A stretch of 64,000 bases of DNA from assembly GCA_947450325.1 (NCBI GenBank), contig CANFUT010000007.1, positions 1 to 64,000 on the forward strand, given 5' to 3'. The notes below the pieces were generated by a model. The model had not been told where the DNA came from. It was given only the letters and a program-made list of their open reading frames with translations, and ran no database searches. Positions 1-64,000 of the stretch are shown one piece after another; the first letter of the stretch is position 1; each line of letters starts with the position of its first letter. The position numbers and the translations under genes were made by a program. The DNA comes from Flavobacteriia bacterium. GTDB lineage: Bacteria > Bacteroidota > Bacteroidia > Flavobacteriales_D > Crocinitomicaceae.

Positions 1-1842
1 CCAGCTACTATTAACGCTGGAATCGACCAAACAATTTGCGGCACTTCAACAGTTACACTAGCAGGAACGCAAGGTGGTTCAACCACTTCAGCAACTTGGA
101 GCGGAGGAACAGGAACTTTTAGTCCAAATTCGACGACTTTGAATGCATTTTACACGCCAAGTGTGGCTGAAGTAAATGCAGGAAGTGTTACACTTACCTT
201 GACATCGAACGATCCGACTGGACCATGTGGCGCTGTTTCAGATCAAGTTTTAATTACAATAAATCAACCAGCAGCAGTTAACGCAGGAATCGACCAAACG
301 ATTTGTGGAACATCTACAGTCTCACTCGCAGGAACGCAGGGTGGCACAGCGACAACTATTACTTGGAGTGGTGGAGCAGGTACTTTTAGTCCAAGTGCAA
401 CTGTATTGAATGCAACTTACACGCCAAATGCAGCAGATTTGGCAGCGGGCTCTGTAACATTGACCATCACCTCTAATGAACCTGTTGGTCCGTGTGCAGC
501 GGTTTCAGATCAAGTTTTGATCACGATGAACGCCTTGCCTATCATTTTGAGTCAAGATACGGCAATTCTTTGCTCAGGTGACAATTTGAATTATCCAATT
601 ATTACTGATGTCGTATCGAATGTTGCTTGGAATGCAACAGATAATCCAATTGTTACCGGTGAAACATTGACAGTTCAAAATTCTAATTTCATTGGTGATA
701 ATTTGGTCAATGCGACCAATAATATTGAATATGTGACTTATAATTTTGATTTGATATCATTGATAAACGGCTGTCAAAGTGAAAATCAAATATTGCTTGT
801 TCAAGTGAATCCTTTGCCAATAATCGACTCAATTGGAGATTTATTTTATTGCGACGGTGTATTGACAGATCCAATAGTTTTTGGGTCTAATTTATCAAAC
901 ACCAATTTTTCGTGGACCAACTCAAATCCTTTGATTGGATTGGCAGCAAATGGATTGGGAAATATCCCTTCTTTTACTCCAAATAATAATTCCACATCTA
1001 ATATCACAGCAATCATAACTGTTTTTCCAGAAAATGCTGGTTGCCAAAGTAGCAGTTTTGATTTCACGATAACAGTTGGACCAATTCCAAACGTAAATGT
1101 TTCGCCAGCTGGGCCTTATTGTGTGAGTAGTCCGAGTGAGAATATGATGGCAGATGCAGGGAACGGATTTTGGTCTGGACCAGGAATTGTCAATGCTGTG
1201 ACAGGAGAATTTGATCCTTCGTTTGCTAATATTGGAGTAAACATCATTACTTACACATTGAATGGAGTTTGTGGTGGCGGCAGTTCGATAGATATATTGG
1301 TTTATCCGAATCCGGAAGCTTCGTTTACCGCAGATAATTTTTCAACAACTGTTTTAGATCCCGTTTTTCATTTTGAAAACACATCAGTAAACGCGACAAC
1401 TTACATTTGGAATTTTGGCGACGGATCGAGTTCAACATTGGAAAATCCGACTCAAACTTATCCAGAAGTTATCGGTTATTATTTAGTAGAATTGATTGCG
1501 ACCAACAATTCTGGTTGTGTGGATACAGCTACTAATTTTGTCTATGTTGAAGAAGAAACGATTTTTTATGTCCCTAACGCGTTTTCTCCAGATGGAAATG
1601 AGGTGAACAATGTTTTTCAACCGGTATTTTCGGACGGTTACGATCCAGATAATTATATCTTGAGAATATTCAACCGCTGGGGAGAAGTGATTTTTGAAAC
1701 CAGCAATGTAACAGAAGGTTGGGATGGAACTTACAAAGGAGAAATGTGTCAAGACGATACCTACGTTTGGTCGATATTATTTAAAGTCGCCAATTCCGAT
1801 TTGATGTATCGCTATGAGGGACACGTTACCTTGATTAGGTAA
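1..1842 (+). CDS. C-terminal part of a large T9SS type B (gliding motility-type) surface adhesin, 5'-truncated by the window
   Basis: The frame is open from base 1, so the gene starts upstream and only about 613 residues are visible. It begins with two tandem copies of a unit of about 88 residues (bases 1-267 and 268-531, each starting near an NAGIDQTICGT motif and ending in a VSDQVLITxN strand), which look like Ig-like or adhesion repeats. These are followed by further beta-rich segments and a PKD-like domain (motif WNFGDGSS, about bases 1410-1430). The last 90 residues (from FYVPNAFSPDGNEVNN) match the type B sorting domain of gliding-associated proteins, with the usual RIFNRWGE and GWDGTYKG blocks. 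The product should be exported by the type IX system and act on or outside the cell surface. The ligand is not predictable. The DNA-level repeats make copy-number change between strains likely. Confidence 0.85.
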   Translation, partial: PATINAGIDQTICGTSTVTLAGTQGGSTTSATWSGGTGTFSPNSTTLNAFYTPSVAEVNAGSVTLTLTSNDPTGPCGAVSDQVLITINQPAAVNAGIDQTICGTSTVSLAGTQGGTATTITWSGGAGTFSPSATVLNATYTPNAADLAAGSVTLTITSNEPVGPCAAVSDQVLITMNALPIILSQDTAILCSGDNLNYPIITDVVSNVAWNATDNPIVTGETLTVQNSNFIGDNLVNATNNIEYVTYNFDLISLINGCQSENQILLVQVNPLPIIDSIGDLFYCDGVLTDPIVFGSNLSNTNFSWTNSNPLIGLAANGLGNIPSFTPNNNSTSNITAIITVFPENAGCQSSSFDFTITVGPIPNVNVSPAGPYCVSSPSENMMADAGNGFWSGPGIVNAVTGEFDPSFANIGVNIITYTLNGVCGGGSSIDILVYPNPEASFTADNFSTTVLDPVFHFENTSVNATTYIWNFGDGSSSTLENPTQTYPEVIGYYLVELIATNNSGCVDTATNFVYVEEETIFYVPNAFSPDGNEVNNVFQPVFSDGYDPDNYILRIFNRWGEVIFETSNVTEGWDGTYKGEMCQDDTYVWSILFKVANSDLMYRYEGHVTLIR

Positions 1843-1857
1843 AACAAATTTTCAATT

Positions 1858-2373
1858 TTATTTTTTCATTTTCTCAATTAAAGAGGTTGTTGAAAATCCT
1901 TGTTCCAACTCCACTACTTGAACAGTTCCATTATTTTTACGAACAAAATCAGAACCCACAATGTATTTTTTATTGTTTGGGTCGGTTTCATTGGCATCGT
2001 AATCAGCTCCTTTGACCAGCACATCAGGATTCAAAAACTCAATAATTTCCTTTGGCGTTTCAGCATCGAAAATGACGACTAAATCAATGAATCCCAAACC
2101 TGCCAAAACGATGGCTCTCGAATCTTCTGGATTGATTGGTCGCTCAGGACTTTTGTTTTGATTTCTAACAGATTGATCTGAATTCAAGGCAACTATCATT
2201 TTATTGCCCATTTCGGCAGCTTTCGCTAAATAGACGACGTGTCCTTGGTGCAGAATGTCGAAACAGCCGTTGGTGAAAACAACTTTATCGCCTTTAAATT
2301 TCCAGCTATTGATCAATAATTGCGCTTCTCGTGCATCAACTATTTTCGCTTTCAAGTAATTCAATCTCGACAT
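1858..2373 (-). CDS. rfaE2: D-glycero-beta-D-manno-heptose 1-phosphate adenylyltransferase (RfaE domain II)
   Basis: The 171-residue protein is a stand-alone cytidylyltransferase-like nucleotidyltransferase matching the second domain of HldE. TNGCFDILHQGH near residues 34-45 holds the nucleotide-binding HxGH motif (H42, H45), and the FLNPDVLVKGADY and SDFVRKNNGTVQ blocks are those of the heptose adenylyltransferase family. It should transfer AMP to heptose 1-phosphate to make ADP-heptose for lipopolysaccharide, in the cytoplasm. The first 38 nt overlap the end of the upstream flippase-like gene, and panD lies just before that, so the three are probably co-transcribed. A glycerol-3-phosphate cytidylyltransferase role is the main alternative but fits the C-terminal blocks less well. 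Confidence 0.85.
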   Translation of the reverse strand: MSRLNYLKAKIVDAREAQLLINSWKFKGDKVVFTNGCFDILHQGHVVYLAKAAEMGNKMIVALNSDQSVRNQNKSPERPINPEDSRAIVLAGLGFIDLVVIFDAETPKEIIEFLNPDVLVKGADYDANETDPNNKKYIVGSDFVRKNNGTVQVVELEQGFSTTSLIEKMKK

Positions 2374-3382
2374 CTTCTTTGTTGTAATTCTTTGGCAACA
2401 TTACCAAAGACAATAATCCTAAAATAATCAATAGTAAAGTTTGCGAAATCCAAATAATCATGCCTAATGCTTTGCCTGTTGCACTTGCATTTGAATCATT
2501 TGCACCCAAGAAAAAAGTCACTGCAATCCCAACTAAAAGAGGGAACGAACCGATGCCGCCATTGGTGAAAGTGATTCCCAATGAACCCGCGATAAATGCC
2601 AGTAAAATTCCCTCCAATGGGAAATCTTTGGTTTGTTCCAAACTCAAAAACGGAATCGCAAAATAGACCACGTACAAAACCCAAATCGCCACTGTTTGAC
2701 TAAAATAAGCCCAAGGATTTTTCGATTTAAAAATGGAGAACAATCCAGCGAAAACATCTTTGACAAATCCGATTATTTTATTTCTCAAGGCTTTTTTGAA
2801 TGCCATTAAAGCAATTAGTCCGAGAAAACCAAGACCAAGAACACCATAAATGACTATTTTCCAAGGAAAACCGTTACTTACATTTTCCGATGGTGAAAAG
2901 GTGGTTTTGATTTCGTCGAAAATCTTCACGAAATTGTCATATCCCAAAATGGCTGTAAGCGCTGCGACAGATGCCAACATGATTAAATCAACGGCTCTTT
3001 CCGCTAAAATGGTACCAAACGATTTTGAAAAAGGAACGCCATCAGAACGAAAAAGCATGGCTGCGCGAGAAGCTTCACCAGCGCGAGGAATGGTAAGATT
3101 TACAATGTATCCAATCATCATCGCATGGTAGCGATTCCAAAATTTGGTTTTGTATCCCATCGGCTCGAGGACATATTTCCAGCGATATGCCCGCAAAAGA
3201 AATGCGCCAAAACTTAAAATCAACGAAAGGAAAATCCAGAAATAATTGGCGTTTTTGAGTGCCTTGTAAAAACCATCCAGTTCTTTTTCCGACATGTTAT
3301 CGAAAAAATACCAAATCAAATAAACTCCCAATAAAAGTGGCAATACAATTTTTAGTAAACCAATTATTGAGAATTTTTTCAT
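2336..3382 (-). CDS. Flippase-like integral membrane protein (UPF0104 / LPG synthetase transmembrane-domain family)
   Basis: A 348-residue protein with about eight hydrophobic segments. It resembles the membrane domain of lysylphosphatidylglycerol synthases (UPF0104): the RAYRWKYVLEPMGY segment near residues 64-77, the NLTIPRAGEASRAAML motif near 95-110, and a late GSLGITFTNGGIGSFPLLVG stretch are family hallmarks. There is no catalytic aminoacyl-transferase domain, so a transport or flippase role at the inner membrane is possible but unproven. Its ATG shares one base with the panD stop codon and its 3' end overlaps rfaE2, pointing to tight translational coupling. The link to ADP-heptose synthesis suggests an envelope role; this is inference. 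Confidence 0.8.
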   Translation of the reverse strand: MKKFSIIGLLKIVLPLLLGVYLIWYFFDNMSEKELDGFYKALKNANYFWIFLSLILSFGAFLLRAYRWKYVLEPMGYKTKFWNRYHAMMIGYIVNLTIPRAGEASRAAMLFRSDGVPFSKSFGTILAERAVDLIMLASVAALTAILGYDNFVKIFDEIKTTFSPSENVSNGFPWKIVIYGVLGLGFLGLIALMAFKKALRNKIIGFVKDVFAGLFSIFKSKNPWAYFSQTVAIWVLYVVYFAIPFLSLEQTKDFPLEGILLAFIAGSLGITFTNGGIGSFPLLVGIAVTFFLGANDSNASATGKALGMIIWISQTLLLIILGLLSLVMLPKNYNKEDVEIELLESENS

Positions 3383-3732
3383 CAGTCGATTAGATTAGTT
3401 TCTTCATTTGGGAAAACCAAACAAGGTTTGAAAGATTTTGCTTCTTCAAATTCCATATATCCATAACCAATGATGATGATGATATCACCCATCGCCACAC
3501 GTCTCGCAGCAGGACCATTCAAACAAATCGTACCAGATTTTCTGTCACCTTTGATTACATAAGTCTCAAAACGCTCTCCATTATTGATGTTCACGATTTG
3601 CACTTTCTCACCTTCAATGACATTGGCTGCTTCCATTAAATCTTCATCAATGGTAATGCTACCAATATAATTTAGATCTGCTTGCGTTACTTTAACTCGG
3701 TGAATTTTGGATTTTACTACTTGAATCAACAT
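3382..3732 (-). CDS. panD: Aspartate 1-decarboxylase
   Basis: At 116 residues the length is typical. The self-cleavage site Gly24-Ser25 (in NYIGSITID) generates the pyruvoyl cofactor from Ser25. [26 protein letters not shown] matches the family core. The enzyme makes beta-alanine from aspartate for pantothenate and coenzyme A synthesis in the cytoplasm. It is the first gene of a three-gene run with the flippase-like protein and rfaE2. A TAnnTTTG-type -7 box (TAACTTTG) lies on the minus strand at 3760-3753, about 20 bases before the start codon. Confidence 0.95.
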
Positions 3733-3752
3733 TGTTACTATAATATAGAGTG

Positions 3753-3760
3753 CAAAGTTA
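3753..3760 (-). promoter_or_regulatory. -7 promoter box for panD
   Basis: On the minus strand this reads TAACTTTG, followed by C, an exact match to the Bacteroidota -7 consensus TAnnTTTG. It lies 20 bases before the panD start codon. The -33 element is not clear. Assigned by pattern only. Confidence 0.5.
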
Positions 3761-3794
3761 GGTAAAATAATATTTTAAATTGTTTTTTTTGAGA

Positions 3795-3970
3795 AGACAT
3801 AAGATGAAAGACATTAGACCTAAGACGTTAGACCTAAGACATTAGATCTAAGATAATAGAAATCAGACTATAACTTTAAATTTTTTTCAAAAATCTAAAA
3901 GTTTCTTAGAAACAGCAATAATCTAGTCTAATAGTTGCATAGCAACGGTTCTAATGTCTATTGTCTAATA
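3795..3970. repeat. Intergenic inverted repeat built of heptad words (AGACnnn / GTCTnnn)
   Basis: This fills most of the 340-bp divergent gap between panD and the ZIP gene. The left arm (about 3795-3872) is a tandem run of 7-nt words starting AGAC or AGAT, for example AGACATT, AGACCTA, AGACGTT, AGACCTA, AGACATT. The right arm (about 3921-3970) carries the complementary words GTCTAAT, GTCTATT and GTCTAATA. Folded as RNA or cruciform, the arms would pair imperfectly. The rest of the gap is AT-rich and holds the panD and ZIP promoters; no gene is seen in it. Confidence 0.7.
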
Positions 3971-4003
3971 GCGAAGCGGGTCTTTTTTAGATTCATCTAA
4001 CTT

Positions 4004-4038
4004 TTTGAGTTTTACGAACAATATTATGCTTATTTTTG
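4004..4038 (+). promoter_or_regulatory. Candidate promoter of the ZIP transporter gene
   Basis: TTTG at 4004-4007 as a -33 element and TATTTTTG at 4031-4038 as a -7 box, separated by 23 bases, fit the Bacteroidota promoter pattern at the long end of the spacing range. A second weaker box, TTAATTTG, lies at 4061-4068, too close to the start codon unless the mRNA is nearly leaderless. Confidence 0.4.
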
Positions 4039-4075
4039 TTTGCATTTCGCAAGATTTGATTTAATTTGAAAATTG

Positions 4076-4900
4076 ATGAAAGAACTAGTTGCATTTTTTA
4101 CGAGAATTGATCCTGTTTATGCTGCTTTGATTGCAACCACTTTTACATGGTTGGTTACTGCAGCTGGGGCGGCTTTGGTGTTTTTATTTAAGACGATGCA
4201 CCGCGCCGTTTTGGATGGAATGTTAGGTTTTACAGGTGGGGTGATGGTAGCGGCGAGTTTTTGGTCCTTGCTGAATCCAGCGATTGAAATGTCTGAAAAA
4301 ATGTATCCCACGATGTCGTGGATGCCCGCCGCAGTTGGATTTTTCTTAGGTGCCATGTTTCTTTTTGGTTTAGACAAAGTAATGCCACACTTGCACTTGA
4401 ATTTTGCGGAAGACGAAAAAGAAGGCAAGAAAACGCAATTACATAAATCTACTTTGCTTGTTTTGGCCATCACATTGCACAACATTCCAGAAGGTTTGGC
4501 TGTGGGTGTTTTGTTTGGTGCCGCAGGTTTAGGTATTGATGGCGCAACCATTCCAGCGGCAATCGCTTTGGCAATTGGTATCGGAATTCAAAATTTCCCA
4601 GAAGGTTTTGCCGTTGCAATGCCTTTGAGACGCATTGGTTTCAGCAGAACAAAAAGTTTTTGGTACGGACAATTGTCTGCCGTCGTTGAGCCCATTGCAG
4701 GAGTAATTGGCGCTGTGGCCGTAATCTACATGCAACCCATTTTACCTTTCGCTCTTGCTTTCGCAGCCGGCGCCATGATTTTTGTGGTTGTCGAAGAAGT
4801 TGTGCCCGAAACCCAAAGAGACAAATACACAGACATCGCCGTACTCGGATTTATCGGTGGATTTTTGGTGATGATGATTTTGGATGTGGCTTTGGGGTAG
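4076..4900 (+). CDS. ZIP family divalent metal transporter (GufA/ZupT type)
   Basis: A 274-residue membrane protein with about eight transmembrane segments and the two signature metal-binding helices of ZIP transporters: LHNIPEGLAVGV near residues 134-145 and QNFPEGFAVAMPLR near 172-185. A short charged loop (EDEKEGKK, around residue 115) follows a His-containing HLHLNF segment. It should import Zn2+, Fe2+ or Mn2+ across the inner membrane; the substrate cannot be told from sequence. ATG at 4076 is chosen over the in-frame TTG at 4073. It appears to be monocistronic. Confidence 0.9.
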   Translation: MKELVAFFTRIDPVYAALIATTFTWLVTAAGAALVFLFKTMHRAVLDGMLGFTGGVMVAASFWSLLNPAIEMSEKMYPTMSWMPAAVGFFLGAMFLFGLDKVMPHLHLNFAEDEKEGKKTQLHKSTLLVLAITLHNIPEGLAVGVLFGAAGLGIDGATIPAAIALAIGIGIQNFPEGFAVAMPLRRIGFSRTKSFWYGQLSAVVEPIAGVIGAVAVIYMQPILPFALAFAAGAMIFVVVEEVVPETQRDKYTDIAVLGFIGGFLVMMILDVALG

Positions 4901-5035
4901 GAGATTTTTCAAATCTTTAGTGATATGGTAAAATTTTCAGTTATTGATGTTTATTTAACTGAAATCAATATATTTATGGGAAAATTTTGGTGTATTATGG
5001 TACATTAAACCTTCGGAAAAGGCTAAATTGCTAAA

Positions 5036-6553
5036 ATGAAATTTATAATCTTATTTTTTCTGTTTATATTATGTTCATCAAGATTACTTGGGCAATATGT
5101 TTTTGAGAAACAATTTTATAGCTCAACTAATAATTCAGAAAATGAATTTAGCAGAGCAAATGCTGTAATTCAAACATCAGATAGTAATTTTTTATTTGTT
5201 GGAACAGGAGCAAATACGTCTAAAATGTCAGCTATTAAATCGGACAAATATGGTAACATTATTTGGCAATATTCAGAAGATTTTAATGATTACAATATTC
5301 ATTATTTTAATGACATTATCGAAAGTAATGATAATAATTTCATAATAGGTGCAACTGTAGCTGATTCAATAGTTGGTTTTTCAAATGCCGGGATTTTAAA
5401 GCTTGACAAAAATACAGGAGATACAATTTGGCTTAAAACTTATGGTATAAATACTTCATCTGAATACTGTTACAGTATCAAGAAAACGACAAACAATGGT
5501 TATGTTTTCAGTGGTGTACGTTACTCTATCGACAGTCTAAATGTCATGCAAAGTGATGTCTATCTTGTCAAAACTGACAGTTTAGGTAATCTTGAGTGGG
5601 AAAAAACTTTTGGTGGAGCAAAATATGAATGGGGACAATCTATAGAATTAACAGACGATGGAGGGTATATGATATTAGGTATAACTACAACCTTTGGTGC
5701 TGGAGGAGTAGATATGTATTGTATAAAAACAGATAGTGTTGGAAATCTTCTTTGGGAAAAAACTTTTGGCAGTTATTGGGATGATTACGGTTTATCCATT
5801 TGTAAATTACAAGATGGGAATTTCGCTCTAGTTGGAAATACTCATTTAAATTCCACAAAAATTGCAGCAAATATTATAAAAATAAACCCCGAAGGAGAAA
5901 TAATTTGGCAAAAGAAATTCGTTGGAAATTATGATGCTCAGGAATTTACTGGGGTTAAACAATCAACAAATGGAGAGCTTGTTTTATGTGGAAATTCTCA
6001 ATCAGACACTGTTAAAAGTAGCTACTATGGATTAGTAAAACTTTTAAATGAAAACGATGGAAGTGTTATTTGGGAACGTCAATACAGCTATATTGACAAA
6101 GATTCTACAGATCATTATTTTTATGGAATGGACTTGTGTAATGATGGAGGTTTTGTTTTTGCAGGTATGACTCGCAACTGGAATCAAGGCGAAGGTCCAG
6201 GAAACGCCATGTGGGTAGTCAAAACTGACTGCATGGGCAACGACAGCATTTGGGGCAATGCCGCTTGTCCGATAAAAACCGATACACCAGATACACCAAT
6301 TCTTTTCAACCTCTACCCAAACCCTTCCACAGGCGCAGTAACTTTAGATTATTTCGTCCCGCAAAATTCCCAAAATCAAAGTATTTCTTTCTACGACGCC
6401 ACAGGAAAATTGGTGCAGAAAGTTGATTTTACGGGCGAAGGTCAAATTCAGTTGAACATTGATTGCAGTGGGTTTTCGAATGGGGTTTATCAATGTGTGT
6501 TGGTTTCGGATGGGGAGGTGTTGCAGCAGGGGAAGTTGGTTGTGATAAAGTGA
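5036..6553 (+). CDS. Secreted T9SS type A sorting-domain protein with repeated WxKTFGG-type beta units
   Basis: The 505-residue protein begins with a signal peptide (about residues 1-19, ending RLLGQ). The body has repeated units with the pattern DGGY..G.T...G..D.Y.IKTDS.GNLLWEKTFGG, a common Bacteroidota extracellular repeat that probably folds as a beta-propeller. The last 75 residues (from FNLYPNPSTGAVTLDY, ending KLVVIK) are a type A T9SS sorting domain, so the protein should be exported and anchored or released at the surface. No catalytic motif was seen. The function is unknown. It stands alone between ZIP and the lipid kinase gene. Confidence 0.85.
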   Translation: MKFIILFFLFILCSSRLLGQYVFEKQFYSSTNNSENEFSRANAVIQTSDSNFLFVGTGANTSKMSAIKSDKYGNIIWQYSEDFNDYNIHYFNDIIESNDNNFIIGATVADSIVGFSNAGILKLDKNTGDTIWLKTYGINTSSEYCYSIKKTTNNGYVFSGVRYSIDSLNVMQSDVYLVKTDSLGNLEWEKTFGGAKYEWGQSIELTDDGGYMILGITTTFGAGGVDMYCIKTDSVGNLLWEKTFGSYWDDYGLSICKLQDGNFALVGNTHLNSTKIAANIIKINPEGEIIWQKKFVGNYDAQEFTGVKQSTNGELVLCGNSQSDTVKSSYYGLVKLLNENDGSVIWERQYSYIDKDSTDHYFYGMDLCNDGGFVFAGMTRNWNQGEGPGNAMWVVKTDCMGNDSIWGNAACPIKTDTPDTPILFNLYPNPSTGAVTLDYFVPQNSQNQSISFYDATGKLVQKVDFTGEGQIQLNIDCSGFSNGVYQCVLVSDGEVLQQGKLVVIK

Positions 6554-6563
6554 TTACAATTTT

Positions 6564-6703
6564 CCTCCCCCTCAATCCCCCTCCAAAGGGGGAACTATAT
6601 AAAACTTTCAATTTTTTTAAAATGTAAATTATTAACTATAAAATTAAATTCTAAATTTTGAGGTAATTCGTTTTCCCCCTTCGGAGGGGGACCAAGGGGG
6701 AGG
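6564..6703. repeat. Inverted repeat with long C and G runs
   Basis: Two arms flank an AT-rich core. The left arm at 6564-6594 has the order CCTCCCCCT, CCCCCTCC, GGGGG; the right arm at 6675-6703 has CCCCC, GGAGGGGG, AGGGGGAGG. Each arm can form its own small hairpin (CCCCCTCC with GGGGG, spaced by AAA or TTC) and the arms can also pair with each other. The GC-rich tracts stand out in an AT-rich genome. From memory, similar C/G-run elements are frequent between genes in Bacteroidota. It lies just after the T9SS gene and may act in transcription termination. The remainder of the gap 6554-6883 has a short heptad-word repeat at 6735-6785 and no gene. Confidence 0.6.
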
Positions 6704-6734
6704 ACCTTTTCCGAAAAACTTAGAACCATTCTTC

Positions 6735-6785
6735 AGACCTCAAGACAATTAGAAAAGTCTTCGGTCTCGAGTCTAATGTCTCAAA
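6735..6785. repeat. Short heptad-word inverted repeat
   Basis: The left arm has words starting AGAC (AGACCTCA, AGACAATT). The right arm is a perfect 7-nt-period run with GTCT heads: GTCTTCG, GTCTCGA, GTCTAAT, GTCTCAA. It shares its vocabulary with the elements at 3795-3970, 8173-8236 and 51561-51662. Confidence 0.55.
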
Positions 6786-6883
6786 TAAAACACTTTTCTT
6801 AATTTTTTCCGTACGTTTGATAATCAAATCAATCATCAATGAGAGCAAATCATTTTACCTCCGTGAATTCGGAAATTTATTAA

Positions 6884-7819
6884 TTGAAGGTGGAAGATAA
6901 CAAGCGAACCGATAATAGCACTTTAAAAAAAGTTGTTGCCATTGTCAACGGTAGTAAAAAATTGTGCGCTGTGGTCAAGGAGACTTTTGCCTTTTTCGAA
7001 AAAAATCCAGATTATCAATTAGAAATTCAATTTTCGAACTACCAGAAACACGCGTCGATTTTGGCACGTGAAACACAAAATGTCAATACAGATATTGTGG
7101 TTGTTGCGGGCGGAGATGGTACTTTCCATGAAGTAATCAATGGTTTTGATTACGCGCAACCAATTCCCAAACTGATTTTAATTGCTGCAGGCACAGGAAA
7201 TGATTTCCTCTTGGGCAAAAAGCAACAATTTTCAGTCGAAAAAATGGTTGATTGCTTGAAAAATGAAATTTGGCAAAAGAACGATTTGATTCAGATTCAA
7301 ACCGATGATCAAACGCATTACAGTTTAAATATCGCTGATATTGGATTTGGTGGATATGTGATTCATTTGTTGAACAAACAAAGAAAAATCAAGATTACAG
7401 GTAAATTTTCCTACGCTTTGGCGATTTTACGGGCTTTTATCACTTTCAAAATACCAGTGTTGCGTTATCAATTTGGAGAAACAAAAAAGGAAGGAAAACA
7501 CTTGATGATTGCCATTTGCAACGGTTCTGTTTTTGGCAATGGCTTGACAATTAATCCAGAAGCAAAAAGTACTGATGGCGTTTTACATATCACAACGATT
7601 GGAAATGTTTCGGTGATCGATTACTTAAAACAATTGCCAAAATTGAAATCAGCAACGAAAATTGTGCATCCAGAAGTAGCGTATCACCTTTGTGAAAAAG
7701 GAAGAATCGAAGTGCTTTCAGGCAAAGCCTATCTCGAAGCAGACGGCGAAATCATCGAAATCGGGAATCAAGTTGATTTTGAAATCAAGAAAAATGCGGT
7801 TGAGATTATGATTTTTTAG
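6884..7819 (+). CDS. Diacylglycerol kinase / YegS-type lipid kinase family protein
   Basis: The 311-residue protein has the diacylglycerol kinase catalytic domain: VVVAGGDGTFHEVING (GGDGT nucleotide loop, near residues 74-89) and LILIAAGTGNDFLLGK near 103-118. It should phosphorylate a lipid or sphingoid substrate at the membrane surface; the exact substrate is unknown. The start is unusual. The codon before 6884 is an in-frame TAA, and no ATG follows until deep in the domain, so translation must begin at TTG 6884 or GTG 6890. The region KKVVAIVNGSKK, where the fold begins, comes just after. It is monocistronic, followed by a strong hairpin at 7892-7925. Confidence 0.88.
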   Translation: MKVEDNKRTDNSTLKKVVAIVNGSKKLCAVVKETFAFFEKNPDYQLEIQFSNYQKHASILARETQNVNTDIVVVAGGDGTFHEVINGFDYAQPIPKLILIAAGTGNDFLLGKKQQFSVEKMVDCLKNEIWQKNDLIQIQTDDQTHYSLNIADIGFGGYVIHLLNKQRKIKITGKFSYALAILRAFITFKIPVLRYQFGETKKEGKHLMIAICNGSVFGNGLTINPEAKSTDGVLHITTIGNVSVIDYLKQLPKLKSATKIVHPEVAYHLCEKGRIEVLSGKAYLEADGEIIEIGNQVDFEIKKNAVEIMIF

Positions 7820-7891
7820 GTTTTTGGAAATCAATTACAAGTGCATTTGAAATTACTGTTGTGAAAACAATCTTCTTTTAAAATTCAATTT

Positions 7892-7925
7892 GTTCTTTCT
7901 TTTACCTTGATGTAAAAGAAAGAAC
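7892..7925. terminator. Perfect 14-bp stem hairpin after the lipid kinase gene, with a downstream tail found in Bacteroidota intergenic repeats
   Basis: The arms 7892-7905 (GTTCTTTCTTTTAC) and 7912-7925 are exact reverse complements around the 6-base loop CTTGAT. No long T run follows; instead the tail has ACATCAAGGCT. From memory, hairpins with a CTTGAT loop and an ATCAAGGC tail are dispersed repeats in many Bacteroidota. It could terminate transcription or stabilise the 3' end. The rest of the gap 7820-8233 is non-coding apart from the heptad repeat at 8173-8236. Confidence 0.55.
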
Positions 7926-8172
7926 CAAAGAAAACATCAAGGCTACGCAATCAAAGCTATAAAATTCAAATACTTGACTAAACAAAAGTAAACTCGCATT
8001 TGAGTTGATTGTTGGTCTTTGAGTTTTTCGTTTTGCTCAGACAGTACTTTTGTTTGGTCGTCAAGCATTGGGAATTTTATTTAACGCTTTTATTGCTGAG
8101 GCCGAGGAACGTGGTAATACATAGGATTTTCTCTCAATTCTAGAAGAAGATGATTGACGGTCAAAGTAAAAA

Positions 8173-8236
8173 TTAGACTTGGAGACCACTAGAAAAGTCC
8201 ATAGTCTAATGTCTAATGTCTGTAGTCTTAAGTCTA
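8173..8236. repeat. Heptad-word inverted repeat at the 3' end of the DUF2480 gene
   Basis: The right arm from about 8202 has an exact period of 7 with GTCT heads: GTCTAAT, GTCTAAT, GTCTGTA, GTCTTAA, GTCTA. The left arm holds the complementary AGAC words (TTAGACTT, GGAGACCA) before AGAAAAGTCC. It lies between convergent genes and runs a few bases into the DUF2480 coding end. It may serve as a bidirectional 3'-end structure. Confidence 0.6.
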
Positions 8237-8743
8237 CCTTGGAGCTTTGTATATCGGAACCGTCGAACAAGGTTCTCCATACATGATGCTTTTCGCAGTC
8301 GGCTGCAGTTTATTTGTCAATTCAACCATTGCAAATGCAGGAGATGCAATGTCGGCGCAACCTTTGATGATGAATTTTCCATCGGGATATTGCGTAGTGT
8401 CAAATTCGGTGATTTTTTTGAGAATCAACGCTTTTTGTAAATCGATTTCGTTTCCAACGACTGAAAAATGGCAAACATTCAAAAGTTTGACAGAAATAAG
8501 CATATAAGCCCAAGTAGGAACGATGGCGTCTGCAGAGCAATGAATGTAAACATCTTTTCCAGCATATCGCGACCAATCGTGTTCAGCGATAAAGGTTCTA
8601 AAATCTTTTTCTTTCAAAATCAAACCTTGCCAAAGCTGGGGCGCGATGTCAAATTCTACGATATTATTGGTATTCGGTTTAAAGTCTGCCAAGTCTAAGC
8701 TAATTAAACCACTTTCCTTTATTTTATTGCGTATTTCTTCCAT
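8234..8743 (-). CDS. DUF2480 family protein
   Basis: The 169-residue soluble protein has no signal peptide. The pattern LISLDLADF near residue 14, the APQLWQGLILKEKDFR segment near 34-49, the VYIHCSADAIVPTWAYMLI stretch near 66-84 and VIKGCAD-like strand near 125-131 match the Bacteroidota-wide DUF2480 family as I know it. Its function is unestablished. Several Cys and His residues (HCSAD, KGCAD) could bind metal, but that is a guess. It is a single gene facing the lipid kinase gene. Confidence 0.75.
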   Translation of the reverse strand: MEEIRNKIKESGLISLDLADFKPNTNNIVEFDIAPQLWQGLILKEKDFRTFIAEHDWSRYAGKDVYIHCSADAIVPTWAYMLISVKLLNVCHFSVVGNEIDLQKALILKKITEFDTTQYPDGKFIIKGCADIASPAFAMVELTNKLQPTAKSIMYGEPCSTVPIYKAPR

Positions 8744-8893
8744 ATTGTTGTTGATTTAATTAGGTCAAATTTACTCAGATTTACGAATAGTTCCATGGAT
8801 AGAATTTAGATTGATTAAAAATAATTTTTTTCCAGCTTGGTTGGCTAGAATAAAATTTACTATCTTGCACGCTTAAATTAAAAAAACATAAAG

Positions 8894-9316
8894 ATGAAAT
8901 TTGTAAGCGCATTATTTTTAGGATTAACTCTTTCTTTATTGGTTTCTTGTAGTGGAGATCCAATTTTAAAGACATGGAAATTGGACAATATGGACGTTGA
9001 AGCTCTTTTGAAAGAGATGCCTAAGGAAACTCAGGACATGATGAGAAAAGGCGCTAAAGAAAACATGGATAAAACCAGAGGTAAAGTTGTTTTTAAATTT
9101 GAAGAAGGTGGAAAATTCTCTGCTGAAAATCCAAACATGGATGGAACAACAATGAAACAAGCTGGAACTTGGAAAATGGCTGCTGATAAAAAATCTTTCA
9201 CTGCAGATATTAAAGGTGAAAAACAAATTTTCACTATCCATGAATTGTCAAGTGATAAATTGGTAATTGAGCCAAAAGATCAAAAAATGAAATTGATTTT
9301 TATCCCAAAGAACTAA
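8894..9316 (+). CDS. Small lipocalin-like lipoprotein
   Basis: The 140-residue protein has a lipoprotein signal with the lipobox ending LLVSC19, so it should be lipid-anchored in the periplasm or outer membrane. The mature part has the order WKL...KGKVVFKFEEGGKF...GTWKMAADKKSFT...FTIHELSSDKLVI, the pattern of short lipocalin-like domains common in this phylum. No ligand or partner is indicated. A -7-like box (TATCTTGC, 8861-8868) with TTG at 8841-8843 suggests its own promoter, and a hairpin terminator follows at 9338-9369. Confidence 0.75.
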   Translation: MKFVSALFLGLTLSLLVSCSGDPILKTWKLDNMDVEALLKEMPKETQDMMRKGAKENMDKTRGKVVFKFEEGGKFSAENPNMDGTTMKQAGTWKMAADKKSFTADIKGEKQIFTIHELSSDKLVIEPKDQKMKLIFIPKN

Positions 9317-9337
9317 GATAAAAATTTCAAATATTTT

Positions 9338-9369
9338 AAATCCTTCATGTTAAATGAGGGATTTTTTTT
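9338..9369 (+). terminator. Rho-independent terminator after the lipocalin-like lipoprotein
   Basis: The stem AAATCCTTCAT / ATGAGGGATTT (10 of 11 pairs) closes a 5-base loop and runs into eight T residues. Downstream up to 9618 the DNA is AT-rich without a gene. It holds the operator at 9559-9581. Confidence 0.8.
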
Positions 9370-9558
9370 GTCCTTTTTTTTGAAAATTAATTTAGTGATT
9401 TTACTTGTTTTCGTTAGAAAATTTACACGTTTGAGAATTAAACTTTGAATTTGCATATTTTCAAAATCCCTTAATTTATTGAGATTTATAAAAATTGATG
9501 AAAAAAACATGAAAAAAAAATAGTCAAATTTTTGTTTGTATTAAAATTTGATTTACAT

Positions 9559-9581
9559 TTAAGGGTCATTTTGACACTAAG
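9559..9581. promoter_or_regulatory. Starch-regulon operator upstream of the SusE/F-like gene
   Basis: The half-sites are TTAAGGGTC (6 of 9 to consensus) and GACACTAAG (9 of 9) around a 5-bp spacer. It ends 37 bp before the start codon at 9619. A TTTG inside the site (9570-9573) could be the -33 element. No good -7 box was found. It is one of seven copies in the window; the others are at 14200, 23489, 24337, 33809, 39568 and 52541. Confidence 0.65.
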
Positions 9582-9618
9582 TTAAACTTTTTATTAATAT
9601 TATTTAATTGAAAAAATT

Positions 9619-10221
9619 ATGAAAAAAATCTTTACTATTTGTGCTGCGTTGTTCTTAGGAACTACTGCTTTTTCTCAAACTGTAGGTCTTATCGGACCAT
9701 CTGTACCAGGAAATACTTGGGCTGCAGATACTACAATGAACTCAACTGATAATGAAAATTTCACATTGACTTTGGATTTATTAGCTGATCAAATCAAATT
9801 CAGACAAGATGATGCTTGGACTGTAGCTTGGGGTGATGGTGGTTTCCCTTCTGGAACAGGTGATGTTGCTGGTGGTTCACCAAACATTAACGTACCAGTT
9901 GCTGGAAATTATACAGTAACTTTCGTATTGTCTACAGCTGCTTACAATTTCCAATTGAACACTGCAAGTATTTCTGAAAATTCTGCAAACTTGAATTTGT
10001 CAGTTTACCCAAATCCATCTAACGAGTCTGTTAATTTCAGATTTGATGCATCTAACGAAGCTACAATCACTTTGTTTGATTTAGCTGGAAAACAAGTTTC
10101 TTCTAAAACTGAGACTGCACAAACAATCAACGTTAACACTGAAAACTTGAATGCTGGTATCTACATGTACCAAGTTAAAGTTGGAAACAACGTTACAACT
10201 GGAAAAATTTCTAAAAAATAA
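9619..10221 (+). CDS. Small secreted SusE/SusF-like starch-binding protein with T9SS sorting domain
   Basis: The 200-residue protein has a signal peptide (about 1-19, ending AFSQ). One beta domain of about 100 residues opens with VGLIGPSVPGNTWAADTTM and contains KFRQDDAWTVAWGDGGFPSGTGD, the pattern of one SusE/SusF-type starch-binding module. It ends in a type A T9SS sorting domain (from LNLSVYPNPSNESVNF). Typical SusE/F proteins are multi-domain lipoproteins, so this is a one-domain version using T9SS. It should bind alpha-glucan at the cell surface. An operator precedes it, and a large GH13 amylase follows after a terminator. Confidence 0.7.
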   Translation: MKKIFTICAALFLGTTAFSQTVGLIGPSVPGNTWAADTTMNSTDNENFTLTLDLLADQIKFRQDDAWTVAWGDGGFPSGTGDVAGGSPNINVPVAGNYTVTFVLSTAAYNFQLNTASISENSANLNLSVYPNPSNESVNFRFDASNEATITLFDLAGKQVSSKTETAQTINVNTENLNAGIYMYQVKVGNNVTTGKISKK

Positions 10222-10240
10222 TTAGAATCCATTTATTTGA

Positions 10241-10270
10241 AAGCCTAGGTTTTTGCCTAGGCTTTTTTTT
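10241..10270 (+). terminator. Strong terminator between the SusE/F-like gene and the GH13 amylase
   Basis: The perfect 9-bp stem AAGCCTAGG / CCTAGGCTT (10241-10249, 10256-10264) is followed by a run of T residues to 10270. No convincing promoter was found between it and the amylase start at 10319, so partial read-through may set the ratio of the two products. Confidence 0.85.
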
Positions 10271-10318
10271 CTCTAATAAACTACCTGTAAAAACTAATCT
10301 TATTTTAAACTATTAATT

Positions 10319-13090
10319 ATGAAGAAGTTATTATTCATTTTCGGTTTTTTCGCCTTGCATTTTAGTACAGTTGCTCAAGTAATTAGTGTTTCACCTGCTT
10401 TTCCAACAGCAAGTGATGTTGTCACAATTACATACAAAGCAACAGAAGGAAACGCAGCATTGACAGGAGTTTCAACCATTTATGCACACATGGGTCTGAT
10501 TACCAGCACCAGTACTTCAAATACTGATTGGCAATATGTTCAAGGTGTTTGGGGAACAGCGGATGCAAATGTTTTGATGACTAATATGGGTAATAACACG
10601 CATCAAATTACAGTTGATATTAGTACTTTTTACGGTTTTCCAGTCGGAACAGTTGTCAATAAATTAGCTTTTGTATTTAGAAATGCAGCAGGTACTATTG
10701 TTGGTAGAAATGCAGACGGAAGCGATATACTTTATGATGTTTATCCTTCAAATGCTGGTTTTCTCTCAAAAATATTTGAACCAACTTTGAATACAGTGGT
10801 CAATTTAAACGACCAATTGCCAATCGTTGGAAAAACGAATCAATCGGCAAACTTAACTTTAAAAGACAATGGAGTTGTTGTAAACTCAGTTAATAATTCC
10901 ACAGTGTTAAATTATACAATTTCGGCTAACACTCCAGGAGATCATATTGTAGAATTTGTTGCTGATAATGGCAGTGAAATACAAATTGATACTGTGATGT
11001 ATGTGGTAAATCCTACCATTAATTCGATAGATCCACCTGCAAATACAGTTGATGGCTTGAATAGAATAGATGATAATACCATTCTTATAAGACTTTTTGC
11101 TCCTGAAAAAAACAATGTTTATGTAATCGGAGATTTCAATGATTGGAGTCCAAGTATCACCAATCACATGAATCGTTCAATTGACGGAAACACTTGGTGG
11201 CTGCAAATTTCAGGATTAAGTCCAGATATTGTTTATGGTTATCAATTTTACATTGATGGCAATTTGAAATTGGCAGATCCATATTCGATGTTAGTGGCAG
11301 ATAAATCAAATGATGTAAACATTCCTTTGGCTAATTATCCTGATCCCTATGTTTATCCAACAGATTTAACTTCAGGTTTTATCTCGCTTTTCAAGACAAA
11401 TGATGTTGCTTTCAATTGGCAAAATGACGGTTTTACGAAGCCTGAGAAAAAGGAATTGGTTATTTATGAATTATTGGTAAGAGATTTTATTGCGTCGCAC
11501 GACTATCAAACCTTGGCTGATACGATTCAATATTTAGCGAATATGGGAATCAATGCCATCGAATTGATGCCGGTGAATGAATATGAAAACAATGAAAGTT
11601 GGGGTTACAATCCAAGTTTTCACATGGCGTTGGATAAGTATTATGGAACACCAGAGCATTTTAAATCTTTCGTAGATATTTGTCATGAAAAAGGCATCGC
11701 GGTGATTATGGATATTGCACTAAATCATGCTTTTGGACAAAATCCAATGGTAAATATGTATTGGGACGCGGCAAATAATAGAACAGCGGCAAATAATCCT
11801 TGGTTCAACGCAGTTTGTCCGCACGATCCATATTGCTGGGGATACGATTTGAACCATGAAGCACAGGCTACCAAAAATTACATAGATAGAATCAATCACT
11901 ACTGGTTAAATGAATTCCATGTCGATGGTTTTAGATTTGATTATACAAAAGGATTTGTAAATAGTGCTGCTTCTTATAGTAATACTAGAATTGACATTTT
12001 GAAAAGAATGGCTGATACAATTTGGGCGACTCATCCAGATGCATACATTATTTTGGAACATTGGGCTGATAACAGTGAAGAAAAAATTCTTTCTGATTAT
12101 GGAATGATGCTTTGGGGAAATTTGACTTATGAGTATCACCAAGCAATGAAAGGAAGTGGTTCTAATTTTTCAAATGGAATTTATTCCGCAAGAGGATGGA
12201 CAAATCCTTATTTGGTCACTTATATTGAAAGTCACGACGAAGAACGTGGCGTTTATGACGCAATGCAATTTGGAAGTGTTTCAAATTTAGATCATACAGT
12301 AAAAAATAATTTGCCAGTTTGTTTGTTACGTGCACAAACCGCTGCAGTATTGTTGTTGACTTCTCCTGGTCCAAAAATGATTTGGCAATTTGGAGAATTA
12401 GGGTATGATTATTCTATCGATTATGGTTGTAGAATTTGTAATAAACCAATTCTTTGGAATTATTTTTTACAAAACGATAAAAAGCAGTTGTATGATGTTT
12501 ACAGTGCGACAATCAAATTGAAAACACAATATGAAGTGTTTAAATCAGGAACATTGCAGTATTCTTTGTCTTCAACAGTGAAAAGATTAACTTATACGCA
12601 TCCAACAATGGATGCAATTGTTTTAGGAAACTTTGCGGTACAAAATTCACTTACTTCCGTTAGCTTCCCGCAATTAGGTTGGTGGTATGAATATTATACC
12701 GGTGATAGTTTGCAAATAACGCAAGCAACAACAGCCATTACCTTAAAACCTGGGGAATATAGAGTTTATACAACAACCAAATTGACAAAACCAGAGATAC
12801 TTTCAACGGTTGGTTTAGAAGCCTTGTTAGAAAGTAGTTTTGATATGAACGTTTTTCCAAATCCAACGGTGAATGAAATTCAAGTACAGTTCGATTTGAA
12901 AGCTGCAGGAGATGTTAATCTAAAAGTGATTGATTTAAAAGGAAATTTGGTTTATGAAAAAGATTTAGCAAATAATAATGCAGGACTTTTTAAATATAAA
13001 ATCGATGTTAACTCATTGGAAAAAGGAACTTATTTGATTTTGGTTCAAACAGATCAAGGTTTCACCAATGAAACTTTTGTAAAGGAATAG
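10319..13090 (+). CDS. Surface GH13 alpha-amylase/pullulanase-type enzyme with CBM48-like module and T9SS domain
   Basis: The order in 923 residues is: signal peptide (about 1-19); beta-rich N-terminal domain (20-150); Ig-like strand region (155-230); CBM48-like module (about 245-335, YVIGDFNDWSP); GH13 catalytic barrel (about 375-740); beta domain; type A T9SS sorting domain (from MNVFPNPTVNEIQ near 844). All four GH13 regions are present: DIALNH (465-470), GFRFDYTKG with nucleophile D541, ILEHW with acid/base E580, and ESHDEE with D640. It should cleave alpha-1,4 or alpha-1,6 glucan bonds outside the cell; the CBM48-like module hints at branched substrates. It lies after the SusE/F-like gene in the starch island. 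Confidence 0.9.
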   Translation: MKKLLFIFGFFALHFSTVAQVISVSPAFPTASDVVTITYKATEGNAALTGVSTIYAHMGLITSTSTSNTDWQYVQGVWGTADANVLMTNMGNNTHQITVDISTFYGFPVGTVVNKLAFVFRNAAGTIVGRNADGSDILYDVYPSNAGFLSKIFEPTLNTVVNLNDQLPIVGKTNQSANLTLKDNGVVVNSVNNSTVLNYTISANTPGDHIVEFVADNGSEIQIDTVMYVVNPTINSIDPPANTVDGLNRIDDNTILIRLFAPEKNNVYVIGDFNDWSPSITNHMNRSIDGNTWWLQISGLSPDIVYGYQFYIDGNLKLADPYSMLVADKSNDVNIPLANYPDPYVYPTDLTSGFISLFKTNDVAFNWQNDGFTKPEKKELVIYELLVRDFIASHDYQTLADTIQYLANMGINAIELMPVNEYENNESWGYNPSFHMALDKYYGTPEHFKSFVDICHEKGIAVIMDIALNHAFGQNPMVNMYWDAANNRTAANNPWFNAVCPHDPYCWGYDLNHEAQATKNYIDRINHYWLNEFHVDGFRFDYTKGFVNSAASYSNTRIDILKRMADTIWATHPDAYIILEHWADNSEEKILSDYGMMLWGNLTYEYHQAMKGSGSNFSNGIYSARGWTNPYLVTYIESHDEERGVYDAMQFGSVSNLDHTVKNNLPVCLLRAQTAAVLLLTSPGPKMIWQFGELGYDYSIDYGCRICNKPILWNYFLQNDKKQLYDVYSATIKLKTQYEVFKSGTLQYSLSSTVKRLTYTHPTMDAIVLGNFAVQNSLTSVSFPQLGWWYEYYTGDSLQITQATTAITLKPGEYRVYTTTKLTKPEILSTVGLEALLESSFDMNVFPNPTVNEIQVQFDLKAAGDVNLKVIDLKGNLVYEKDLANNNAGLFKYKIDVNSLEKGTYLILVQTDQGFTNETFVKE

Positions 13091-13112
13091 ATAAAGGTTT
13101 AAATCAAAAAAA

Positions 13113-13140
13113 AACGGCTTCAAAAGAGCCGTTTTTTTTT
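13113..13140. terminator. Bidirectional terminator between the amylase and gapA
   Basis: A stem AACGGCT / AGCCGTT with a 7-base loop has an A run before it and a T run after it, so it can end transcription on both strands of this convergent pair. Confidence 0.85.
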
Positions 13141-13144
13141 GATG

Positions 13145-14149
<1,005 letters not shown>

Positions 14150-14199
14150 TCAATTTAAATTGTTACTTGTATTCTAAACAAATATACAATATTAAATCA

Positions 14200-14222
14200 G
14201 TAAGTGTACATTTGACACTAAG
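14200..14222. promoter_or_regulatory. Starch-regulon operator upstream of gapA
   Basis: The half-sites GTAAGTGTA (6 of 9) and GACACTAAG (9 of 9) flank a 5-bp spacer. On the minus strand it is followed after 13 bp by a perfect -7 box, TATATTTG (14186-14179), so it covers the expected -33 region of the gapA promoter. The position would suit either an activator or a repressor. Confidence 0.7.
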
Positions 14223-14335
14223 TATTTTTGTTAAAAAATACCAATAAATGAAAGTATTTGAAATTCGACTTTTGTCACTCATTTTGATTTATTTGAGTGA
14301 ACGAAATTTTCAGAAAAAGATGAATGTATTTAGAA

Positions 14336-16702
14336 TTACAATTTTACAAATTGCTGACGTGAAATCGAGTTTCCTTGAGTTATTTCAATGAAGTAAACGC
14401 CTGATTTCAATTTTTCGGTTGACAATTGATAAGCATCATTTCCGCCATTCAATTCAAAATGATCCAAGACCCTACCGTCCATTCCAATGAAATTAATTTT
14501 GAGATTTTCTGAAATGATTTTTTCGAAAGTCACATTTAATAAGTCGTTGGTTGGATTTGGATAAATATTCGTAGTTAAAGTCTCGCTTTCTTCTATACCT
14601 ACAAATGATACAGCACAAGCGCAATTGTTTTTCACAACTGTTGGATCAACAACTTCTGGAGCCATGTAATTCAATTTGACCCAACATTTTTGCCCTGTTT
14701 GGGTTGCTGTCGTATTTTTAATTTTAACAGTCATCCATCCAGTATACGCTGGCACAATTGAGTCTATGATTGTGCCTGCAGCGGAAATCGAATCAAAAAC
14801 AGTACAATCTTTGTCAGCGTAGAGCACAGTAATAGAATTACTTGCATTTTCAGGATACAATTCGAGTTTTACTTGTTCACCCGCTTTGACAAAGATTTTT
14901 CCAACTACTCTGCATTGTTCGCTGTTGGTTGGAAGCGCTCCGCCTTGTTTAAGTGAAGAGTTGTGTCTATCTCCTAAATCATTTGCCATTTCCCATTCTT
15001 GGGTAATTCTTTTGTTTGGTTGAACGTAATTTGTCGTTATTCCAGCTGGTGCCCAAATTGAATAACCTCTTCTTCCCAAAAGCGCTGTTCCATCACATGG
15101 TGGAATAGAAATATCAACTTTTCCGCCACCGTAAACTGTGATTGTGTTTGTTCCATTTGCACCAGAATAATCTGTCAAAATAGTACCATCGCTCCAAGCA
15201 GTTTGAACGCCAACCAAATTTTGCCAAGTTGACCATTGATCATTCACCGCAACCAATGCTTTACCTTCTCTTTCAATCACTAATGCATCAGCAGCTTGCC
15301 ATCTCACCAAGTAATTTCCTTCTTTAAAATGTAAATTTTGGTGACACCAAATCAAATTTTCCATGTCACTATATACTGGCAATTGCGCTTCGTCTGAAGG
15401 TGAGTGAGAAAAACGATTACTCAAATATCCAAGGTTAAAGACATCTTCAAAAAATAATTGTGGAGCACCATCAACTGCTAAGATAATCGCATGAACAACA
15501 CTTTTTCTTCCATCATTTGGTTCAACATGAGGAGCCAATTCATTTCCGGTATCCCAACCAATATAATTTCCATCTACATCTTTTTCAGGTCTAAATGTGT
15601 CATGATTGTTTACAAAAGGAACTGTTTTATATCTATTTTGTTGTTGGTAACTTGGAACTGTTCCTAAATCAAATCCTCCATTTCCTGAAACAATTCCTGC
15701 CAATGCATTGCGCAAACCAAAATCAAATGTTCCAGCTCTACTTTGTACGTCCGAAACCCAAGTGTCTAATTCAGTCGTTCCACCAACCCATTCGCCTACA
15801 GCAAACATGTCTGCTCCGCCATTTGCCCACAATGAACCATATTGCAAGTTCCACAGGAAATCTTCTGCAGCGTATGTAGGAAAATGTTTCACAGCATCTA
15901 ATCTCAAGCCTTCCCAACCTACTTGTTTTTTATACCAAATAATCCAATCTCTCATTCCATCTCGCATGTAGTTTTGAGCTTGTGTTGGATTGTAAGTTGC
16001 GTTTCCACTTCCACCAAATGCAGAAGATTCATAAGAAATATCTGGTCCCCAATATGGAGAATTGATAGGGTTTGAACAACAAGGATTACTGGCATTTGGA
16101 TAGAAATTGGTCCAATTTTTAGGAAATCTACCTTTTCGATTCAAATATTCAGTACTTGATTCAGATGTTGCAGGAGTTTCGAAACAAGAATATCTAAAAT
16201 TTTTGTATTTATTCGTACTTCCATCGTCCATTGCGCTTGGGTCTTGACCTCCTAGACCAGCATTTGAACCTGCTCCTGTGACATGATTCAAAACGATATC
16301 TTGAATCACATCAATTCCATTCGCTTTCAAAACAGCAACCATTCGCAGCAATTCATCTTTATCGCCCATTCTGGTTTTTACATTGCCTTTTTGATATTTA
16401 TCTCCTAAATCATATTGATCAAAAGGGGCATATCCAACGCTGTTTGTACCGGTATTTTTTACTGTTGGTGGTATCCAAACAGCATCAATTCCTAAAGATT
16501 TGAGTCGAGGTGCAATTTCAACCAAATAATTTGACCATCCATTTGGGTAATTGCTGTTCCAATAGTCCCACCAAAAACCTTGTAAAACTATTTGGCGTCG
16601 TGTATTATTCGTTTGCGCTTGATTTATGTTTGAAGTAAAAATAGTTAGGACAAGAAAAACAATTATTCTTGCAATTTTTGTTTGAATGAACGAAATTCTC
16701 AT
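14336..16702 (-). CDS. Surface GH13 alpha-amylase with T9SS domain
   Basis: The 788-residue protein has a signal peptide (about 1-30) and a GH13 barrel that begins almost at once (RRQIVLQGFWWDYW). The four conserved regions are DIVLNH (135-140), GLRLDAVKH with nucleophile D269, AVGEW with E304, and FVNNHD with D368. This is the pattern of liquefying alpha-amylases. A region of about 200 residues follows, with beta-sandwich character, then a type A T9SS domain (TNIYPNPTNDLLNV to QFVKL). It should cut starch at the cell surface to oligomers for SusCD. It is the last gene of the minus-strand run that starts at 23464, 42 bp after the GH65 gene. Confidence 0.9.
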   Translation of the reverse strand: MRISFIQTKIARIIVFLVLTIFTSNINQAQTNNTRRQIVLQGFWWDYWNSNYPNGWSNYLVEIAPRLKSLGIDAVWIPPTVKNTGTNSVGYAPFDQYDLGDKYQKGNVKTRMGDKDELLRMVAVLKANGIDVIQDIVLNHVTGAGSNAGLGGQDPSAMDDGSTNKYKNFRYSCFETPATSESSTEYLNRKGRFPKNWTNFYPNASNPCCSNPINSPYWGPDISYESSAFGGSGNATYNPTQAQNYMRDGMRDWIIWYKKQVGWEGLRLDAVKHFPTYAAEDFLWNLQYGSLWANGGADMFAVGEWVGGTTELDTWVSDVQSRAGTFDFGLRNALAGIVSGNGGFDLGTVPSYQQQNRYKTVPFVNNHDTFRPEKDVDGNYIGWDTGNELAPHVEPNDGRKSVVHAIILAVDGAPQLFFEDVFNLGYLSNRFSHSPSDEAQLPVYSDMENLIWCHQNLHFKEGNYLVRWQAADALVIEREGKALVAVNDQWSTWQNLVGVQTAWSDGTILTDYSGANGTNTITVYGGGKVDISIPPCDGTALLGRRGYSIWAPAGITTNYVQPNKRITQEWEMANDLGDRHNSSLKQGGALPTNSEQCRVVGKIFVKAGEQVKLELYPENASNSITVLYADKDCTVFDSISAAGTIIDSIVPAYTGWMTVKIKNTTATQTGQKCWVKLNYMAPEVVDPTVVKNNCACAVSFVGIEESETLTTNIYPNPTNDLLNVTFEKIISENLKINFIGMDGRVLDHFELNGGNDAYQLSTEKLKSGVYFIEITQGNSISRQQFVKL

Positions 16703-16744
16703 ACTTTAAAAATTAATCTTGTTAATATTCTACTTCATGCGCTT

Positions 16745-19033
16745 CTATGAAAGTACTTTTAAATTTGTTTCAATGCTTGAACTTGGCAAGATTTCAATAG
16801 ATTGCCCTAAGATAATTGCATTTATTTTAATTTCTCCTTTGTTTTCTATAGAGATTGTTTCTTTTGAAATAGACAAACTCAATGGCTGATTTTGGTGGAA
16901 AATATTAAATTCATATTTTGTCCATTGATCAGGAGTAATTGGATTCAAAATCAAGTTCTCACCTTGAACTCTAACTCCTGCGAGTCCTTCAACTATACTC
17001 ATCCAAGTTCCAGCCATACTGGTAATGTGCAATCCTTCTGCAACTTCTCTGTTGTAATCGTCAAGATCCAATCTTGAAGTTCTCAAATACATTTTGTAAG
17101 CAGTTGATTTATCTCCAATTTTCGCAGCCAAAATCGAGTGAATACAAGGCGAAAGCGATGATTCGTGCACTGTTTTTGGTTCGTAGAAATTGAAATTATC
17201 TTTGATTTCATCCATTGAAAAATCATCTTCAAAGAGATAAATTCCTTGTAAAACATCTGCTTGTTTGATAAAAACAGAACGCAAAATTCTGTCCCACGAC
17301 CAATGTTGGTTGATTGGTCTTTCATTTTCAGGAAGATCTGATGCGTTCATCAAAACCTTATCCAAAAAGTTATCTTGTTGCAAAAAGATATTTGAATCTT
17401 TCATTTTTGGCAAATAGATATTTGCAATCAAATGTTTCCAAGATTCACTTTCTCCTTCGCGTAAAATTTGTCTTTTATCTGCAAGTTTTTCTTCCACTTC
17501 AAGTGCGTAAGTCAAACACCATTTTGCGATGTAATTCGTGTACCAATTGTTATTCACATTGTTTTCATATTCATTTGGTCCAGTAACACCTAACATGACA
17601 AATTGTTTTTTGTCATCAGACCAATTGAATCTTTGCGCCCAAAATCTGGCAATTCCGATTAGAACGTCGCGTCCAAATTCACGCACGTATTCCCAATCGT
17701 TTGTATGTCTTTCGTAATTGTGAATTGCAAAAGCAATCGCACCATTTCTGTGAATTTCTTCGAATGTAATTTCCCATTCATTGTGACATTCTTCACCGTT
17801 CATCGTCACCATTGGATACAATGCTGCGCCGTCAGTGAATCCTAATTTCGCAGCATTTTCAATTGCTTTATCCAATTGATTGTAGCGGTATTTTAAAAGT
17901 TGTCTTGAAACTTTCTGCGGCGCAGTTTTTAGGAAAAAAGGAATGCAATATGCTTCAGTATCCCAATAAGTTGCACCTCCATATTTTTCGCCAGTAAAAC
18001 CTTTTGGTCCGATATTCAATTTGGAATTATTTCCAGTATATGTTTGATATAAATGGAAAATATTGAATCTAATCGCTTGTTGCGCCGATTTATCGCCTTC
18101 AATTTTTACATCAGCATTGACCCAAATTTGTTTCCAAGCTTCTTTGTGCGCTTCATGTAAGGCATCAAATCCACTTCTGTATGCTTCGGTAACTTGATTA
18201 ATTGCTGCTGCAACCGTATTAAATTCCGAATGATTGATTGTAGAAGTTATCGAAACATATTTTTTCAAGGTGTATTTTTTTCCTTGCTCTAAAAAATGCT
18301 CGAAATGATTGTCGATATATAAATCGTTTTGTTTGACATTAGGATGAATATCAAGCAAATTTTCTTCCTCCCAAAACGAGAAACGCATAGCAGTCGCAAC
18401 CAAATAGTTGGTTTTTTTAGTTCGCATACTTACCACACCTTTTTTTACACCAACTCTTTCAGTATCTCGCAACCAGAAAAATTCATCGTAATTTGAATCT
18501 GAATTGTTGACATTTCCATCCAAGTAAGGAGTGAATTTTACATTTCCAGAAAAATTCAAGGGAGTGATGGTATATTTAATCGCAGCAATTTCTTCGTTGT
18601 GCATGGAGCAAAAACGAGTAGAAACGATTTCAAATTCTTTGTTTTCAGCAGTTACACATCGAAACTTACGTGTCAATGTGCCAGTAAACATATCTAATTC
18701 ACGGTAAAAAGACTTGATTTCAGCATTGAAAAGGTCTAATTCCTTACCGTCGATTTCAATTTTAATTCCAATCCAATTGCATGAATTGATGACTTTTGCA
18801 AAATATTCAGGATAACCGTTTTTCCACCAACCAACACGCGTTTTGTCTGGGTAATAAACACCACCAACATAACTTCCTTGTAAACTTTTCCCTGAATAGG
18901 TTTCTTCAAAATTGGCTCTTTGACCAAAACTACCGTTTCCGATAGCAAAAATGCTTTCAGCTTGTTCTTGTTTGTTTGCATCGAATTTGTTTTCGATGAT
19001 TTTCCATTCGTCTATTTCAAACAAATTGTTCAT
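16745..19033 (-). CDS. malP: Glycoside hydrolase family 65 maltose phosphorylase
   Basis: At 762 residues the length is typical for GH65 phosphorylases, with no signal peptide, so it is cytoplasmic. WDTEAY near residue 357 and the block HNEWEITFEEIHRN (417-430), which carries the general-acid Glu, match maltose phosphorylase closely. It should split maltose with phosphate into beta-glucose 1-phosphate and glucose. pgmB lies 2 bp upstream, and its product uses beta-glucose 1-phosphate; this supports maltose, although trehalose or kojibiose phosphorylases share the fold. It is in the mal operon with an inner-membrane sugar transporter and a putative sugar kinase. Confidence 0.9.
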   Translation of the reverse strand: MNNLFEIDEWKIIENKFDANKQEQAESIFAIGNGSFGQRANFEETYSGKSLQGSYVGGVYYPDKTRVGWWKNGYPEYFAKVINSCNWIGIKIEIDGKELDLFNAEIKSFYRELDMFTGTLTRKFRCVTAENKEFEIVSTRFCSMHNEEIAAIKYTITPLNFSGNVKFTPYLDGNVNNSDSNYDEFFWLRDTERVGVKKGVVSMRTKKTNYLVATAMRFSFWEEENLLDIHPNVKQNDLYIDNHFEHFLEQGKKYTLKKYVSITSTINHSEFNTVAAAINQVTEAYRSGFDALHEAHKEAWKQIWVNADVKIEGDKSAQQAIRFNIFHLYQTYTGNNSKLNIGPKGFTGEKYGGATYWDTEAYCIPFFLKTAPQKVSRQLLKYRYNQLDKAIENAAKLGFTDGAALYPMVTMNGEECHNEWEITFEEIHRNGAIAFAIHNYERHTNDWEYVREFGRDVLIGIARFWAQRFNWSDDKKQFVMLGVTGPNEYENNVNNNWYTNYIAKWCLTYALEVEEKLADKRQILREGESESWKHLIANIYLPKMKDSNIFLQQDNFLDKVLMNASDLPENERPINQHWSWDRILRSVFIKQADVLQGIYLFEDDFSMDEIKDNFNFYEPKTVHESSLSPCIHSILAAKIGDKSTAYKMYLRTSRLDLDDYNREVAEGLHITSMAGTWMSIVEGLAGVRVQGENLILNPITPDQWTKYEFNIFHQNQPLSLSISKETISIENKGEIKINAIILGQSIEILPSSSIETNLKVLS

Positions 19034-19035
19034 GC

Positions 19036-19668
19036 TTAAATTAATTTAAATTCTGTTAAATCGTTTAAATATACGTCTCCAAGTTCAGCAATTTCTGGAT
19101 TTCCGACAGCAATTGAATAAAATCCTCCATCTTTTGCAGCTTTGATTCCACTTTCAGCATCTTCAAAAACAACACATTCTTCGGGAGCAAAACCCATCGC
19201 TTCGGCACCTTTCAAAAATACTTCTGGATTTGGTTTTGGATTGTCAACCATATTTCCGTCCACGATAATATGAAAAGCGTCAATTAAATTCAATCGCTCT
19301 AAAATGAACTTCGCATTTTTACTTGAAGAACCAACAGCCAAAAGAATTCCTTTTTCTTTCGCCTTGTTAAGTAAATCAGCAACGCCTTTCAGCATGTTTT
19401 CAGCTGTGATTGACGCGATGGAATCCAAATAAAATTTGTTTTTGGAAACTAAATAATCATTGAAAGTTTCATCACTGATTTCGATGTTTCCCATTTCTAA
19501 AATGGTTTTCAATGAATCAACACGACTCAATCCTTTTAATTTTTCATTGTCTTTTTCAGTAAAAGGAACGCCCAAACTATCAGCTGTTCTTTTCCAAGCA
19601 ACAAAATGATTGTGTTCTGTGTTGACAATTACGCCATCCAAATCAAATATTAATCCTTTAATTTCCAT
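19036..19668 (-). CDS. pgmB: Beta-phosphoglucomutase
   Basis: A HAD-family protein of 210 residues. FDLDGVIVNTE places nucleophile D9 and acid/base D11. LKGLSRVDSL near residues 44-53 is the substrate-contact loop typical of beta-phosphoglucomutase, and VGSSSKNAKFIL and VFEDAESGIKAA complete the HAD motifs. It converts beta-glucose 1-phosphate to glucose 6-phosphate in the cytoplasm. It lies between the transporter (5 bp) and malP (2 bp), so the three are translated from one mRNA. Its product feeds zwf at 24405. Confidence 0.93.
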   Translation of the reverse strand: MEIKGLIFDLDGVIVNTEHNHFVAWKRTADSLGVPFTEKDNEKLKGLSRVDSLKTILEMGNIEISDETFNDYLVSKNKFYLDSIASITAENMLKGVADLLNKAKEKGILLAVGSSSKNAKFILERLNLIDAFHIIVDGNMVDNPKPNPEVFLKGAEAMGFAPEECVVFEDAESGIKAAKDGGFYSIAVGNPEIAELGDVYLNDLTEFKLI

Positions 19669-19673
19669 CTTAA

Positions 19674-21224
19674 TTAATCGTTATCTTCTACTTTTAAAGT
19701 TAAAAGCCCTGCCAAAATCATTGTAAATCCACCAAACATAATTGTGTAAAGCGTATTTGCGCCAAATAGTTTCATGGTTAAGAATCCTAAGATCGTTGCT
19801 GCCACAATTTGCGGAATCACAATGAAAAAATTGAAAACGCCCATAAAATATCCCATTCTTTCCGGCGGTAATGAACTAGATAAGATCGCATAAGGCATAG
19901 ATAAAATACTTGCCCAGGCGATTCCAACCATTCCCATTGAAACGGCTAAAAATACTGGATTAGTGATGAAATAAATGCTGATCAAACCGATTCCACCAAT
20001 GATTAGCGAAATCATGTGCGTTTTTCTTCTATTTGTTTTGTAGGCAATCCACGGGATAATAAAAGCAAAAATCGCAGCTATACCATTTCTGATAGATGAA
20101 CAAATACTCAACCAATCTGCGCCATCGTTGTATTCTTGTTTTACTCGTTGCAATTTTTTGATGTCCGCCTTTTCAGAAACAGGATGAATTGTGTCGCTGA
20201 AATAGTTGGCCAAATTTAAAGAAACTGCCACTGGATTTTCATTGGCTCTAAATTCCTTGATTTCATTGATGTCAGCTTGCAAAGATTTGAATTGCTGTTT
20301 GACTTTTAAATCCAAGCTTTTGTTTGAAAGCGTATCTTGAATGTGGTTTTCCATTTTTTCAACCAAAGATCTTTCAACCTTCATGTTGTATAAATTGCTT
20401 GTGACAGCATTTGTACTGTAAATCCACATTGCGAATAAAGAAAACCAAGTAAAGAATTGCACCCAAGCCAATTGTTTCATCGCTTTTGGCATTTGGAAAA
20501 TTCCTCCAAAAGTTTCTTTGACTCCCATCATGAAAGTCGTTTTCTTTTTCTCTTCCTTGAATTTTTCTAAATCTTCAGGAGGCATTTCCTTGGTTGTAAA
20601 CACCGTGTACATTACAGATGCTAGAAAAGCAACTCCTCCTATATAAAAGCTCCATTTTACTGAATCAGGAATTGTTCCTGTTTCGGATTGATTCGAAAAG
20701 TGCATCACATTTGTGAAAAACCAAGGAAGCATAGCAGCAATTACAGATCCAACTCCGATGAAAAAACTTTGCATTGCAAAACCTTTTGTTCTTTGTGCAG
20801 CAGGCAATTTATCGCCTACAAATGCACGGAAAGGTTCCATCGAAATATTGATAGAAGCATCCATGATCCACAGCATACTTCCAGCAATCCACAAAGTAGG
20901 GGAGTTGGGAAGGATAAAAAGTGCAATGGTCGCTAAAATAGCACCGATGAAGAAAAATGGTCTTCTTCTTCCCCAATACGGATGCCAAGTTCGATCACTT
21001 AAATAACCAATGATTGGCTGTATCAACAAACCTGTCAATGGCGCAGCAATCCATAAAATTGGAATTTCGTCTTTGTTTGCACCAAGGGTTTCAAAAATTC
21101 TACTGACGTTTGAGTTTTGTAGTTCAAATCCAAATTGAATTCCTAGAAATCCAAAACTCATGTTCCAGATTTGCCAAAACGACAAAAATGGTTTATCCTC
21201 TTTCGGTGTTTTTTGCGCTTCCAT
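19674..21224 (-). CDS. MFS / SLC45-like sugar transporter with a large periplasmic insertion
   Basis: The 516-residue protein has about 12 transmembrane helices. GLLIQPIIGYLSDRTWHPYWGRRRPFF near residues 65-91 is the SLC45/maltose-type MFS signature, and YNDGADW near 365-371 is common in bacterial relatives. Compared with those relatives it has about 85 extra, charged, helix-prone residues (about 280-365) just before YNDGADW, after the seventh helix and so on the periplasmic side. It should bring maltose or short maltodextrins across the inner membrane with protons. It sits in the mal operon between a periplasmic amylase gene (11 bp) and pgmB (5 bp). Confidence 0.85.
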   Translation of the reverse strand: MEAQKTPKEDKPFLSFWQIWNMSFGFLGIQFGFELQNSNVSRIFETLGANKDEIPILWIAAPLTGLLIQPIIGYLSDRTWHPYWGRRRPFFFIGAILATIALFILPNSPTLWIAGSMLWIMDASINISMEPFRAFVGDKLPAAQRTKGFAMQSFFIGVGSVIAAMLPWFFTNVMHFSNQSETGTIPDSVKWSFYIGGVAFLASVMYTVFTTKEMPPEDLEKFKEEKKKTTFMMGVKETFGGIFQMPKAMKQLAWVQFFTWFSLFAMWIYSTNAVTSNLYNMKVERSLVEKMENHIQDTLSNKSLDLKVKQQFKSLQADINEIKEFRANENPVAVSLNLANYFSDTIHPVSEKADIKKLQRVKQEYNDGADWLSICSSIRNGIAAIFAFIIPWIAYKTNRRKTHMISLIIGGIGLISIYFITNPVFLAVSMGMVGIAWASILSMPYAILSSSLPPERMGYFMGVFNFFIVIPQIVAATILGFLTMKLFGANTLYTIMFGGFTMILAGLLTLKVEDND

Positions 21225-21235
21225 AGTCAGAAGGG

Positions 21236-22585
21236 TTATTTAGAATAAACGATGTAACTCCAAGCTTCCAATTCTTCATTCAAACTTGTAGAAATTGATT
21301 TTTTCTTGCCTGTAAAAAGATTGGTGTATTTACCTTTCAAACTATTGTTTTCAATTTTGATGCTTTGTTTTTCAGCAGAAAGATTCAAAACTACTATTAC
21401 TTTTTGACCATTTTTTTCTCTGGTGTAAACCAACACATTTTTGTTGCTTTCTGGACTGATGATTTGTAAATCACCACCAAAATTTCCGTTCCAAAGTGCT
21501 TGATTTTTTTCTTTAAGATTATCGATTCTGGTGTAGAAATCAACCAAGTCCATTTTGCTCCAGTTGATGCTGTCCTTTTCGAAAAACAATAAACGTCTGT
21601 CTAAACTGGTTTCTTGTCCATTGTAAATCAAATTCATTCCTTCAATTGTGGCTGCTAATACTGCCATAGCAAATCTTGCATCACCCATTCTTTCCATTTC
21701 AGTACCATTCCAGGAATTTTCATCGTGGTTGGAAGTGAAATTCATTCTGTAGGCATTGGTTGGAAATTTGGTTCTGTCTTTAATATACCTTCTGATTTCA
21801 TCTACATTTTTCTTCCCTTGAGCAATTTGATTCATGATGCTATGAAACTCCCAACCGTAAGACATATCGAAAGCAGCAGTATGGTGCGCAGGATTTTCCG
21901 CTTCAGCAAGCATAAAAACTGGTTTGATTGCATCCAATTCTTTGCGTGCGTCATTCCAAAAGTCAACAGGTACCCAATCAGCAACATCGCATCTAAATCC
22001 GTCAATTTCTGAAGTTTTTACCCAATATTTCATGGATTCAATCATCGCTTTGCGCATGTCTTTGTTGTCGTAATTTAAATCAGCAACATCCCACCAATCA
22101 GTACCAATTGTTGGTTGAAGATTTCCTGTAGAATCAAGAGTGTACCAATCTTTGTGTCCTTGTTCAACCCAAATGTTGTCTGGAGAAGTGTGGTTTGCAA
22201 CCCAGTCAATAATGATTTTCAAATTCAAAGCATGTGCAGCTTTCACCAATTGATCAAAGTCTGATTTCGTTCCAAATTCTGGATTTACCGCCATATAATC
22301 TTTCACGGCATAGTAACTTCCTAAAGAACCTTTTCTGTTTTTTACTCCAATTGGATTAATCGGCATCAACCATAGAATATCAACGCCCATGGCCTTCAAT
22401 CGTGGTAATTCTTTTTCAAGTGCTTTGAAAGTTCCTTCTTTGGAAAATTGTCTAACATTTACTTCATAGATAGATGCGTTTTTAGACCATTCAACCGTTT
22501 TTAAAGGAGTTGTAAATGGTTGATTTTGACTAGATGCACCAAAGTGAATCGACAATATAATCGCAATGAGTTTTAAAGTTTTCAT
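21236..22585 (-). CDS. Periplasmic GH13 alpha-amylase
   Basis: The 449 residues start with a signal peptide (about 1-20, ending GASSQ) and there is no T9SS domain, so the periplasm is the likely site. The GH13 motifs are DWVANH (127-132), GFRCDVADW with nucleophile D200, MLAEAE with E228, and FTSNHDEN with D288. The C-terminal beta domain is short. It should trim imported maltodextrins to maltose or glucose before transport. It sits second in the mal operon, 12 bp after the kinase-like gene and 11 bp before the transporter, which supports a maltodextrin substrate. Confidence 0.9.
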   Translation of the reverse strand: MKTLKLIAIILSIHFGASSQNQPFTTPLKTVEWSKNASIYEVNVRQFSKEGTFKALEKELPRLKAMGVDILWLMPINPIGVKNRKGSLGSYYAVKDYMAVNPEFGTKSDFDQLVKAAHALNLKIIIDWVANHTSPDNIWVEQGHKDWYTLDSTGNLQPTIGTDWWDVADLNYDNKDMRKAMIESMKYWVKTSEIDGFRCDVADWVPVDFWNDARKELDAIKPVFMLAEAENPAHHTAAFDMSYGWEFHSIMNQIAQGKKNVDEIRRYIKDRTKFPTNAYRMNFTSNHDENSWNGTEMERMGDARFAMAVLAATIEGMNLIYNGQETSLDRRLLFFEKDSINWSKMDLVDFYTRIDNLKEKNQALWNGNFGGDLQIISPESNKNVLVYTREKNGQKVIVVLNLSAEKQSIKIENNSLKGKYTNLFTGKKKSISTSLNEELEAWSYIVYSK

Positions 22586-22597
22586 AGTTTTTTAGTT

Positions 22598-23464
22598 TTA
22601 GATTACATTCTTTTGATTTTCAAGAATGTATTTAACGTGATAGTTAATTAAACCGTCAATAGGTTTTTGAATCGTTTGTCCAAGCGTTACCTGATAGTAC
22701 TTACAAGCTTTATCAAGTTCATTTCTGAAAAGGTGCGCTATAGAACCTACAAAATGTACTTTAATTTGTTTGTGGTTTTCATAGCAAGCCACGTGGATTT
22801 GAATAAACTTTTTGAATCCTTCAAAAATCATTTCTTTCACAAACGGATCGTTTGAAAATTGAACAATAAATTTCATGAATGAAGCCAAATATACATTTGC
22901 ATTTGGTTGCATATAGACATTGTCAACAATTATATCTTTTGTCAAACCAGTCTGACTTTCAAATGCTTCATGTATGTGTTTTGGAAGTAACTTATACAAA
23001 TACATTGATAGTAATTGTTTCCCAAAATAAGTTCCACTTCCTTCATCGCCTAAAATATAGCCCAATGCAGGGACTTCTTCGTAGATGTGTTTTCCGTCGA
23101 AGTAACATGAGTTTGAACCAGTTCCAATGATGCAAGAAATAGATGGTTCGCCTTCATAAGTAGCGTACGCACAAGCTTTCAAATCGTGATCAATGTGAAC
23201 TTTTGCGTTTGTAAAAACTCTTTGAAGCCCGTTTTCGATGACTTTGTTTAACTCTTTGGAGGAGCATCCAGCGCCATAAAAGAAAACCAAACTTATTTGA
23301 GATTTGATATAATTCAAACCTTCATTTTCACAAACAGTGTTGTACACTAACTCTTCAGAGTGAAAATATGGATTCAAACCGATGGTTGAAAAAGATTCGT
23401 TTCCTGAATCTTTTAAAAGAACCCAATCACTCTTTGTAGAACCGCTATCTATAATTAAAATCAT
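22598..23464 (-). CDS. BadF/BadG/BcrA/BcrD-type sugar kinase (GlcNAc-kinase-like), candidate glucokinase
   Basis: The 288-residue protein has the ASKHA fold motifs: phosphate 1 DSGSTKSDW (D6), DHDLKACAYA with the likely catalytic D94, GTGSNS (114-119) and GDEGSGTYFGKQLL (139-152). This is the eukaryote-like N-acetylglucosamine kinase family in Bacteroidota. Here it is the first gene of the maltose operon, and no ROK or classical glucokinase is seen in the island, while maltose phosphorylase releases free glucose. A role as the glucose kinase is therefore attractive, but it is inference; glucosamine or GlcNAc phosphorylation is the family default. It is divergent from the NUDIX regulator, with a shared operator between them. 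Confidence 0.8.
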   Translation of the reverse strand: MILIIDSGSTKSDWVLLKDSGNESFSTIGLNPYFHSEELVYNTVCENEGLNYIKSQISLVFFYGAGCSSKELNKVIENGLQRVFTNAKVHIDHDLKACAYATYEGEPSISCIIGTGSNSCYFDGKHIYEEVPALGYILGDEGSGTYFGKQLLSMYLYKLLPKHIHEAFESQTGLTKDIIVDNVYMQPNANVYLASFMKFIVQFSNDPFVKEMIFEGFKKFIQIHVACYENHKQIKVHFVGSIAHLFRNELDKACKYYQVTLGQTIQKPIDGLINYHVKYILENQKNVI

Positions 23465-23488
23465 AACTAAAAAAATGGAAAAAAATGC

Positions 23489-23511
23489 CTTTGTGTCAAA
23501 AGTACACTTTG
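23489..23511. promoter_or_regulatory. Starch-regulon operator in the divergent mal operon / regulator promoter
   Basis: The half-sites are CTTTGTGTC (8 of 9) and TACACTTTG (6 of 9) around a 5-bp spacer. The site contains the minus-strand -7 box TACTTTTG (23504-23497) for the mal operon and the plus-strand -33 TTTG (23508-23511) for the regulator. A protein bound here should block both promoters, which predicts repression and autoregulation. Confidence 0.75.
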
Positions 23512-23540
23512 CGAATATATAAATTTCTTTTTTACATTTG
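23508..23540 (+). promoter_or_regulatory. Promoter of the NUDIX regulator gene
   Basis: The -33 TTTG (23508-23511), 21-bp spacer and -7 TACATTTG (23533-23540) are a complete match to the Bacteroidota promoter pattern. The predicted start of transcription is close to or at the ATG at 23544, so the mRNA may be leaderless. Confidence 0.65.
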
Positions 23541-23543
23541 TAT

Positions 23544-24287
23544 ATGCAAATTAAAAATAAGCATCAAATTAACCATCGAATTTCTACAGATTGTGTGATT
23601 TTCGGTTTTGATTTCAATCAATTGCGCGTGCTTTTGATTGAACGTCAGCCTGTTGAAGGTGTTCCGCAGATGATGGCACTTCCAGGCGATTTGATTTTTG
23701 AGGAAGAAAACTTAGACATGGCTGCAGGTCGAGTTTTGAAAGAATTAACTGGATTGGAAGATATTTTTCTAGAACAAGTTGGTGCTTTTGGTGATCCAAA
23801 TCGTGTTAATAAACCCAATGATAAAAAATGGTTGCAAGCTGTTCGTCAAGACCCAGATGCAAGGGTAATTACTGTTGCCTATTACACTTTGGTAAATATG
23901 AATGATTATGAACCACAACCTTCTTCCTTCGCTAAATCAGCTTCTTGGATTTTAGTGGATGACATCACAGAATTGGCATTTGACCACTTTGAAATTTTTC
24001 AATCAGCTTTGAAAAAACTGAAAGATAAAATCAATACACAACCTATCGGATTCAATCTTCTTCCTGAAAAATTTACTTTTTCACAATTACACAAATTGTA
24101 TGAGTCAATTTTGGGTAATGAATTGGACAAGAGGAATTTTCGTAGAAAAATGTTGAAGCTAAATATCGTCGAAAGTTTGGATGAAAAGCAAGAAGGTGTG
24201 CCTCATAAACCTTCCCAATATTTCAAATTTAACGAAGAAAATTACTTAAAATTACTTGAAAAAGGTTTCAATAATTTTGGTTTTTAA
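23544..24287 (+). CDS. NUDIX-domain/winged-helix transcriptional regulator (NrtR/AraR type), proposed starch-regulon regulator
   Basis: The 247-residue protein has an N-terminal NUDIX fold (about 12-160) and a C-terminal winged helix (FNLLPEKFTFSQLHKLYESILG, then LDKRNFRRKML) typical of NrtR/AraR-type regulators. The NUDIX box GDLIFEEENLDMAAGRVLKELTGL lacks key acidic residues: RE is RV and EE is EL, so hydrolysis is unlikely and the domain probably senses a ligand, such as a sugar, sugar phosphate or ADP-ribose derivative. ATG 23544 is preferred to the in-frame TTG at 23538. The operator at 23489-23511 overlaps its own promoter and its neighbours are the genes it would control. Target assignment is inference. 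Confidence 0.88.
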   Translation: MQIKNKHQINHRISTDCVIFGFDFNQLRVLLIERQPVEGVPQMMALPGDLIFEEENLDMAAGRVLKELTGLEDIFLEQVGAFGDPNRVNKPNDKKWLQAVRQDPDARVITVAYYTLVNMNDYEPQPSSFAKSASWILVDDITELAFDHFEIFQSALKKLKDKINTQPIGFNLLPEKFTFSQLHKLYESILGNELDKRNFRRKMLKLNIVESLDEKQEGVPHKPSQYFKFNEENYLKLLEKGFNNFGF

Positions 24288-24336
24288 TCTACTTATGGTA
24301 AAAAATACATTAATTAATTGTTAATTTTTTTGCGTA

Positions 24337-24359
24337 CTTAGTGTAAAATTGACGTAAAG
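24337..24359. promoter_or_regulatory. Starch-regulon operator upstream of zwf
   Basis: The half-sites are CTTAGTGTA (8 of 9) and GACGTAAAG (6 of 9) with a 5-bp spacer. A perfect -7 box TATATTTG (24364-24371) begins 4 bp after it, so the operator covers the -33 region. The ATG of zwf is at 24405. Confidence 0.75.
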
Positions 24360-24404
24360 GTTGTATATTTGATTTTTCAATGCAATATTGATAATACAAT
24401 TTTT

Positions 24405-25889
24405 ATGGCTCAAACAAAAAAAGCACCCATTATAAAACCATTCAACGCCGTTATTTTTGGCGGTGATGGTGACTTGGCAGTTCGAAAAATTTATCCCGCA
24501 CTTTTTCATCGATTTGTTGATAAGCAATTAAATGTTGACTTCAATATTTATGCAATTACACGTTCGAATGATAAACATGTTGCTTTCAATGAGCGTTTAA
24601 GAAAATTTATCACTGAATCGACTGATTATGCTGTAGATCAGAAAACGGTTGAGACGTTTTTGAAAAAAATAATTGTTCTAACACTTCCTGGTCATTCAAT
24701 CGAAGATTATCAACCTTTGAAAATCGAATTAGATAAAAATCCTATTTTTCAGAATGTTTATTATTTATCCACTCCATCTGATGCGTTTGGAGAAATTGGT
24801 GATGCGTTAAATGCATGTGGATTAATCAATGAAAGTAGCAAAGTTGTACTTGAAAAACCACTGGGAAACAGTTTGGCTTCTTCGAGACATATACACGCAA
24901 CCATTAGTAGGTCTTTTACTGAGAAACAAATTTATAGAATCGACCATTATTTAGGAAAGGAAACAGTTCAAAATTTAATGGTTTTGAGGTTTGCAAACCA
25001 TCTTTTTGAAAGTGCTTGGAATTCGGAACATATTGAATCGATTCAAATCACTGTTGCTGAAGGTTTAGGCGTTGAAAAGCGCGGAGAGTATTATGATAAC
25101 AGCGGAGCGTTGTTAGATATGGTTCAAAATCACTTGCTTCAATTGTTGTGCTTGGTTGCGATGGAACCACCAGCTCAATTGGATGCTGATTCTGTGAGAA
25201 ATGAAAAGTTGAAGGTTTTGAAGTCTTTGCGATTGTTGGATGATAAAACCGTTTTAACAGACACAGCTAAAGGTCAATATACAAGAGGAAAAGTTGATGG
25301 TCATTCATTGAATTCTTATTTGGAAGACATAAGTAAATATGAGTCTTCAACAGAAACTTTTGTGGCAATCAAGGCACACATCGACAATTGGAGATGGAAA
25401 AATACACCTTTCTACTTGAGAACAGGAAAAAGAATGACCAAAAGATATTCTGAAATCGTTATCAATTTCAAAAGTGTGAAACACAATGTTTTTCATGCAC
25501 AAGGAGATATCCCTGGAAACAAGTTGATTATGCGTTTGCAACCAGAAGAAAGAATCGAATTGGTTCAAATGACCAAATTGCCTGGACCTGGTGGATATAG
25601 ATATCGTCCAATTTCATTGAAGTTAGATTACATGGATTCATTCAACGAGCGTTTTCCTGAAGCGTATGAAAGATTAATTGTTGATATTTTGAGAGGTGAA
25701 CAAACGCTTTTCATGCGTCAAGATGAATTGGAAGCGGCTTGGATTTGGATTGAATCAGTTGTAAATGGTTGGAAAAAAGCCAATCAAAAAAATATTCTCT
25801 ACGAAGCGGGGACTTGGGGGCCTGGAGAGCAAATCATGGAGGAAAATCATACATGGTCAACTAATCCAAAGTTCAATGAAGGAGTTTAG
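24405..25889 (+). CDS. zwf: Glucose-6-phosphate 1-dehydrogenase
   Basis: The 494 residues include the nucleotide loop VIFGGDGDLAVRKIYPAL (16-33), EKPLG (150-154) and the active-site block RIDHYLGKE (178-186) with D180, H181 and K185. It oxidises glucose 6-phosphate to 6-phosphogluconolactone, the entry step of the Entner-Doudoroff route here. ATG 24405 is chosen because an upstream in-frame TTG (24369) lies within the -7 promoter box. pgl overlaps its end by 14 bp. No 6-phosphogluconate dehydrogenase gene follows; edd and eda come instead. Confidence 0.95.
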   Translation: MAQTKKAPIIKPFNAVIFGGDGDLAVRKIYPALFHRFVDKQLNVDFNIYAITRSNDKHVAFNERLRKFITESTDYAVDQKTVETFLKKIIVLTLPGHSIEDYQPLKIELDKNPIFQNVYYLSTPSDAFGEIGDALNACGLINESSKVVLEKPLGNSLASSRHIHATISRSFTEKQIYRIDHYLGKETVQNLMVLRFANHLFESAWNSEHIESIQITVAEGLGVEKRGEYYDNSGALLDMVQNHLLQLLCLVAMEPPAQLDADSVRNEKLKVLKSLRLLDDKTVLTDTAKGQYTRGKVDGHSLNSYLEDISKYESSTETFVAIKAHIDNWRWKNTPFYLRTGKRMTKRYSEIVINFKSVKHNVFHAQGDIPGNKLIMRLQPEERIELVQMTKLPGPGGYRYRPISLKLDYMDSFNERFPEAYERLIVDILRGEQTLFMRQDELEAAWIWIESVVNGWKKANQKNILYEAGTWGPGEQIMEENHTWSTNPKFNEGV

Positions 25890-26535
25890 TTCAAAAGATC
25901 AGTTGGATCAAGCATTGTGTGGTGATTTGGTAAAAATCATTCAGCAAGCTATTTCGGAAAATGGATCTGCCAATATTTTATTATCTGGCGGTTCATCACC
26001 GATTCACTTGTATGAATTGATGTCAAACTTAAATTTGGATTGGTCAAAAGTGAAAGTTGGTCTTGTTGATGAAAGATTTGTTGATGCAAGCAATGAATTT
26101 AGTAACGAGAAAATGATTCGTGAAAAGTTAATTCAAAATTATGCCTCAAAAGCGACAATTTTCGGAATGGTTGACAATAGCATTGACCAGATGGAAAATC
26201 TGAAAACGATCACTTCGAAATATAAAGATTTTTACAATCAATTGGATTTAGTTCTTTTGGGAATGGGCGAGGATGGTCACACTGCGTCACTTTTCCCGAA
26301 TGATGAGGTTTCAGAACAATTGCTTAGATCTTCTGAAATTGGAATTTACAACACGATTTCTCCAAATTACCCTAACAACAGAATCACTTGTAGCGCTGCG
26401 ATGTTGCTGCAAGCAAAAAATATTATTTTGATGTTATCAGGCGAGAAGAAATTACATGTTTTTGAAACTTCCTCAGATAGTCAATTGCCGATATCATTTT
26501 TTAAAGATAAACTACAAGTTTATTATTCAATCTAA
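25876..26535 (+). CDS. pgl: 6-phosphogluconolactonase
   Basis: The 219-residue protein starts at the ATG in GTTCAATGAAGG, 14 bp inside zwf; the longer frame upstream is zwf shadow. LLSGGSSPIHLYELM (near 34-48), VGLVDERFVD and LLGMGEDGHTASLFP (near 152-166) are DevB-type 6-phosphogluconolactonase motifs. It hydrolyses 6-phosphogluconolactone in the cytoplasm. The overlap with zwf and the 5-bp gap to edd suggest translational coupling. Confidence 0.93.
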   Translation: MKEFSSKDQLDQALCGDLVKIIQQAISENGSANILLSGGSSPIHLYELMSNLNLDWSKVKVGLVDERFVDASNEFSNEKMIREKLIQNYASKATIFGMVDNSIDQMENLKTITSKYKDFYNQLDLVLLGMGEDGHTASLFPNDEVSEQLLRSSEIGIYNTISPNYPNNRITCSAAMLLQAKNIILMLSGEKKLHVFETSSDSQLPISFFKDKLQVYYSI

Positions 26536-26540
26536 TTGAA

Positions 26541-28337
26541 ATGAAAGAAATTATTCAAGAAGTTACCAATAGAATTATCGAAAGAAGTTCAGTAACTAGA
26601 AAAAAATATTTGGAACAAATGCAAGCTCAATTCAGAACTGAATATGTTAGAGGTTCATTGCATTGTGGGAATTTAGCACACGCTTTTGCAGGTTGCGGAA
26701 GTCATGATAAATCTGTTTTGGCTGAAAATTACCAACCAAATTTGGGGATTGTAACAGCTTATAACGACATGCTTTCTGCACACAAAACGTATGAAGATTA
26801 TCCAAAACACATCAGAGAATACGCCAATAAATACAATGCTGTAGCGCAAGTTGCGGGCGGCGTTCCTGCGATGTGTGATGGCGTAACACAAGGCCAAGAC
26901 GGAATGGAATTATCTCTTTTTAGTAGAGATGTAATTGCGATGTCTTCAGTGATTTCACTTTCACACAATGTTTTTGATGGTGTCATCAATCTGGGAATTT
27001 GCGACAAAATAATTCCGGGTTTAATGATGGGTTCTTTGAAATTTGGGTATTTGCCAGCGGTTTTTTTACCAGGCGGACCAATGGAAACAGGAATTAGCAA
27101 TGACGAAAAAGCAAAAATTCGCCAAGATTTCGCTGAAGGAAAAATTGATAGAGTAGCTTTGTTGAAAGGTGAATCAGATTCGTATCATTCTCCTGGAACT
27201 TGCACTTTTTATGGAACAGCCAACAGCAATCAAATGTTGATGGAAATCATGGGACTTCAACTTCCTGGTTCGAGTTTTGTGAATCCTGGAACGCAATTGC
27301 GTGAAAAATTGAATGAAGAAGGTGTGAAGACTTTGATTAATTTGATTCATCAAAAATCATTTGACAGTTCATTGGCTTCGATTATCAGCGAAAAAACAAT
27401 CGTGAATGGAATCATTGGTTTGCTTGCAACTGGAGGTTCTACCAATCATACAATTCATTTAATTGCCATTGCAAGAGCAGCTGGAATTATTATCAATTGG
27501 GAAGATTTTTCAGATTTGTCTAAAATCGTTCCTTTGCTGACTAGAATTTACCCAAATGGAGCTGCAGATGTAAATCATTTTCACGCTGCAGGTGGTATGG
27601 GATTTGTGATCAGAACTTTGCTTGAAAATGATTTGTTACACCAAGATGTTTACACCATTTTAGGTTTTGGACTAGATAAATACACGAAAGAACCAAGAAT
27701 TGAAAATGGTGAAATCGTTTGGGTTGAAGGTTCCAAAAATACTTTAAATGAATCGATTTTAAGAAGTGCTTTGAATCCGTTTCATTTTGAAGGTGGTATT
27801 AGAATAATGAAAGGAAATATTGGTCGATCAGTGATCAAAACATCAGCGGTTGCCACTGAACATTTATTTATCGAAGCACCTGCCATTGTTTTTGAAGAGC
27901 AGGAAGATTTGATTAAAGCTTTCAAAAATGATGAATTAAACAAGGATTTCATCGCTGTAATCCCATTTCAAGGACCAAAGCAAAATGGAATGCCTGAATT
28001 ACATCAATTGACTCCCACGTTGACGATTATCCAAAAAAGAGGACATAAAGTTGCTTTGGTGACAGACGGAAGAATGTCTGGAGCATCAGGTAAAGTGCCA
28101 TCTGCAATTCACGTTGTACCAGAAGCAAGAGACGGTGGTTTGATTGGCAAAATTCAAACTGGCGATATGATTCAATTTGATGCGATTCATGGAGTTTTAA
28201 CTTGCTTAACTCCAGATGTTGAATTGAGAGCAACTAGAACAAAAGACAATTCAGAAGTTTTTGGATTGGGAAGAGAAATGTTTGCCAATATGAGAACCAT
28301 CGTAACTTCTAGTGAAGAGGGTGCAAGTTTTATTTAA
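26541..28337 (+). CDS. edd: Phosphogluconate dehydratase
   Basis: The 598 residues match Edd of the IlvD/Edd family: AGCGSHDKSVLAENY (50-64), MCDGVTQGQDGMELS (111-125), GICDK with C154 and GTCTFYG with C221 (likely iron-sulfur ligands), and GRMSGASGKVPSAIHVVPEA. It dehydrates 6-phosphogluconate to 2-keto-3-deoxy-6-phosphogluconate. The related IlvD lacks the PKHIREYANK and GKIDRVALLKGESDSYHSPG blocks seen here. It sits between pgl and eda, which settles the assignment. Confidence 0.96.
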   Translation: MKEIIQEVTNRIIERSSVTRKKYLEQMQAQFRTEYVRGSLHCGNLAHAFAGCGSHDKSVLAENYQPNLGIVTAYNDMLSAHKTYEDYPKHIREYANKYNAVAQVAGGVPAMCDGVTQGQDGMELSLFSRDVIAMSSVISLSHNVFDGVINLGICDKIIPGLMMGSLKFGYLPAVFLPGGPMETGISNDEKAKIRQDFAEGKIDRVALLKGESDSYHSPGTCTFYGTANSNQMLMEIMGLQLPGSSFVNPGTQLREKLNEEGVKTLINLIHQKSFDSSLASIISEKTIVNGIIGLLATGGSTNHTIHLIAIARAAGIIINWEDFSDLSKIVPLLTRIYPNGAADVNHFHAAGGMGFVIRTLLENDLLHQDVYTILGFGLDKYTKEPRIENGEIVWVEGSKNTLNESILRSALNPFHFEGGIRIMKGNIGRSVIKTSAVATEHLFIEAPAIVFEEQEDLIKAFKNDELNKDFIAVIPFQGPKQNGMPELHQLTPTLTIIQKRGHKVALVTDGRMSGASGKVPSAIHVVPEARDGGLIGKIQTGDMIQFDAIHGVLTCLTPDVELRATRTKDNSEVFGLGREMFANMRTIVTSSEEGASFI

Positions 28338-28347
28338 TCGAAGTGAT

Positions 28348-28911
28348 ATGATACAAAATAACATTCAAAATATTTTAGCAAAACATTCCATCGTGCCAGT
28401 TGTGACAATTCATTCAGCTGATGAAATTGATGGAATAATTGAATCTTTGATTTCAAAAAATATTTTTTGCATTGAGGTGACCTTGAGAACCGATTTTGCC
28501 TTTGAAGCGCTAGAGATTATCAAATCTAAATATGGAAATCAAATTTCGATTGGGGTAGGAACAGTTGTGAATAAAAGTCAAATTCAAAAAGTAAAAGAGA
28601 TTGGCGTTGACTTTATTGTTAGCCCAGGAATTAGTCCATTATTGGCTGATGATTTAATCAATTCTGGAATTGCTTTTATTCCAGGAGTAGCTACACCGAG
28701 TGATATCATCGCTGGAATGCAATTAGGTTGGAATGTATTTAAGTTTTTCCCAGCCAATCTATTTGGTGGAATTGGTGCTTTGAAAACGTATGGACAAGTT
28801 TTTCCTTCTGTCACTTTTTGTCCAACAGGAGGGATTGATGGAAACACTTATGAAGAATATTTACAATTACAAAACGTGATAAGCGTTGGAGGATCTTGGA
28901 TGATGAAATAG
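28348..28911 (+). CDS. eda: 2-keto-3-deoxy-6-phosphogluconate aldolase
   Basis: The 187-residue protein starts at ATG 28348, 10 bp after edd; the longer upstream frame starts inside edd. It has the class I aldolase features: E43 in IEVTLRT, Schiff-base K132 in VFKFFPA, and GVATPSDI and PTGGID blocks. It cleaves KDPG to pyruvate and glyceraldehyde 3-phosphate. These feed pyruvate dehydrogenase and GapA, both linked to operator sites in this window. It ends the zwf-pgl-edd-eda operon and faces susD across a bidirectional terminator. Confidence 0.95.
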   Translation: MIQNNIQNILAKHSIVPVVTIHSADEIDGIIESLISKNIFCIEVTLRTDFAFEALEIIKSKYGNQISIGVGTVVNKSQIQKVKEIGVDFIVSPGISPLLADDLINSGIAFIPGVATPSDIIAGMQLGWNVFKFFPANLFGGIGALKTYGQVFPSVTFCPTGGIDGNTYEEYLQLQNVISVGGSWMMK

Positions 28912-29053
28912 TCTGGTAGATAATGTGAAAATGGTTGATTTCGTGACATTTTCACAAGGATGTTTTACTTTGTTTCCCACATATACTCGTAAGAGTTTAG
29001 GTAAATCATCAACAACTACAAAGAAGTTTTTTGATCTAGGTTAAAGTGTAAAA

Positions 29054-29087
29054 AAAAGGGGCGGTTGAAATTTCAACCGCCCCTTTT
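29054..29087. terminator. Bidirectional terminator between eda and susD
   Basis: A perfect 17-bp palindrome (29054-29070 against 29071-29087) with the GC-rich core GGGGCGGTTGAAA, flanked by A and T runs, suits both convergent operons. Confidence 0.9.
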
Positions 29088-29110
29088 ATGTTTATGAGAA
29101 AATTTATTTA

Positions 29111-30694
29111 TTAATATCCAGGATTCTGAATTAGATTTGGATTCAATACGATGTCTGCTGTTGGAATTGGGTACAAATTGTAATTCGAAGAAACTCCAAT
29201 ACCTACTAAATCACCTCCTTTAAATGGCCAAACATACGTTGAAGTTGTAAACAAATTGAAACGAATCAAATCTGTTCTTCTTGTACATTCCCAACTTAAT
29301 TCTCTTGCTCTTTCGTCGATGATATCATCTAAAGTAACAGAAGTAAAATTGAAGCTTGAATTACCGTATGCTCTTTGACGCAATTGATTTACATAACCCA
29401 AACCTTGGCTCACGTCACCTCCACCTCTTAATGCAGCTTCAGCATACATCAAATAAGCATCTGCCAATCTGAACATTGGAAAATCAATATCCGTTTGTGC
29501 ACTCAATGCATTTCCTGAACCGTTAGCTCCAGTAGTTGTTTTGTTTTTATATTTTGGAAAAGCATATCCTTCAGCGAACGTTGACAAATTCGTAATGTCT
29601 TTTGATTGTCCATCTCTGTAGAACAAAAATCTACCATCTAAAGTAGAATCTGGAAATTTATTTACAAAAGTTGAAGTTGTTCTTAAACCACCCCAAGCGC
29701 CATTCACACCATAATCTGCAGGAACCATTGTTCCACCGATTGCTGCATTTACTAAGAAAGTAGTACCTCCCCAACTTTGCGCATAAACTCCATCATAAAT
29801 AACAGGGAAAATAATTTCTGGTGACGTATTATTGTCAGCTAAGAAAATATCTTGGTAATTATCATCTAATGAATAAGAACCTGAATTGATTACTTTTAAA
29901 CTGTAAGTAGCACATTCAGTATTTTTTGGAATACCTGTGTAAACTTCTGCATTCAAGTACAATTTAGCTAATAAAAATTGATCAGCAACTTTATTTGCTC
30001 TACCGTATGGAGCAGCACTTGGAGCTAACAATTCATTTTCGATAGCCAATAATTCAGACTCAACATAAGAAAACAATTCAGAACGCGTAATTCTTTTTGG
30101 TTGAAAAGCACCTACTTCGTCTTCTTCAGTAACGAAAGGAACATTACCAAATAAATCCATTGCATGGTAGTAACTCAACGCTCTTAAAAAGCGTGCTTCA
30201 CTTCTGTAAACTCTGATGGTTGCTTTTTGTGATTCAGAAAATCCTCTATCACTCATTTTTGTTTCAGAAGTTTCTCTTATGAATTCATTACACAAAGTGA
30301 TTTGGTAAAAGATTCTATAGTACATTCCTTTGACGAATGAAGTTTCTGGAGACCAGTTGATTTTATTCATTTCAGGAATTCCTGGATCGTTCCATCCACA
30401 AACAACTTCGTCAGTTGGTAATTCTTGTAGATTAAACAATACACGAACGTACGCAGAAAATCCTTCATCAATACCTGCAATGTCTCCATTCCCAGCAGGC
30501 CCTTGTAATCCAGTCATTGATAAACCAGAATAAAGTTTTGCAACAACATGAATATAGTTGTCTGGATTTCCGTAAACAGTTTCAGTGTTTAATCCATATT
30601 TTGGTTTTAGATTGAGTTGTTTTTTACAAGAATTCAATCCAACAATCCCACCAAGTGTGACTGCAACCAATAAAATTTGTGTGATTTTTTTCAT
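29111..30694 (-). CDS. susD: SusD/RagB-family starch-binding outer-membrane lipoprotein
   Basis: The 527-residue protein has a lipoprotein signal with Cys23 (LNSC) and a RagB/SusD body: QPKRITRSELFSYVESELLAIENEL, ARFLRALSYYHAMDLFGNVPFV, and a C-terminal DIDFPMFRLADAYLMYAEAALRGG...LRQRAYG...DDIIDERARELSWECTRRTDLIRF. It should bind alpha-glucan oligomers at the outer membrane and act as the lid of the SusC channel. It is 11 bp after susC. The starch context sets the substrate; the sequence alone does not. Confidence 0.92.
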   Translation of the reverse strand: MKKITQILLVAVTLGGIVGLNSCKKQLNLKPKYGLNTETVYGNPDNYIHVVAKLYSGLSMTGLQGPAGNGDIAGIDEGFSAYVRVLFNLQELPTDEVVCGWNDPGIPEMNKINWSPETSFVKGMYYRIFYQITLCNEFIRETSETKMSDRGFSESQKATIRVYRSEARFLRALSYYHAMDLFGNVPFVTEEDEVGAFQPKRITRSELFSYVESELLAIENELLAPSAAPYGRANKVADQFLLAKLYLNAEVYTGIPKNTECATYSLKVINSGSYSLDDNYQDIFLADNNTSPEIIFPVIYDGVYAQSWGGTTFLVNAAIGGTMVPADYGVNGAWGGLRTTSTFVNKFPDSTLDGRFLFYRDGQSKDITNLSTFAEGYAFPKYKNKTTTGANGSGNALSAQTDIDFPMFRLADAYLMYAEAALRGGGDVSQGLGYVNQLRQRAYGNSSFNFTSVTLDDIIDERARELSWECTRRTDLIRFNLFTTSTYVWPFKGGDLVGIGVSSNYNLYPIPTADIVLNPNLIQNPGY

Positions 30695-30705
30695 TATTCT
30701 AAGTA

Positions 30706-33700
30706 TTAAAAATCAAATGTTAAATTCAATGAGTAAACTCTTGGTCTTGGATAAAGATTGTTATCAATTCCACCATTTACCTCAGGATCTTGACCTGAAT
30801 ATTTGGTAATAACAAATACGTTTTGAACTGTTAAAGCTGTGTTCAAACCAATTTTGTTTTTAGTCCATTTCATTTTTCCAAATTTATATCCAATATTGAT
30901 GTAATCCATTCTGAAGAAATTTGCTTTTTCCAAATAATGGTCGCTCAATAATTGGCGCTCAGTTGTTTTTTGCATTTCTTCTTCGAAATATAAATTTGAA
31001 ATGTTACTCAAATATCCTTGTGTTCCATTGATCGCTTGGAAAGTTCCGTTATTAGAATGGATATTGTTGTAATTGTATCCACCTGTTTCAGCGCGTCCAG
31101 AAAGTCCAAGGAACCATTTTTTGTAAGTCAAATTTAAAGATAATCCAAAGAACATATTTGGTGCAGCTTTGTGGAATAAATATCTATCATCGATATTGAT
31201 GATTCCATCGCCGTTTCTGTCAACAAAAGCGTCAGTGTCTTTGTATTTTCCTAAAGAAGTATTTGATGGATCTTTGTAAGCACCAACTTCAATAGGTTTA
31301 CCATTTGCATCATAAATTTGCTCATATACAAAATAAGAGAAAGTTGGGTTACCTACTTTATTTGTTTGAACATTGTTACCAATACCACCTTGAATACCAC
31401 CAGCTAAGATTCCTGGAGAATTTGGATCGTCAATTTGAGACAGTTTAGTGATTTTATTTTGGTTGTATGTTGCATTCGCACTCAAATCTAATCTCAAGTC
31501 TTTTTTAGCAATCAACCCAAAGTTACCACTGATTTCAATACCGCGGTTTCTCATTCCACCTACGTTAGTTAAAATTTGATTGGTAAAGTTTGTACCAGCA
31601 GGAACAGGAACAACCGCCAACAAGTCATAAGTCGATTTTTGATATACATCAATTGCTCCACTGATTCTGTCATTTTTAAATCCAAAATCAACTCCTAAAT
31701 TGATACTTTTTGTTTCTTCCCATTTCAATTTACTATCAAATCCACTTGGTCTGTACACTGTGTAATATTGTCCACCGAAAGCATATTGAGCGGTTGTTGC
31801 TCCTTCAAAATAGTTTGAGATATATGCGTAATCACCGATTCCGTCTTGTTGTCCAACAACACCATAACCAGCACGTACTTTCAACATATTTAACCATTTT
31901 GCTTTTTGCATGAATTTTTCATTTGAAACAATCCAAGCTGCCGAAACTGATGGGAAAAATCCCCAACGCGTATCAGGACCAAATCTAGAAGAACCATCTC
32001 TTCTCAATGTAGCATTAAATACATATTTATTATTGTAAGTGTAAATTCCACGTCCGTAGAAAGACAACAATGCATTTTCTGTGAAAGAAGGATTAGCAGC
32101 AGGAATTCCAATGATAGAATCTTTTGCTAAGTTGTAAGTTGCATTGTTTGGGCTTGAACTTTGCCAGTGTTGGTATGTGTAACCACCTGTAATGTCAATG
32201 TAGTGTTTTGATTTTTTGTCCGCGTTATTGTAATTCAAATATGCATCAATCACATTGTTTGATTTACTTGATCTGTAAACACTGTAGCTACCACCCGAAT
32301 AATATCCAGCAGCAGAATTAGCATTTACTCTCACTTCACCGCTTCCTTCTGAGTAGTCAGCACCTACGTTTACAACCGCTTTGATTTGAGGGAAGAAATG
32401 CAATTTGTAAGTCAATTTTAGGTTTCCGATGTAACGATTTACTTTACTTTCGTCATCTCTTTGATTTATTAATCCTAACGGATTTTTTGGAGCCAATGTG
32501 TTTGGTTTACCTGCTTTCATCCATTCAAAATATCCACCTACTGCATCATCACCTGTCCTAACTTGTTGTGTTGGATCAAAATATGCTGCTCCTAGTGCAC
32601 CTCTGTCAGCGAAAAAAGAACTTGTTTGAACGATACGATTGTTGAATTCAAGTTGTAAATGTTTATCGAAAAATGAAGGAGTCAAGTTCAATGCAACAGA
32701 TGTTCTATTGAATTTATCTCGTAACAATAATCCATTTTCCAATCTAGATCCGAATGACAAACGATAAGGTAGTTTTTTAATCCCTCCAGTAACTGAAACA
32801 TTATTGTCAGTAACAAAAGCTGCTCTGAAAACTTCTTTTTGCCAGTTTGTATTTGCTGTTCCTAAAAGTGCTTTTTGTGCTGCAGTTCCTCTTGTGTTAA
32901 CTAAGTCTCTGTATTCATCACCCGTCAAAACATCTGCATATTTTGCGATTGTTGAAATAGATTGTTTGGTGTCTAAAACAACGCTCAATTTACCAGTTCC
33001 TCCATCGCCTTTCTTAGTTGTAATCAAGATTACCCCATTTGCACCACGAGAACCATAGATGGCTGTTGCAGAAGCATCTTTTAAAATTACGAATGAAGCA
33101 ATGTCATTTGGATTTATCAGAGAAAGTGGATTAGCAGCTCCAGAGATTCCTCCATTATCCAATGGCACACCATCTACTACGATTAATGGGTCATTACTTG
33201 CATTAATTGAAGTTCCACCTCGTAAACGGATTGTACTTCCTGATCCAGGTGCACCGTCATTCGAATTGATTTTTACTCCGGCAACTTTACCTCTAATCAA
33301 TTGTTCAGGAGTAGCAACAGATCCAGAAGCGAATTCTTTTTCGCCAATAACGGTTGCTGAACCTGTTAAATCTTTGGTTCTTGTGGATCCATATCCGATC
33401 ACAACCAGTTCTTCAACCTCCTCAACTTCTTCTTTCATGCTTGCATCAACTATCAAATCTTTACCAGCAACAACGGTAATTTTTTGAGTAACTGTAGCAA
33501 AACCTGCAGCTTTGAATACTAAATTGTATTCACCAGCTTCAACAGTTTTGATTTCGTAGAATCCAGTCGCATCCGACGTACCTCCTTTGAATTTTCCTTC
33601 AAGGGTTGCCTGTGCTTGATCAATCGGCTTTCCCCCCAAATCTCTAATCATCCCTTTTACCGTGGAAGTTTGACTAAAAGTCGTTCCAACTGAAAAAAGA

Positions 33701-33744
33701 ATGAAAGAAAGAAAAAGCAAAGCATTTGTAACTTTTCTTTTCAT
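30706..33744 (-). CDS. susC: SusC/RagA-family TonB-dependent oligosaccharide transporter
   Basis: The 1012-residue protein has a signal peptide (about 1-25), a carboxypeptidase-D-like domain (about 29-105), a TonB-box-like EELVVIGYG segment, the SusC plug (about 120-230, LIRGKVAGVKINSNDGAPG, IRLRGGTSINASNDPLIVVDGVPLD) and a 22-strand-type barrel ending in F. It should import maltooligosaccharides with TonB energy. An operator at 33809-33831 and a -7 box TAAATTTG (minus strand 33797-33790) precede it. GH31, GH13 and CotH-like genes lie just upstream on the same strand. Confidence 0.93.
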   Translation of the reverse strand: MKRKVTNALLFLSFILFSVGTTFSQTSTVKGMIRDLGGKPIDQAQATLEGKFKGGTSDATGFYEIKTVEAGEYNLVFKAAGFATVTQKITVVAGKDLIVDASMKEEVEEVEELVVIGYGSTRTKDLTGSATVIGEKEFASGSVATPEQLIRGKVAGVKINSNDGAPGSGSTIRLRGGTSINASNDPLIVVDGVPLDNGGISGAANPLSLINPNDIASFVILKDASATAIYGSRGANGVILITTKKGDGGTGKLSVVLDTKQSISTIAKYADVLTGDEYRDLVNTRGTAAQKALLGTANTNWQKEVFRAAFVTDNNVSVTGGIKKLPYRLSFGSRLENGLLLRDKFNRTSVALNLTPSFFDKHLQLEFNNRIVQTSSFFADRGALGAAYFDPTQQVRTGDDAVGGYFEWMKAGKPNTLAPKNPLGLINQRDDESKVNRYIGNLKLTYKLHFFPQIKAVVNVGADYSEGSGEVRVNANSAAGYYSGGSYSVYRSSKSNNVIDAYLNYNNADKKSKHYIDITGGYTYQHWQSSSPNNATYNLAKDSIIGIPAANPSFTENALLSFYGRGIYTYNNKYVFNATLRRDGSSRFGPDTRWGFFPSVSAAWIVSNEKFMQKAKWLNMLKVRAGYGVVGQQDGIGDYAYISNYFEGATTAQYAFGGQYYTVYRPSGFDSKLKWEETKSINLGVDFGFKNDRISGAIDVYQKSTYDLLAVVPVPAGTNFTNQILTNVGGMRNRGIEISGNFGLIAKKDLRLDLSANATYNQNKITKLSQIDDPNSPGILAGGIQGGIGNNVQTNKVGNPTFSYFVYEQIYDANGKPIEVGAYKDPSNTSLGKYKDTDAFVDRNGDGIINIDDRYLFHKAAPNMFFGLSLNLTYKKWFLGLSGRAETGGYNYNNIHSNNGTFQAINGTQGYLSNISNLYFEEEMQKTTERQLLSDHYLEKANFFRMDYINIGYKFGKMKWTKNKIGLNTALTVQNVFVITKYSGQDPEVNGGIDNNLYPRPRVYSLNLTFDF

Positions 33745-33808
33745 AGCAATTTAATTATTAATTTATGGTTTTTTAACAAATCAACTGACCAAATTTATAC
33801 AATTATTA

Positions 33809-33831
33809 TTTAATGTCAAAATGACACTAAG
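33809..33831. promoter_or_regulatory. Starch-regulon operator upstream of susC
   Basis: The half-sites are TTTAATGTC (7 of 9) and GACACTAAG (9 of 9) with a 5-bp spacer. On the minus strand the -7 box TAAATTTG (33797-33790) follows after 11 bp. The site ends 6 bp before the stop codon of the GH31 gene, so susCD has its own control point even if read-through from upstream occurs. Confidence 0.75.
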
Positions 33832-33836
33832 AAAAT

Positions 33837-36233
33837 TTACCAATTTATTTTTAAAGTTGAAACAGTTTGTTCTAAATTGGTAATGATAGTAAGGGTTTTA
33901 GATAATTTGTTGTATTGAAATTTAATTTCTTTATTATCTAATGTAATCGATTTTGGCTCATTTTCGATGTTATGAATCACCATTTCGTACCTTCTTTTGG
34001 CTGAAACTTGATTCTTTCCAGGTGATTTTTGTTCAAAATTGATTGTAAAATATTTTTCTTCTTTTTTGTATTTGAAATATTCAATTCTTGATTGATAATT
34101 CATATTTAAAGCAGGGGTTTTTCCATCATCTGTGAAATAGATTCCATTGCTCTGTGGTAATTCTTTCTTGTAATAAAAGTGAATAGAAATTTCATTTTCA
34201 CTATAATCGTCCGTGTTTTTGAGTCCTTTGGTCATAGGAATAAAAGCACCTGCTCTCACGAAAGTCGGTATATATTCAATATTTGTTTTGATTTCAGCAG
34301 TGGAACCTCTTTTATGTAATTCTCCAGTGTAAAAATCAAACCAATCAGATGTCATTGGAAAATATACTTCTTGGCTTATTTTTCCTTTTTCTAAAATCGG
34401 TGCAACCAAAATTTCATTTCCCCATAAATAATTTTCCTTGTTGGTCAACAATTTTGGATTGTTATTTTCTTCAAACATTAATGGACGCATCAATGGCAAT
34501 CCATACTTACTATTTAAATATGCCATCGTATAATTGTAAGGCAACAAATCATACCTTAATTGAATTGCATTTGTGACAATTCTCTTGGTGTTTTCATCTT
34601 TAAATACTGGCTCTGATGCTAATTGTTCTTGCGCATGAGGTCTGAAAATTGGTTGAAAAACGCCATATTGCAGCCATCTGATGTATAATTCATTGTCGTC
34701 ATAAGTTCCTGCAAATCCTCCTAAATCTGAATGCATATAACCGATTCCTTGCATTCCCATTTGCAATGCAATTTCTGGTTGTGCTTGCAAACCACCCCAA
34801 GTTCTATTCACATCTCCTGACCATGGAATCATTCCAAATCTTTGTGATCCAGAGTAACCTGCACGCATCAAAATAAATGGTCGTTCATCTGGGTAATTTT
34901 TTTTGTAACCCTCATGAATCAATTTTGCCCAATCGTGTCCATAAATATTGTGAACAGTATTTGCTTTTCCTACCGCATGAATTAGATTGTTTGGATGTAC
35001 TTCTGGTTCACCTAAATCTCCCCAAAAACCTTTTACACCTTGATCGTGCATTCCTTTGTAGATATTCCAAAACCAATCATTTCCTGATTTTGCATAAATA
35101 TCAATCAAACCGGTATTTCCAAAATAGAAATTGTACACAAAAGGATTTCCTAGGCTATCTTTTGCTAAAATGTTTTTTTCTACTGCTTCTTTCCATCGAT
35201 TCGAAGTATTCAAAATAAATGGCTCTGAAATCAACACGGTTTTGATTCCTTTTTGTTTGAAGTCTGAAATCATTTTCAATGGAGTAGGGAATGAATCTTT
35301 GTAAAATTCTAGATTTCCCATTGTTCCTTGAATTTCTTTTCCAAACCAGTATAGGTCCAAAATCACAGCATCTAATGGGATAGAATCTGAGATGAATTTA
35401 TTGACCGTTTGCTCAGTTTCCTGTTGAGAATGATAACCAAATCTAGAAGAAAAATTTCCAAATGCCCATCTCGGAGGAAGCGGCTGTGTACCTGTTAGTT
35501 GTGTGTAGTTGAAAATGATTTCATTCCAACTGCCTCCAAAAATAATTTGATAAGTTTTATTACCACCAGTGGTTTCGTAAGCAATTGTATTGTCTTTTTT
35601 TGAATCTAAATCTAAAAATCCAGTTTGTGGATTGTCAAAGTGAATCAGGTATTTTTCAGATGACATTACAATTGGCATGCAAAAATTCATCAAAGCAGAA
35701 GTAGATTCGTACCCGTAGTTGGCTTTGTTATATAATTCCAAACGATTTCCTCTTCGGTTCATGCCCAATGCCCTCGCACCGCCACCATATAAAACTTCAG
35801 TTGGATTGATATTGAAATTAATTGCTTCATGTGTAGCCGTTTTGTAATAACCTATTTTTTCAGAGATCACTTGTTTTCCTCCCTGAAAGTATTGAACTTG
35901 AAAAGGCTTTTTTTGGATCTTTATGTCGATTCTTCCAATTGTAAGTTTTAATACAGAATCGCTGTCGATGCTTTTGAATTCTTCTCTTGAAAGTGGTTGA
36001 ACAACTGCGTGCGATTTCGCCTCTACTGTTTCTCCTTTCGGAACAAAAGTTGTTTGAATCACCATCGGACGGTAGTTTGAAAAAATGTATTTTCCATCAT
36101 TTGTTTCAACTTCTATTCCCTCGTCAGATTTCTTGTAACTAACAAATTTTCTAGTGCTATTTTGACTAAAAAATGATGTGTAAATTGCTAAAAAGCAAAA
36201 TGTAATAATTGCGTTTTTTAATTTCATTTTCAT
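33837..36233 (-). CDS. Periplasmic GH31 alpha-glucosidase
   Basis: The 798 residues have a signal peptide (about 1-24, ending FFSQ), a galactose-mutarotase-like N domain and the GH31 barrel. The nucleophile is D406 in GFWGDLGEP; the acid/base is D474 in PWSGDVNRTW; RPFILMRAGYSGSQRFG and YMHSDLGGF also fit. No T9SS domain is present, so it should act in the periplasm and release glucose from maltodextrins or branched oligomers. Its ATG overlaps the end of the upstream GH13 gene by 4 bp, and the two share an operon with the CotH-like gene. Confidence 0.92.
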   Translation of the reverse strand: MKMKLKNAIITFCFLAIYTSFFSQNSTRKFVSYKKSDEGIEVETNDGKYIFSNYRPMVIQTTFVPKGETVEAKSHAVVQPLSREEFKSIDSDSVLKLTIGRIDIKIQKKPFQVQYFQGGKQVISEKIGYYKTATHEAINFNINPTEVLYGGGARALGMNRRGNRLELYNKANYGYESTSALMNFCMPIVMSSEKYLIHFDNPQTGFLDLDSKKDNTIAYETTGGNKTYQIIFGGSWNEIIFNYTQLTGTQPLPPRWAFGNFSSRFGYHSQQETEQTVNKFISDSIPLDAVILDLYWFGKEIQGTMGNLEFYKDSFPTPLKMISDFKQKGIKTVLISEPFILNTSNRWKEAVEKNILAKDSLGNPFVYNFYFGNTGLIDIYAKSGNDWFWNIYKGMHDQGVKGFWGDLGEPEVHPNNLIHAVGKANTVHNIYGHDWAKLIHEGYKKNYPDERPFILMRAGYSGSQRFGMIPWSGDVNRTWGGLQAQPEIALQMGMQGIGYMHSDLGGFAGTYDDNELYIRWLQYGVFQPIFRPHAQEQLASEPVFKDENTKRIVTNAIQLRYDLLPYNYTMAYLNSKYGLPLMRPLMFEENNNPKLLTNKENYLWGNEILVAPILEKGKISQEVYFPMTSDWFDFYTGELHKRGSTAEIKTNIEYIPTFVRAGAFIPMTKGLKNTDDYSENEISIHFYYKKELPQSNGIYFTDDGKTPALNMNYQSRIEYFKYKKEEKYFTINFEQKSPGKNQVSAKRRYEMVIHNIENEPKSITLDNKEIKFQYNKLSKTLTIITNLEQTVSTLKINW

Positions 36234-38107
36234 TTGATTTCAATAATCATGGACGTTTTGGCGCCAATAATTAATTTTTCGTTTGCTAAATTAATATTGT
36301 TTCCAGTGATAATATCTTTACACATTTTTCCAGTTGAAATTACTTCTCTGAAGCGATTCAATGTAAGAATTTGTTGATCGTTAGAATTATTTACAATCAC
36401 CATTACTTTCTCCGTTGGCAAAATTCTAAAAAAGACATACAGGTTATTTTCTGGAAGAAATTGAATCGTTTTTCCCTCTTGAACCGCTTTGCTATTTAAA
36501 CGCCAATTTAGGATTTTTTTTGTAAAATTGAAATATTCATCTTGCGTTTGATTTCTACCAGATTGTGAATTTTCATTTTTTGAATCTTTTGAAACGAAAG
36601 CATTGTCTTTGTCTTCTTTCCAACCACCAGGAAAATCGTGTCTAATGTCTGCATCTCCCAAATTTTTGTTCCCTTTCATTCCGATTTCTGTTCCATAGTA
36701 GATCTGAGGAATTCCGCGGACAGTTGCCAAAATGGTCATAGCCAATTTATAGTCAGCAATATTAGCATAGATTTCATTGAAACGTTGTGTGTCGTGGTTT
36801 TCCAAAAATAATAAGATATTATTTGGATTGTCGTAAAGAAAATCGTTGACGAAATTTTCATAAACACGAACCATTCCTTGGTCCCAATTTTGATTTTTTT
36901 CATTAAATGCTTGATTCAATGCGTCTAATAAAGTAAAATCCATTACTGATGGCAAATGCGAATTGTAGGATTGAATGGCAGCTATTGGACTGTTTTTCTG
37001 CCAATATGATTGATGTGCTTGATCATGCATCCAAACTTCACCAACGATATTCGTATTTGGATATTCTTCCATGATTTTCTTTGTCCATTTTGCGATTCCT
37101 TCTTTGTCATTGTAACTATAGGTATCAACGCGCAATCCATCAAGATTTGCATATTCCATCCACCAAATGGTGTTTTGAACCAAATAATTTAACACCAAAG
37201 GATTACTCTGATTTAAGTCCGGCATTGATCTTACAAACCATCCATCAACACACATTTTTTGGTCTATTGCGGAAACATTTGGATCCATTTGTGTCGACAT
37301 TCTGTAATTCGATTGAGCATATCCTGGAAATTGATGAATCCAAGTATAAGTCGGAAGGTCGTTCATCATCCAATGTCTAGAACCCCAATGATTTGGAACG
37401 ACATCTTGAATTACTTTCAATGATTCTTTATGGGCTTCTGTAACAAAATTTTTGTATTCTTCATTGGTTCCATATCGTGGATCAACACGATACAAATCGC
37501 TTTGTCCGTAAGTATGGTAGCTGTAGGCAGAATCATTGTCTTCCAACAAAGGCGTTGGCCAAATCGTTGTCGCGCCTAAATCTTTGATGTAATCTAAATG
37601 ATCAACAATTCCCTGAATATCACCTCCATGTCTTCCTCCAGGAAGCGAACGATTCATTTTTTCTACAACTGTTGGGTCATTGTCGTTGGAAATTTTTCCG
37701 TTGGCAAATCGATCGGGCATCAACAAATAAAGAACATCTGAATTATTGAAACCCATTCGTTCTTTTGAATTTTCAGCTCTTGTTTTGATTTCGTAATCAA
37801 CCTGATACTTCACTTTTTTGTTTTCCAAAAGATGAAAAGTGTACGTTCCGGCTGCTATATTTTTCGTCTCAACGGTTACAAAAAGGTAATTTGGATTTTC
37901 AGTTTTTTGGACTCCAAGAATGGTTAATCCTTTTGCGTCAATAGTTAAATTACTGATGTTTTTTCCGTGTAACATGATTTCAACTTCATGATGTTCCATT
38001 CCTGCCCACCAATTTGGTGGTTCGATGTGGGCTAAAGTTTGATTTTTTTGTGCTAATGAGTATACACTTATAATTGAAAAAATAAGGATAAATACGTTTG
38101 ATTTCAT
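36230..38107 (-). CDS. susA: Periplasmic GH13 neopullulanase/cyclomaltodextrinase (SusA-like)
   Basis: The 625 residues have a signal peptide (about 1-19) and the N-terminal cyclomaltodextrinase domain (about 22-108, HIEPPNWWAGMEHHEVEIMLHG), then the GH13 barrel with DVVPNH (235-240), GLRVDTYSY with nucleophile D328, VGEVW with E357, and FLENHD with D439, then a C-terminal domain typical of these enzymes. It should degrade maltodextrins and cyclodextrins in the periplasm. It lies 12 bp after the CotH-like gene and overlaps GH31 by 4 bp. Confidence 0.92.
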   Translation of the reverse strand: MKSNVFILIFSIISVYSLAQKNQTLAHIEPPNWWAGMEHHEVEIMLHGKNISNLTIDAKGLTILGVQKTENPNYLFVTVETKNIAAGTYTFHLLENKKVKYQVDYEIKTRAENSKERMGFNNSDVLYLLMPDRFANGKISNDNDPTVVEKMNRSLPGGRHGGDIQGIVDHLDYIKDLGATTIWPTPLLEDNDSAYSYHTYGQSDLYRVDPRYGTNEEYKNFVTEAHKESLKVIQDVVPNHWGSRHWMMNDLPTYTWIHQFPGYAQSNYRMSTQMDPNVSAIDQKMCVDGWFVRSMPDLNQSNPLVLNYLVQNTIWWMEYANLDGLRVDTYSYNDKEGIAKWTKKIMEEYPNTNIVGEVWMHDQAHQSYWQKNSPIAAIQSYNSHLPSVMDFTLLDALNQAFNEKNQNWDQGMVRVYENFVNDFLYDNPNNILLFLENHDTQRFNEIYANIADYKLAMTILATVRGIPQIYYGTEIGMKGNKNLGDADIRHDFPGGWKEDKDNAFVSKDSKNENSQSGRNQTQDEYFNFTKKILNWRLNSKAVQEGKTIQFLPENNLYVFFRILPTEKVMVIVNNSNDQQILTLNRFREVISTGKMCKDIITGNNINLANEKLIIGAKTSMIIEIK

Positions 38108-38119
38108 TTATGTGAGTTT

Positions 38120-39550
38120 TTAATGGGCGTAAACTTTGTGGTGATTTCCAAATTGATCTTCAACAATCATCCATTGATTCGTAGAATGGATATCAATCGA
38201 TTGACCTAATAAATTGTATGCTTTTACGACTAGCATTTGATTGTCAGCGTTGATATTTTCAATTCCATTAAAACATGGGTTTTGAATTGCAGATGTATTT
38301 GTTTGTTGATCTGCAGCATTTCTTCTATCAATTAAAAAAGACTCAATTGAAGTAGTAATATGAGAACCCCAAGTGTCAGTAATTGCATATTGAAAATCAA
38401 AATTATTAAATCCGTAGTCTAATGTTCTGTAAGTATCATCGTAGGCAGCTTGTTCGATCATAGCTTGTTTTGCTTCCAAGGCTATTACCAAATTTGCTGG
38501 ATTGTAAAAAGTGGAAATATAATTATCGATGTATAGAGAAAACTGATTCCTGTAATACGGAACATTGAGTATTTTGGTGTAAAGTGGTCTTGGATCATTA
38601 TTGGAAGCCCAATTGTAAATATCTCGATTCGCCCAATCAATTCCAGACCAATCAATTCCGAAGGTATTGTCCATGTCATATTCTAAAAAAACAAATTTCT
38701 GATCTGAAGGACGTTGATACAAATAATAATTGTTTTTATTGTAGGCATAACCATCCCAATGTCCTGCAAGAACCTCTACTGCAAGGGTTCTTAAATACAT
38801 ATCAACATCAAAAACAGTTGCAATTTCACATGCAAAATCGGTTGAATTTGTATTGTTTAAAACCGCTAAAAAATGAATTAATCCACTGTAATCATTGGCG
38901 CTTTTATTGGTGCTTAATTCAAACAATGTTTCGTAAGGAGGTTGACTGGTTCCTGAATAAAGCATGTTAGCACCATAGTTGGCTTTATATAAATTTCCTG
39001 CGTCGTTTAATGGGAATCTTGTTTTGATGAAGTTTTCATCGATGTGTTCTGTATTTAAATACAAACCTTTGTATTCATTGTTGATGTATAGTTTTACATA
39101 GCTTTTTCGTGAAGCAGGTAGTTCAGCTGATTTCAATATGTCAAGCGCAAGGTAATTTCTCAAAATCGAAACATCGTTGTGTTGACCGTTCAGATTTAAT
39201 TTTTCTAAACCTTGCCATTTTACCCCTGAAACAAAAGTATTGAACGAGATTTTAAAGGATTTTTTCTCAGCATATCTTGATGTATTTCCACGCAGTCTAA
39301 ATCCAACATTTGTTATTATCGTTGTATCAATCGAGGTTCTATATTCAAAGTCGGCAGGATATTCATGATCTGAACTTAAGTTGGATTGCAATAACATACT
39401 CGCAATGCTATCTGGATCTATTGTAATGTAAACCGAAGCGACTTCAGTCTGTAAAAAAGCATGATTGTCCGCCGGGTGAACGGTTTGCGCAAAAAAAGAT
39501 TGTATCAGTGTTACAAAGACAAAGAATACGACAAGTAGTTTTTTTATCAT
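38120..39550 (-). CDS. Secreted CotH-kinase-family protein at the head of the amylase operon
   Basis: The 476-residue protein has a signal peptide (about 1-21, ending FFAQ). The body matches the CotH family, an atypical kinase fold: GFRLRGNTSRYAEKKSFKISF near 83-103, LNLNGQHNDVSILRNYLALDIL near 116-137, TEHIDENFIKTRF and FLEYDMDNTFGIDW. The last about 60 residues (MLVVKAYNLLGQ and later) may be a degenerate T9SS-type tail. CotH proteins phosphorylate extracellular proteins in spore formers and occur in cellulosomal proteins. The role here is unknown. It is the first gene of the operon with susA and GH31, right after an operator, so starch-linked regulation is likely. Confidence 0.8.
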   Translation of the reverse strand: MIKKLLVVFFVFVTLIQSFFAQTVHPADNHAFLQTEVASVYITIDPDSIASMLLQSNLSSDHEYPADFEYRTSIDTTIITNVGFRLRGNTSRYAEKKSFKISFNTFVSGVKWQGLEKLNLNGQHNDVSILRNYLALDILKSAELPASRKSYVKLYINNEYKGLYLNTEHIDENFIKTRFPLNDAGNLYKANYGANMLYSGTSQPPYETLFELSTNKSANDYSGLIHFLAVLNNTNSTDFACEIATVFDVDMYLRTLAVEVLAGHWDGYAYNKNNYYLYQRPSDQKFVFLEYDMDNTFGIDWSGIDWANRDIYNWASNNDPRPLYTKILNVPYYRNQFSLYIDNYISTFYNPANLVIALEAKQAMIEQAAYDDTYRTLDYGFNNFDFQYAITDTWGSHITTSIESFLIDRRNAADQQTNTSAIQNPCFNGIENINADNQMLVVKAYNLLGQSIDIHSTNQWMIVEDQFGNHHKVYAH

Positions 39551-39567
39551 TTTCAGGATGTTAAAAC

Positions 39568-39590
39568 CTTAGTGTTAATTTTACACTTAG
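39568..39590. promoter_or_regulatory. Starch-regulon operator upstream of the CotH/susA/GH31 operon
   Basis: The half-sites are CTTAGTGTT (8 of 9) and TACACTTAG (7 of 9) with a 5-bp spacer. On the minus strand a promoter precedes it: -33 TTTTTG (39629-39624), 19-bp spacer, -7 TACTTTTC (39604-39597, one mismatch). The operator begins 6 bp after the -7 box, near the expected start of transcription, which predicts repression. Confidence 0.75.
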
Positions 39591-39753
39591 ATTCTCGAAA
39601 AGTATGTATTATTTTTCGTTTTTCAAAAATTAATTTCCACGGATGACAAATTAAAAAGTCATTTTTGTTTCAAATTTACATAAACTATTTTTTTTGTTTT
39701 CTGTCAGCTTGTCAGCTATTTGCATCAGGCACGTTGTTTGAAGAAATAGACGA

Positions 39754-40560
39754 GTGAAAAATAAAAATCAACATCAATTTGGAAATAATTTGGAGACTGT
39801 TTTGTATCCTGCTTTGTTGTTGGCATTGATGTGGTCGTTTTATTTGTTGGAGAGAATCACCACTTATGATTTTTACAAATGGGGCATTTTCCCCAAAGAT
39901 TTGTTGGGATTGCGCGGAATAATTTTTTCACCACTTTTACATTCTCCTTCGGATCTTGGTCATATTTTAAATAATTCAGGACCTATCGCCATTCTTTTTG
40001 GCGCATTGATTTATTTCTACAGACAAATTGCTGCTGAAATATTTTTCTATTGTTGGTTATTAACTGGATTTTTTGTTTGGGTTTTTGCAATCAATACGGG
40101 TTCATATCACATTGGAATGAGCAGTGTGATTTATGCTTTAGCAGGATTTCTATTTGTAAGTGGAACAATTAGAAAATATCGGCCATTGCAAGGAATTTCG
40201 CTTTTTGTGATATTTGTTTATGGAAGTTTGATTTGGGGTATTTTCCCTATGCAAGCCAAAATTTCATGGGAAGGACATTTAGCTGGTTTGATTACAGGAG
40301 TCACCTTGGCTTTTCTCTACAAATCGAAAGGTCCTCAAGCGCCTAAATATCAATACGAAATTGAAAAAGAAATGGGCATTGAGCCACCAGACTTAGAGGG
40401 CCAATGGTTAGAAAACATCCGATTGGCTAATGAAAGAGCTGAAGAAATCAGACGCCAACAAGAAGATTTTAAAATTATTTACGACTACATTTCGAATCAA
40501 GAATCTACTCCAAAACCACCTTCGGACGAAAAGAATCTACCAAGCGACCCAAACTTTTAG
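39754..40560 (+). CDS. Rhomboid-family intramembrane serine protease
   Basis: The 268-residue protein has about six transmembrane segments. HIGMSSVIYALAG near 119-131 carries the likely nucleophile S123 and WEGHLAGLITG near 172-182 the His H175, the rhomboid dyad. HILNN near 70-74 is the conserved His/Asn region. A soluble, charged C-terminal tail of about 75 residues follows. It should cleave membrane-protein segments in the inner membrane; substrates are unknown. The start codon is GTG, as no ATG precedes the first helix. Its last 56 bp overlap the SixA gene on the opposite strand. Confidence 0.85.
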   Translation: MKNKNQHQFGNNLETVLYPALLLALMWSFYLLERITTYDFYKWGIFPKDLLGLRGIIFSPLLHSPSDLGHILNNSGPIAILFGALIYFYRQIAAEIFFYCWLLTGFFVWVFAINTGSYHIGMSSVIYALAGFLFVSGTIRKYRPLQGISLFVIFVYGSLIWGIFPMQAKISWEGHLAGLITGVTLAFLYKSKGPQAPKYQYEIEKEMGIEPPDLEGQWLENIRLANERAEEIRRQQEDFKIIYDYISNQESTPKPPSDEKNLPSDPNF

Positions 40561-40987
40561 AAGTGTTTTTCCAAGATTCAGCTTCAAATTCAATGCAACA
40601 GTAACCACACGTTTGTAAACCAATGTATTCATCTGTAAAATAAGATGCTAATTCGGAAATTCCGTCATTGTGTCCAATCAACAATACATCTTCTTTACCA
40701 CCTAATTTCCAAATAAAGTCTAATAGCGACATTAAGTCAGCATGATAAAGTTGATCGGTTAATCTCAAATCACGAAATTCAAAGTTTTCTTGAACAATTT
40801 TTGCTGTTTGCTGGGTTCTTGCACTTGTAGAACAGTAGACTGTTATTTTTCTGGAAAGTTTTTCATTCAAATAAATTCCCATTTTTTTCGATTGTTCAAT
40901 TCCTTTTGGAAGTAAAACGCGGTCAAAATCTTTTTGAGATGGTGCAATCACCTGTGTTTTGGCATGTCTTAAAATGTGCAATTTCAT
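40505..40987 (-). CDS. sixA: SixA-type histidine phosphatase
   Basis: The 160-residue protein starts MKLHILRHAKT, with the phosphohistidine RH (R7-H8), and has VYCSTSARTQQTAKIV and LLIGHNDGISELASYF with the second His. This is the short branch-2 histidine phosphatase pattern of SixA, which removes phosphate from phosphohistidine proteins. The physiological target is unknown. The coding end lies inside the 3' end of the rhomboid gene by 56 bp. Confidence 0.85.
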   Translation of the reverse strand: MKLHILRHAKTQVIAPSQKDFDRVLLPKGIEQSKKMGIYLNEKLSRKITVYCSTSARTQQTAKIVQENFEFRDLRLTDQLYHADLMSLLDFIWKLGGKEDVLLIGHNDGISELASYFTDEYIGLQTCGYCCIEFEAESWKNTSKSLGRLVDSFRPKVVLE

Positions 40988-41149
40988 AGTTCGTATTTGT
41001 TGCTAATATCGCAATTTTTAATTGAATTTTTGCCAACCATTTAGTAAACGGTGTCGTTTGGTAAGTTAGATGAATTACGAAAAGTAATCAGTTAGAAAAA
41101 AAATTGTAACTTGCGCGAAAACGGAAACATCAGAAAGATTGGAATTGGC

Positions 41150-41725
41150 ATGCACATAAATTCAGACATACTTAAAGCTTGTGCCAGCAACGATCGAAAA
41201 GCACAGAAGCAACTCTATGAGTATTGTTTCAAGTTTTTGATGCCATTATGTTTACGTTATCACAACAATGATGAAGACGCTCGATCTTCTCTAAATTTAG
41301 CTTTTCTTAAGATCATCAAGGGCATTGATACTATTGATGCGGAGTCGGTCAATTTTAATGCTTGGGTCAAAAAAATTACTACCAACACTTTAATTGATGA
41401 ATATAGAAAGTCTAAAACTCATTTGACTCATTATCAAGGTAAAGAAACTGAAAGGGAATTGGATTTTCATGCAGAAGTAATTCAAAATGATGCTGAAAGC
41501 GATTTTGGATGTGCTTCAATCATGAAATTATTGACACAAATACCAGCGGTCAGTGCACATGTATTCAATTTGTATGTAATAGATGGATACAGTCACAAGG
41601 AAATTGGTGAGAAATTAGAGATTTCGGAGGGAACTTCGAAATGGCATTTATCTACAGCTAGAAAATTGCTGCGAGAAAAATTAGAAAAAATGAACGCGAG
41701 TTTACCACAAAAAATGGTTATATGA
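41150..41725 (+). CDS. ECF-family RNA polymerase sigma factor
   Basis: The 191-residue protein has sigma region 2 (about 15-85, ARSSLNLAFLKIIKGI, FNAWVKKITTNTLIDEYRKSK) and region 4 helix-turn-helix (about 125-180, VSAHVFNLYVIDGYSHKEIGEKLEISEGTSKWHLSTARKLL). It should direct RNA polymerase to a stress or envelope regulon. ATG 41150 is preferred to the TTG at 41111, where the sequence looks like a promoter. The start of the next gene overlaps its stop by 4 bp, which suggests that the next product is its partner. Confidence 0.9.
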   Translation: MHINSDILKACASNDRKAQKQLYEYCFKFLMPLCLRYHNNDEDARSSLNLAFLKIIKGIDTIDAESVNFNAWVKKITTNTLIDEYRKSKTHLTHYQGKETERELDFHAEVIQNDAESDFGCASIMKLLTQIPAVSAHVFNLYVIDGYSHKEIGEKLEISEGTSKWHLSTARKLLREKLEKMNASLPQKMVI

Positions 41726-42909
41726 ACTGGACGGAAGAAGATATAGATCAATTGTTTAAGGATTCAGCAAATCAGCTGAATGTTCCTTTTCAGGATTCCT
41801 ATTGGACTGAAATGGAAGCCATGTTGCCTGAAACAAAAACGAAAAAAGGATTGGGTTGGATATTTGGTGGAACCATCGCTTGTTTGGCGTTGATTTCAAC
41901 TTTCTTCTTCCCTGAAAGCGCTGTGAAATCTACAAATATTACACACAGAATTGCACACATAGAAAATAAAAATATACTTAAATCTCATTCAAATAATATT
42001 GAAGTATCAGTTAAAACTAATTTGGCAGAAATTTCAAGAAATAATGAAGGTCAAACTGGAAATCTAAAAACTAAATCAAATTTCAATCGTTTTGCTAAGT
42101 CAATTAAAACAAACGCTTCGAGCTCTTTAGATGCAACTATTCAAAATGGTAATTTTTCAAACAGTAATCAATTAACAGAGGTGAAAGTTGAAACGCCAAG
42201 TGTCATTGAAAAGCAAGAATTTCTTTCAATGCAAAAATTGCCTTTGTTGTCGTTTCCAAATCAAGAGAATTTCTTAGCTACATCAAATTTTAAGAACACG
42301 AAATTGAAACGCAAATCAAATAGTTTGTATGTGCAACTCGGCGCTGGTTTAGGTGAATCATTTATGCAAACAAGTAGTAATAATTGGATGCCTACATTTA
42401 ATATCGGTGCTGGATATCAGTATAATCCGCAAGGATTTGGATTTACAGCAGGATTGAATCTGAACGCATCACTTTCTAATAATTTGGAAATTAACCGTAA
42501 ATCGAAAGTCTATAATTTTGGATCAACGAATTACGAACAGAATTTCAGATACAAACAAATTTATTCGCTAGAATTGCCTGTTTCTATTGATTTCAGACGA
42601 AATAAACAAACTTTTTCAATTGGTATTGCACCAACTTACATCGTCAGTTCTTTGATGAGGTATTCACAACTCGAAGATGGAAATATTAGTGAAGACGAAA
42701 TTTACATTGGACAAAAAGTTGGATTAGGTCAATTTGGATTAAAACCTAGTATATCCTATCAATTGGAAATCGCAAGTGGTTGGAATGTAGGGATTCAGTT
42801 GAGTACACAAATCATTCAGCAAGTAGATAATACGCAATTTATTGGAGCTTCAAGAAGCAATCCTTTAAATGGACAAATCACAGTGCGTAAAACAATCTTA
42901 AAATTTTAA
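41722..42909 (+). CDS. Membrane-anchored protein with cytoplasmic N-terminus and C-terminal outer-membrane-barrel-like domain; likely anti-sigma partner
   Basis: The 395 residues start with a short soluble segment (1-43, WTEEDIDQLFKDSANQL, YWTEMEAMLPE), one transmembrane helix (about 44-64), a low-complexity Ser/Asn linker (70-190) and an alternating beta-strand region (195-395) ending in F like outer-membrane barrels (YVQLGAGLGESF, GAGYQYNPQGFGFTAGLNL). The translational overlap with the sigma gene suggests an anti-sigma role for the N-terminus. A protein with both an inner-membrane helix and a barrel could span the envelope. I do not know a studied homologue. Confidence 0.7.
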   Translation: MNWTEEDIDQLFKDSANQLNVPFQDSYWTEMEAMLPETKTKKGLGWIFGGTIACLALISTFFFPESAVKSTNITHRIAHIENKNILKSHSNNIEVSVKTNLAEISRNNEGQTGNLKTKSNFNRFAKSIKTNASSSLDATIQNGNFSNSNQLTEVKVETPSVIEKQEFLSMQKLPLLSFPNQENFLATSNFKNTKLKRKSNSLYVQLGAGLGESFMQTSSNNWMPTFNIGAGYQYNPQGFGFTAGLNLNASLSNNLEINRKSKVYNFGSTNYEQNFRYKQIYSLELPVSIDFRRNKQTFSIGIAPTYIVSSLMRYSQLEDGNISEDEIYIGQKVGLGQFGLKPSISYQLEIASGWNVGIQLSTQIIQQVDNTQFIGASRSNPLNGQITVRKTILKF

Positions 42910-42910
42910 A

Positions 42911-43993
42911 ATGTTTAAATTAAAGTATATTTCAATTTTTTCGTTTGTAATATTTCTGCTTACAGTAGGCGGATGTAAAAAAAATGAAATTATCCCGCCT
43001 CCAGGTTCGTCTACACCTATATTTACTGCCGTAGGAACGTTTGGAAGTGAAGCCGTTGATCTTCATGCTGGAGATGATGGAGCGGTAATGAATACAGTAA
43101 CTTCATTGTCACACGGAATCGATTTTTTTACAGGAAATTTAGGAAACGATTATTTTAATGTTGAAATTGGTCTTTACGGCGGAAATGTAGATATTCAAAA
43201 TCCAACTTTGCCAGATTTTAATAGTCAAAATGATATTTCATTTGCTTATTTAGCTCCGCAACCCGCATTGTTAGTAATAAAAAAAGATTCTTTGCCAAAT
43301 AGCGCTTCGATCATAAAGGTGGAATGGGAAGTAGATGGAGTTATGCAGCCTGTATTAAATGATTTAGAAATTCGTGAACCAGGAAGATACCAAGTATGCG
43401 CGCACATTACTTTTGATGATTATTCTGTAAGTACTCTCTGCAATGAAATCATCGTTGGATTTAAATCTAATGCTGCTTTTGAATTGGAATTTGTAATGGG
43501 ACAAGACCAAAATTTAATGGCGTGGGTTGAACCTTCTATTGGTACCATTCAATCAGTGCATTGGTTTCAAGATGGTGTTCCAATAAGCAATTTGAATCAA
43601 TTAAATAAATATATTCAGGACGGAAGTCATTTAATTCAAGCGGAAGTATTATTCACAAATGGAGTCAAACGATTAAGAAGTGTAATCGTTGATGCAGAAT
43701 TGACTGGAAAAAATATTTTTGATTTTGCTGAACATTACAGCTATTCCAATTTGGAATGGGATTTTAAATCTAAATTGAAAGTTGTTAGTAATGGAATCGA
43801 ATATTTTTCTCACCTGACGCCTAATTCAACAAATAAAATTGTTGTCAATGAAGTGAAATATTTTGGTTTAAATGCGCTTGGAAAAGCAGTATATATTATC
43901 AAAGGTCAAATTCATGCAAATTTAAAAAGCAATATTTCTTCCACCATTATTCCTTTGGATTTAGATGTATCATTTGGAATATCATTGAAATAA
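42911..43993 (+). CDS. Lipoprotein of unknown function in the ECF sigma operon
   Basis: The 360-residue protein has a lipoprotein signal with Cys22 (TVGGC). The mature part is beta-rich, with PKD-like strand spacing near IKVEWEVDGV and HWFQDGVPISN. I do not recognise a catalytic motif. It lies 1 bp after the barrel protein and is probably co-transcribed with the sigma factor. Its place suggests a surface sensor or envelope function; that is context only. Confidence 0.7.
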   Translation: MFKLKYISIFSFVIFLLTVGGCKKNEIIPPPGSSTPIFTAVGTFGSEAVDLHAGDDGAVMNTVTSLSHGIDFFTGNLGNDYFNVEIGLYGGNVDIQNPTLPDFNSQNDISFAYLAPQPALLVIKKDSLPNSASIIKVEWEVDGVMQPVLNDLEIREPGRYQVCAHITFDDYSVSTLCNEIIVGFKSNAAFELEFVMGQDQNLMAWVEPSIGTIQSVHWFQDGVPISNLNQLNKYIQDGSHLIQAEVLFTNGVKRLRSVIVDAELTGKNIFDFAEHYSYSNLEWDFKSKLKVVSNGIEYFSHLTPNSTNKIVVNEVKYFGLNALGKAVYIIKGQIHANLKSNISSTIIPLDLDVSFGISLK

Positions 43994-44054
43994 ATTTTAA
44001 ATGATTCATTTCTAAATGAATTGTATATTTGTATAAAACTAAAAAATCGAAAAT

Positions 44055-45140
44055 ATGAAAAAATGTCTACTACTCTCCATGATTAGCTTTTCATTTCTGG
44101 GGTTTTCTCAGATAACAATAACCTCAACCAATGTTCCTCAAACAAATGATACTTTAAGAGTTTCAGATGCTGTGATTGACAATACGATGGATTTCATTTC
44201 GACTGATACGAACTATACTTGGGATTTTTCAAATTTGCAATTCAATGGTCAAAAATTAAATGAATATCAGCCGGTTACTTCAGCTGGTTTGTATATTCAA
44301 TTTGTTTTTGGTAGCTCAGTTCCTCAAAATTACCGTGCTTCTTATTATGTGGCAACAGCTGGTTCGCCATTGAACAATCTTCCAGCTCAATTGCCAATTA
44401 CAATTTCAGACATCAGTCAATTTTATAAATTAAGAACGGATTCATTGACTATGGTCGGTATGAAATTATCTGTTAATGGTCAGGAAGTTCCTGCAAAATC
44501 GGATACAATCGAAACTAAATATAAGTTTCCACTTGATTATGGAAACACGCATTTTTCAAGAGGTTATACGAAGCTAGATTTAAATCCGATTTACGATGGA
44601 ATTTGGATTCAACACAGAACGCGTCAAACTGATGTAGATGGTTGGGGACAAATTACAACGCCACTTGGTACTTTCAATGCCTTGAGAATTCACCACAGAA
44701 TTACTGAATCAGATTCTTTCTATGTTTCTTTCAACGGTTTTGCATTTTGGGTTCCAATTCCAGTTCCAGAAAGTCATGAATATGAATGGAGAGCTTTGGA
44801 AGAAAAAGAACCGATTTTGTTGGTTAAAACAAATGTTACCCAAGGAACCGAGACTGTAACTTCGGTGGAATATAAAAATGTTTATACAGTTGGAATCAAT
44901 GAAAATGAAATGACTTCTGTTTCAATTTATCCAAACCCTGTTCAAGATTGGATGGTGATTCAATCTCCAGCAAAGTTCGATGAGTACAGTGTTTTCTCTA
45001 CTGATGGAAAATTGATTTTGAACGGAAAATTAGCCAATGGCGCGCAACAAATGGTTGATGTTTCAAGTTTGAAAAGTGGATCGTACATGATTCAACTCAA
45101 CTCAAATTTAGGAACAGCAGTTAAAAATTTCGTGAAATAA
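44055..45140 (+). CDS. Secreted T9SS type A sorting-domain protein of unknown function
   Basis: The 361 residues have a signal peptide (about 1-19, ending LGFSQ), a beta-rich body with DTNYTWDFSNLQFNGQ and DVDGWGQITTPLGTFNALRI, the pattern of a Bacteroidota family with no known function, and a T9SS type A domain (VSIYPNPVQDWMVI to VKNFVK). It follows the ECF operon after 61 bp and ends before a terminator. Whether it belongs to that operon is unclear. Confidence 0.8.
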   Translation: MKKCLLLSMISFSFLGFSQITITSTNVPQTNDTLRVSDAVIDNTMDFISTDTNYTWDFSNLQFNGQKLNEYQPVTSAGLYIQFVFGSSVPQNYRASYYVATAGSPLNNLPAQLPITISDISQFYKLRTDSLTMVGMKLSVNGQEVPAKSDTIETKYKFPLDYGNTHFSRGYTKLDLNPIYDGIWIQHRTRQTDVDGWGQITTPLGTFNALRIHHRITESDSFYVSFNGFAFWVPIPVPESHEYEWRALEEKEPILLVKTNVTQGTETVTSVEYKNVYTVGINENEMTSVSIYPNPVQDWMVIQSPAKFDEYSVFSTDGKLILNGKLANGAQQMVDVSSLKSGSYMIQLNSNLGTAVKNFVK

Positions 45141-45164
45141 TTTTCTATCTTTTCATAAGATATT

Positions 45165-45191
45165 AAGGTCAACTTCGGTTGGCCTTTTTTT
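45165..45191 (+). terminator. Rho-independent terminator
   Basis: The stem AAGGTCAAC / GTTGGCCTT (one GT pair) with a TTCG tetraloop is followed by a T run. It closes the run from 41150. Confidence 0.9.
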
Positions 45192-45281
45192 ATTTTTGAC
45201 ATTAACACTTCAATTGCTTACAATAGTTGTATCTTTGGTAAAAGCCGACCAAAGCGAAAAACCTAAAATAAATAGAAAAAC

Positions 45282-46406
45282 ATGCAATCAAGTGAACTGA
45301 TAAATAAATACCTCTCTGGATTTTTAATTTTTGTGATAGCCGCGTTTTTAGTTTTTGGCTTGTCTGAGTTTTTGAGTTCTTTTTTGGGTGCGATTATTTT
45401 CTATATTCTTTTTAGAAAATTCATGGCTTTTTTGGTTTTTCAAAAGAAATTTAAAAAGTCATTTGCAGCCATCATTATCATCATCATTTCATTTCTAATT
45501 GTTGTATTGCCTGTTGGAGTGCTCATTACAATGATTTTAGGTAAAGTTTCTAATTTGACTGCCAATACAGATTTAATCAAGGATTATGTCAGTGTTTTTT
45601 CTCAGAAATTAGAGCAGTTTCACATTCACGTTTCGTCTCAAAATCTGGTTTCTAACATCACCAAATTCGTTTCTCAGCATGCGGGTGATTTTTTGAGTTC
45701 CTCTCTCAGTGTCGCGGCTAGTTTATTGATGATGTATTTTCTATTGTATTTCTTGCTGGTCAATGTAAAAAAGCTTGAAATGAAGTTGAATTATTATTTG
45801 CCATTCGATGACGACAAAATCAGTTTGTTTGGAAAAGAATTGGTCGATCAAACATACGGAAATGCGATTGGTGTGCCCGCAGTTGCAGCGGCGCAAGGAA
45901 TTGCGGCTTACATTGCTTTTTTAATTGCAGGAATTCCAGATGCAGGAATTTATGCGATTTTGACGGGATTTGCGTCCATCATTCCTTTGGTAGGAACAGC
46001 AGTCATTTGGATTCCGGTGGCGATTTATTTGTTTGCCATCAACCACAATTGGCAAGGAATTTTTGTCATTGTTTTTTGTCTTTTGGTTTTAACTAATTTG
46101 GATAATCTGGTGCGCATGTACGTTTCGAAGAAAATTGGGGATGTTCATCCGATTACAACCGTATTAGGCGTGATTTTCGGTCTCAAATTTTTCGGTTTAC
46201 CAGGATTGGTTTTTGGACCTCTGTTGATTTCTTATTTTATTTTGCTGATTAAATTGTACCACGAAAATTACAAAACCAAAACACTTGCAGAAATTGAAGA
46301 AACGGAGGAAAACGATAAAAATGCCATGATGCAATTGTTGAATAAGATTTTCTTCTTTACTGACAATTTCAACAAGCCAACTTCCAAAGGAGATAAACCG
46401 GCTTAA
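45282..46406 (+). CDS. AI-2E family transporter (PerM/TqsA-like)
   Basis: The 374-residue protein has about eight transmembrane segments and the family blocks LMMYFLLYFLLVN, GNAIGVPAVAAAQGIAAYIAFLIAGIPDAG, LTGFASIIPLVGTAVIWIPVAIYLF and DNLVRMYVSKKIGDVHPITTVLGVIFGLKFFGLPGLVFGPL. The family includes signal exporters and sodium/proton antiporters, so the substrate is open. Its last 4 bases overlap the 3' end of the convergent radical SAM gene. Confidence 0.88.
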   Translation: MQSSELINKYLSGFLIFVIAAFLVFGLSEFLSSFLGAIIFYILFRKFMAFLVFQKKFKKSFAAIIIIIISFLIVVLPVGVLITMILGKVSNLTANTDLIKDYVSVFSQKLEQFHIHVSSQNLVSNITKFVSQHAGDFLSSSLSVAASLLMMYFLLYFLLVNVKKLEMKLNYYLPFDDDKISLFGKELVDQTYGNAIGVPAVAAAQGIAAYIAFLIAGIPDAGIYAILTGFASIIPLVGTAVIWIPVAIYLFAINHNWQGIFVIVFCLLVLTNLDNLVRMYVSKKIGDVHPITTVLGVIFGLKFFGLPGLVFGPLLISYFILLIKLYHENYKTKTLAEIEETEENDKNAMMQLLNKIFFFTDNFNKPTSKGDKPA

Positions 46407-47422
46407 ACCCAAACTTTGGTTCCTTCAGAGCAATTCTGACAAATATCGATTTGATTTCTTTTGGTCAATACTGCCAATCTGAAATCGTTGTATTTTTTGG
46501 ATTTCCAAAGTAGATCAAAATTTTCTGTCACGGCTGAGCCCAACACGTGTTTCGCGTCTTTATCGAAACAACAAGGCACCACTTGTGCGTCCCAAGTCAA
46601 TACACACGATGACCACATGCGCCAGCAATGATTTCCTGTTTTGTATTTCAAGCGATACGTTCCGTCTTTTTGGCGTTTGTAGCGTGCATATTTTTCATTT
46701 TCAGGAATCAATTCGTGGCCGTTTTGGTAATCGTACACTTGCGCAGATTTCAGTCGCACTTCATCTATTTCCAACGTTTTCGCCAAATCAAAAACGCCAT
46801 CAATTTCGTGTTCATTCGGTTTCACGACCAAGAATTGAAAAATCAAATGTGGAGTTGCTGAATTTGCTGCTTTTTTGGCTTCGACCAATAATTTGGCACC
46901 TTCAATCACTTTGCTCAACGTGCCGTGAACACGGTAGCTTTCATACGTTTTTTGCGTCAAACCATCAATGGAAATAATCAATCGATCCAAACCAGAAGCT
47001 ACAATCTCCGTTGCCTTTTGTGGAGTAATGAAATGCGCGTTGGTGGAAGTAGCAGTATAAATTTGTTGTTTCTTCGCATCTTTGATCAAGTCTAAAAACT
47101 GCGGATGCAAAAATGGTTCGCCTTGAAAATAGTAATTGATGTAAAAAAGCTGTTTTCCCAATTGGTGAATCAATTGTCGGTTGAGTTCCAAGTCTAATTT
47201 TCCAGTGGGTCGCGTGAAATTTTTCAACCCACTCGGACATTCAGAACAGCCCAAATTGCAAGCGGTCGTTGGTTCGATACTCACTGTAAACGGTTTTCCC
47301 CAAACGACGCTGCGTTTTAAAATACGCGAAATGTGGTAGGAAAAACGCAACAATACCAAATTCGCCAAACGGGCAAACGTAAGGTGACGCAAAATTTGAA
47401 AATTGTCTTTGAAAGTCGCCAT
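46403..47422 (-). CDS. Radical SAM/SPASM domain protein
   Basis: The 339-residue protein has the radical SAM cluster motif TACNLGCSECPSG (C55, C59, C62), followed by the TIM-barrel blocks YYFQGEPFLHPQF and LDRLIISIDGLTQKTYESYR, and a SPASM tail with many Cys (HCWRMWSSCVLTWDAQVVPCCFDKDA, ICQNCSEG). It should bind one or two extra iron-sulfur clusters and modify an unknown substrate. The first Met at 47542 would overlap the start of the divergent gene; MATFKDNFQILRHLTF at 47422 fits the family start better. No precursor peptide gene was found beside it. Confidence 0.85.
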   Translation of the reverse strand: MATFKDNFQILRHLTFARLANLVLLRFSYHISRILKRSVVWGKPFTVSIEPTTACNLGCSECPSGLKNFTRPTGKLDLELNRQLIHQLGKQLFYINYYFQGEPFLHPQFLDLIKDAKKQQIYTATSTNAHFITPQKATEIVASGLDRLIISIDGLTQKTYESYRVHGTLSKVIEGAKLLVEAKKAANSATPHLIFQFLVVKPNEHEIDGVFDLAKTLEIDEVRLKSAQVYDYQNGHELIPENEKYARYKRQKDGTYRLKYKTGNHCWRMWSSCVLTWDAQVVPCCFDKDAKHVLGSAVTENFDLLWKSKKYNDFRLAVLTKRNQIDICQNCSEGTKVWV

Positions 47423-47540
47423 GAATTGGGATAAAGGTACGAGAAAAAGTAATTGATTGAAAATCGTTGTGCTCCTTGAAAGTTTTTGAATTGGGATTTG
47501 CACCTCATTTTTCCTTACATTTGAATCTAAATCAAAATTC

Positions 47541-47930
47541 ATGGTGCGTCAATTTGCTTTTATTTTAGTTTGTTTGTTTTTGCATTCGAGTGTTTCAGCG
47601 CAGGTTAAGAAATCTTATTTTGGGAAATATGTCGGAACAATCGCGGCTTACGAAATGAGTGCCGGTGCTAGTGAGCGAATCCAAATCAGTATTGCAGCAA
47701 TTGAAATTCAATTGTCAGCCAAAGAAATCGTCGTAGTAATTGGCACCAAAACCAACAAAGGAACTTGGACTTTAGTTTCAGAAAATAAAACCAACTTCGT
47801 CATCGAGGGAAAAATGGACAACACGGCTGCTACAGAACGCATTTTAATTTACAAGAAAGGAAAGAAAATCGTCAGAGAAGGCATTCGTCCCCAACCGGAT
47901 GTGATGTTGAAGAAGAAGAGGAAATCTTAG
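47541..47930 (+). CDS. Small secreted basic protein of unknown function
   Basis: The 129-residue protein has a signal peptide (about 1-21, ending SVSAQ). The mature part is beta-rich with a KGTWTLVSENKTNFVIEGKMD pattern and a lysine-rich C-terminus (MLKKKRKS). I do not recognise the family. It is divergent from the radical SAM gene and precedes a 500-bp repeat region. Confidence 0.6.
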   Translation: MVRQFAFILVCLFLHSSVSAQVKKSYFGKYVGTIAAYEMSAGASERIQISIAAIEIQLSAKEIVVVIGTKTNKGTWTLVSENKTNFVIEGKMDNTAATERILIYKKGKKIVREGIRPQPDVMLKKKRKS

Positions 47931-47932
47931 AG

Positions 47933-48431
47933 TGTTGGATTATTGGATTATTGGATTGTTGGATTGTTTGAAAGCGCGGACAGCACTTTTCTGAAAATTC
48001 AACATTCTCACACTTCGATTATTAAGCTTGAGCTAAACGATTGTTAAAGGAATGGTAATTTCGTCCAACAATCCAAAGATCTATTGATCGAATAATCCAG
48101 CACAATCCGTGCATCCGTATCTATTTTAGATTGTTAGATTTTTGGATTTTTAGATTATTAGAAAGTGCGGACAATACTTTTCTGAAAATACAAAATTCTC
48201 ACACATCGATTATTAGTTTGAAGTATACTATTGTTGTAGGAATGATAATTTCGTCCAATAATCCAAAGATCGAATGATCCAATAATCCAATAAAAAATCC
48301 GTGTATCCGTGGCTATTTAAGATTGTTAGATTTTTGGATTTTTAGATTGTTAGAATGCGTGATTGACGATTATTTTTAGACTAATTAATTCAATCCAATA
48401 ATCCAAAAATCGAATGATCTAATAATCCAAT
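47933..48431. repeat. Three tandem units of about 195 bp with octad-word inverted arms
   Basis: This fills the 500-bp gap between convergent genes. Two full units and a truncated third are spaced 197 and about 192 bp apart (matching points at 47964, 48161 and 48353). Each unit has a left arm of 8-nt words (GGATTATT, GGATTGTT, AGATTTTT, AGATTGTT), a middle with GCGGACA and TTCTGAAAAT, and a right arm of complementary words (AATAATCC, AAAGATCG, AATGATCC). The arms of a unit can pair. No coding frame is supported here. Confidence 0.8.
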
Positions 48432-48432
48432 C

Positions 48433-49887
48433 TCAAAACAAAATCCCCGCAATCGTTGCAGAAAGATACGACGCAAGTGTACCAGCCAACAATGCGCGCA
48501 TTCCTAGTTTCGCTAGATCTGCTCGTCTTTCAGGAGCCAATGCACCAATTCCACCGATTTGCATACCAACACTGCTGAAATTTGCAAAACCACAAATCGC
48601 GATACTTGCAATTAAATTTGCTTTTTCACTGTAAATTGGAATGGCATCGCTTGTCAAATTTTTGAAAGCTACGAATTCATTGATCGTCAATTTTTGTCCT
48701 AAAAGCGTTGCTACATTGTTCACGTCTTGTGCAGGAACACCCATACTCCAAGCCATTGGATAGAAAATTTTGGCAAAAATCACGTCCAAGGTCAATCCTG
48801 GATTGATTAATCCAAACATCCAATTGATCATGGCAATCAAAGCTAAGAAACCAATCAACATGGCGATTACATTCATTGAAATTTTGAAACCGTCTGTAGC
48901 GCCGTGACTAATGGCATCAATTAAGTTTACATGTTCTTTTTTGACTTCCAGTTTCACCGTTCCCATGGTTTGAGATTCTTCCGTTTCAGGATAAATGATT
49001 TTGGAAATAATCAAAGCGCCAGGAGCAGCCATCAAACTTGCGGCAATTAAATATTCTGCCGGAGCGCCCATCGTGGTATAAACTACTAAAATCCCTCCTG
49101 CAATACAAGCCAAACTTCCACTCATGGAAGCTAGTAACTCACTTTTGGTCATGCCTTTCAGGTAAGGACGAATCATTACTTGCGCTTCAACTTGACCAAC
49201 GAATGCACTTGCAACGTTACTCAATGCTTCTGCACCACTCACACGCATGATTGTATTCATTGCCTTGGCAATTAGTGATACAATGCGTTGCATGAAACCA
49301 ATGTGATACAAAATGGCAACTAGAATACATACCAAAATGATTGTTGCAGTGATATTAAATGCGAAAACGAAGCCGCTTCTTGCAAAATCACTTTGAATTT
49401 TTGGTACGCCTTGAACAAAATAAATTGGAATTTTTCCATTCGCTTTGTGCGTCTTTTCGTCAAACGTGACTAATTGGTAATTGTAATGAATTTTGGGTGA
49501 ATCTGCTTTGTAAACCAAAGGCGTTAATTTGTCATCTTTTGGTCCACCATAAATCGCTGAAAGGTGAATTGTTTTTCTTCCATCTTCAGCAACGATTGTG
49601 TCAGATTTTAAAATTCTAGCATTGTAAACTTCATTTTCAGTTGAAATTCCGCTGTAAACAAATGCAGCTCCTGTTCTAGCGAACTCTTCAATGTGTTGCA
49701 TTCCCTTTCCCAAAGTCTGGAAGAAACTTTTTACAGGAGGAACTTTGAGAACTAAAACAGCGATTAAGATTTGTAGAGCAAGACCACTGAAAACCAATCT
49801 TAGATTAATCCTTTTTCTGTTGTTTGAAACCAAAAATGCAATCCCAAGGATTACAAAAATTCCAATTATACCTGTAAAACGATCCAT
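48433..49887 (-). CDS. Concentrative nucleoside transporter (NupC/CNT family)
   Basis: The 484-residue protein has an N-terminal membrane helix and LNRLVFSGLALQ-type start, the CNT core with NVASAFVGQVEAQVMIRPYLKGMTKSELLASMSGSLACIAGGILVVY (about 222-268), DGFKISMNVIAMLIGFLALIAMINW and GFANFSSVGMQIGGIGALAPERR near the C-terminus. It should import nucleosides with Na+ or H+. About 80 soluble residues (about 65-145, with RKTIHLSAIYGGPKDDK) lie between the first two helices and are not usual in CNTs that I know. It begins 27 bp downstream of the DUF151 gene and may share its mRNA. Confidence 0.88.
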   Translation of the reverse strand: MDRFTGIIGIFVILGIAFLVSNNRKRINLRLVFSGLALQILIAVLVLKVPPVKSFFQTLGKGMQHIEEFARTGAAFVYSGISTENEVYNARILKSDTIVAEDGRKTIHLSAIYGGPKDDKLTPLVYKADSPKIHYNYQLVTFDEKTHKANGKIPIYFVQGVPKIQSDFARSGFVFAFNITATIILVCILVAILYHIGFMQRIVSLIAKAMNTIMRVSGAEALSNVASAFVGQVEAQVMIRPYLKGMTKSELLASMSGSLACIAGGILVVYTTMGAPAEYLIAASLMAAPGALIISKIIYPETEESQTMGTVKLEVKKEHVNLIDAISHGATDGFKISMNVIAMLIGFLALIAMINWMFGLINPGLTLDVIFAKIFYPMAWSMGVPAQDVNNVATLLGQKLTINEFVAFKNLTSDAIPIYSEKANLIASIAICGFANFSSVGMQIGGIGALAPERRADLAKLGMRALLAGTLASYLSATIAGILF

Positions 49888-49913
49888 AGAATATTGATTA
49901 TGTTTTAGTTTGT

Positions 49914-50501
49914 TTAGTTTTCGCTTCTTTTAGAGATCTCATCTCTGATTTTAGAAGCCAATTCATATTCTTCATTTTCGAGTGCGGCGTCGAGTTTTTG
50001 TTGCAATTCGTCAATACTCAAGCTGTTCAATGAATTTTCTGCTGGCTTTTTTTCGATTTCATCTTCAAAGTCAGAAGCAAAATCACTGTTTTCATCTAAT
50101 TCAACTCCTGCACTTGCCAAAATATTTTCATAGGTATAAATTGGACATTTAAATCGAACTCCCAAGGCGATTGCATCTGATGTACGCGCATCTATTTCAC
50201 TCAATTGACCTTCTTTTTCACAAATCAATTTGGCGTAGAAAATACCTTCGTTCAAATTGTAAATGACAATTTCTTTCACTTTGATACCGAAAGAAAGCGC
50301 AAAACTTTTAAATAAATCGTGTGTCAACGGTCGAGTAGGGGTCATTTTTTCTAATTCGATTGCAATTGCTTGCGCTTCGAATCCACCAATAATGATAGGT
50401 AAGCTTCTTTTTCCACCAACTTCAGCCAAAACCAAGGCATATGCCCCTGATTGTGTTTGACTGTAGGATAATCCAACGATTTCGAGTTTTACTTTGTCCA
50501 T
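49914..50501 (-). CDS. Bifunctional nuclease-family (DUF151) protein with C-terminal UvrB/UvrC motif
   Basis: The 195-residue protein starts MDKVKLEIVGLSYSQTQSGAYALVLAEVGGKRSLPIIIGGFEAQAIAIELE, the DUF151 pattern, followed by RPLTHDLFKSFA and RTSDAIALGVRFKCPIYTYENIL. A linker then leads to a helical UVR motif (IDELQQKLDAALENEEYELASKIRDEI, about 158-184). DUF151 proteins have DNase and RNase activity in plants and some bacteria; the UVR helix pair usually mediates protein contacts. ATG 50501 is preferred to one 12 codons upstream. Located after etfA, same strand. Confidence 0.85.
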   Translation of the reverse strand: MDKVKLEIVGLSYSQTQSGAYALVLAEVGGKRSLPIIIGGFEAQAIAIELEKMTPTRPLTHDLFKSFALSFGIKVKEIVIYNLNEGIFYAKLICEKEGQLSEIDARTSDAIALGVRFKCPIYTYENILASAGVELDENSDFASDFEDEIEKKPAENSLNSLSIDELQQKLDAALENEEYELASKIRDEISKRSEN

Positions 50502-50605
50502 GCTTTTAGATGCTGTTTCTGAATAGTTTAGAAACAATTAGGGAAGCAATTGCTGCTTCCCTAATTTCTATATCGATGTAAAAGTAATGATTCTAAGCGA
50601 ACTTA

Positions 50606-51547
50606 CTAATGTGCAGCTTTGAATTTTTTAACAGCTTCGTTTAATTTTGGAATTACATCGAACGCATCTCCAATAATTCCGTAGTCAGCAGCTTTGAAAA
50701 ATGGCGCTTCAGGATCTGTGTTTACAACCACAATCACTTTAGAACCGTTCACACCTGCTAAGTGTTGAATCGCACCAGAAATTCCAACCGCGATGTATAA
50801 ATTTGGACGAATTGCTACTCCTGTTTGACCAACATGCTCATGGTGAGGTCTCCAGCCAATATCAGCTACTGGGCGAGAACAAGCTGTTGCAGCGCCTAAA
50901 CTGTTTGCTAAATCTTCAATCATTCCCCAGTTTTCTGGTCCTTTCAATCCACGTCCAGCAGAAACTACCAATTCAGCTTCTGGCAAAGGAATGTTTCCTT
51001 CAGGAATTTTAGTATCGATAATTTTGATTGCAGCAGCACCAACGTTTCCGTTAAAATCTTCCACTGCACAATCGCTACCGTTTAATTCTGGTTGAATCGA
51101 ATTAGGAAGCAAAGAAATGATTTTAGTAGCTGTTTTCACAGAAACCAAACCGAATGCTTTTCCAGAAAAAACGTTCACTTTGCAAGAGAAACCGTTTGAA
51201 GTGTCAGGCAAAGCAATCGCACCAGAAATCAAACCTGCTTTCAATCTTACAGAAAGTCGAGGAGCGACAGCTTTTGCTACTAAATCGTGAGAAAAAACAA
51301 TAACTTCAGCGCCAGTTACTTCTGCAGCAGCAGCGATAAGTTTTGTAATTTGTTGCGCATCTCCATGATCTAATGATTTGTCAACCATTACTTTTGATGC
51401 ACCATATTCGCCCAATTTGGCTAAATCACTTCCATTTCCAGAAGCAATTACAATCACCTCACCGCCTAATTTTTTAGCGTAAGTTACCGCCTCAAAGGAT
51501 GCCTTAGCATGCGCATGATTGCCGTTTATGTATACTAATGTTTTCAT
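50606..51547 (-). CDS. etfA: Electron transfer flavoprotein subunit alpha
   Basis: The 313-residue protein has the C-terminal FAD-binding block SAGRGLKGPENWGMIEDLANSLGAATACSRPVADIGWRPHHEHVGQTG and PNLYIAVGISGAIQHLAG typical of EtfA. With EtfB it transfers electrons from acyl-CoA dehydrogenases to the quinone pool. It follows etfB after 119 bp that hold an octad/heptad repeat. Confidence 0.95.
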   Translation of the reverse strand: MKTLVYINGNHAHAKASFEAVTYAKKLGGEVIVIASGNGSDLAKLGEYGASKVMVDKSLDHGDAQQITKLIAAAAEVTGAEVIVFSHDLVAKAVAPRLSVRLKAGLISGAIALPDTSNGFSCKVNVFSGKAFGLVSVKTATKIISLLPNSIQPELNGSDCAVEDFNGNVGAAAIKIIDTKIPEGNIPLPEAELVVSAGRGLKGPENWGMIEDLANSLGAATACSRPVADIGWRPHHEHVGQTGVAIRPNLYIAVGISGAIQHLAGVNGSKVIVVVNTDPEAPFFKAADYGIIGDAFDVIPKLNEAVKKFKAAH

Positions 51548-51560
51548 ATTTTTGTATTTT

Positions 51561-51662
51561 TTAGACTTTAAGATATTAAGATGTCAAGATTTTAGGATGT
51601 TAAGACTAAAGAATTTTGTCAAGTCTAACGTCTATTATCTTCTGTCTAATGTCTTTTGTCTA
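51561..51662. repeat. Octad/heptad-word inverted repeat between etfB and etfA
   Basis: The left arm is six consecutive 8-nt words (AGACTTTA, AGATATTA, AGATGTCA, AGATTTTA, GGATGTTA, AGACTAAA). The right arm is six 7-nt words (GTCTAAC, GTCTATT, ATCTTCT, GTCTAAT, GTCTTTT, GTCTATG). The arms are imperfect complements. It lies inside what should be a two-gene operon. Confidence 0.75.
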
Positions 51663-51666
51663 TGAA

Positions 51667-52407
51667 CTAAATAACTTTCGCTTCTGTGTGTAACAAATTA
51701 ACCAATTCATCCATGTTGTTTGGATCAATCATTGTGCACGCTTTTTTCGCATCTGGAAGTGTATAACTTTCATAAACTGTAAAAGCGTCAACTGCAACAG
51801 CAGGAACAATTTGCAAAGGTTTTGTTCTAGCCGCCATGATTCCACGCATGTTTGGGATTCTTTGCTCAGCCATTCCTTTTGCGCAACTAACAACTAATGG
51901 TAAATTAGCTTCAACGATTTGTAAACCACCAACAATTTCTTGTTCTAAACGCAAAGTTGAACCGTTTACATCCAATTTTGTAGCCAAAGAAACGAAAGGA
52001 AGATCTAAATCTTCAGCAATCATTCCCGCAACTTGTGAACCGTTGTAATTGATGGTTTCTTTACCAGTTAAAATAAGATCAAAATTGTTTGCTTTTGCGT
52101 AAGCTGCAATTTGCGCAGCTGCAAAATAGGCATCCGTTGCTTCAGCGTCAATTCTCACTGCATCATCAGCTCCAATAGCCAAAGCTTTGCGAATCACTGC
52201 GTCATCAGCTGCGGTTCCAACCGTGATGATAGTTACATTTCCACCACTTGTTTCTTTAATCTCAAGTGCACGCACCAAAGCATACCACTCATCATAAGGA
52301 TTCACAATGTATTGTACACCATTTTCATCAAATTTAGTGTTGCCATCTGTGAATGCAATTTTTGAAGTCGTGTCTGGTGACTTACTGATACATACTAATA
52401 TCTTCAT
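51667..52407 (-). CDS. etfB: Electron transfer flavoprotein subunit beta
   Basis: The 246-residue protein starts MKILVCISKSPDTTSKI and has NPYDEWYALVRALEIKE, GADDAVRIDAEATDAYFAAAQIAAYAK, LTGKETINYNGSQVAGMIAEDLDLPFVSLATKL and a C-terminal AARTKPLQIV, all typical of EtfB. It pairs with EtfA. A -7 box TAAATTTG lies on the minus strand at 52444-52437. The operator at 52541-52563 is about 100 bp further upstream. Confidence 0.95.
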   Translation of the reverse strand: MKILVCISKSPDTTSKIAFTDGNTKFDENGVQYIVNPYDEWYALVRALEIKETSGGNVTIITVGTAADDAVIRKALAIGADDAVRIDAEATDAYFAAAQIAAYAKANNFDLILTGKETINYNGSQVAGMIAEDLDLPFVSLATKLDVNGSTLRLEQEIVGGLQIVEANLPLVVSCAKGMAEQRIPNMRGIMAARTKPLQIVPAVAVDAFTVYESYTLPDAKKACTMIDPNNMDELVNLLHTEAKVI

Positions 52408-52540
52408 TTTATCAGGATTTTAATCTTAAATCGTTGCAAATTTACTAAACAAAACTGTTTTCTTAATGTTCAAAGGACTCTTTTTTTGAATATTTTATTA
52501 TGCGTGCTTAGGATGTAATGGATTGACTTTGCTTGATATA

Positions 52541-52563
52541 CTTAGTGTATTTATGACACAAAG
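52541..52563. promoter_or_regulatory. Starch-regulon-type operator between etfB and pdhB
   Basis: The half-sites CTTAGTGTA (8 of 9) and GACACAAAG (8 of 9) with a 5-bp spacer make this the best overall match. It lies 131 bp before pdhB and 134 bp before etfB, away from the nearest -7 boxes (TATTTTTG at 52632-52639 for pdhB; TAAATTTG at 52444-52437 for etfB). Which gene it controls cannot be told; pyruvate dehydrogenase fits the pathway. Confidence 0.6.
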
Positions 52564-52631
52564 TTAAAAATCACCAATTATTTAAAACTTTAATGGGTAA
52601 AAATGAAATTCAATTAACTTTTAATTTTGTA

Positions 52632-52639
52632 TTTTTGGC
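52632..52639 (+). promoter_or_regulatory. -7 promoter box for pdhB
   Basis: TATTTTTG matches TAnnTTTG, 54 bp before the start codon. The -33 element is not clear. Confidence 0.5.
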
Positions 52640-52693
52640 ATCCTTATCTTGATAATCGGTAAGTGAAATTAGAATTCAAGAAATTATCTACAT

Positions 52694-53674
52694 ATGAAAA
52701 CAGTACAATTTAGAGAAGCACTTCGTGAAGCAATGTCTGAGGAAATGCGCAGAGATAAAAGTGTATTTCTTTTAGGTGAAGAAGTAGCGGAATATAACGG
52801 TGCTTACAAAGTTTCTCAAGGAATGTTGGATGAATTTGGTCCAAAACGAGTAATTGACACACCGATTGCAGAACTTGGTTTTGCTGGTATTGCGGTAGGA
52901 GCTTCGATGAATGGTTTGCGTCCGATTGTTGAATTTATGACTTGGAACTTTGCGATTTTGGCTGCAGACCAAATCATCAATAGTGCTGCGAAAATGTTGC
53001 AAATGTCTGGTGGTCAATATCACTGTCCAATCGTCTTCAGAGGTGGAAATGGTACAGCTGGTCAATTAGGTGCAACGCACTCTCAAAGTTTCGAAGCGTT
53101 TTATGCGCATGTTCCTGGTTTGAAAGTAATCACACCTTCAAATCCTTACGATGCGAAAGGTTTGTTGAAAGCGGCTATTCGTGACAATGACCCTGTTGTT
53201 TTCTTGGAATCAGAAAAAATGTACGGAGATAAAGGCGAAATTCCAGAAGGAGAATACATCATTCCAATCGGAGTGGCTGATATCAAAAGAGCCGGTACAG
53301 ATGTAACAATTGTTTCTTTCGGAAAAATTTTGAAAGTAGCTTTCGAAGCAGCTGAATTGTTGGAAAAAGAAGGAATTTCTTGTGAAATCATCGATTTAAG
53401 AACTGTTCGTCCTATCGATTACGCTTGTGTAGTTGAATCAGTAAAGAAAACAAATCGTTGTGTAGTATTGGAAGAATCTTGGCCACTAGCTTCTATTTCA
53501 TCTGAAATTTCTTACCACTTGCAACGTTATGCTTTTGACCATTTAGATGCTCCAGTTATGCGTGTAACTCAAACTGATACTCCATTCGCTTTTTCACCAA
53601 CTTTGATAGATGAAGCGTTGCCAAATGTTGCTCGATTAATCAATGCGGTTAAAGCAACTTTATACAGAAATTAA
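52694..53674 (+). CDS. pdhB: Pyruvate dehydrogenase E1 component subunit beta
   Basis: The 326-residue protein has the transketolase-like pyrimidine-binding half: FLLGEEVAEYNGAYKVSQGMLDEFGPKRVIDTPIAELGFAGIAVGASMNGLRPIVEFMTWNF, then GATHSQSFEAFYAHVPGLKVITPSNPYDAKGLLKAAIRDNDPVVFLE, and the C-terminal transketolase domain. It forms the thiamine-diphosphate E1 with an alpha subunit encoded elsewhere and decarboxylates pyruvate. Branched-chain keto-acid dehydrogenase beta is a close alternative, but the GEEVAEYNGAYKVS start favours pyruvate. A terminator follows. Confidence 0.92.
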   Translation: MKTVQFREALREAMSEEMRRDKSVFLLGEEVAEYNGAYKVSQGMLDEFGPKRVIDTPIAELGFAGIAVGASMNGLRPIVEFMTWNFAILAADQIINSAAKMLQMSGGQYHCPIVFRGGNGTAGQLGATHSQSFEAFYAHVPGLKVITPSNPYDAKGLLKAAIRDNDPVVFLESEKMYGDKGEIPEGEYIIPIGVADIKRAGTDVTIVSFGKILKVAFEAAELLEKEGISCEIIDLRTVRPIDYACVVESVKKTNRCVVLEESWPLASISSEISYHLQRYAFDHLDAPVMRVTQTDTPFAFSPTLIDEALPNVARLINAVKATLYRN

Positions 53675-53695
53675 AAAATTCAAATATCGATTTTC

Positions 53696-53731
53696 AAATC
53701 CCAGATTCAACTCGAATTTGGGATTTTTTTT
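53696..53731 (+). terminator. Terminator after pdhB
   Basis: A 13-bp stem AAATCCCAGATTC / GAATTTGGGATTT (one GT pair) with a 5-base loop is followed by a T run. Confidence 0.85.
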
Positions 53732-53795
53732 GCATTCTAATTTTGAAAAATAACTTCAATTAACAATTTGACCTTAAAAAGTCAAAAGGATTGTA

Positions 53796-53827
53796 TTGAA
53801 AGTGCCTGATTCTCTGTTGTATCTTTG
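53796..53827 (+). promoter_or_regulatory. Promoter of the SirB1-like gene
   Basis: TTG at 53796-53798, a 21-bp spacer and TATCTTTG at 53820-53827 fit the Bacteroidota pattern. The predicted start of transcription is at about the ATG at 53832, so the mRNA would be leaderless. Confidence 0.6.
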
Positions 53828-53831
53828 CAAC

Positions 53832-54707
53832 ATGTTGAATATACAATCGGTTCAAGCGTTGATACAGCTCATAGACGATCCAGATGATCACGTTTATGCG
53901 CATGTTCATGACCAATTAAAATCGTACGGACCAGAAGCGATTCCATTTTTGGAAAATTCTTGGGAATCTAGAGATTTTGGATTGTTGTTTCAAAATAGAA
54001 TCGAAAATTTGATTCATGAAATTCAATTTGATGATTTGAAATTTTTACTTCAAAGTTGGATTTCATCGGACGAAAAAGATTTATTGAAAGGCGCCATTAT
54101 TATTGCCCGTTTTCAATATCCCGGATTAGATGAATCATTGATTCACGCGGAAATCGAAAAAATCAGAAAAGATGCTTGGTTGGAATTAAGTCCAAGTCAA
54201 ACGGCGTTCGAAAAAATCATGACTTTTAACAAAGTGTTTTTCGAGCACCATCGTTTTCAAGGAAATGCCAAATCTTTTCATTCGCCGTTAAATTCTTACA
54301 TCAATACAGTACTCGAAACACGCAAGGGAAATCCTTTGAGTTTGAGTTTGATTTACAGCGTTGTAGCGCAATCATTGAAAATTCCTGTTTACGGAGTCAA
54401 TTTACCGAATCATTTTGTATTGGCATACATGGATGAATACCGAATCAATGTGATGACAGGAAATCCAAATCCGTATGGAGTTTTGTTTTACATCAATGCA
54501 TTTTCAAAAGGAACGATTTTCCAAGAAAAAGACATTCATCAATTTTTAGAGCAAATCAAATTGCCTGCTGAACGTGGATTTTTTGAGCCTTGTCCGAATA
54601 CCAAAATCATTCAACGCATGTTGACCAATTTAATTTCCGCTTTTCAACAAGTTGGAAATGTGGACAAAGTAAATGAATTGGTGATTTTGAGAAATTTATT
54701 TGGTTAA
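53832..54707 (+). CDS. SirB1-family transglutaminase-like protein
   Basis: The 291-residue protein starts MLNIQSVQALIQLIDDPDDHVYAHVHDQL, with HEAT-like helices, then the SirB1 core: FFEHHRFQGNAKSFHSPLNSYINTVLETRKGNPLSLSLIYSVVAQSLKIPVYGVNLPNHFVLAY. This is the transglutaminase-like SirB1 fold, but I see no clear Cys nucleophile, since the usual Cys region reads GNPLSLSLIY. Its function in bacteria is not settled. The in-frame TTG at 53796 is part of the -33 promoter element, so ATG 53832 is taken. Confidence 0.85.
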   Translation: MLNIQSVQALIQLIDDPDDHVYAHVHDQLKSYGPEAIPFLENSWESRDFGLLFQNRIENLIHEIQFDDLKFLLQSWISSDEKDLLKGAIIIARFQYPGLDESLIHAEIEKIRKDAWLELSPSQTAFEKIMTFNKVFFEHHRFQGNAKSFHSPLNSYINTVLETRKGNPLSLSLIYSVVAQSLKIPVYGVNLPNHFVLAYMDEYRINVMTGNPNPYGVLFYINAFSKGTIFQEKDIHQFLEQIKLPAERGFFEPCPNTKIIQRMLTNLISAFQQVGNVDKVNELVILRNLFG

Positions 54708-54723
54708 GCAGCATTTAAGTGCT

Positions 54724-54731
54724 TACTTTTG
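54724..54731 (+). promoter_or_regulatory. -7 promoter box for folA
   Basis: TACTTTTG is an exact TAnnTTTG match, 17 bp before the folA ATG at 54749 and after the SirB1 stop codon. Confidence 0.5.
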
Positions 54732-54748
54732 GATTTCAATTCAATCAC

Positions 54749-55255
54749 ATGAAAGTAAGTTTAATCGTCGCAACAGATTTAGAAAGAGGCATTGGTAAAA
54801 ACAATGATTTGATGTGGAATTTGCCAGCCGACATGCAGTTTTTCAAAAATACTACCGCAGGACAAGTGGTGATCATGGGTAGAAAAAACTATGATTCCGT
54901 CCCAGAAAAATACAGACCACTTCCCAATCGATTGAATGTTATTTTGACTAGAAATACAGATTTCAAAGCGGAGAATTGTTTGGTTTTCCACAACATCAAA
55001 GATTGCTTAGAACATTTCAAAAATGAAACTGAACGCAAAATTTTCATTATCGGCGGCGGACAGATTTACAAAGAAGCTTTGGATGAAAACGTGGTCGATG
55101 AAATGTTTATCACCACTGTAAATCATACTTTTGATGCGGATACCTTTTTTCCTGAATTTGACAAAAATTCTTGGAACTCAGAAGAAATAATGAATAGATC
55201 AAAAGACGATAAGAATCCCTTTGATTTCGTTGTAAATCGATATGAGAAGAAATAA
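54749..55255 (+). CDS. folA: Dihydrofolate reductase
   Basis: The 168-residue protein has MKVSLIVATDLERGIGKNNDLMWNLPADMQFFKNTTAGQVVIMGRKNYDSVPEKYRPLPNRLNVILTRN, the DHFR substrate and NADPH-binding start (WNLPADMQFF with the acidic D), and FIIGGGQIYKEALDENVVDEMFITTV. It reduces dihydrofolate with NADPH. ATG 54749 is used because the -7 promoter box lies between it and the earlier in-frame start. Confidence 0.94.
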   Translation: MKVSLIVATDLERGIGKNNDLMWNLPADMQFFKNTTAGQVVIMGRKNYDSVPEKYRPLPNRLNVILTRNTDFKAENCLVFHNIKDCLEHFKNETERKIFIIGGGQIYKEALDENVVDEMFITTVNHTFDADTFFPEFDKNSWNSEEIMNRSKDDKNPFDFVVNRYEKK

Positions 55256-55355
55256 ATCAATCTGTTGATATTTTTCTTGTTTTCGAATGATTTCTAATTT
55301 CCTTTTGTTACATTTTGACTATCTTTAGCCCTCTCAAAAATCGGGTGAAAATCGA

Positions 55356-57476
55356 ATGAAAGTTTGTATAGCAGAAAAGCCAAGTGTGGCACGTGATATT
55401 GCCAAAGTAATCGGTGCTACGCAAGCGAAGGACGGTTATATGGAAGGAAACGGCTATCAAGTTACTTGGACTTTCGGACACCTTTGCACCCTCAAAGAAC
55501 CACACGATTATACCGAAAAATGGAAATATTGGCGATTGGAAGATTTACCCATGATTCCATCCAGTTTTGGGGTGAAAGTGATGGAAGATTCTGGCGTTCA
55601 GAAACAATTTCATGTTATTTCAAGATTGGTTCAAGGTGCTGAAGAGGTAATCAATTGCGGGGATGCTGGACAAGAAGGAGAATTGATCCAACGCTGGGTT
55701 TTGTTGAAAGCAAAGTGTACAGCGCCCATCAAAAGATTGTGGATTTCATCCTTGACAGAGGAAGCGATTCGTGAAGGATTTCAAAAATTGAGAGACGGAA
55801 ATCAATACAATAATTTATATGCCGCAGGCAGCGCGCGTGCAATTGGCGATTGGTTGTTGGGAATGAATGCAACCCGTTTGTTTACCAAAAAATTTGGTCA
55901 AGGAAAAGCAACATTGTCAATCGGTCGTGTGCAAACGCCAACCTTGGCAATGCTTGTGCAGCGCCAAAAAGAAATGGACGCTTTCAAATCAGATGATTAT
56001 TGGGAGTTGAAAACGACGTACAAGGAAACTGAATTTTCCGCCACCATTGACAGATTGACTTCTCAAGATAAAGCAGAAAAAGGATTGGCTTATTTGAAAG
56101 AACATCCGTTTGAAATTACTTCATTTGAGCAGAAAGAAGGTAAAGAAGGAAATCCTCGATTGTTTGATTTGACCGGTTTGCAAGTTGAATCGAATCGAAA
56201 AAACGGTTATTCTGCAGATGAAACATTGAAGTTAATTCAACGTCTGTATGAAGGGAAATTAGTCACCTATCCGCGTGTTGATACAACTTATCTTTCCGAA
56301 GATTTACATCCAAAGATTCACGGAATTTTGAGCGGAATGAAATATTACAGTCAATTGACTGCGCCTTTGTTGGCAAAACCAATTCCGAAATCAAAAACGG
56401 TTTTTGACGATAAAAAAGTTACAGATCACCATGCGATTATTCCAACAGGAATTGTGCCGTCAGGAATTACGCCACAAGAACAACATATATACGATTTAAT
56501 CGCAAAACGTTTTATTGCTGCATTTTATCCTGAATGCAAGGTTTCCAATACAACGGTTTTGGGAAAAGTGGGAACTTTAGAATTTAAAGCGACAGGAAAA
56601 CAAATCATCGAACCAGGTTGGAGAGAAGTTTATGCTGGAGATGTTACAGCTAAAAAGGAAGGCGAAGAAGAGAAAGTAATGCCGCATTTTACTGAAGGTG
56701 AAAGTGGACCACATGAACCCAAAATTCACCAAGGAAAAACTTCACCACCGAAAGCATTTACCGAAGCAACTTTGCTACGCGCGATGGAAACCGCTGGTAA
56801 ACAAGTGGAAGATGAAGAGATGCGCGAGTTGTTGAAAGACAATGGAATCGGTCGACCATCGACACGTGCAAATATCATTGAAACATTGTTTCGAAGAAGA
56901 TATATTGAAAAGAAAAAGAAGAATTTATACGCGACCCAAACCGGAATGGATTTGATCGATACGATTCAAAATGAATTGCTTAAAAGTCCTGAATTGACGG
57001 GTGATTGGGAACGCAAATTGCGCTTAATCGAAAAGGGAGAATACGCCGCTGAAACTTTCAAAAAAGAATTGATTCAAATGGTGGTTGATTTGACCAATGA
57101 AGTGATTTTTAACACACAACGTGTCATTTCCATTGCACCAGAAAAACCAGTGGAGCAAGAAGTTGAAAAAGTACGTAAACCAAGAGAAGTCAAACCGAAA
57201 GAAGAAATCAACATTGAGGCAATGACTTGTCCAAAGTGCAAACAACATTTATTGAAAAAAGGAAATTCAGCCTACGGATGCTCCAATTTTGCGGTTTGTG
57301 GGTTCAAACTTCCATTTGAAATGTTGGGTAAAAAATTGACTGAAAAACAAGTGTTTGAATTGCTTTCCAAAGGAAAAACGGCTAAAATCAAAGGATTTAT
57401 GATTCCAGGAAATCCAGTACCAGTGGACAAAAAATTGGTGATGGATGGAACTTTTAATTTGGGAATAGAAGATTGA
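55356..57476 (+). CDS. topB: DNA topoisomerase III
   Basis: The 706-residue protein starts MKVCIAEKPSVARDIAKVIGATQ (TOPRIM), has DAGQEGELIQRWVLLKAKC, the type IA core with the active Tyr region YEGKLVTYPRVDTTYLSED, a GIGRPSTRANIIETLFRRRYIEKKKKNLYAT block, and one C-terminal zinc-ribbon (CPKCKQHLLKKGNSAYGCSNFAVCGFKLPF, about 628-657). It relaxes and decatenates DNA. The length and domains suit the TopB rather than the longer TopA form. Confidence 0.93.
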   Translation: MKVCIAEKPSVARDIAKVIGATQAKDGYMEGNGYQVTWTFGHLCTLKEPHDYTEKWKYWRLEDLPMIPSSFGVKVMEDSGVQKQFHVISRLVQGAEEVINCGDAGQEGELIQRWVLLKAKCTAPIKRLWISSLTEEAIREGFQKLRDGNQYNNLYAAGSARAIGDWLLGMNATRLFTKKFGQGKATLSIGRVQTPTLAMLVQRQKEMDAFKSDDYWELKTTYKETEFSATIDRLTSQDKAEKGLAYLKEHPFEITSFEQKEGKEGNPRLFDLTGLQVESNRKNGYSADETLKLIQRLYEGKLVTYPRVDTTYLSEDLHPKIHGILSGMKYYSQLTAPLLAKPIPKSKTVFDDKKVTDHHAIIPTGIVPSGITPQEQHIYDLIAKRFIAAFYPECKVSNTTVLGKVGTLEFKATGKQIIEPGWREVYAGDVTAKKEGEEEKVMPHFTEGESGPHEPKIHQGKTSPPKAFTEATLLRAMETAGKQVEDEEMRELLKDNGIGRPSTRANIIETLFRRRYIEKKKKNLYATQTGMDLIDTIQNELLKSPELTGDWERKLRLIEKGEYAAETFKKELIQMVVDLTNEVIFNTQRVISIAPEKPVEQEVEKVRKPREVKPKEEINIEAMTCPKCKQHLLKKGNSAYGCSNFAVCGFKLPFEMLGKKLTEKQVFELLSKGKTAKIKGFMIPGNPVPVDKKLVMDGTFNLGIED

Positions 57477-57493
57477 ATTTCACTTGTTGGTAG

Positions 57494-57871
57494 TTAATCT
57501 TCAATCACTCGCAACGGATTTAAGTCAGCAGTTTCAGCTTCTGTAAACATTCTTGATTCAGTCAAGAAACGCAATCCCATTGGAATTTCTAGTGAAAAAC
57601 TAGAACCTCGACCTTCAGTGATATTGATATTAAGTTGCGTGTGTTGCCAATATTCAAATTGATCCTTGCTCATCCAAAATTCACAACCTTCGATTTCACC
57701 CAAACAAATATCGCTATTTCCCAATTTGAAATCTCCTTTTTCAAAGCACATGGGCTGTGAACCATCACAACATCCGCCACTTTGGTGAAACATCAATTCA
57801 CCATATTTTGATTTCAATTGATTGATAACGGTTTTTGCATTTTCTGTAACTGTAACTCTTGGTGTCATCAT
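57494..57871 (-). CDS. DUF779 family protein, aldehyde dehydrogenase partner
   Basis: The 125-residue protein has HQSGGCCDGSQPMCF near 29-43 and EGCEFWMSKDQFEYWQHTQLNINITEGRGSSFSLEIPMGLRF, the DUF779 hallmark. The Cys pairs suggest metal or thiol chemistry. The family is often next to acetaldehyde-type aldehyde dehydrogenases, as here. Located 7 bp downstream of the AraC gene, so both are likely co-transcribed. Confidence 0.88.
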   Translation of the reverse strand: MMTPRVTVTENAKTVINQLKSKYGELMFHQSGGCCDGSQPMCFEKGDFKLGNSDICLGEIEGCEFWMSKDQFEYWQHTQLNINITEGRGSSFSLEIPMGLRFLTESRMFTEAETADLNPLRVIED

Positions 57872-57878
57872 TTAATTA

Positions 57879-58796
57879 TTAGGCGATTCCGTTGTGTAAT
57901 AATCTGTATTGAGTTGGAGAAATTTGCTCCAATTTTCTGAAAGTTCGGCAAAAATAATTCACATCTTCAAAACCAACTTCGTAAGCGATTTGATTGATGC
58001 TGACAGAAGTTTCGCGGATGAATTTTTTGGCAATTTTAATGCGTTCTAAAATCAAAAATTCATTCGGACTCATTCCTAATTCTCGTTTGAAAACCCTGTA
58101 AAAAGTCGCTTTACTCATGCAAGCCAATTTACATAATTCTTCAATGGTGATTTTATTCAGCACATTTTCCTTGATATAATTTACAGTATATGTTATCGCG
58201 TTTTTTCCATGATTTTCTTTGGCGTCCACCTCCAACATATTTCGGTGTTGCAATTGAATGAGTCGAACCAACAATTCTTGCAAGGTCAAATCAGCAATTA
58301 CGTCTTTCATTTGGTTGTTGTCCATGCAAACAAACATCAGCTTATTGATTACTTCGGTCAATTCTGCTGTGTTGTAAAAGAAGTAGTCATTCATTTTCAA
58401 TTCCCAAGAATTTTTGCCTTCTCGTGGATATTTGTAATTCAAAAATTCCAAGGTTCTTGCGATGTGTTCGTGATCAATTGCTAATGCGATGCACTGTGTA
58501 GGAGTGTAAAATGAAGCTTCCGGAAAATCGATTTTCATCGTTACGTTTGGAGGAACAATCACCGTTTCGCCAGGCAAATAAGTGAAGGATGGATCATCGT
58601 CTAGTTGCATAATCTTTTTGCCGCGAACCATACTGGTAACTACTAAATCCCCAAAAGTCAATGGCACTTGTGAAGCTGCTTGATGTGTTTCAAAAACATT
58701 TAACTCACACTTATCCAAAGCATAAAGCGTTCGGTTTTCGACCAAAGTTTTGAGTGATTTCTCTTTTGTTAACTGGGGTTTGATGATTGAATTCAT
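57879..58796 (-). CDS. AraC-family transcriptional regulator
   Basis: The 305-residue protein has an N-terminal AraC-type cupin half (about 1-190) and two C-terminal helix-turn-helices (about 205-300: LNKITIEELCKLACMSKATFYRVFKRELGMSPNEFLILERIKIAKKFI, ISINQIAYEVGFEDVNYFCRTFRKLEQISPTQYR). Divergent from the aldehyde dehydrogenase at 58960, it probably controls that gene in response to an aldehyde or alcohol. Confidence 0.9.
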   Translation of the reverse strand: MNSIIKPQLTKEKSLKTLVENRTLYALDKCELNVFETHQAASQVPLTFGDLVVTSMVRGKKIMQLDDDPSFTYLPGETVIVPPNVTMKIDFPEASFYTPTQCIALAIDHEHIARTLEFLNYKYPREGKNSWELKMNDYFFYNTAELTEVINKLMFVCMDNNQMKDVIADLTLQELLVRLIQLQHRNMLEVDAKENHGKNAITYTVNYIKENVLNKITIEELCKLACMSKATFYRVFKRELGMSPNEFLILERIKIAKKFIRETSVSINQIAYEVGFEDVNYFCRTFRKLEQISPTQYRLLHNGIA

Positions 58797-58959
58797 AGTC
58801 CAAACAAATTTTCAGAATGTTAAGGTACATATAAAAATTCATTCAAAAAGCAGTCGAAAATGAGATTGAGAGAATTGTGCTATTGAATGACAAATTTGTG
58901 CTAGCGTCAAGAACTTAATCCAAATACCTTAGCCCCATAAATTATTTAAAGCTATTAAT

Positions 58960-60453
58960 ATGAAACGACCAGAATTTAAAAGTCACTATGACAATTTTAT
59001 CGGCGGAAAATTTGTTGCCCCTGTAAATGGAGAATATTTCGACAATATTTCACCAATCGACGGAAAAGTATTTACCAAAGCTGCACGCTCTGGAAAAGAA
59101 GATATTGAATTGGCATTAGATGCTGCGCATGACGCATTTAAAACTTGGAGTAAAACATCGGTTACTGAAAGAAGTAACATTTTGTTGAAAATTGCTGATG
59201 CGATGGAAGCTAATTTAGAATATTTAGCAACTGTTGAAACCATCGACAATGGTAAAGCAATTCGTGAAACAAGAGCCGCTGATTTACCTTTATGTATCGA
59301 TCATTTCCGTTATTTTGCGGGCGTTATTCGTGCTGAAGAAGGAACAATTTCAGAACATGACGAATTCACTACAAGTATTGTATTGCACGAACCATTGGGA
59401 GTAGTTGGACAAATTATTCCATGGAATTTCCCATTGTTGATGGCGACTTGGAAAATGGCTCCAGCGTTGGCAGCAGGTTGCTGTGTAGTTGTAAAACCAG
59501 CTGAACAAACGCCAACTTCAATTATGGTGTTGATGGAATTAATTGGAGATTTGCTTCCTGCAGGTGTTTTGAACGTAGTTTCAGGTTTCGGTTTAGAAAC
59601 AGGAAAACCTTTAGCGCAATCTCCAAGAATTTCAAAGATTTCTTTCACAGGAGAAACGACAACAGGAAGATTGATTTTGCAATATGCATCTGAAAATATC
59701 ATTCCTGCAACCATGGAATTAGGTGGAAAATCACCAAATATATTCTTCCCATCAATCGCAGATGCGGACGATGATTTCTTTGATAAAGCAATAGAAGGCG
59801 CTGTTTTGTTTGCATTGAATCAAGGTGAAGTTTGTACTTGTCCATCAAGAATTTTGGTACATGAATCGATTTATGATAAATTCATGGAACGAGTTATCGA
59901 ACGCACAAAAGCAATCATCATGGGTGATCCTTTGGATGGAACAACGATGATGGGTGCGCAAGCTTCTAACGATCAATATGAAAAAATTCAGTCTTACTTG
60001 AAAATAGGAAAAGAAGAAGGTGCTGAAGTTTTGTTGGGTGGAGAAGTTTACCAACAAGAAGGAGATTTGGCTGGTGGATATTACATTCAACCAACGATTT
60101 TCAAAGGACACAACAAAATGCGTATTTTCCAAGAAGAAATTTTTGGACCAGTTGTTTGTGTGACAACTTTCAAAACGACAGAAGAAGCGATTGAAATTGC
60201 AAATGACACATTGTATGGTTTAGGAGCTGGAGTTTGGACGCGTGATGCGCATGAGTTGTATCAAGTGCCACGTGCAATCCAAGCAGGACGTGTTTGGGTG
60301 AATAATTACCATGCTTATCCAGCGCACGCGCCATTTGGAGGTTATAAAAAATCTGGATTCGGAAGAGAAAATCACAAAATGATGCTTGAACATTATCGTC
60401 AAACAAAAAACATGTTGATTTCTTACAACAAAAAGAAATTAGGTTTCTTTTAA
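58960..60453 (+). CDS. Aldehyde dehydrogenase (acetaldehyde-type, ExaC-like)
   Basis: The 497 residues have the NAD-binding [22 protein letters not shown] (152-173) and KPAEQTP, the general base E253 in MELGGKSPN and catalytic C292 in [11 protein letters not shown]. The combination with DUF779 and an AraC regulator is typical of acetaldehyde dehydrogenases that oxidise alcohol-derived aldehydes. It is transcribed from its own promoter and has a terminator at 60479. Confidence 0.92.
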
Positions 60454-60478
60454 TCAAGTATTTTTATTCTATCAAGGA

Positions 60479-60508
60479 AAGTCGATCTGTTTCAGGTCGA
60501 CTTTTTTT
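60479..60508 (+). terminator. Terminator after the aldehyde dehydrogenase gene
   Basis: The 10-bp stem AAGTCGATCT / AGGTCGACTT (one GT pair) with a 5-base loop is followed by T residues. Confidence 0.85.
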
Positions 60509-60690
60509 ATAATTGTACTTTAAAGTATTTTAATTTTAGTTAAAAGTTATAATCGTAATGATAACTTTTGGTGTTTTCTGCAAATGTTATAATCATGATT
60601 TTAGTTTCTTTTTTTGCGTGAATTTTTAACTCAATAATCGCTTTTCCGTGTAACAATCGCTTTAGGCGCAAGTCTTAGCAACATTAATTG

Positions 60691-60698
60691 TATTTTTG
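60691..60698 (+). promoter_or_regulatory. -7 promoter box for the DUF5686 gene
   Basis: TATTTTTG matches TAnnTTTG and ends 4 bases before the ATG at 60703, so the transcript may be leaderless. No strong -33 element is seen. Confidence 0.45.
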
Positions 60699-60702
60699 AG
60701 CT

Positions 60703-63108
60703 ATGAGATTAACTTTACTATTCGCTTTTTTATTGAGTTTCCTGACACTTTCCGCTCAAGAAAAATTCCAAATCAAAGACAATTCAACACAAGAATCCGT
60801 TCCTTTTGTGAAAGTGATTCCAGCTGGTAAACCAGCAATTTTGGCAGATTTAGATGGCTATTTTTCGTTGGACATAAATGCTATTTCAAGTTTTCAATTG
60901 AAATCTTTGGGATACAAAGACACAACGATTTTTACCGCCAATTTAGGAAATGAACGCACGATTTACATCCAAGCTGAAGTTGAAATGCTGGATGCAGTCG
61001 TTGTTCTTCCCGGCGAAAATCCTGCGCATCGCATCATGGATCAAGTGATTGCGAATAGAAAGAATAACAGTCCGACGGAAAACAATGCTTTTCAATATGA
61101 AAGTTACAGCAAGTTTTACTTTACGATGGATCCAAAAGCCTTGGAGAAAATTCCCGCGGATACCAAAGACAGTAATTTACTTTCCCTGAAAACTTTTTTC
61201 GGCAGTCAATATTTGTTCTTGTTGGAAAGTAGTTCAACGAGAAAATTTATGCCGCCAAGTCGCGACAAGGAAACGATTACTGCTTACAAAGTTTCTGGTT
61301 TCAAAGACCCGATGTTTTCGACTTTTGCCAATGAAATGCAGTCGTTTAGTTTTTACGAAAATCAATTTCAGTTGCTTGGAAAAACATACATTAATCCAAT
61401 CGCTTTGGGCGGAACACGTCGCTATTTGTTTTTGTTGGAAGATACGACAGTTGTAGGAAATGATACCACTTTCACCATTTCATTTCGTCCGCGAAAAGGC
61501 AAAAATTTTGATGGTTTGAAAGGTCAATTGTTTATCAATACCAATGGATTTGCGGTTGAAAAAGTAATTTCTGAACCGTATGAAGTTTCTGATAATATTT
61601 CCATCAAAGTGATTCAAGAATACGCTTTCATCGAGGGAAAAAAATGGTTTCCTGTGAAATTGAGTTCAGAGTTGCAAATGCCAATCTTAAAACTGGATTC
61701 AAAATTGGACAATTCATCCATCGTTGGAAAAGGAAATACATATATCAGTAACATCATCTTAGATCCAGATTTGAAAAAACGAGAATTTGGAAGTATCGCC
61801 ATTGAAACTGCATCGGATGCTGGCGAAAAAACAGAAAAAGATTGGGATACAACGCGTTTTTACGATTTGAACACGCAGGAAAGAAAGACGTATCAGGTGA
61901 TTGATAGCATTTCCAAAGAAAATAAATTAGAACAAAAATTGATGTTGCTCACCGCTTTGGCTGATGGAAAAATTCCATTGGGAAATTTCAATTTGGATAT
62001 CAAACGTTTGATGAATTTCAATTTGTACGAAGGTTATCGATTTGGATTGGGCTTGGAAACTTCCAAAAAAATGATGAAACGCGCCACTGTTGGAGGATAT
62101 TTTGGTTGGGCAACCAAAGATAAAGCTTGGAAATATGGCGGATTTTCTGAGTTCAAATTGTATCCAAAAAAGGATTTTAAATTGCGTCTGGTTTATCAGC
62201 AAGATTTATTGCAACGCGGCGGAAATGAGTTTAGAGCGAACAGTAAATCATTTAACACGAATGATTTGTACCAGCAATTGTATGTGCGAAACATGGAAAA
62301 GCAGCGTTTGGCAGAAATCATTTTGTCAGGTTATGCGACACCTGCATTTAAAGTGGCTTTAATCGGAAATTATCAAAGAGTCACTTTCACTGAAGGTTAT
62401 CGATTCATTCCATTTGACACCAATCAATTGTTACTCAGTTCAAGTTTAGATTTGACTGAAATAGGAGGGGAGTTCACTTGGCAATTGGGAGAAAAAGTGA
62501 TGCAATTGGGCGATAATCGCGTTTCCATCGGATCAAAATATCCAAAATTGGCTGTCAAATTCACACAAGGCAAGTCGGTGAATTCAATTGACGATTACAA
62601 ATATTCTCGCGTGTTGGCAGAAATTTCTCAAAACGTTTCTTTGCGTGGCGTCGGAAAATTTGTTTGGATGATTCGCGGTTCGAAAACCATTGGAAATACG
62701 CCTTTGTTTTTATTGCAAGCGGTAAATGGAACCGGCGGAAATTGGCGTTTGTCGGTACCAAATTCATTTGAAACGATTTTACCATCTGCATTTTTCAACG
62801 ACCAACAAGTGAGTTTATTCACCAGAATGACTTTCCTAAATTGGAAAACCAAATTGAAATGGTTTGCTCCACAACTGTCTATTCACCACGCCATGGGAGT
62901 TGGTTCGATGCAAAATAGAACGCAACATCTTGCAGATTTTAAAACCATGGAAAAAGGCTATTACGAAAGCGGAATTATTTTGGATAAATTATTCATTTCA
63001 GGATTCTCAACCTTCGGTTTAGGCGTTTTCACCAACTACGGCGCTTATGCACAGCCTAGATTTGAGAAGAATTTGACTTTTAAGATTAGTTTAGGGTTTA
63101 ATATTTAA
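60703..63108 (+). CDS. DUF5686 outer-membrane protein with carboxypeptidase-like regulatory domain
   Basis: The 801-residue protein has a signal peptide (about 1-18, ending TLSAQ), a CarboxypepD-reg-like domain (about 22-100, VPFVKVIPAGKPAILADLDGYFSLDI), and a long DUF5686 body: MDQVIANRKNNSPTENNAFQYESYSKFYF, FNLYEGYRFGLGLETSKKM and a strand-rich C-terminus ending FKISLGFNI like an outer-membrane barrel. The family is common in Bacteroidota and of unknown function, probably TonB-independent. It stands alone. Confidence 0.85.
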   Translation: MRLTLLFAFLLSFLTLSAQEKFQIKDNSTQESVPFVKVIPAGKPAILADLDGYFSLDINAISSFQLKSLGYKDTTIFTANLGNERTIYIQAEVEMLDAVVVLPGENPAHRIMDQVIANRKNNSPTENNAFQYESYSKFYFTMDPKALEKIPADTKDSNLLSLKTFFGSQYLFLLESSSTRKFMPPSRDKETITAYKVSGFKDPMFSTFANEMQSFSFYENQFQLLGKTYINPIALGGTRRYLFLLEDTTVVGNDTTFTISFRPRKGKNFDGLKGQLFINTNGFAVEKVISEPYEVSDNISIKVIQEYAFIEGKKWFPVKLSSELQMPILKLDSKLDNSSIVGKGNTYISNIILDPDLKKREFGSIAIETASDAGEKTEKDWDTTRFYDLNTQERKTYQVIDSISKENKLEQKLMLLTALADGKIPLGNFNLDIKRLMNFNLYEGYRFGLGLETSKKMMKRATVGGYFGWATKDKAWKYGGFSEFKLYPKKDFKLRLVYQQDLLQRGGNEFRANSKSFNTNDLYQQLYVRNMEKQRLAEIILSGYATPAFKVALIGNYQRVTFTEGYRFIPFDTNQLLLSSSLDLTEIGGEFTWQLGEKVMQLGDNRVSIGSKYPKLAVKFTQGKSVNSIDDYKYSRVLAEISQNVSLRGVGKFVWMIRGSKTIGNTPLFLLQAVNGTGGNWRLSVPNSFETILPSAFFNDQQVSLFTRMTFLNWKTKLKWFAPQLSIHHAMGVGSMQNRTQHLADFKTMEKGYYESGIILDKLFISGFSTFGLGVFTNYGAYAQPRFEKNLTFKISLGFNI

Positions 63109-63109
63109 T

Positions 63110-63180
63110 TTAGAATGTAGAATTAAGAATGCAGAATTATTTCACTCTTCAGATTTAATTCTGCATGCTACATTCTTAAT
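63110..63180. repeat. Heptad-word inverted repeat between the last two genes
   Basis: The left arm is 7-nt words AGAATGT, AGAATTA, AGAATGC, AGAATTA; the right arm has AATTCTG, CATGCTA, CATTCTT. The arms are nearly complementary, and it lies between convergent genes, so a 3'-end function is likely. Confidence 0.7.
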
Positions 63181-63185
63181 TTTCT

Positions 63186-64000
63186 TTATCTCTCAATCAC
63201 ATGCGAAGTCACAATCTCGCCATTTTTACTTTCAATTTTAAACAAATAAAATCCTTCATTGAGCGATTTTACGTCTAAGTCAAAACTTGGAGATTGGTCA
63301 ATATTTGAAAAAGTTTGAATCAATTTTCCTGTCAAATCATACACTTTTATGTTTTCAACTTCGTGGTTCATTCCCAAGTCAAAAGTGATCTGGTCGTTCG
63401 CTGGATTTGGATAAATTTCTACGTTGTTTTTTGACAATTGATTTACACCCAATTCATTTAAGTTCCCTAATTGAATATTGTCGATGTATAAATTGTTGTT
63501 TCCTTTGTTTTTGAATCGGAAACGCACCATCAAATTTGAAGTCCAATAAGAAGTAGGTACTGAAGTGATAAAGGACTTTTTCCATTGAGTTTCATCTTCT
63601 GGTGTAAATGGACCTGTCACAAAATCGGTCACCGTTTTCAATGAACTTCCGCCTAAATAAGATTTTGCTGTGAACCAAGAATCTCCGCAATTGGAAGAAA
63701 CTGCAACTTCCAACACATCTACCAAAGTACCTTCAATTCTTCCATAAGCCCAATCAAATGAAATCGCCAAGCTTGTCAAACCACTCGCATCCATCGGGTA
63801 ACTTTGGAAATCATAAGTGGAAGTAATTGGATTGTCGAAATTATTCAATTTAAAAGAACGATTGCTTTGAAAACCAATGTTGGTAAAATCCCAGTTGTAT
63901 GGCGCAGCACCTTCAACAGTAATCCAATTATCAAAATACGGTTGGTCGTTTTCAAAAGCTTGATCAATTCCTGCAATTGCTCCTTGCGCCGGTAAAACAG
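63186..64000 (-). CDS. C-terminal part of a secreted T9SS type A sorting-domain protein, truncated by the window end
   Basis: The frame remains open to the end of the window, so about 271 residues are visible and the start is missing. The readable part opens with GIDQAFENDQPYFDNWITVEG, a choice-of-anchor-type beta domain often found after M43 or M36 peptidase domains, then LTSLAISFDWAYGRIEGTLVDVLEVAVSSNCGDSW, and ends with a type A sorting domain (VEIYPNPANDQITF to SHVIER). The function depends on the missing N-terminus; a peptidase is only a guess. Confidence 0.75.
   Translation of the reverse strand, partial: VLPAQGAIAGIDQAFENDQPYFDNWITVEGAAPYNWDFTNIGFQSNRSFKLNNFDNPITSTYDFQSYPMDASGLTSLAISFDWAYGRIEGTLVDVLEVAVSSNCGDSWFTAKSYLGGSSLKTVTDFVTGPFTPEDETQWKKSFITSVPTSYWTSNLMVRFRFKNKGNNNLYIDNIQLGNLNELGVNQLSKNNVEIYPNPANDQITFDLGMNHEVENIKVYDLTGKLIQTFSNIDQSPSFDLDVKSLNEGFYLFKIESKNGEIVTSHVIER

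Follow-up and report, generated by a model that had tools for sequence, protein, structure and literature searches.

Why should a gene for a CotH-type kinase stand at the head of a starch operon in a member of the Crocinitomicaceae? The original prediction saw such a gene leading a susA/GH31 operon in the 64,000-nucleotide stretch of Flavobacteriia DNA analysed here (the window). Our answer comes in parts of unequal strength. A role of this CotH protein in starch use is well supported, since its neighbourhood is strongly conserved and the gene is co-regulated with starch genes. The reading that we favour, and consider only just probable, is that of a CotH-type kinase which is exported, has its predicted active site intact and works as a dedicated component of the Sus-type starch-utilisation machinery.

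The CotH protein and its operon

The CotH open reading frame has exactly the predicted coordinates, matches PF08757 and comes first in a same-strand run. The features concerned are the following.

38120..39550, minus strand: CotH-family protein of 476 aa, encoded by the leading gene of the starch operon (ORF call, Pfam, PDB sequence search)
38381..39298, minus strand: CotH kinase domain, Pfam PF08757, residues 85-390 (Pfam; fold comparison)
38753..38755, minus strand: codon of D266, which pairs with D224 of the 5jd9 chain and is equated with B. subtilis D228 by motif and spacing
38675..38677, minus strand: codon of D292, which pairs with D247 of the 5jd9 chain and is equated with B. subtilis D251 by motif and spacing
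39488..39550, minus strand: signal peptide as read from the sequence (residues 1-21), the mature protein starting at Q22
38123..38239, minus strand: short C-terminal tail module, residues 438-476, common to other exported proteins
36230..38107, minus strand: GH13 enzyme of the SusA/neopullulanase type, with Cyc-maltodext N and C domains (ORF call, domain scans)
33837..36233, minus strand: GH31 family enzyme, alpha-glucosidase-like (ORF call, domain scans)
30706..33744, minus strand: SusC/RagA TonB-linked outer-membrane protein (domain scan)
29111..30694, minus strand: SusD-like lipoprotein (domain scan)
9619..10221, plus strand: SusE/F-like protein with a T9SS tail, operator at 9559-9581
10319..13090, plus strand: pullulanase-like GH13 (CBM48) with a T9SS tail

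On the minus strand, CotH is followed after a 12-bp gap by the susA-type GH13 gene, which overlaps the GH31 gene by 4 bp; an operator, SusC and SusD come next. With a SusC/SusD pair, a GH13 and a GH31 gene on one strand, this is a Sus-like locus. It shares the SusA-type GH13, GH31, SusC and SusD with the canonical Bacteroides sus operon (susA-G), and a SusE/F-like protein is encoded elsewhere in the window. Unlike the canonical system, it has a pullulanase with a T9SS tail and probably an NrtR-type regulator rather than SusR. The canonical operon is not known to contain CotH. Adjoining the CotH operon, a rhomboid-type protease gene (39754-40560, plus strand) is convergent with a histidine-phosphatase (SixA-like) gene (40505-40987, minus strand); the two overlap by 56 bp (40505-40560), and the same neighbours occur in two congeneric genomes.

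The protein matched PF08757 with an E-value of 8.9e-61 and 206.6 bits, the cut-off being 23.8 bits (profile positions 2-300 of 322), and its sole PDB sequence relative at E <= 1 was B. cereus CotH (5jd9/5jda; 3.1e-22, 25% identity). An AlphaFold (AF2) model built from 42 sequences (pLDDT 89) aligned with 5jda, the Mg/AMP structure of B. cereus CotH, at Z 40.0 and an rmsd of 2.3 A over 347 residues, and Foldseek matched the CotH fold at E 4.0e-23. The next fold matches outside CotH were PI4KII (Z 12.7), then CtkA, HipA and Fam20 kinases (Z about 10-12). The Fam20 secretory kinases are alike in their distant fold match (Z about 10-11) and extracytoplasmic setting, but identity in the fold alignments is 6-10% and no sequence match was found at E <= 0.001.

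The residues K96, K97, N125, D126, E168, D266, N274, D292 and D294 were invariant in 161 of 161 aligned rows, a set in which some genomes are present twice (unnamed and named sets); 80 named loci had been fetched by two patterns, one of them containing WD[GD]Y, and the other 80 by a pattern-free genome search. B. subtilis CotH is described as a Ser/Thr protein kinase whose D228Q and D251A variants are inactive (excerpts of PMC7821199). We equate D266 and D292 with these two positions because both Bacillus proteins have the same 23-residue spacing, rather than by aligning the B. subtilis protein; the spacing in the window protein is 26, i.e. a 3-residue insertion. Loss of the catalytic residues, on which the original prediction was prepared to fall, is therefore excluded: the sets examined all keep them without change, and the model has the CotH kinase fold with its predicted active site intact. 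The window protein thus shares with the Bacillus spore-coat kinase (5jd9/5jda) the kinase fold, the Pfam CotH domain and the aligned Asp residues of the inactivation sites, and differs from it in its signal peptide, its extra C-terminal tail and its setting in a Bacteroidota starch operon.

With seven PF08757 loci in the source genome, six besides the one studied here, CotH as such is not rare in this organism; the window protein belongs to a distinct group apart from the others. Its Pfam scan contained neither a carbohydrate-binding domain nor a dockerin. We also considered W301, W306 and W314 as a starch-specific glycan site and rejected the idea, since phylum homologues away from starch genes mostly keep W301 and W306.

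Export is predicted from the N-terminus, where 159 of 161 aligned rows have Q22; an N-terminal Gln after signal cleavage is usual in Bacteroidota. The source genome encodes SprA of the T9SS (SprA_N match). An ordinary T9SS type A domain at the C-terminus of the window protein is unsupported, as no Por_Secre_tail or T9SS signal was found there in Pfam or NCBIfam even at E <= 1. Among eight long homologues, a T9SS tail exceeded the Pfam cut-off in six (L119, L122, L133, L138, L139, L155) and fell below it in L131 and L147. The window protein ends instead in a 40-residue module, unrecognised by Pfam and NCBIfam at E <= 1, which a FISUMP protein and an exported protein of 259 aa from the source genome also have at their C-termini. 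Besides CotH, the module was noted at these places:

L277:799-1629: protein with the tail module
L278:868-1647: protein with the tail module

Counting CotH itself, the module has six matches in G052, six in G225 and nine in G311; five other family genomes have a single match each, and G207 and G220 have none. It is possibly a short secretion or sorting tail.

Linkage and co-occurrence with starch genes

Among 200 family genomes, 48 including the source carry a CotH orthologue of at least 240 bits. The 47 others span 245 to 897 bits, and the remaining matches listed reach 158 bits or less, among them fragments of split orthologues (157.9 bits in G171, 117 in G165). Neighbourhoods were fetched for 40 of these 47. 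The susA gene lies directly after CotH in 39 of the 40, on the same strand and starting 1300-1600 bp past the CotH start; the sole exception is G052 (locus L076), where the two genes are on different contigs. A pullulanase gene stands directly upstream of CotH in 27 of the 40, which is not its place in the source genome, and a 41st locus (G173) runs from pullulanase through CotH and susA into the contig end.

Calling susA at E <= 1e-120 gave 49 of the 200 family genomes. Both genes were present in 45, susA only in 4, CotH only in 3 and neither in 148 (Fisher 2e-36, uncorrected for phylogeny). Presence and absence also go together within genera: in g1, G000, G015 and G050 have both genes and G035 neither; in g11, G046 has both and G010, G030, G059 and G070 neither; in g15, G061 has both and G014, G034 and G049 neither. 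CotH without susA was recorded in G118, G163 and G173, the last being a contig-end effect. The four genomes with susA and no CotH orthologue, G002, G036, G126 (g22) and G158 (g18), indicate that CotH is not essential for this enzyme set, and the last two run counter to the pattern within genera. The CotH slot of the starch operon in G002 holds a gene (L256:5267-8524) for a protein of 1086 aa that has SprB repeats, a CHU_C (T9SS) tail and a CBM match just below cut-off.

The T9SS pullulanase was present in 18 of the 18 CotH-orthologue genomes searched; in 12 of them the sequence covered on either side of CotH, cut short by a contig end in several, contained no starch gene, G300 has susA 6.4 kb away, and in the remaining five the CotH neighbourhood was outside the survey. 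It was found in 4 of 44 genomes without CotH (G216, G223, G230, G239; Fisher 4e-12, uncorrected for phylogeny), 18 of the 44 being family genomes confirmed as non-matching and 26 being taken as such by their absence among the matches listed. In genera of other families, G225 and G247 have both CotH and pullulanase and G238 neither, as G217 and G229 have both and G237 neither.

Wider searches at 1e-50 gave a match in 163 genomes out of 399 for the order and in 50 out of 395 for the phylum. Of the 97 order matches that fall outside the family, 34, chiefly ones with high scores, were examined; GH13, GH31 or GH65 genes lay within about 7.5 kb in 20 of them, in differing gene orders (12 of 20 and 8 of 14, the latter hand-counted), and near none of the other 14. 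The neighbourhood survey that the original prediction proposed thus bears out a conserved association of CotH with susA in the family and, for 20 of the 34 outside-family order loci examined, with glycoside hydrolase genes. The usual arrangement there is NrtR-CotH-pullulanase-SusC: in the first 20 loci, NrtR is directly upstream in 10 and pullulanase directly downstream in 10. An NrtR-type gene directly upstream of CotH was seen in L119-L124, L127, L129, L130 and L135, most of which also have glucokinase, PGM and GH65 genes in the vicinity; in L267 and L268 CotH lies beside NrtR and glucokinase. Many outside-family order members are open frames of 740 aa or more, and four long order members that were scanned consist of CotH, LTD and a T9SS tail (one tail below cut-off).

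Starch enzymes were near in 39 of the 80 named loci (41 of 80 had none), and in 21 of the 57 that do not duplicate loci counted already. Two Saprospiraceae records (L211, L235) read SusC-SusD-pullulanase (GH13)-CotH, and in a Marinilabiliales record (L213) pullulanase is just upstream of CotH. Phylum-level homologues, which share the kinase core, were near starch genes in 0 of 20 cases, and the unlinked CotH genes had no obvious shared neighbour as judged by gene lengths and strands. CotH is therefore a regular member of Sus-like loci among relatives (the family, 20 of the 34 order loci examined and the two Saprospiraceae records), and not at phylum level. The 20 phylum homologues, 14 of 34 order loci and 41 of 80 named loci away from starch genes argue that the core function of CotH is not tied to starch.

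As a control, 20 paralogues (six from the source genome and 14 from the family) included none with a clear GH neighbour, the marginal cases being a 41-bit GH13 match in L255, a 70-bit PGM match in L252, and L236, which has little flank on one side. In a tree of 99 rows made by a quick method, where a row counted as linked if it had a GH gene no more than 7.5 kb away or two genes out of NrtR, glucokinase and PGM, starch linkage falls into separate clades, and the starred branches force at least six gains or losses (mean of 30 when shuffled). Starch linkage is accordingly not one inherited block; a 14-row unlinked clade (13 plus one undecided) is nested among linked ones.

An operator shared with sugar metabolism

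A strong operator before CotH had also been predicted. The regulatory features of the window are these.

39568..39590: operator palindrome upstream of CotH, 23 bp, one of seven in the window
33809..33831: operator upstream of SusC
23538..24287, plus strand: Nudix regulator of the NrtR/AraR type that may recognise the operator
39596..39618: another palindrome, CGAAAA-N11-TTTTCG, next to the operator on its upstream side and present once in the window

The pattern CTTAGTGT-N7-ACACTNAG, written from the 39568-39590 site and searched with up to 3 mismatches, occurs at seven places in the window. Counted per strand this gives 14 matches, whereas 100 shuffles averaged 0.86 and never exceeded 5; the site before CotH is kept in two congeneric genomes. 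The operator thus holds up as described. The 23-bp palindrome, of the CTTAGTGT-N7-ACACTAAG type, stands before the SusE-like gene (9559), GAPDH (14200), glucokinase and NrtR (23489), G6PD (24337), SusC (33809) and CotH (39568), and between the ETF and pyruvate dehydrogenase genes (52541). All seven sites therefore adjoin starch or central-carbon genes, with GAPDH, glucokinase, G6PD, ETF and pyruvate dehydrogenase named by reading the translations. The palindrome appears to join starch uptake and the glucokinase, G6PD, GAPDH and PDH/ETF genes into one regulon, which, given the sites before central-carbon genes, is wider than starch. Its regulator is probably the NrtR/AraR-type protein encoded at 23538-24287, because a site lies beside its own gene and NrtR and CotH are adjacent in relatives.

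A matrix made from the six other window sites was used to score the regions upstream of CotH in relatives. Scores upstream of the CotH start were at least 20 in L038, L039, L040, L045, L047, L048 and L057, 13.7 in L043 and 16.6 in L044. In L041 the called ORF is too long, and a site of 21.8 falls inside it; by a seven-site matrix, L042 and L046 have a site at a like place. Loci with SusE-like and pullulanase genes before CotH showed no operator just before CotH, and do have operator matches elsewhere in the locus. Over 140 loci there were 165 matches of 10 or more against 23 in mononucleotide shuffles, a count in which some genomes appear twice, scores of 10-12 may be chance and sites were partly placed by eye. 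In G052, where CotH is unlinked from susA, a 22.8-bit operator directly abuts the CotH ATG. None of the 334,554 positions in the 20 CotH loci of the paralogue control reached 15 bits. These paralogue loci replaced an earlier null drawn from all other ORFs of the same loci, which was contaminated by genuine starch promoters, 92 of its 1164 scores being at least 15. Genome-wide, a loose form of the pattern occurred at 9 places against 6 for the reversed control, a comparison that is weak alone.

We rejected CGAAAA-N11-TTTTCG as the operator of the regulon, since it has one copy in the window, as chance gives. This palindrome is unchanged in one congeneric genome and has one change in a second, and by the Bacteroidota consensus it may overlap the promoter. 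A sigma-70 promoter scan gave 3 matches against 1.7 expected, and a terminator scan gave none.

Possible roles of the CotH protein

In the mechanism that we propose, CotH would be made together with the starch enzymes under a starch/glucose operator, exported by its signal peptide and probably displayed through a C-terminal sorting tail. There it would phosphorylate, or add another nucleotide-derived group to, a co-secreted component of the starch apparatus. The best candidate substrates would be the T9SS pullulanase and the SusE-like protein, as both are exported and often accompany CotH. The suggestions of the original prediction, that CotH might modify the amylases or bind glycan, are guesses. 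Three points weigh most against our proposal: the supply of nucleotide beyond the inner membrane, the large number of homologues that are not near starch genes, and the SprB-repeat protein that replaces CotH in G002. ATP is normally not available outside the cytoplasm, so an exported kinase would need an extracytoplasmic source of nucleotide.

Participation of CotH in extracellular glycan degradation is already known from cellulosomes. CotH domains occur there and in the enzyme complexes of anaerobic fungi, with a role described as unclear in the excerpts of PMC8665504 and PMC12484212, and C. thermocellum has an LTD-LTD-Fn3-CotH protein (excerpts of PMC6083626). These proteins (C. thermocellum CseP, Cthe_0239; dockerin-CotH of anaerobic fungi) likewise place CotH in an extracellular polysaccharide-degrading system, and the architecture of Cthe_0239 (LTD, LTD, Fn3, CotH) recalls the LTD plus CotH of the longer relatives of the window protein. 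The window differs in having starch and Sus/T9SS instead of cellulose and dockerin/cohesin, and its CotH, free of a dockerin, sits in the starch operon under the operator of that operon. The original prediction called a role of CotH in a Bacteroidota glycan-use operon unfamiliar. Next to machinery that degrades glycans CotH is familiar from cellulosomes, where dockerin-CotH is known; for Sus-type operons, the titles and abstract openings of the open-access papers listed gave no report.

The leading rival explanation, which we regard as unlikely though deserving serious weight, makes CotH a structural or binding part, i.e. a surface scaffold or adhesin for the enzymes or for starch whose nucleotide chemistry is incidental. 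Published views of cellulosomal CotH include a structural function, to which kinase regulation is the alternative, and binding to the cell wall (in the excerpts of PMC8665504 and PMC12484212). The SprB-repeat/CHU_C protein in the CotH slot of G002, with its sub-cut-off CBM match, fits a surface-binding role as well, and so do the LTD domain and T9SS tail of the long homologues and the little ATP expected outside cells. A pure scaffold would not need the invariant active-site residues, however, and the window protein is without a Pfam carbohydrate-binding domain. We find it less likely still that CotH is a general kinase of surface proteins (T9SS cargo or cell envelope), switched by sugar through the shared regulator, with a starch link that is regulatory and not mechanistic. 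The operator before glucokinase/NrtR, G6PD, GAPDH and PDH/ETF (names by reading) would suit it, as would the phylum homologues, none of 20 near starch genes and with no common neighbour visible by gene lengths; against it speak the close, specific and repeated adjacency to GH13 and SusCD genes in several gene orders and the presence or absence shared with susA or the T9SS pullulanase inside genera.

Some Fam20-type kinases act on sugars, and Fam20B and POMK are kinases that phosphorylate one. The fold common to these kinases (Z about 10-11) and the tight amylase linkage could accordingly point to a glycan kinase acting here on starch or malto-oligosaccharide, which we judge improbable: the B. 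subtilis homologue is a protein kinase (excerpts of PMC7821199), and the scanned operon proteins match no phosphoglucan-handling family. Least credible of all is a chance neighbour carried along with the operon, an idea that could draw on the seven CotH genes of the genome and that is excluded by the paralogue control (0 of 20) and by linkage conserved across families, with 39 of 40 family loci, several gene orders and an operator on an unlinked copy.

We return, then, to an exported kinase dedicated to the Sus-type system. That the Sus-type starch systems of several Bacteroidota families have their own secreted kinase is a broader claim, which we advance tentatively and place a little short of probable. 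If true, extracytoplasmic phosphorylation, or another nucleotide-derived modification, of surface starch proteins would be an unrecognised layer of control in glycan use; it would parallel the cellulosomal CotH and require a usable supply of nucleotide outside the inner membrane. Gene order, operator and co-occurrence link this CotH with a pathway that is compact and well understood and that has about six partner proteins. The role of secreted CotH kinases in glycan degradation thereby becomes a small, direct experiment, and the locus raises the question of how a kinase works outside the Gram-negative cytoplasm.
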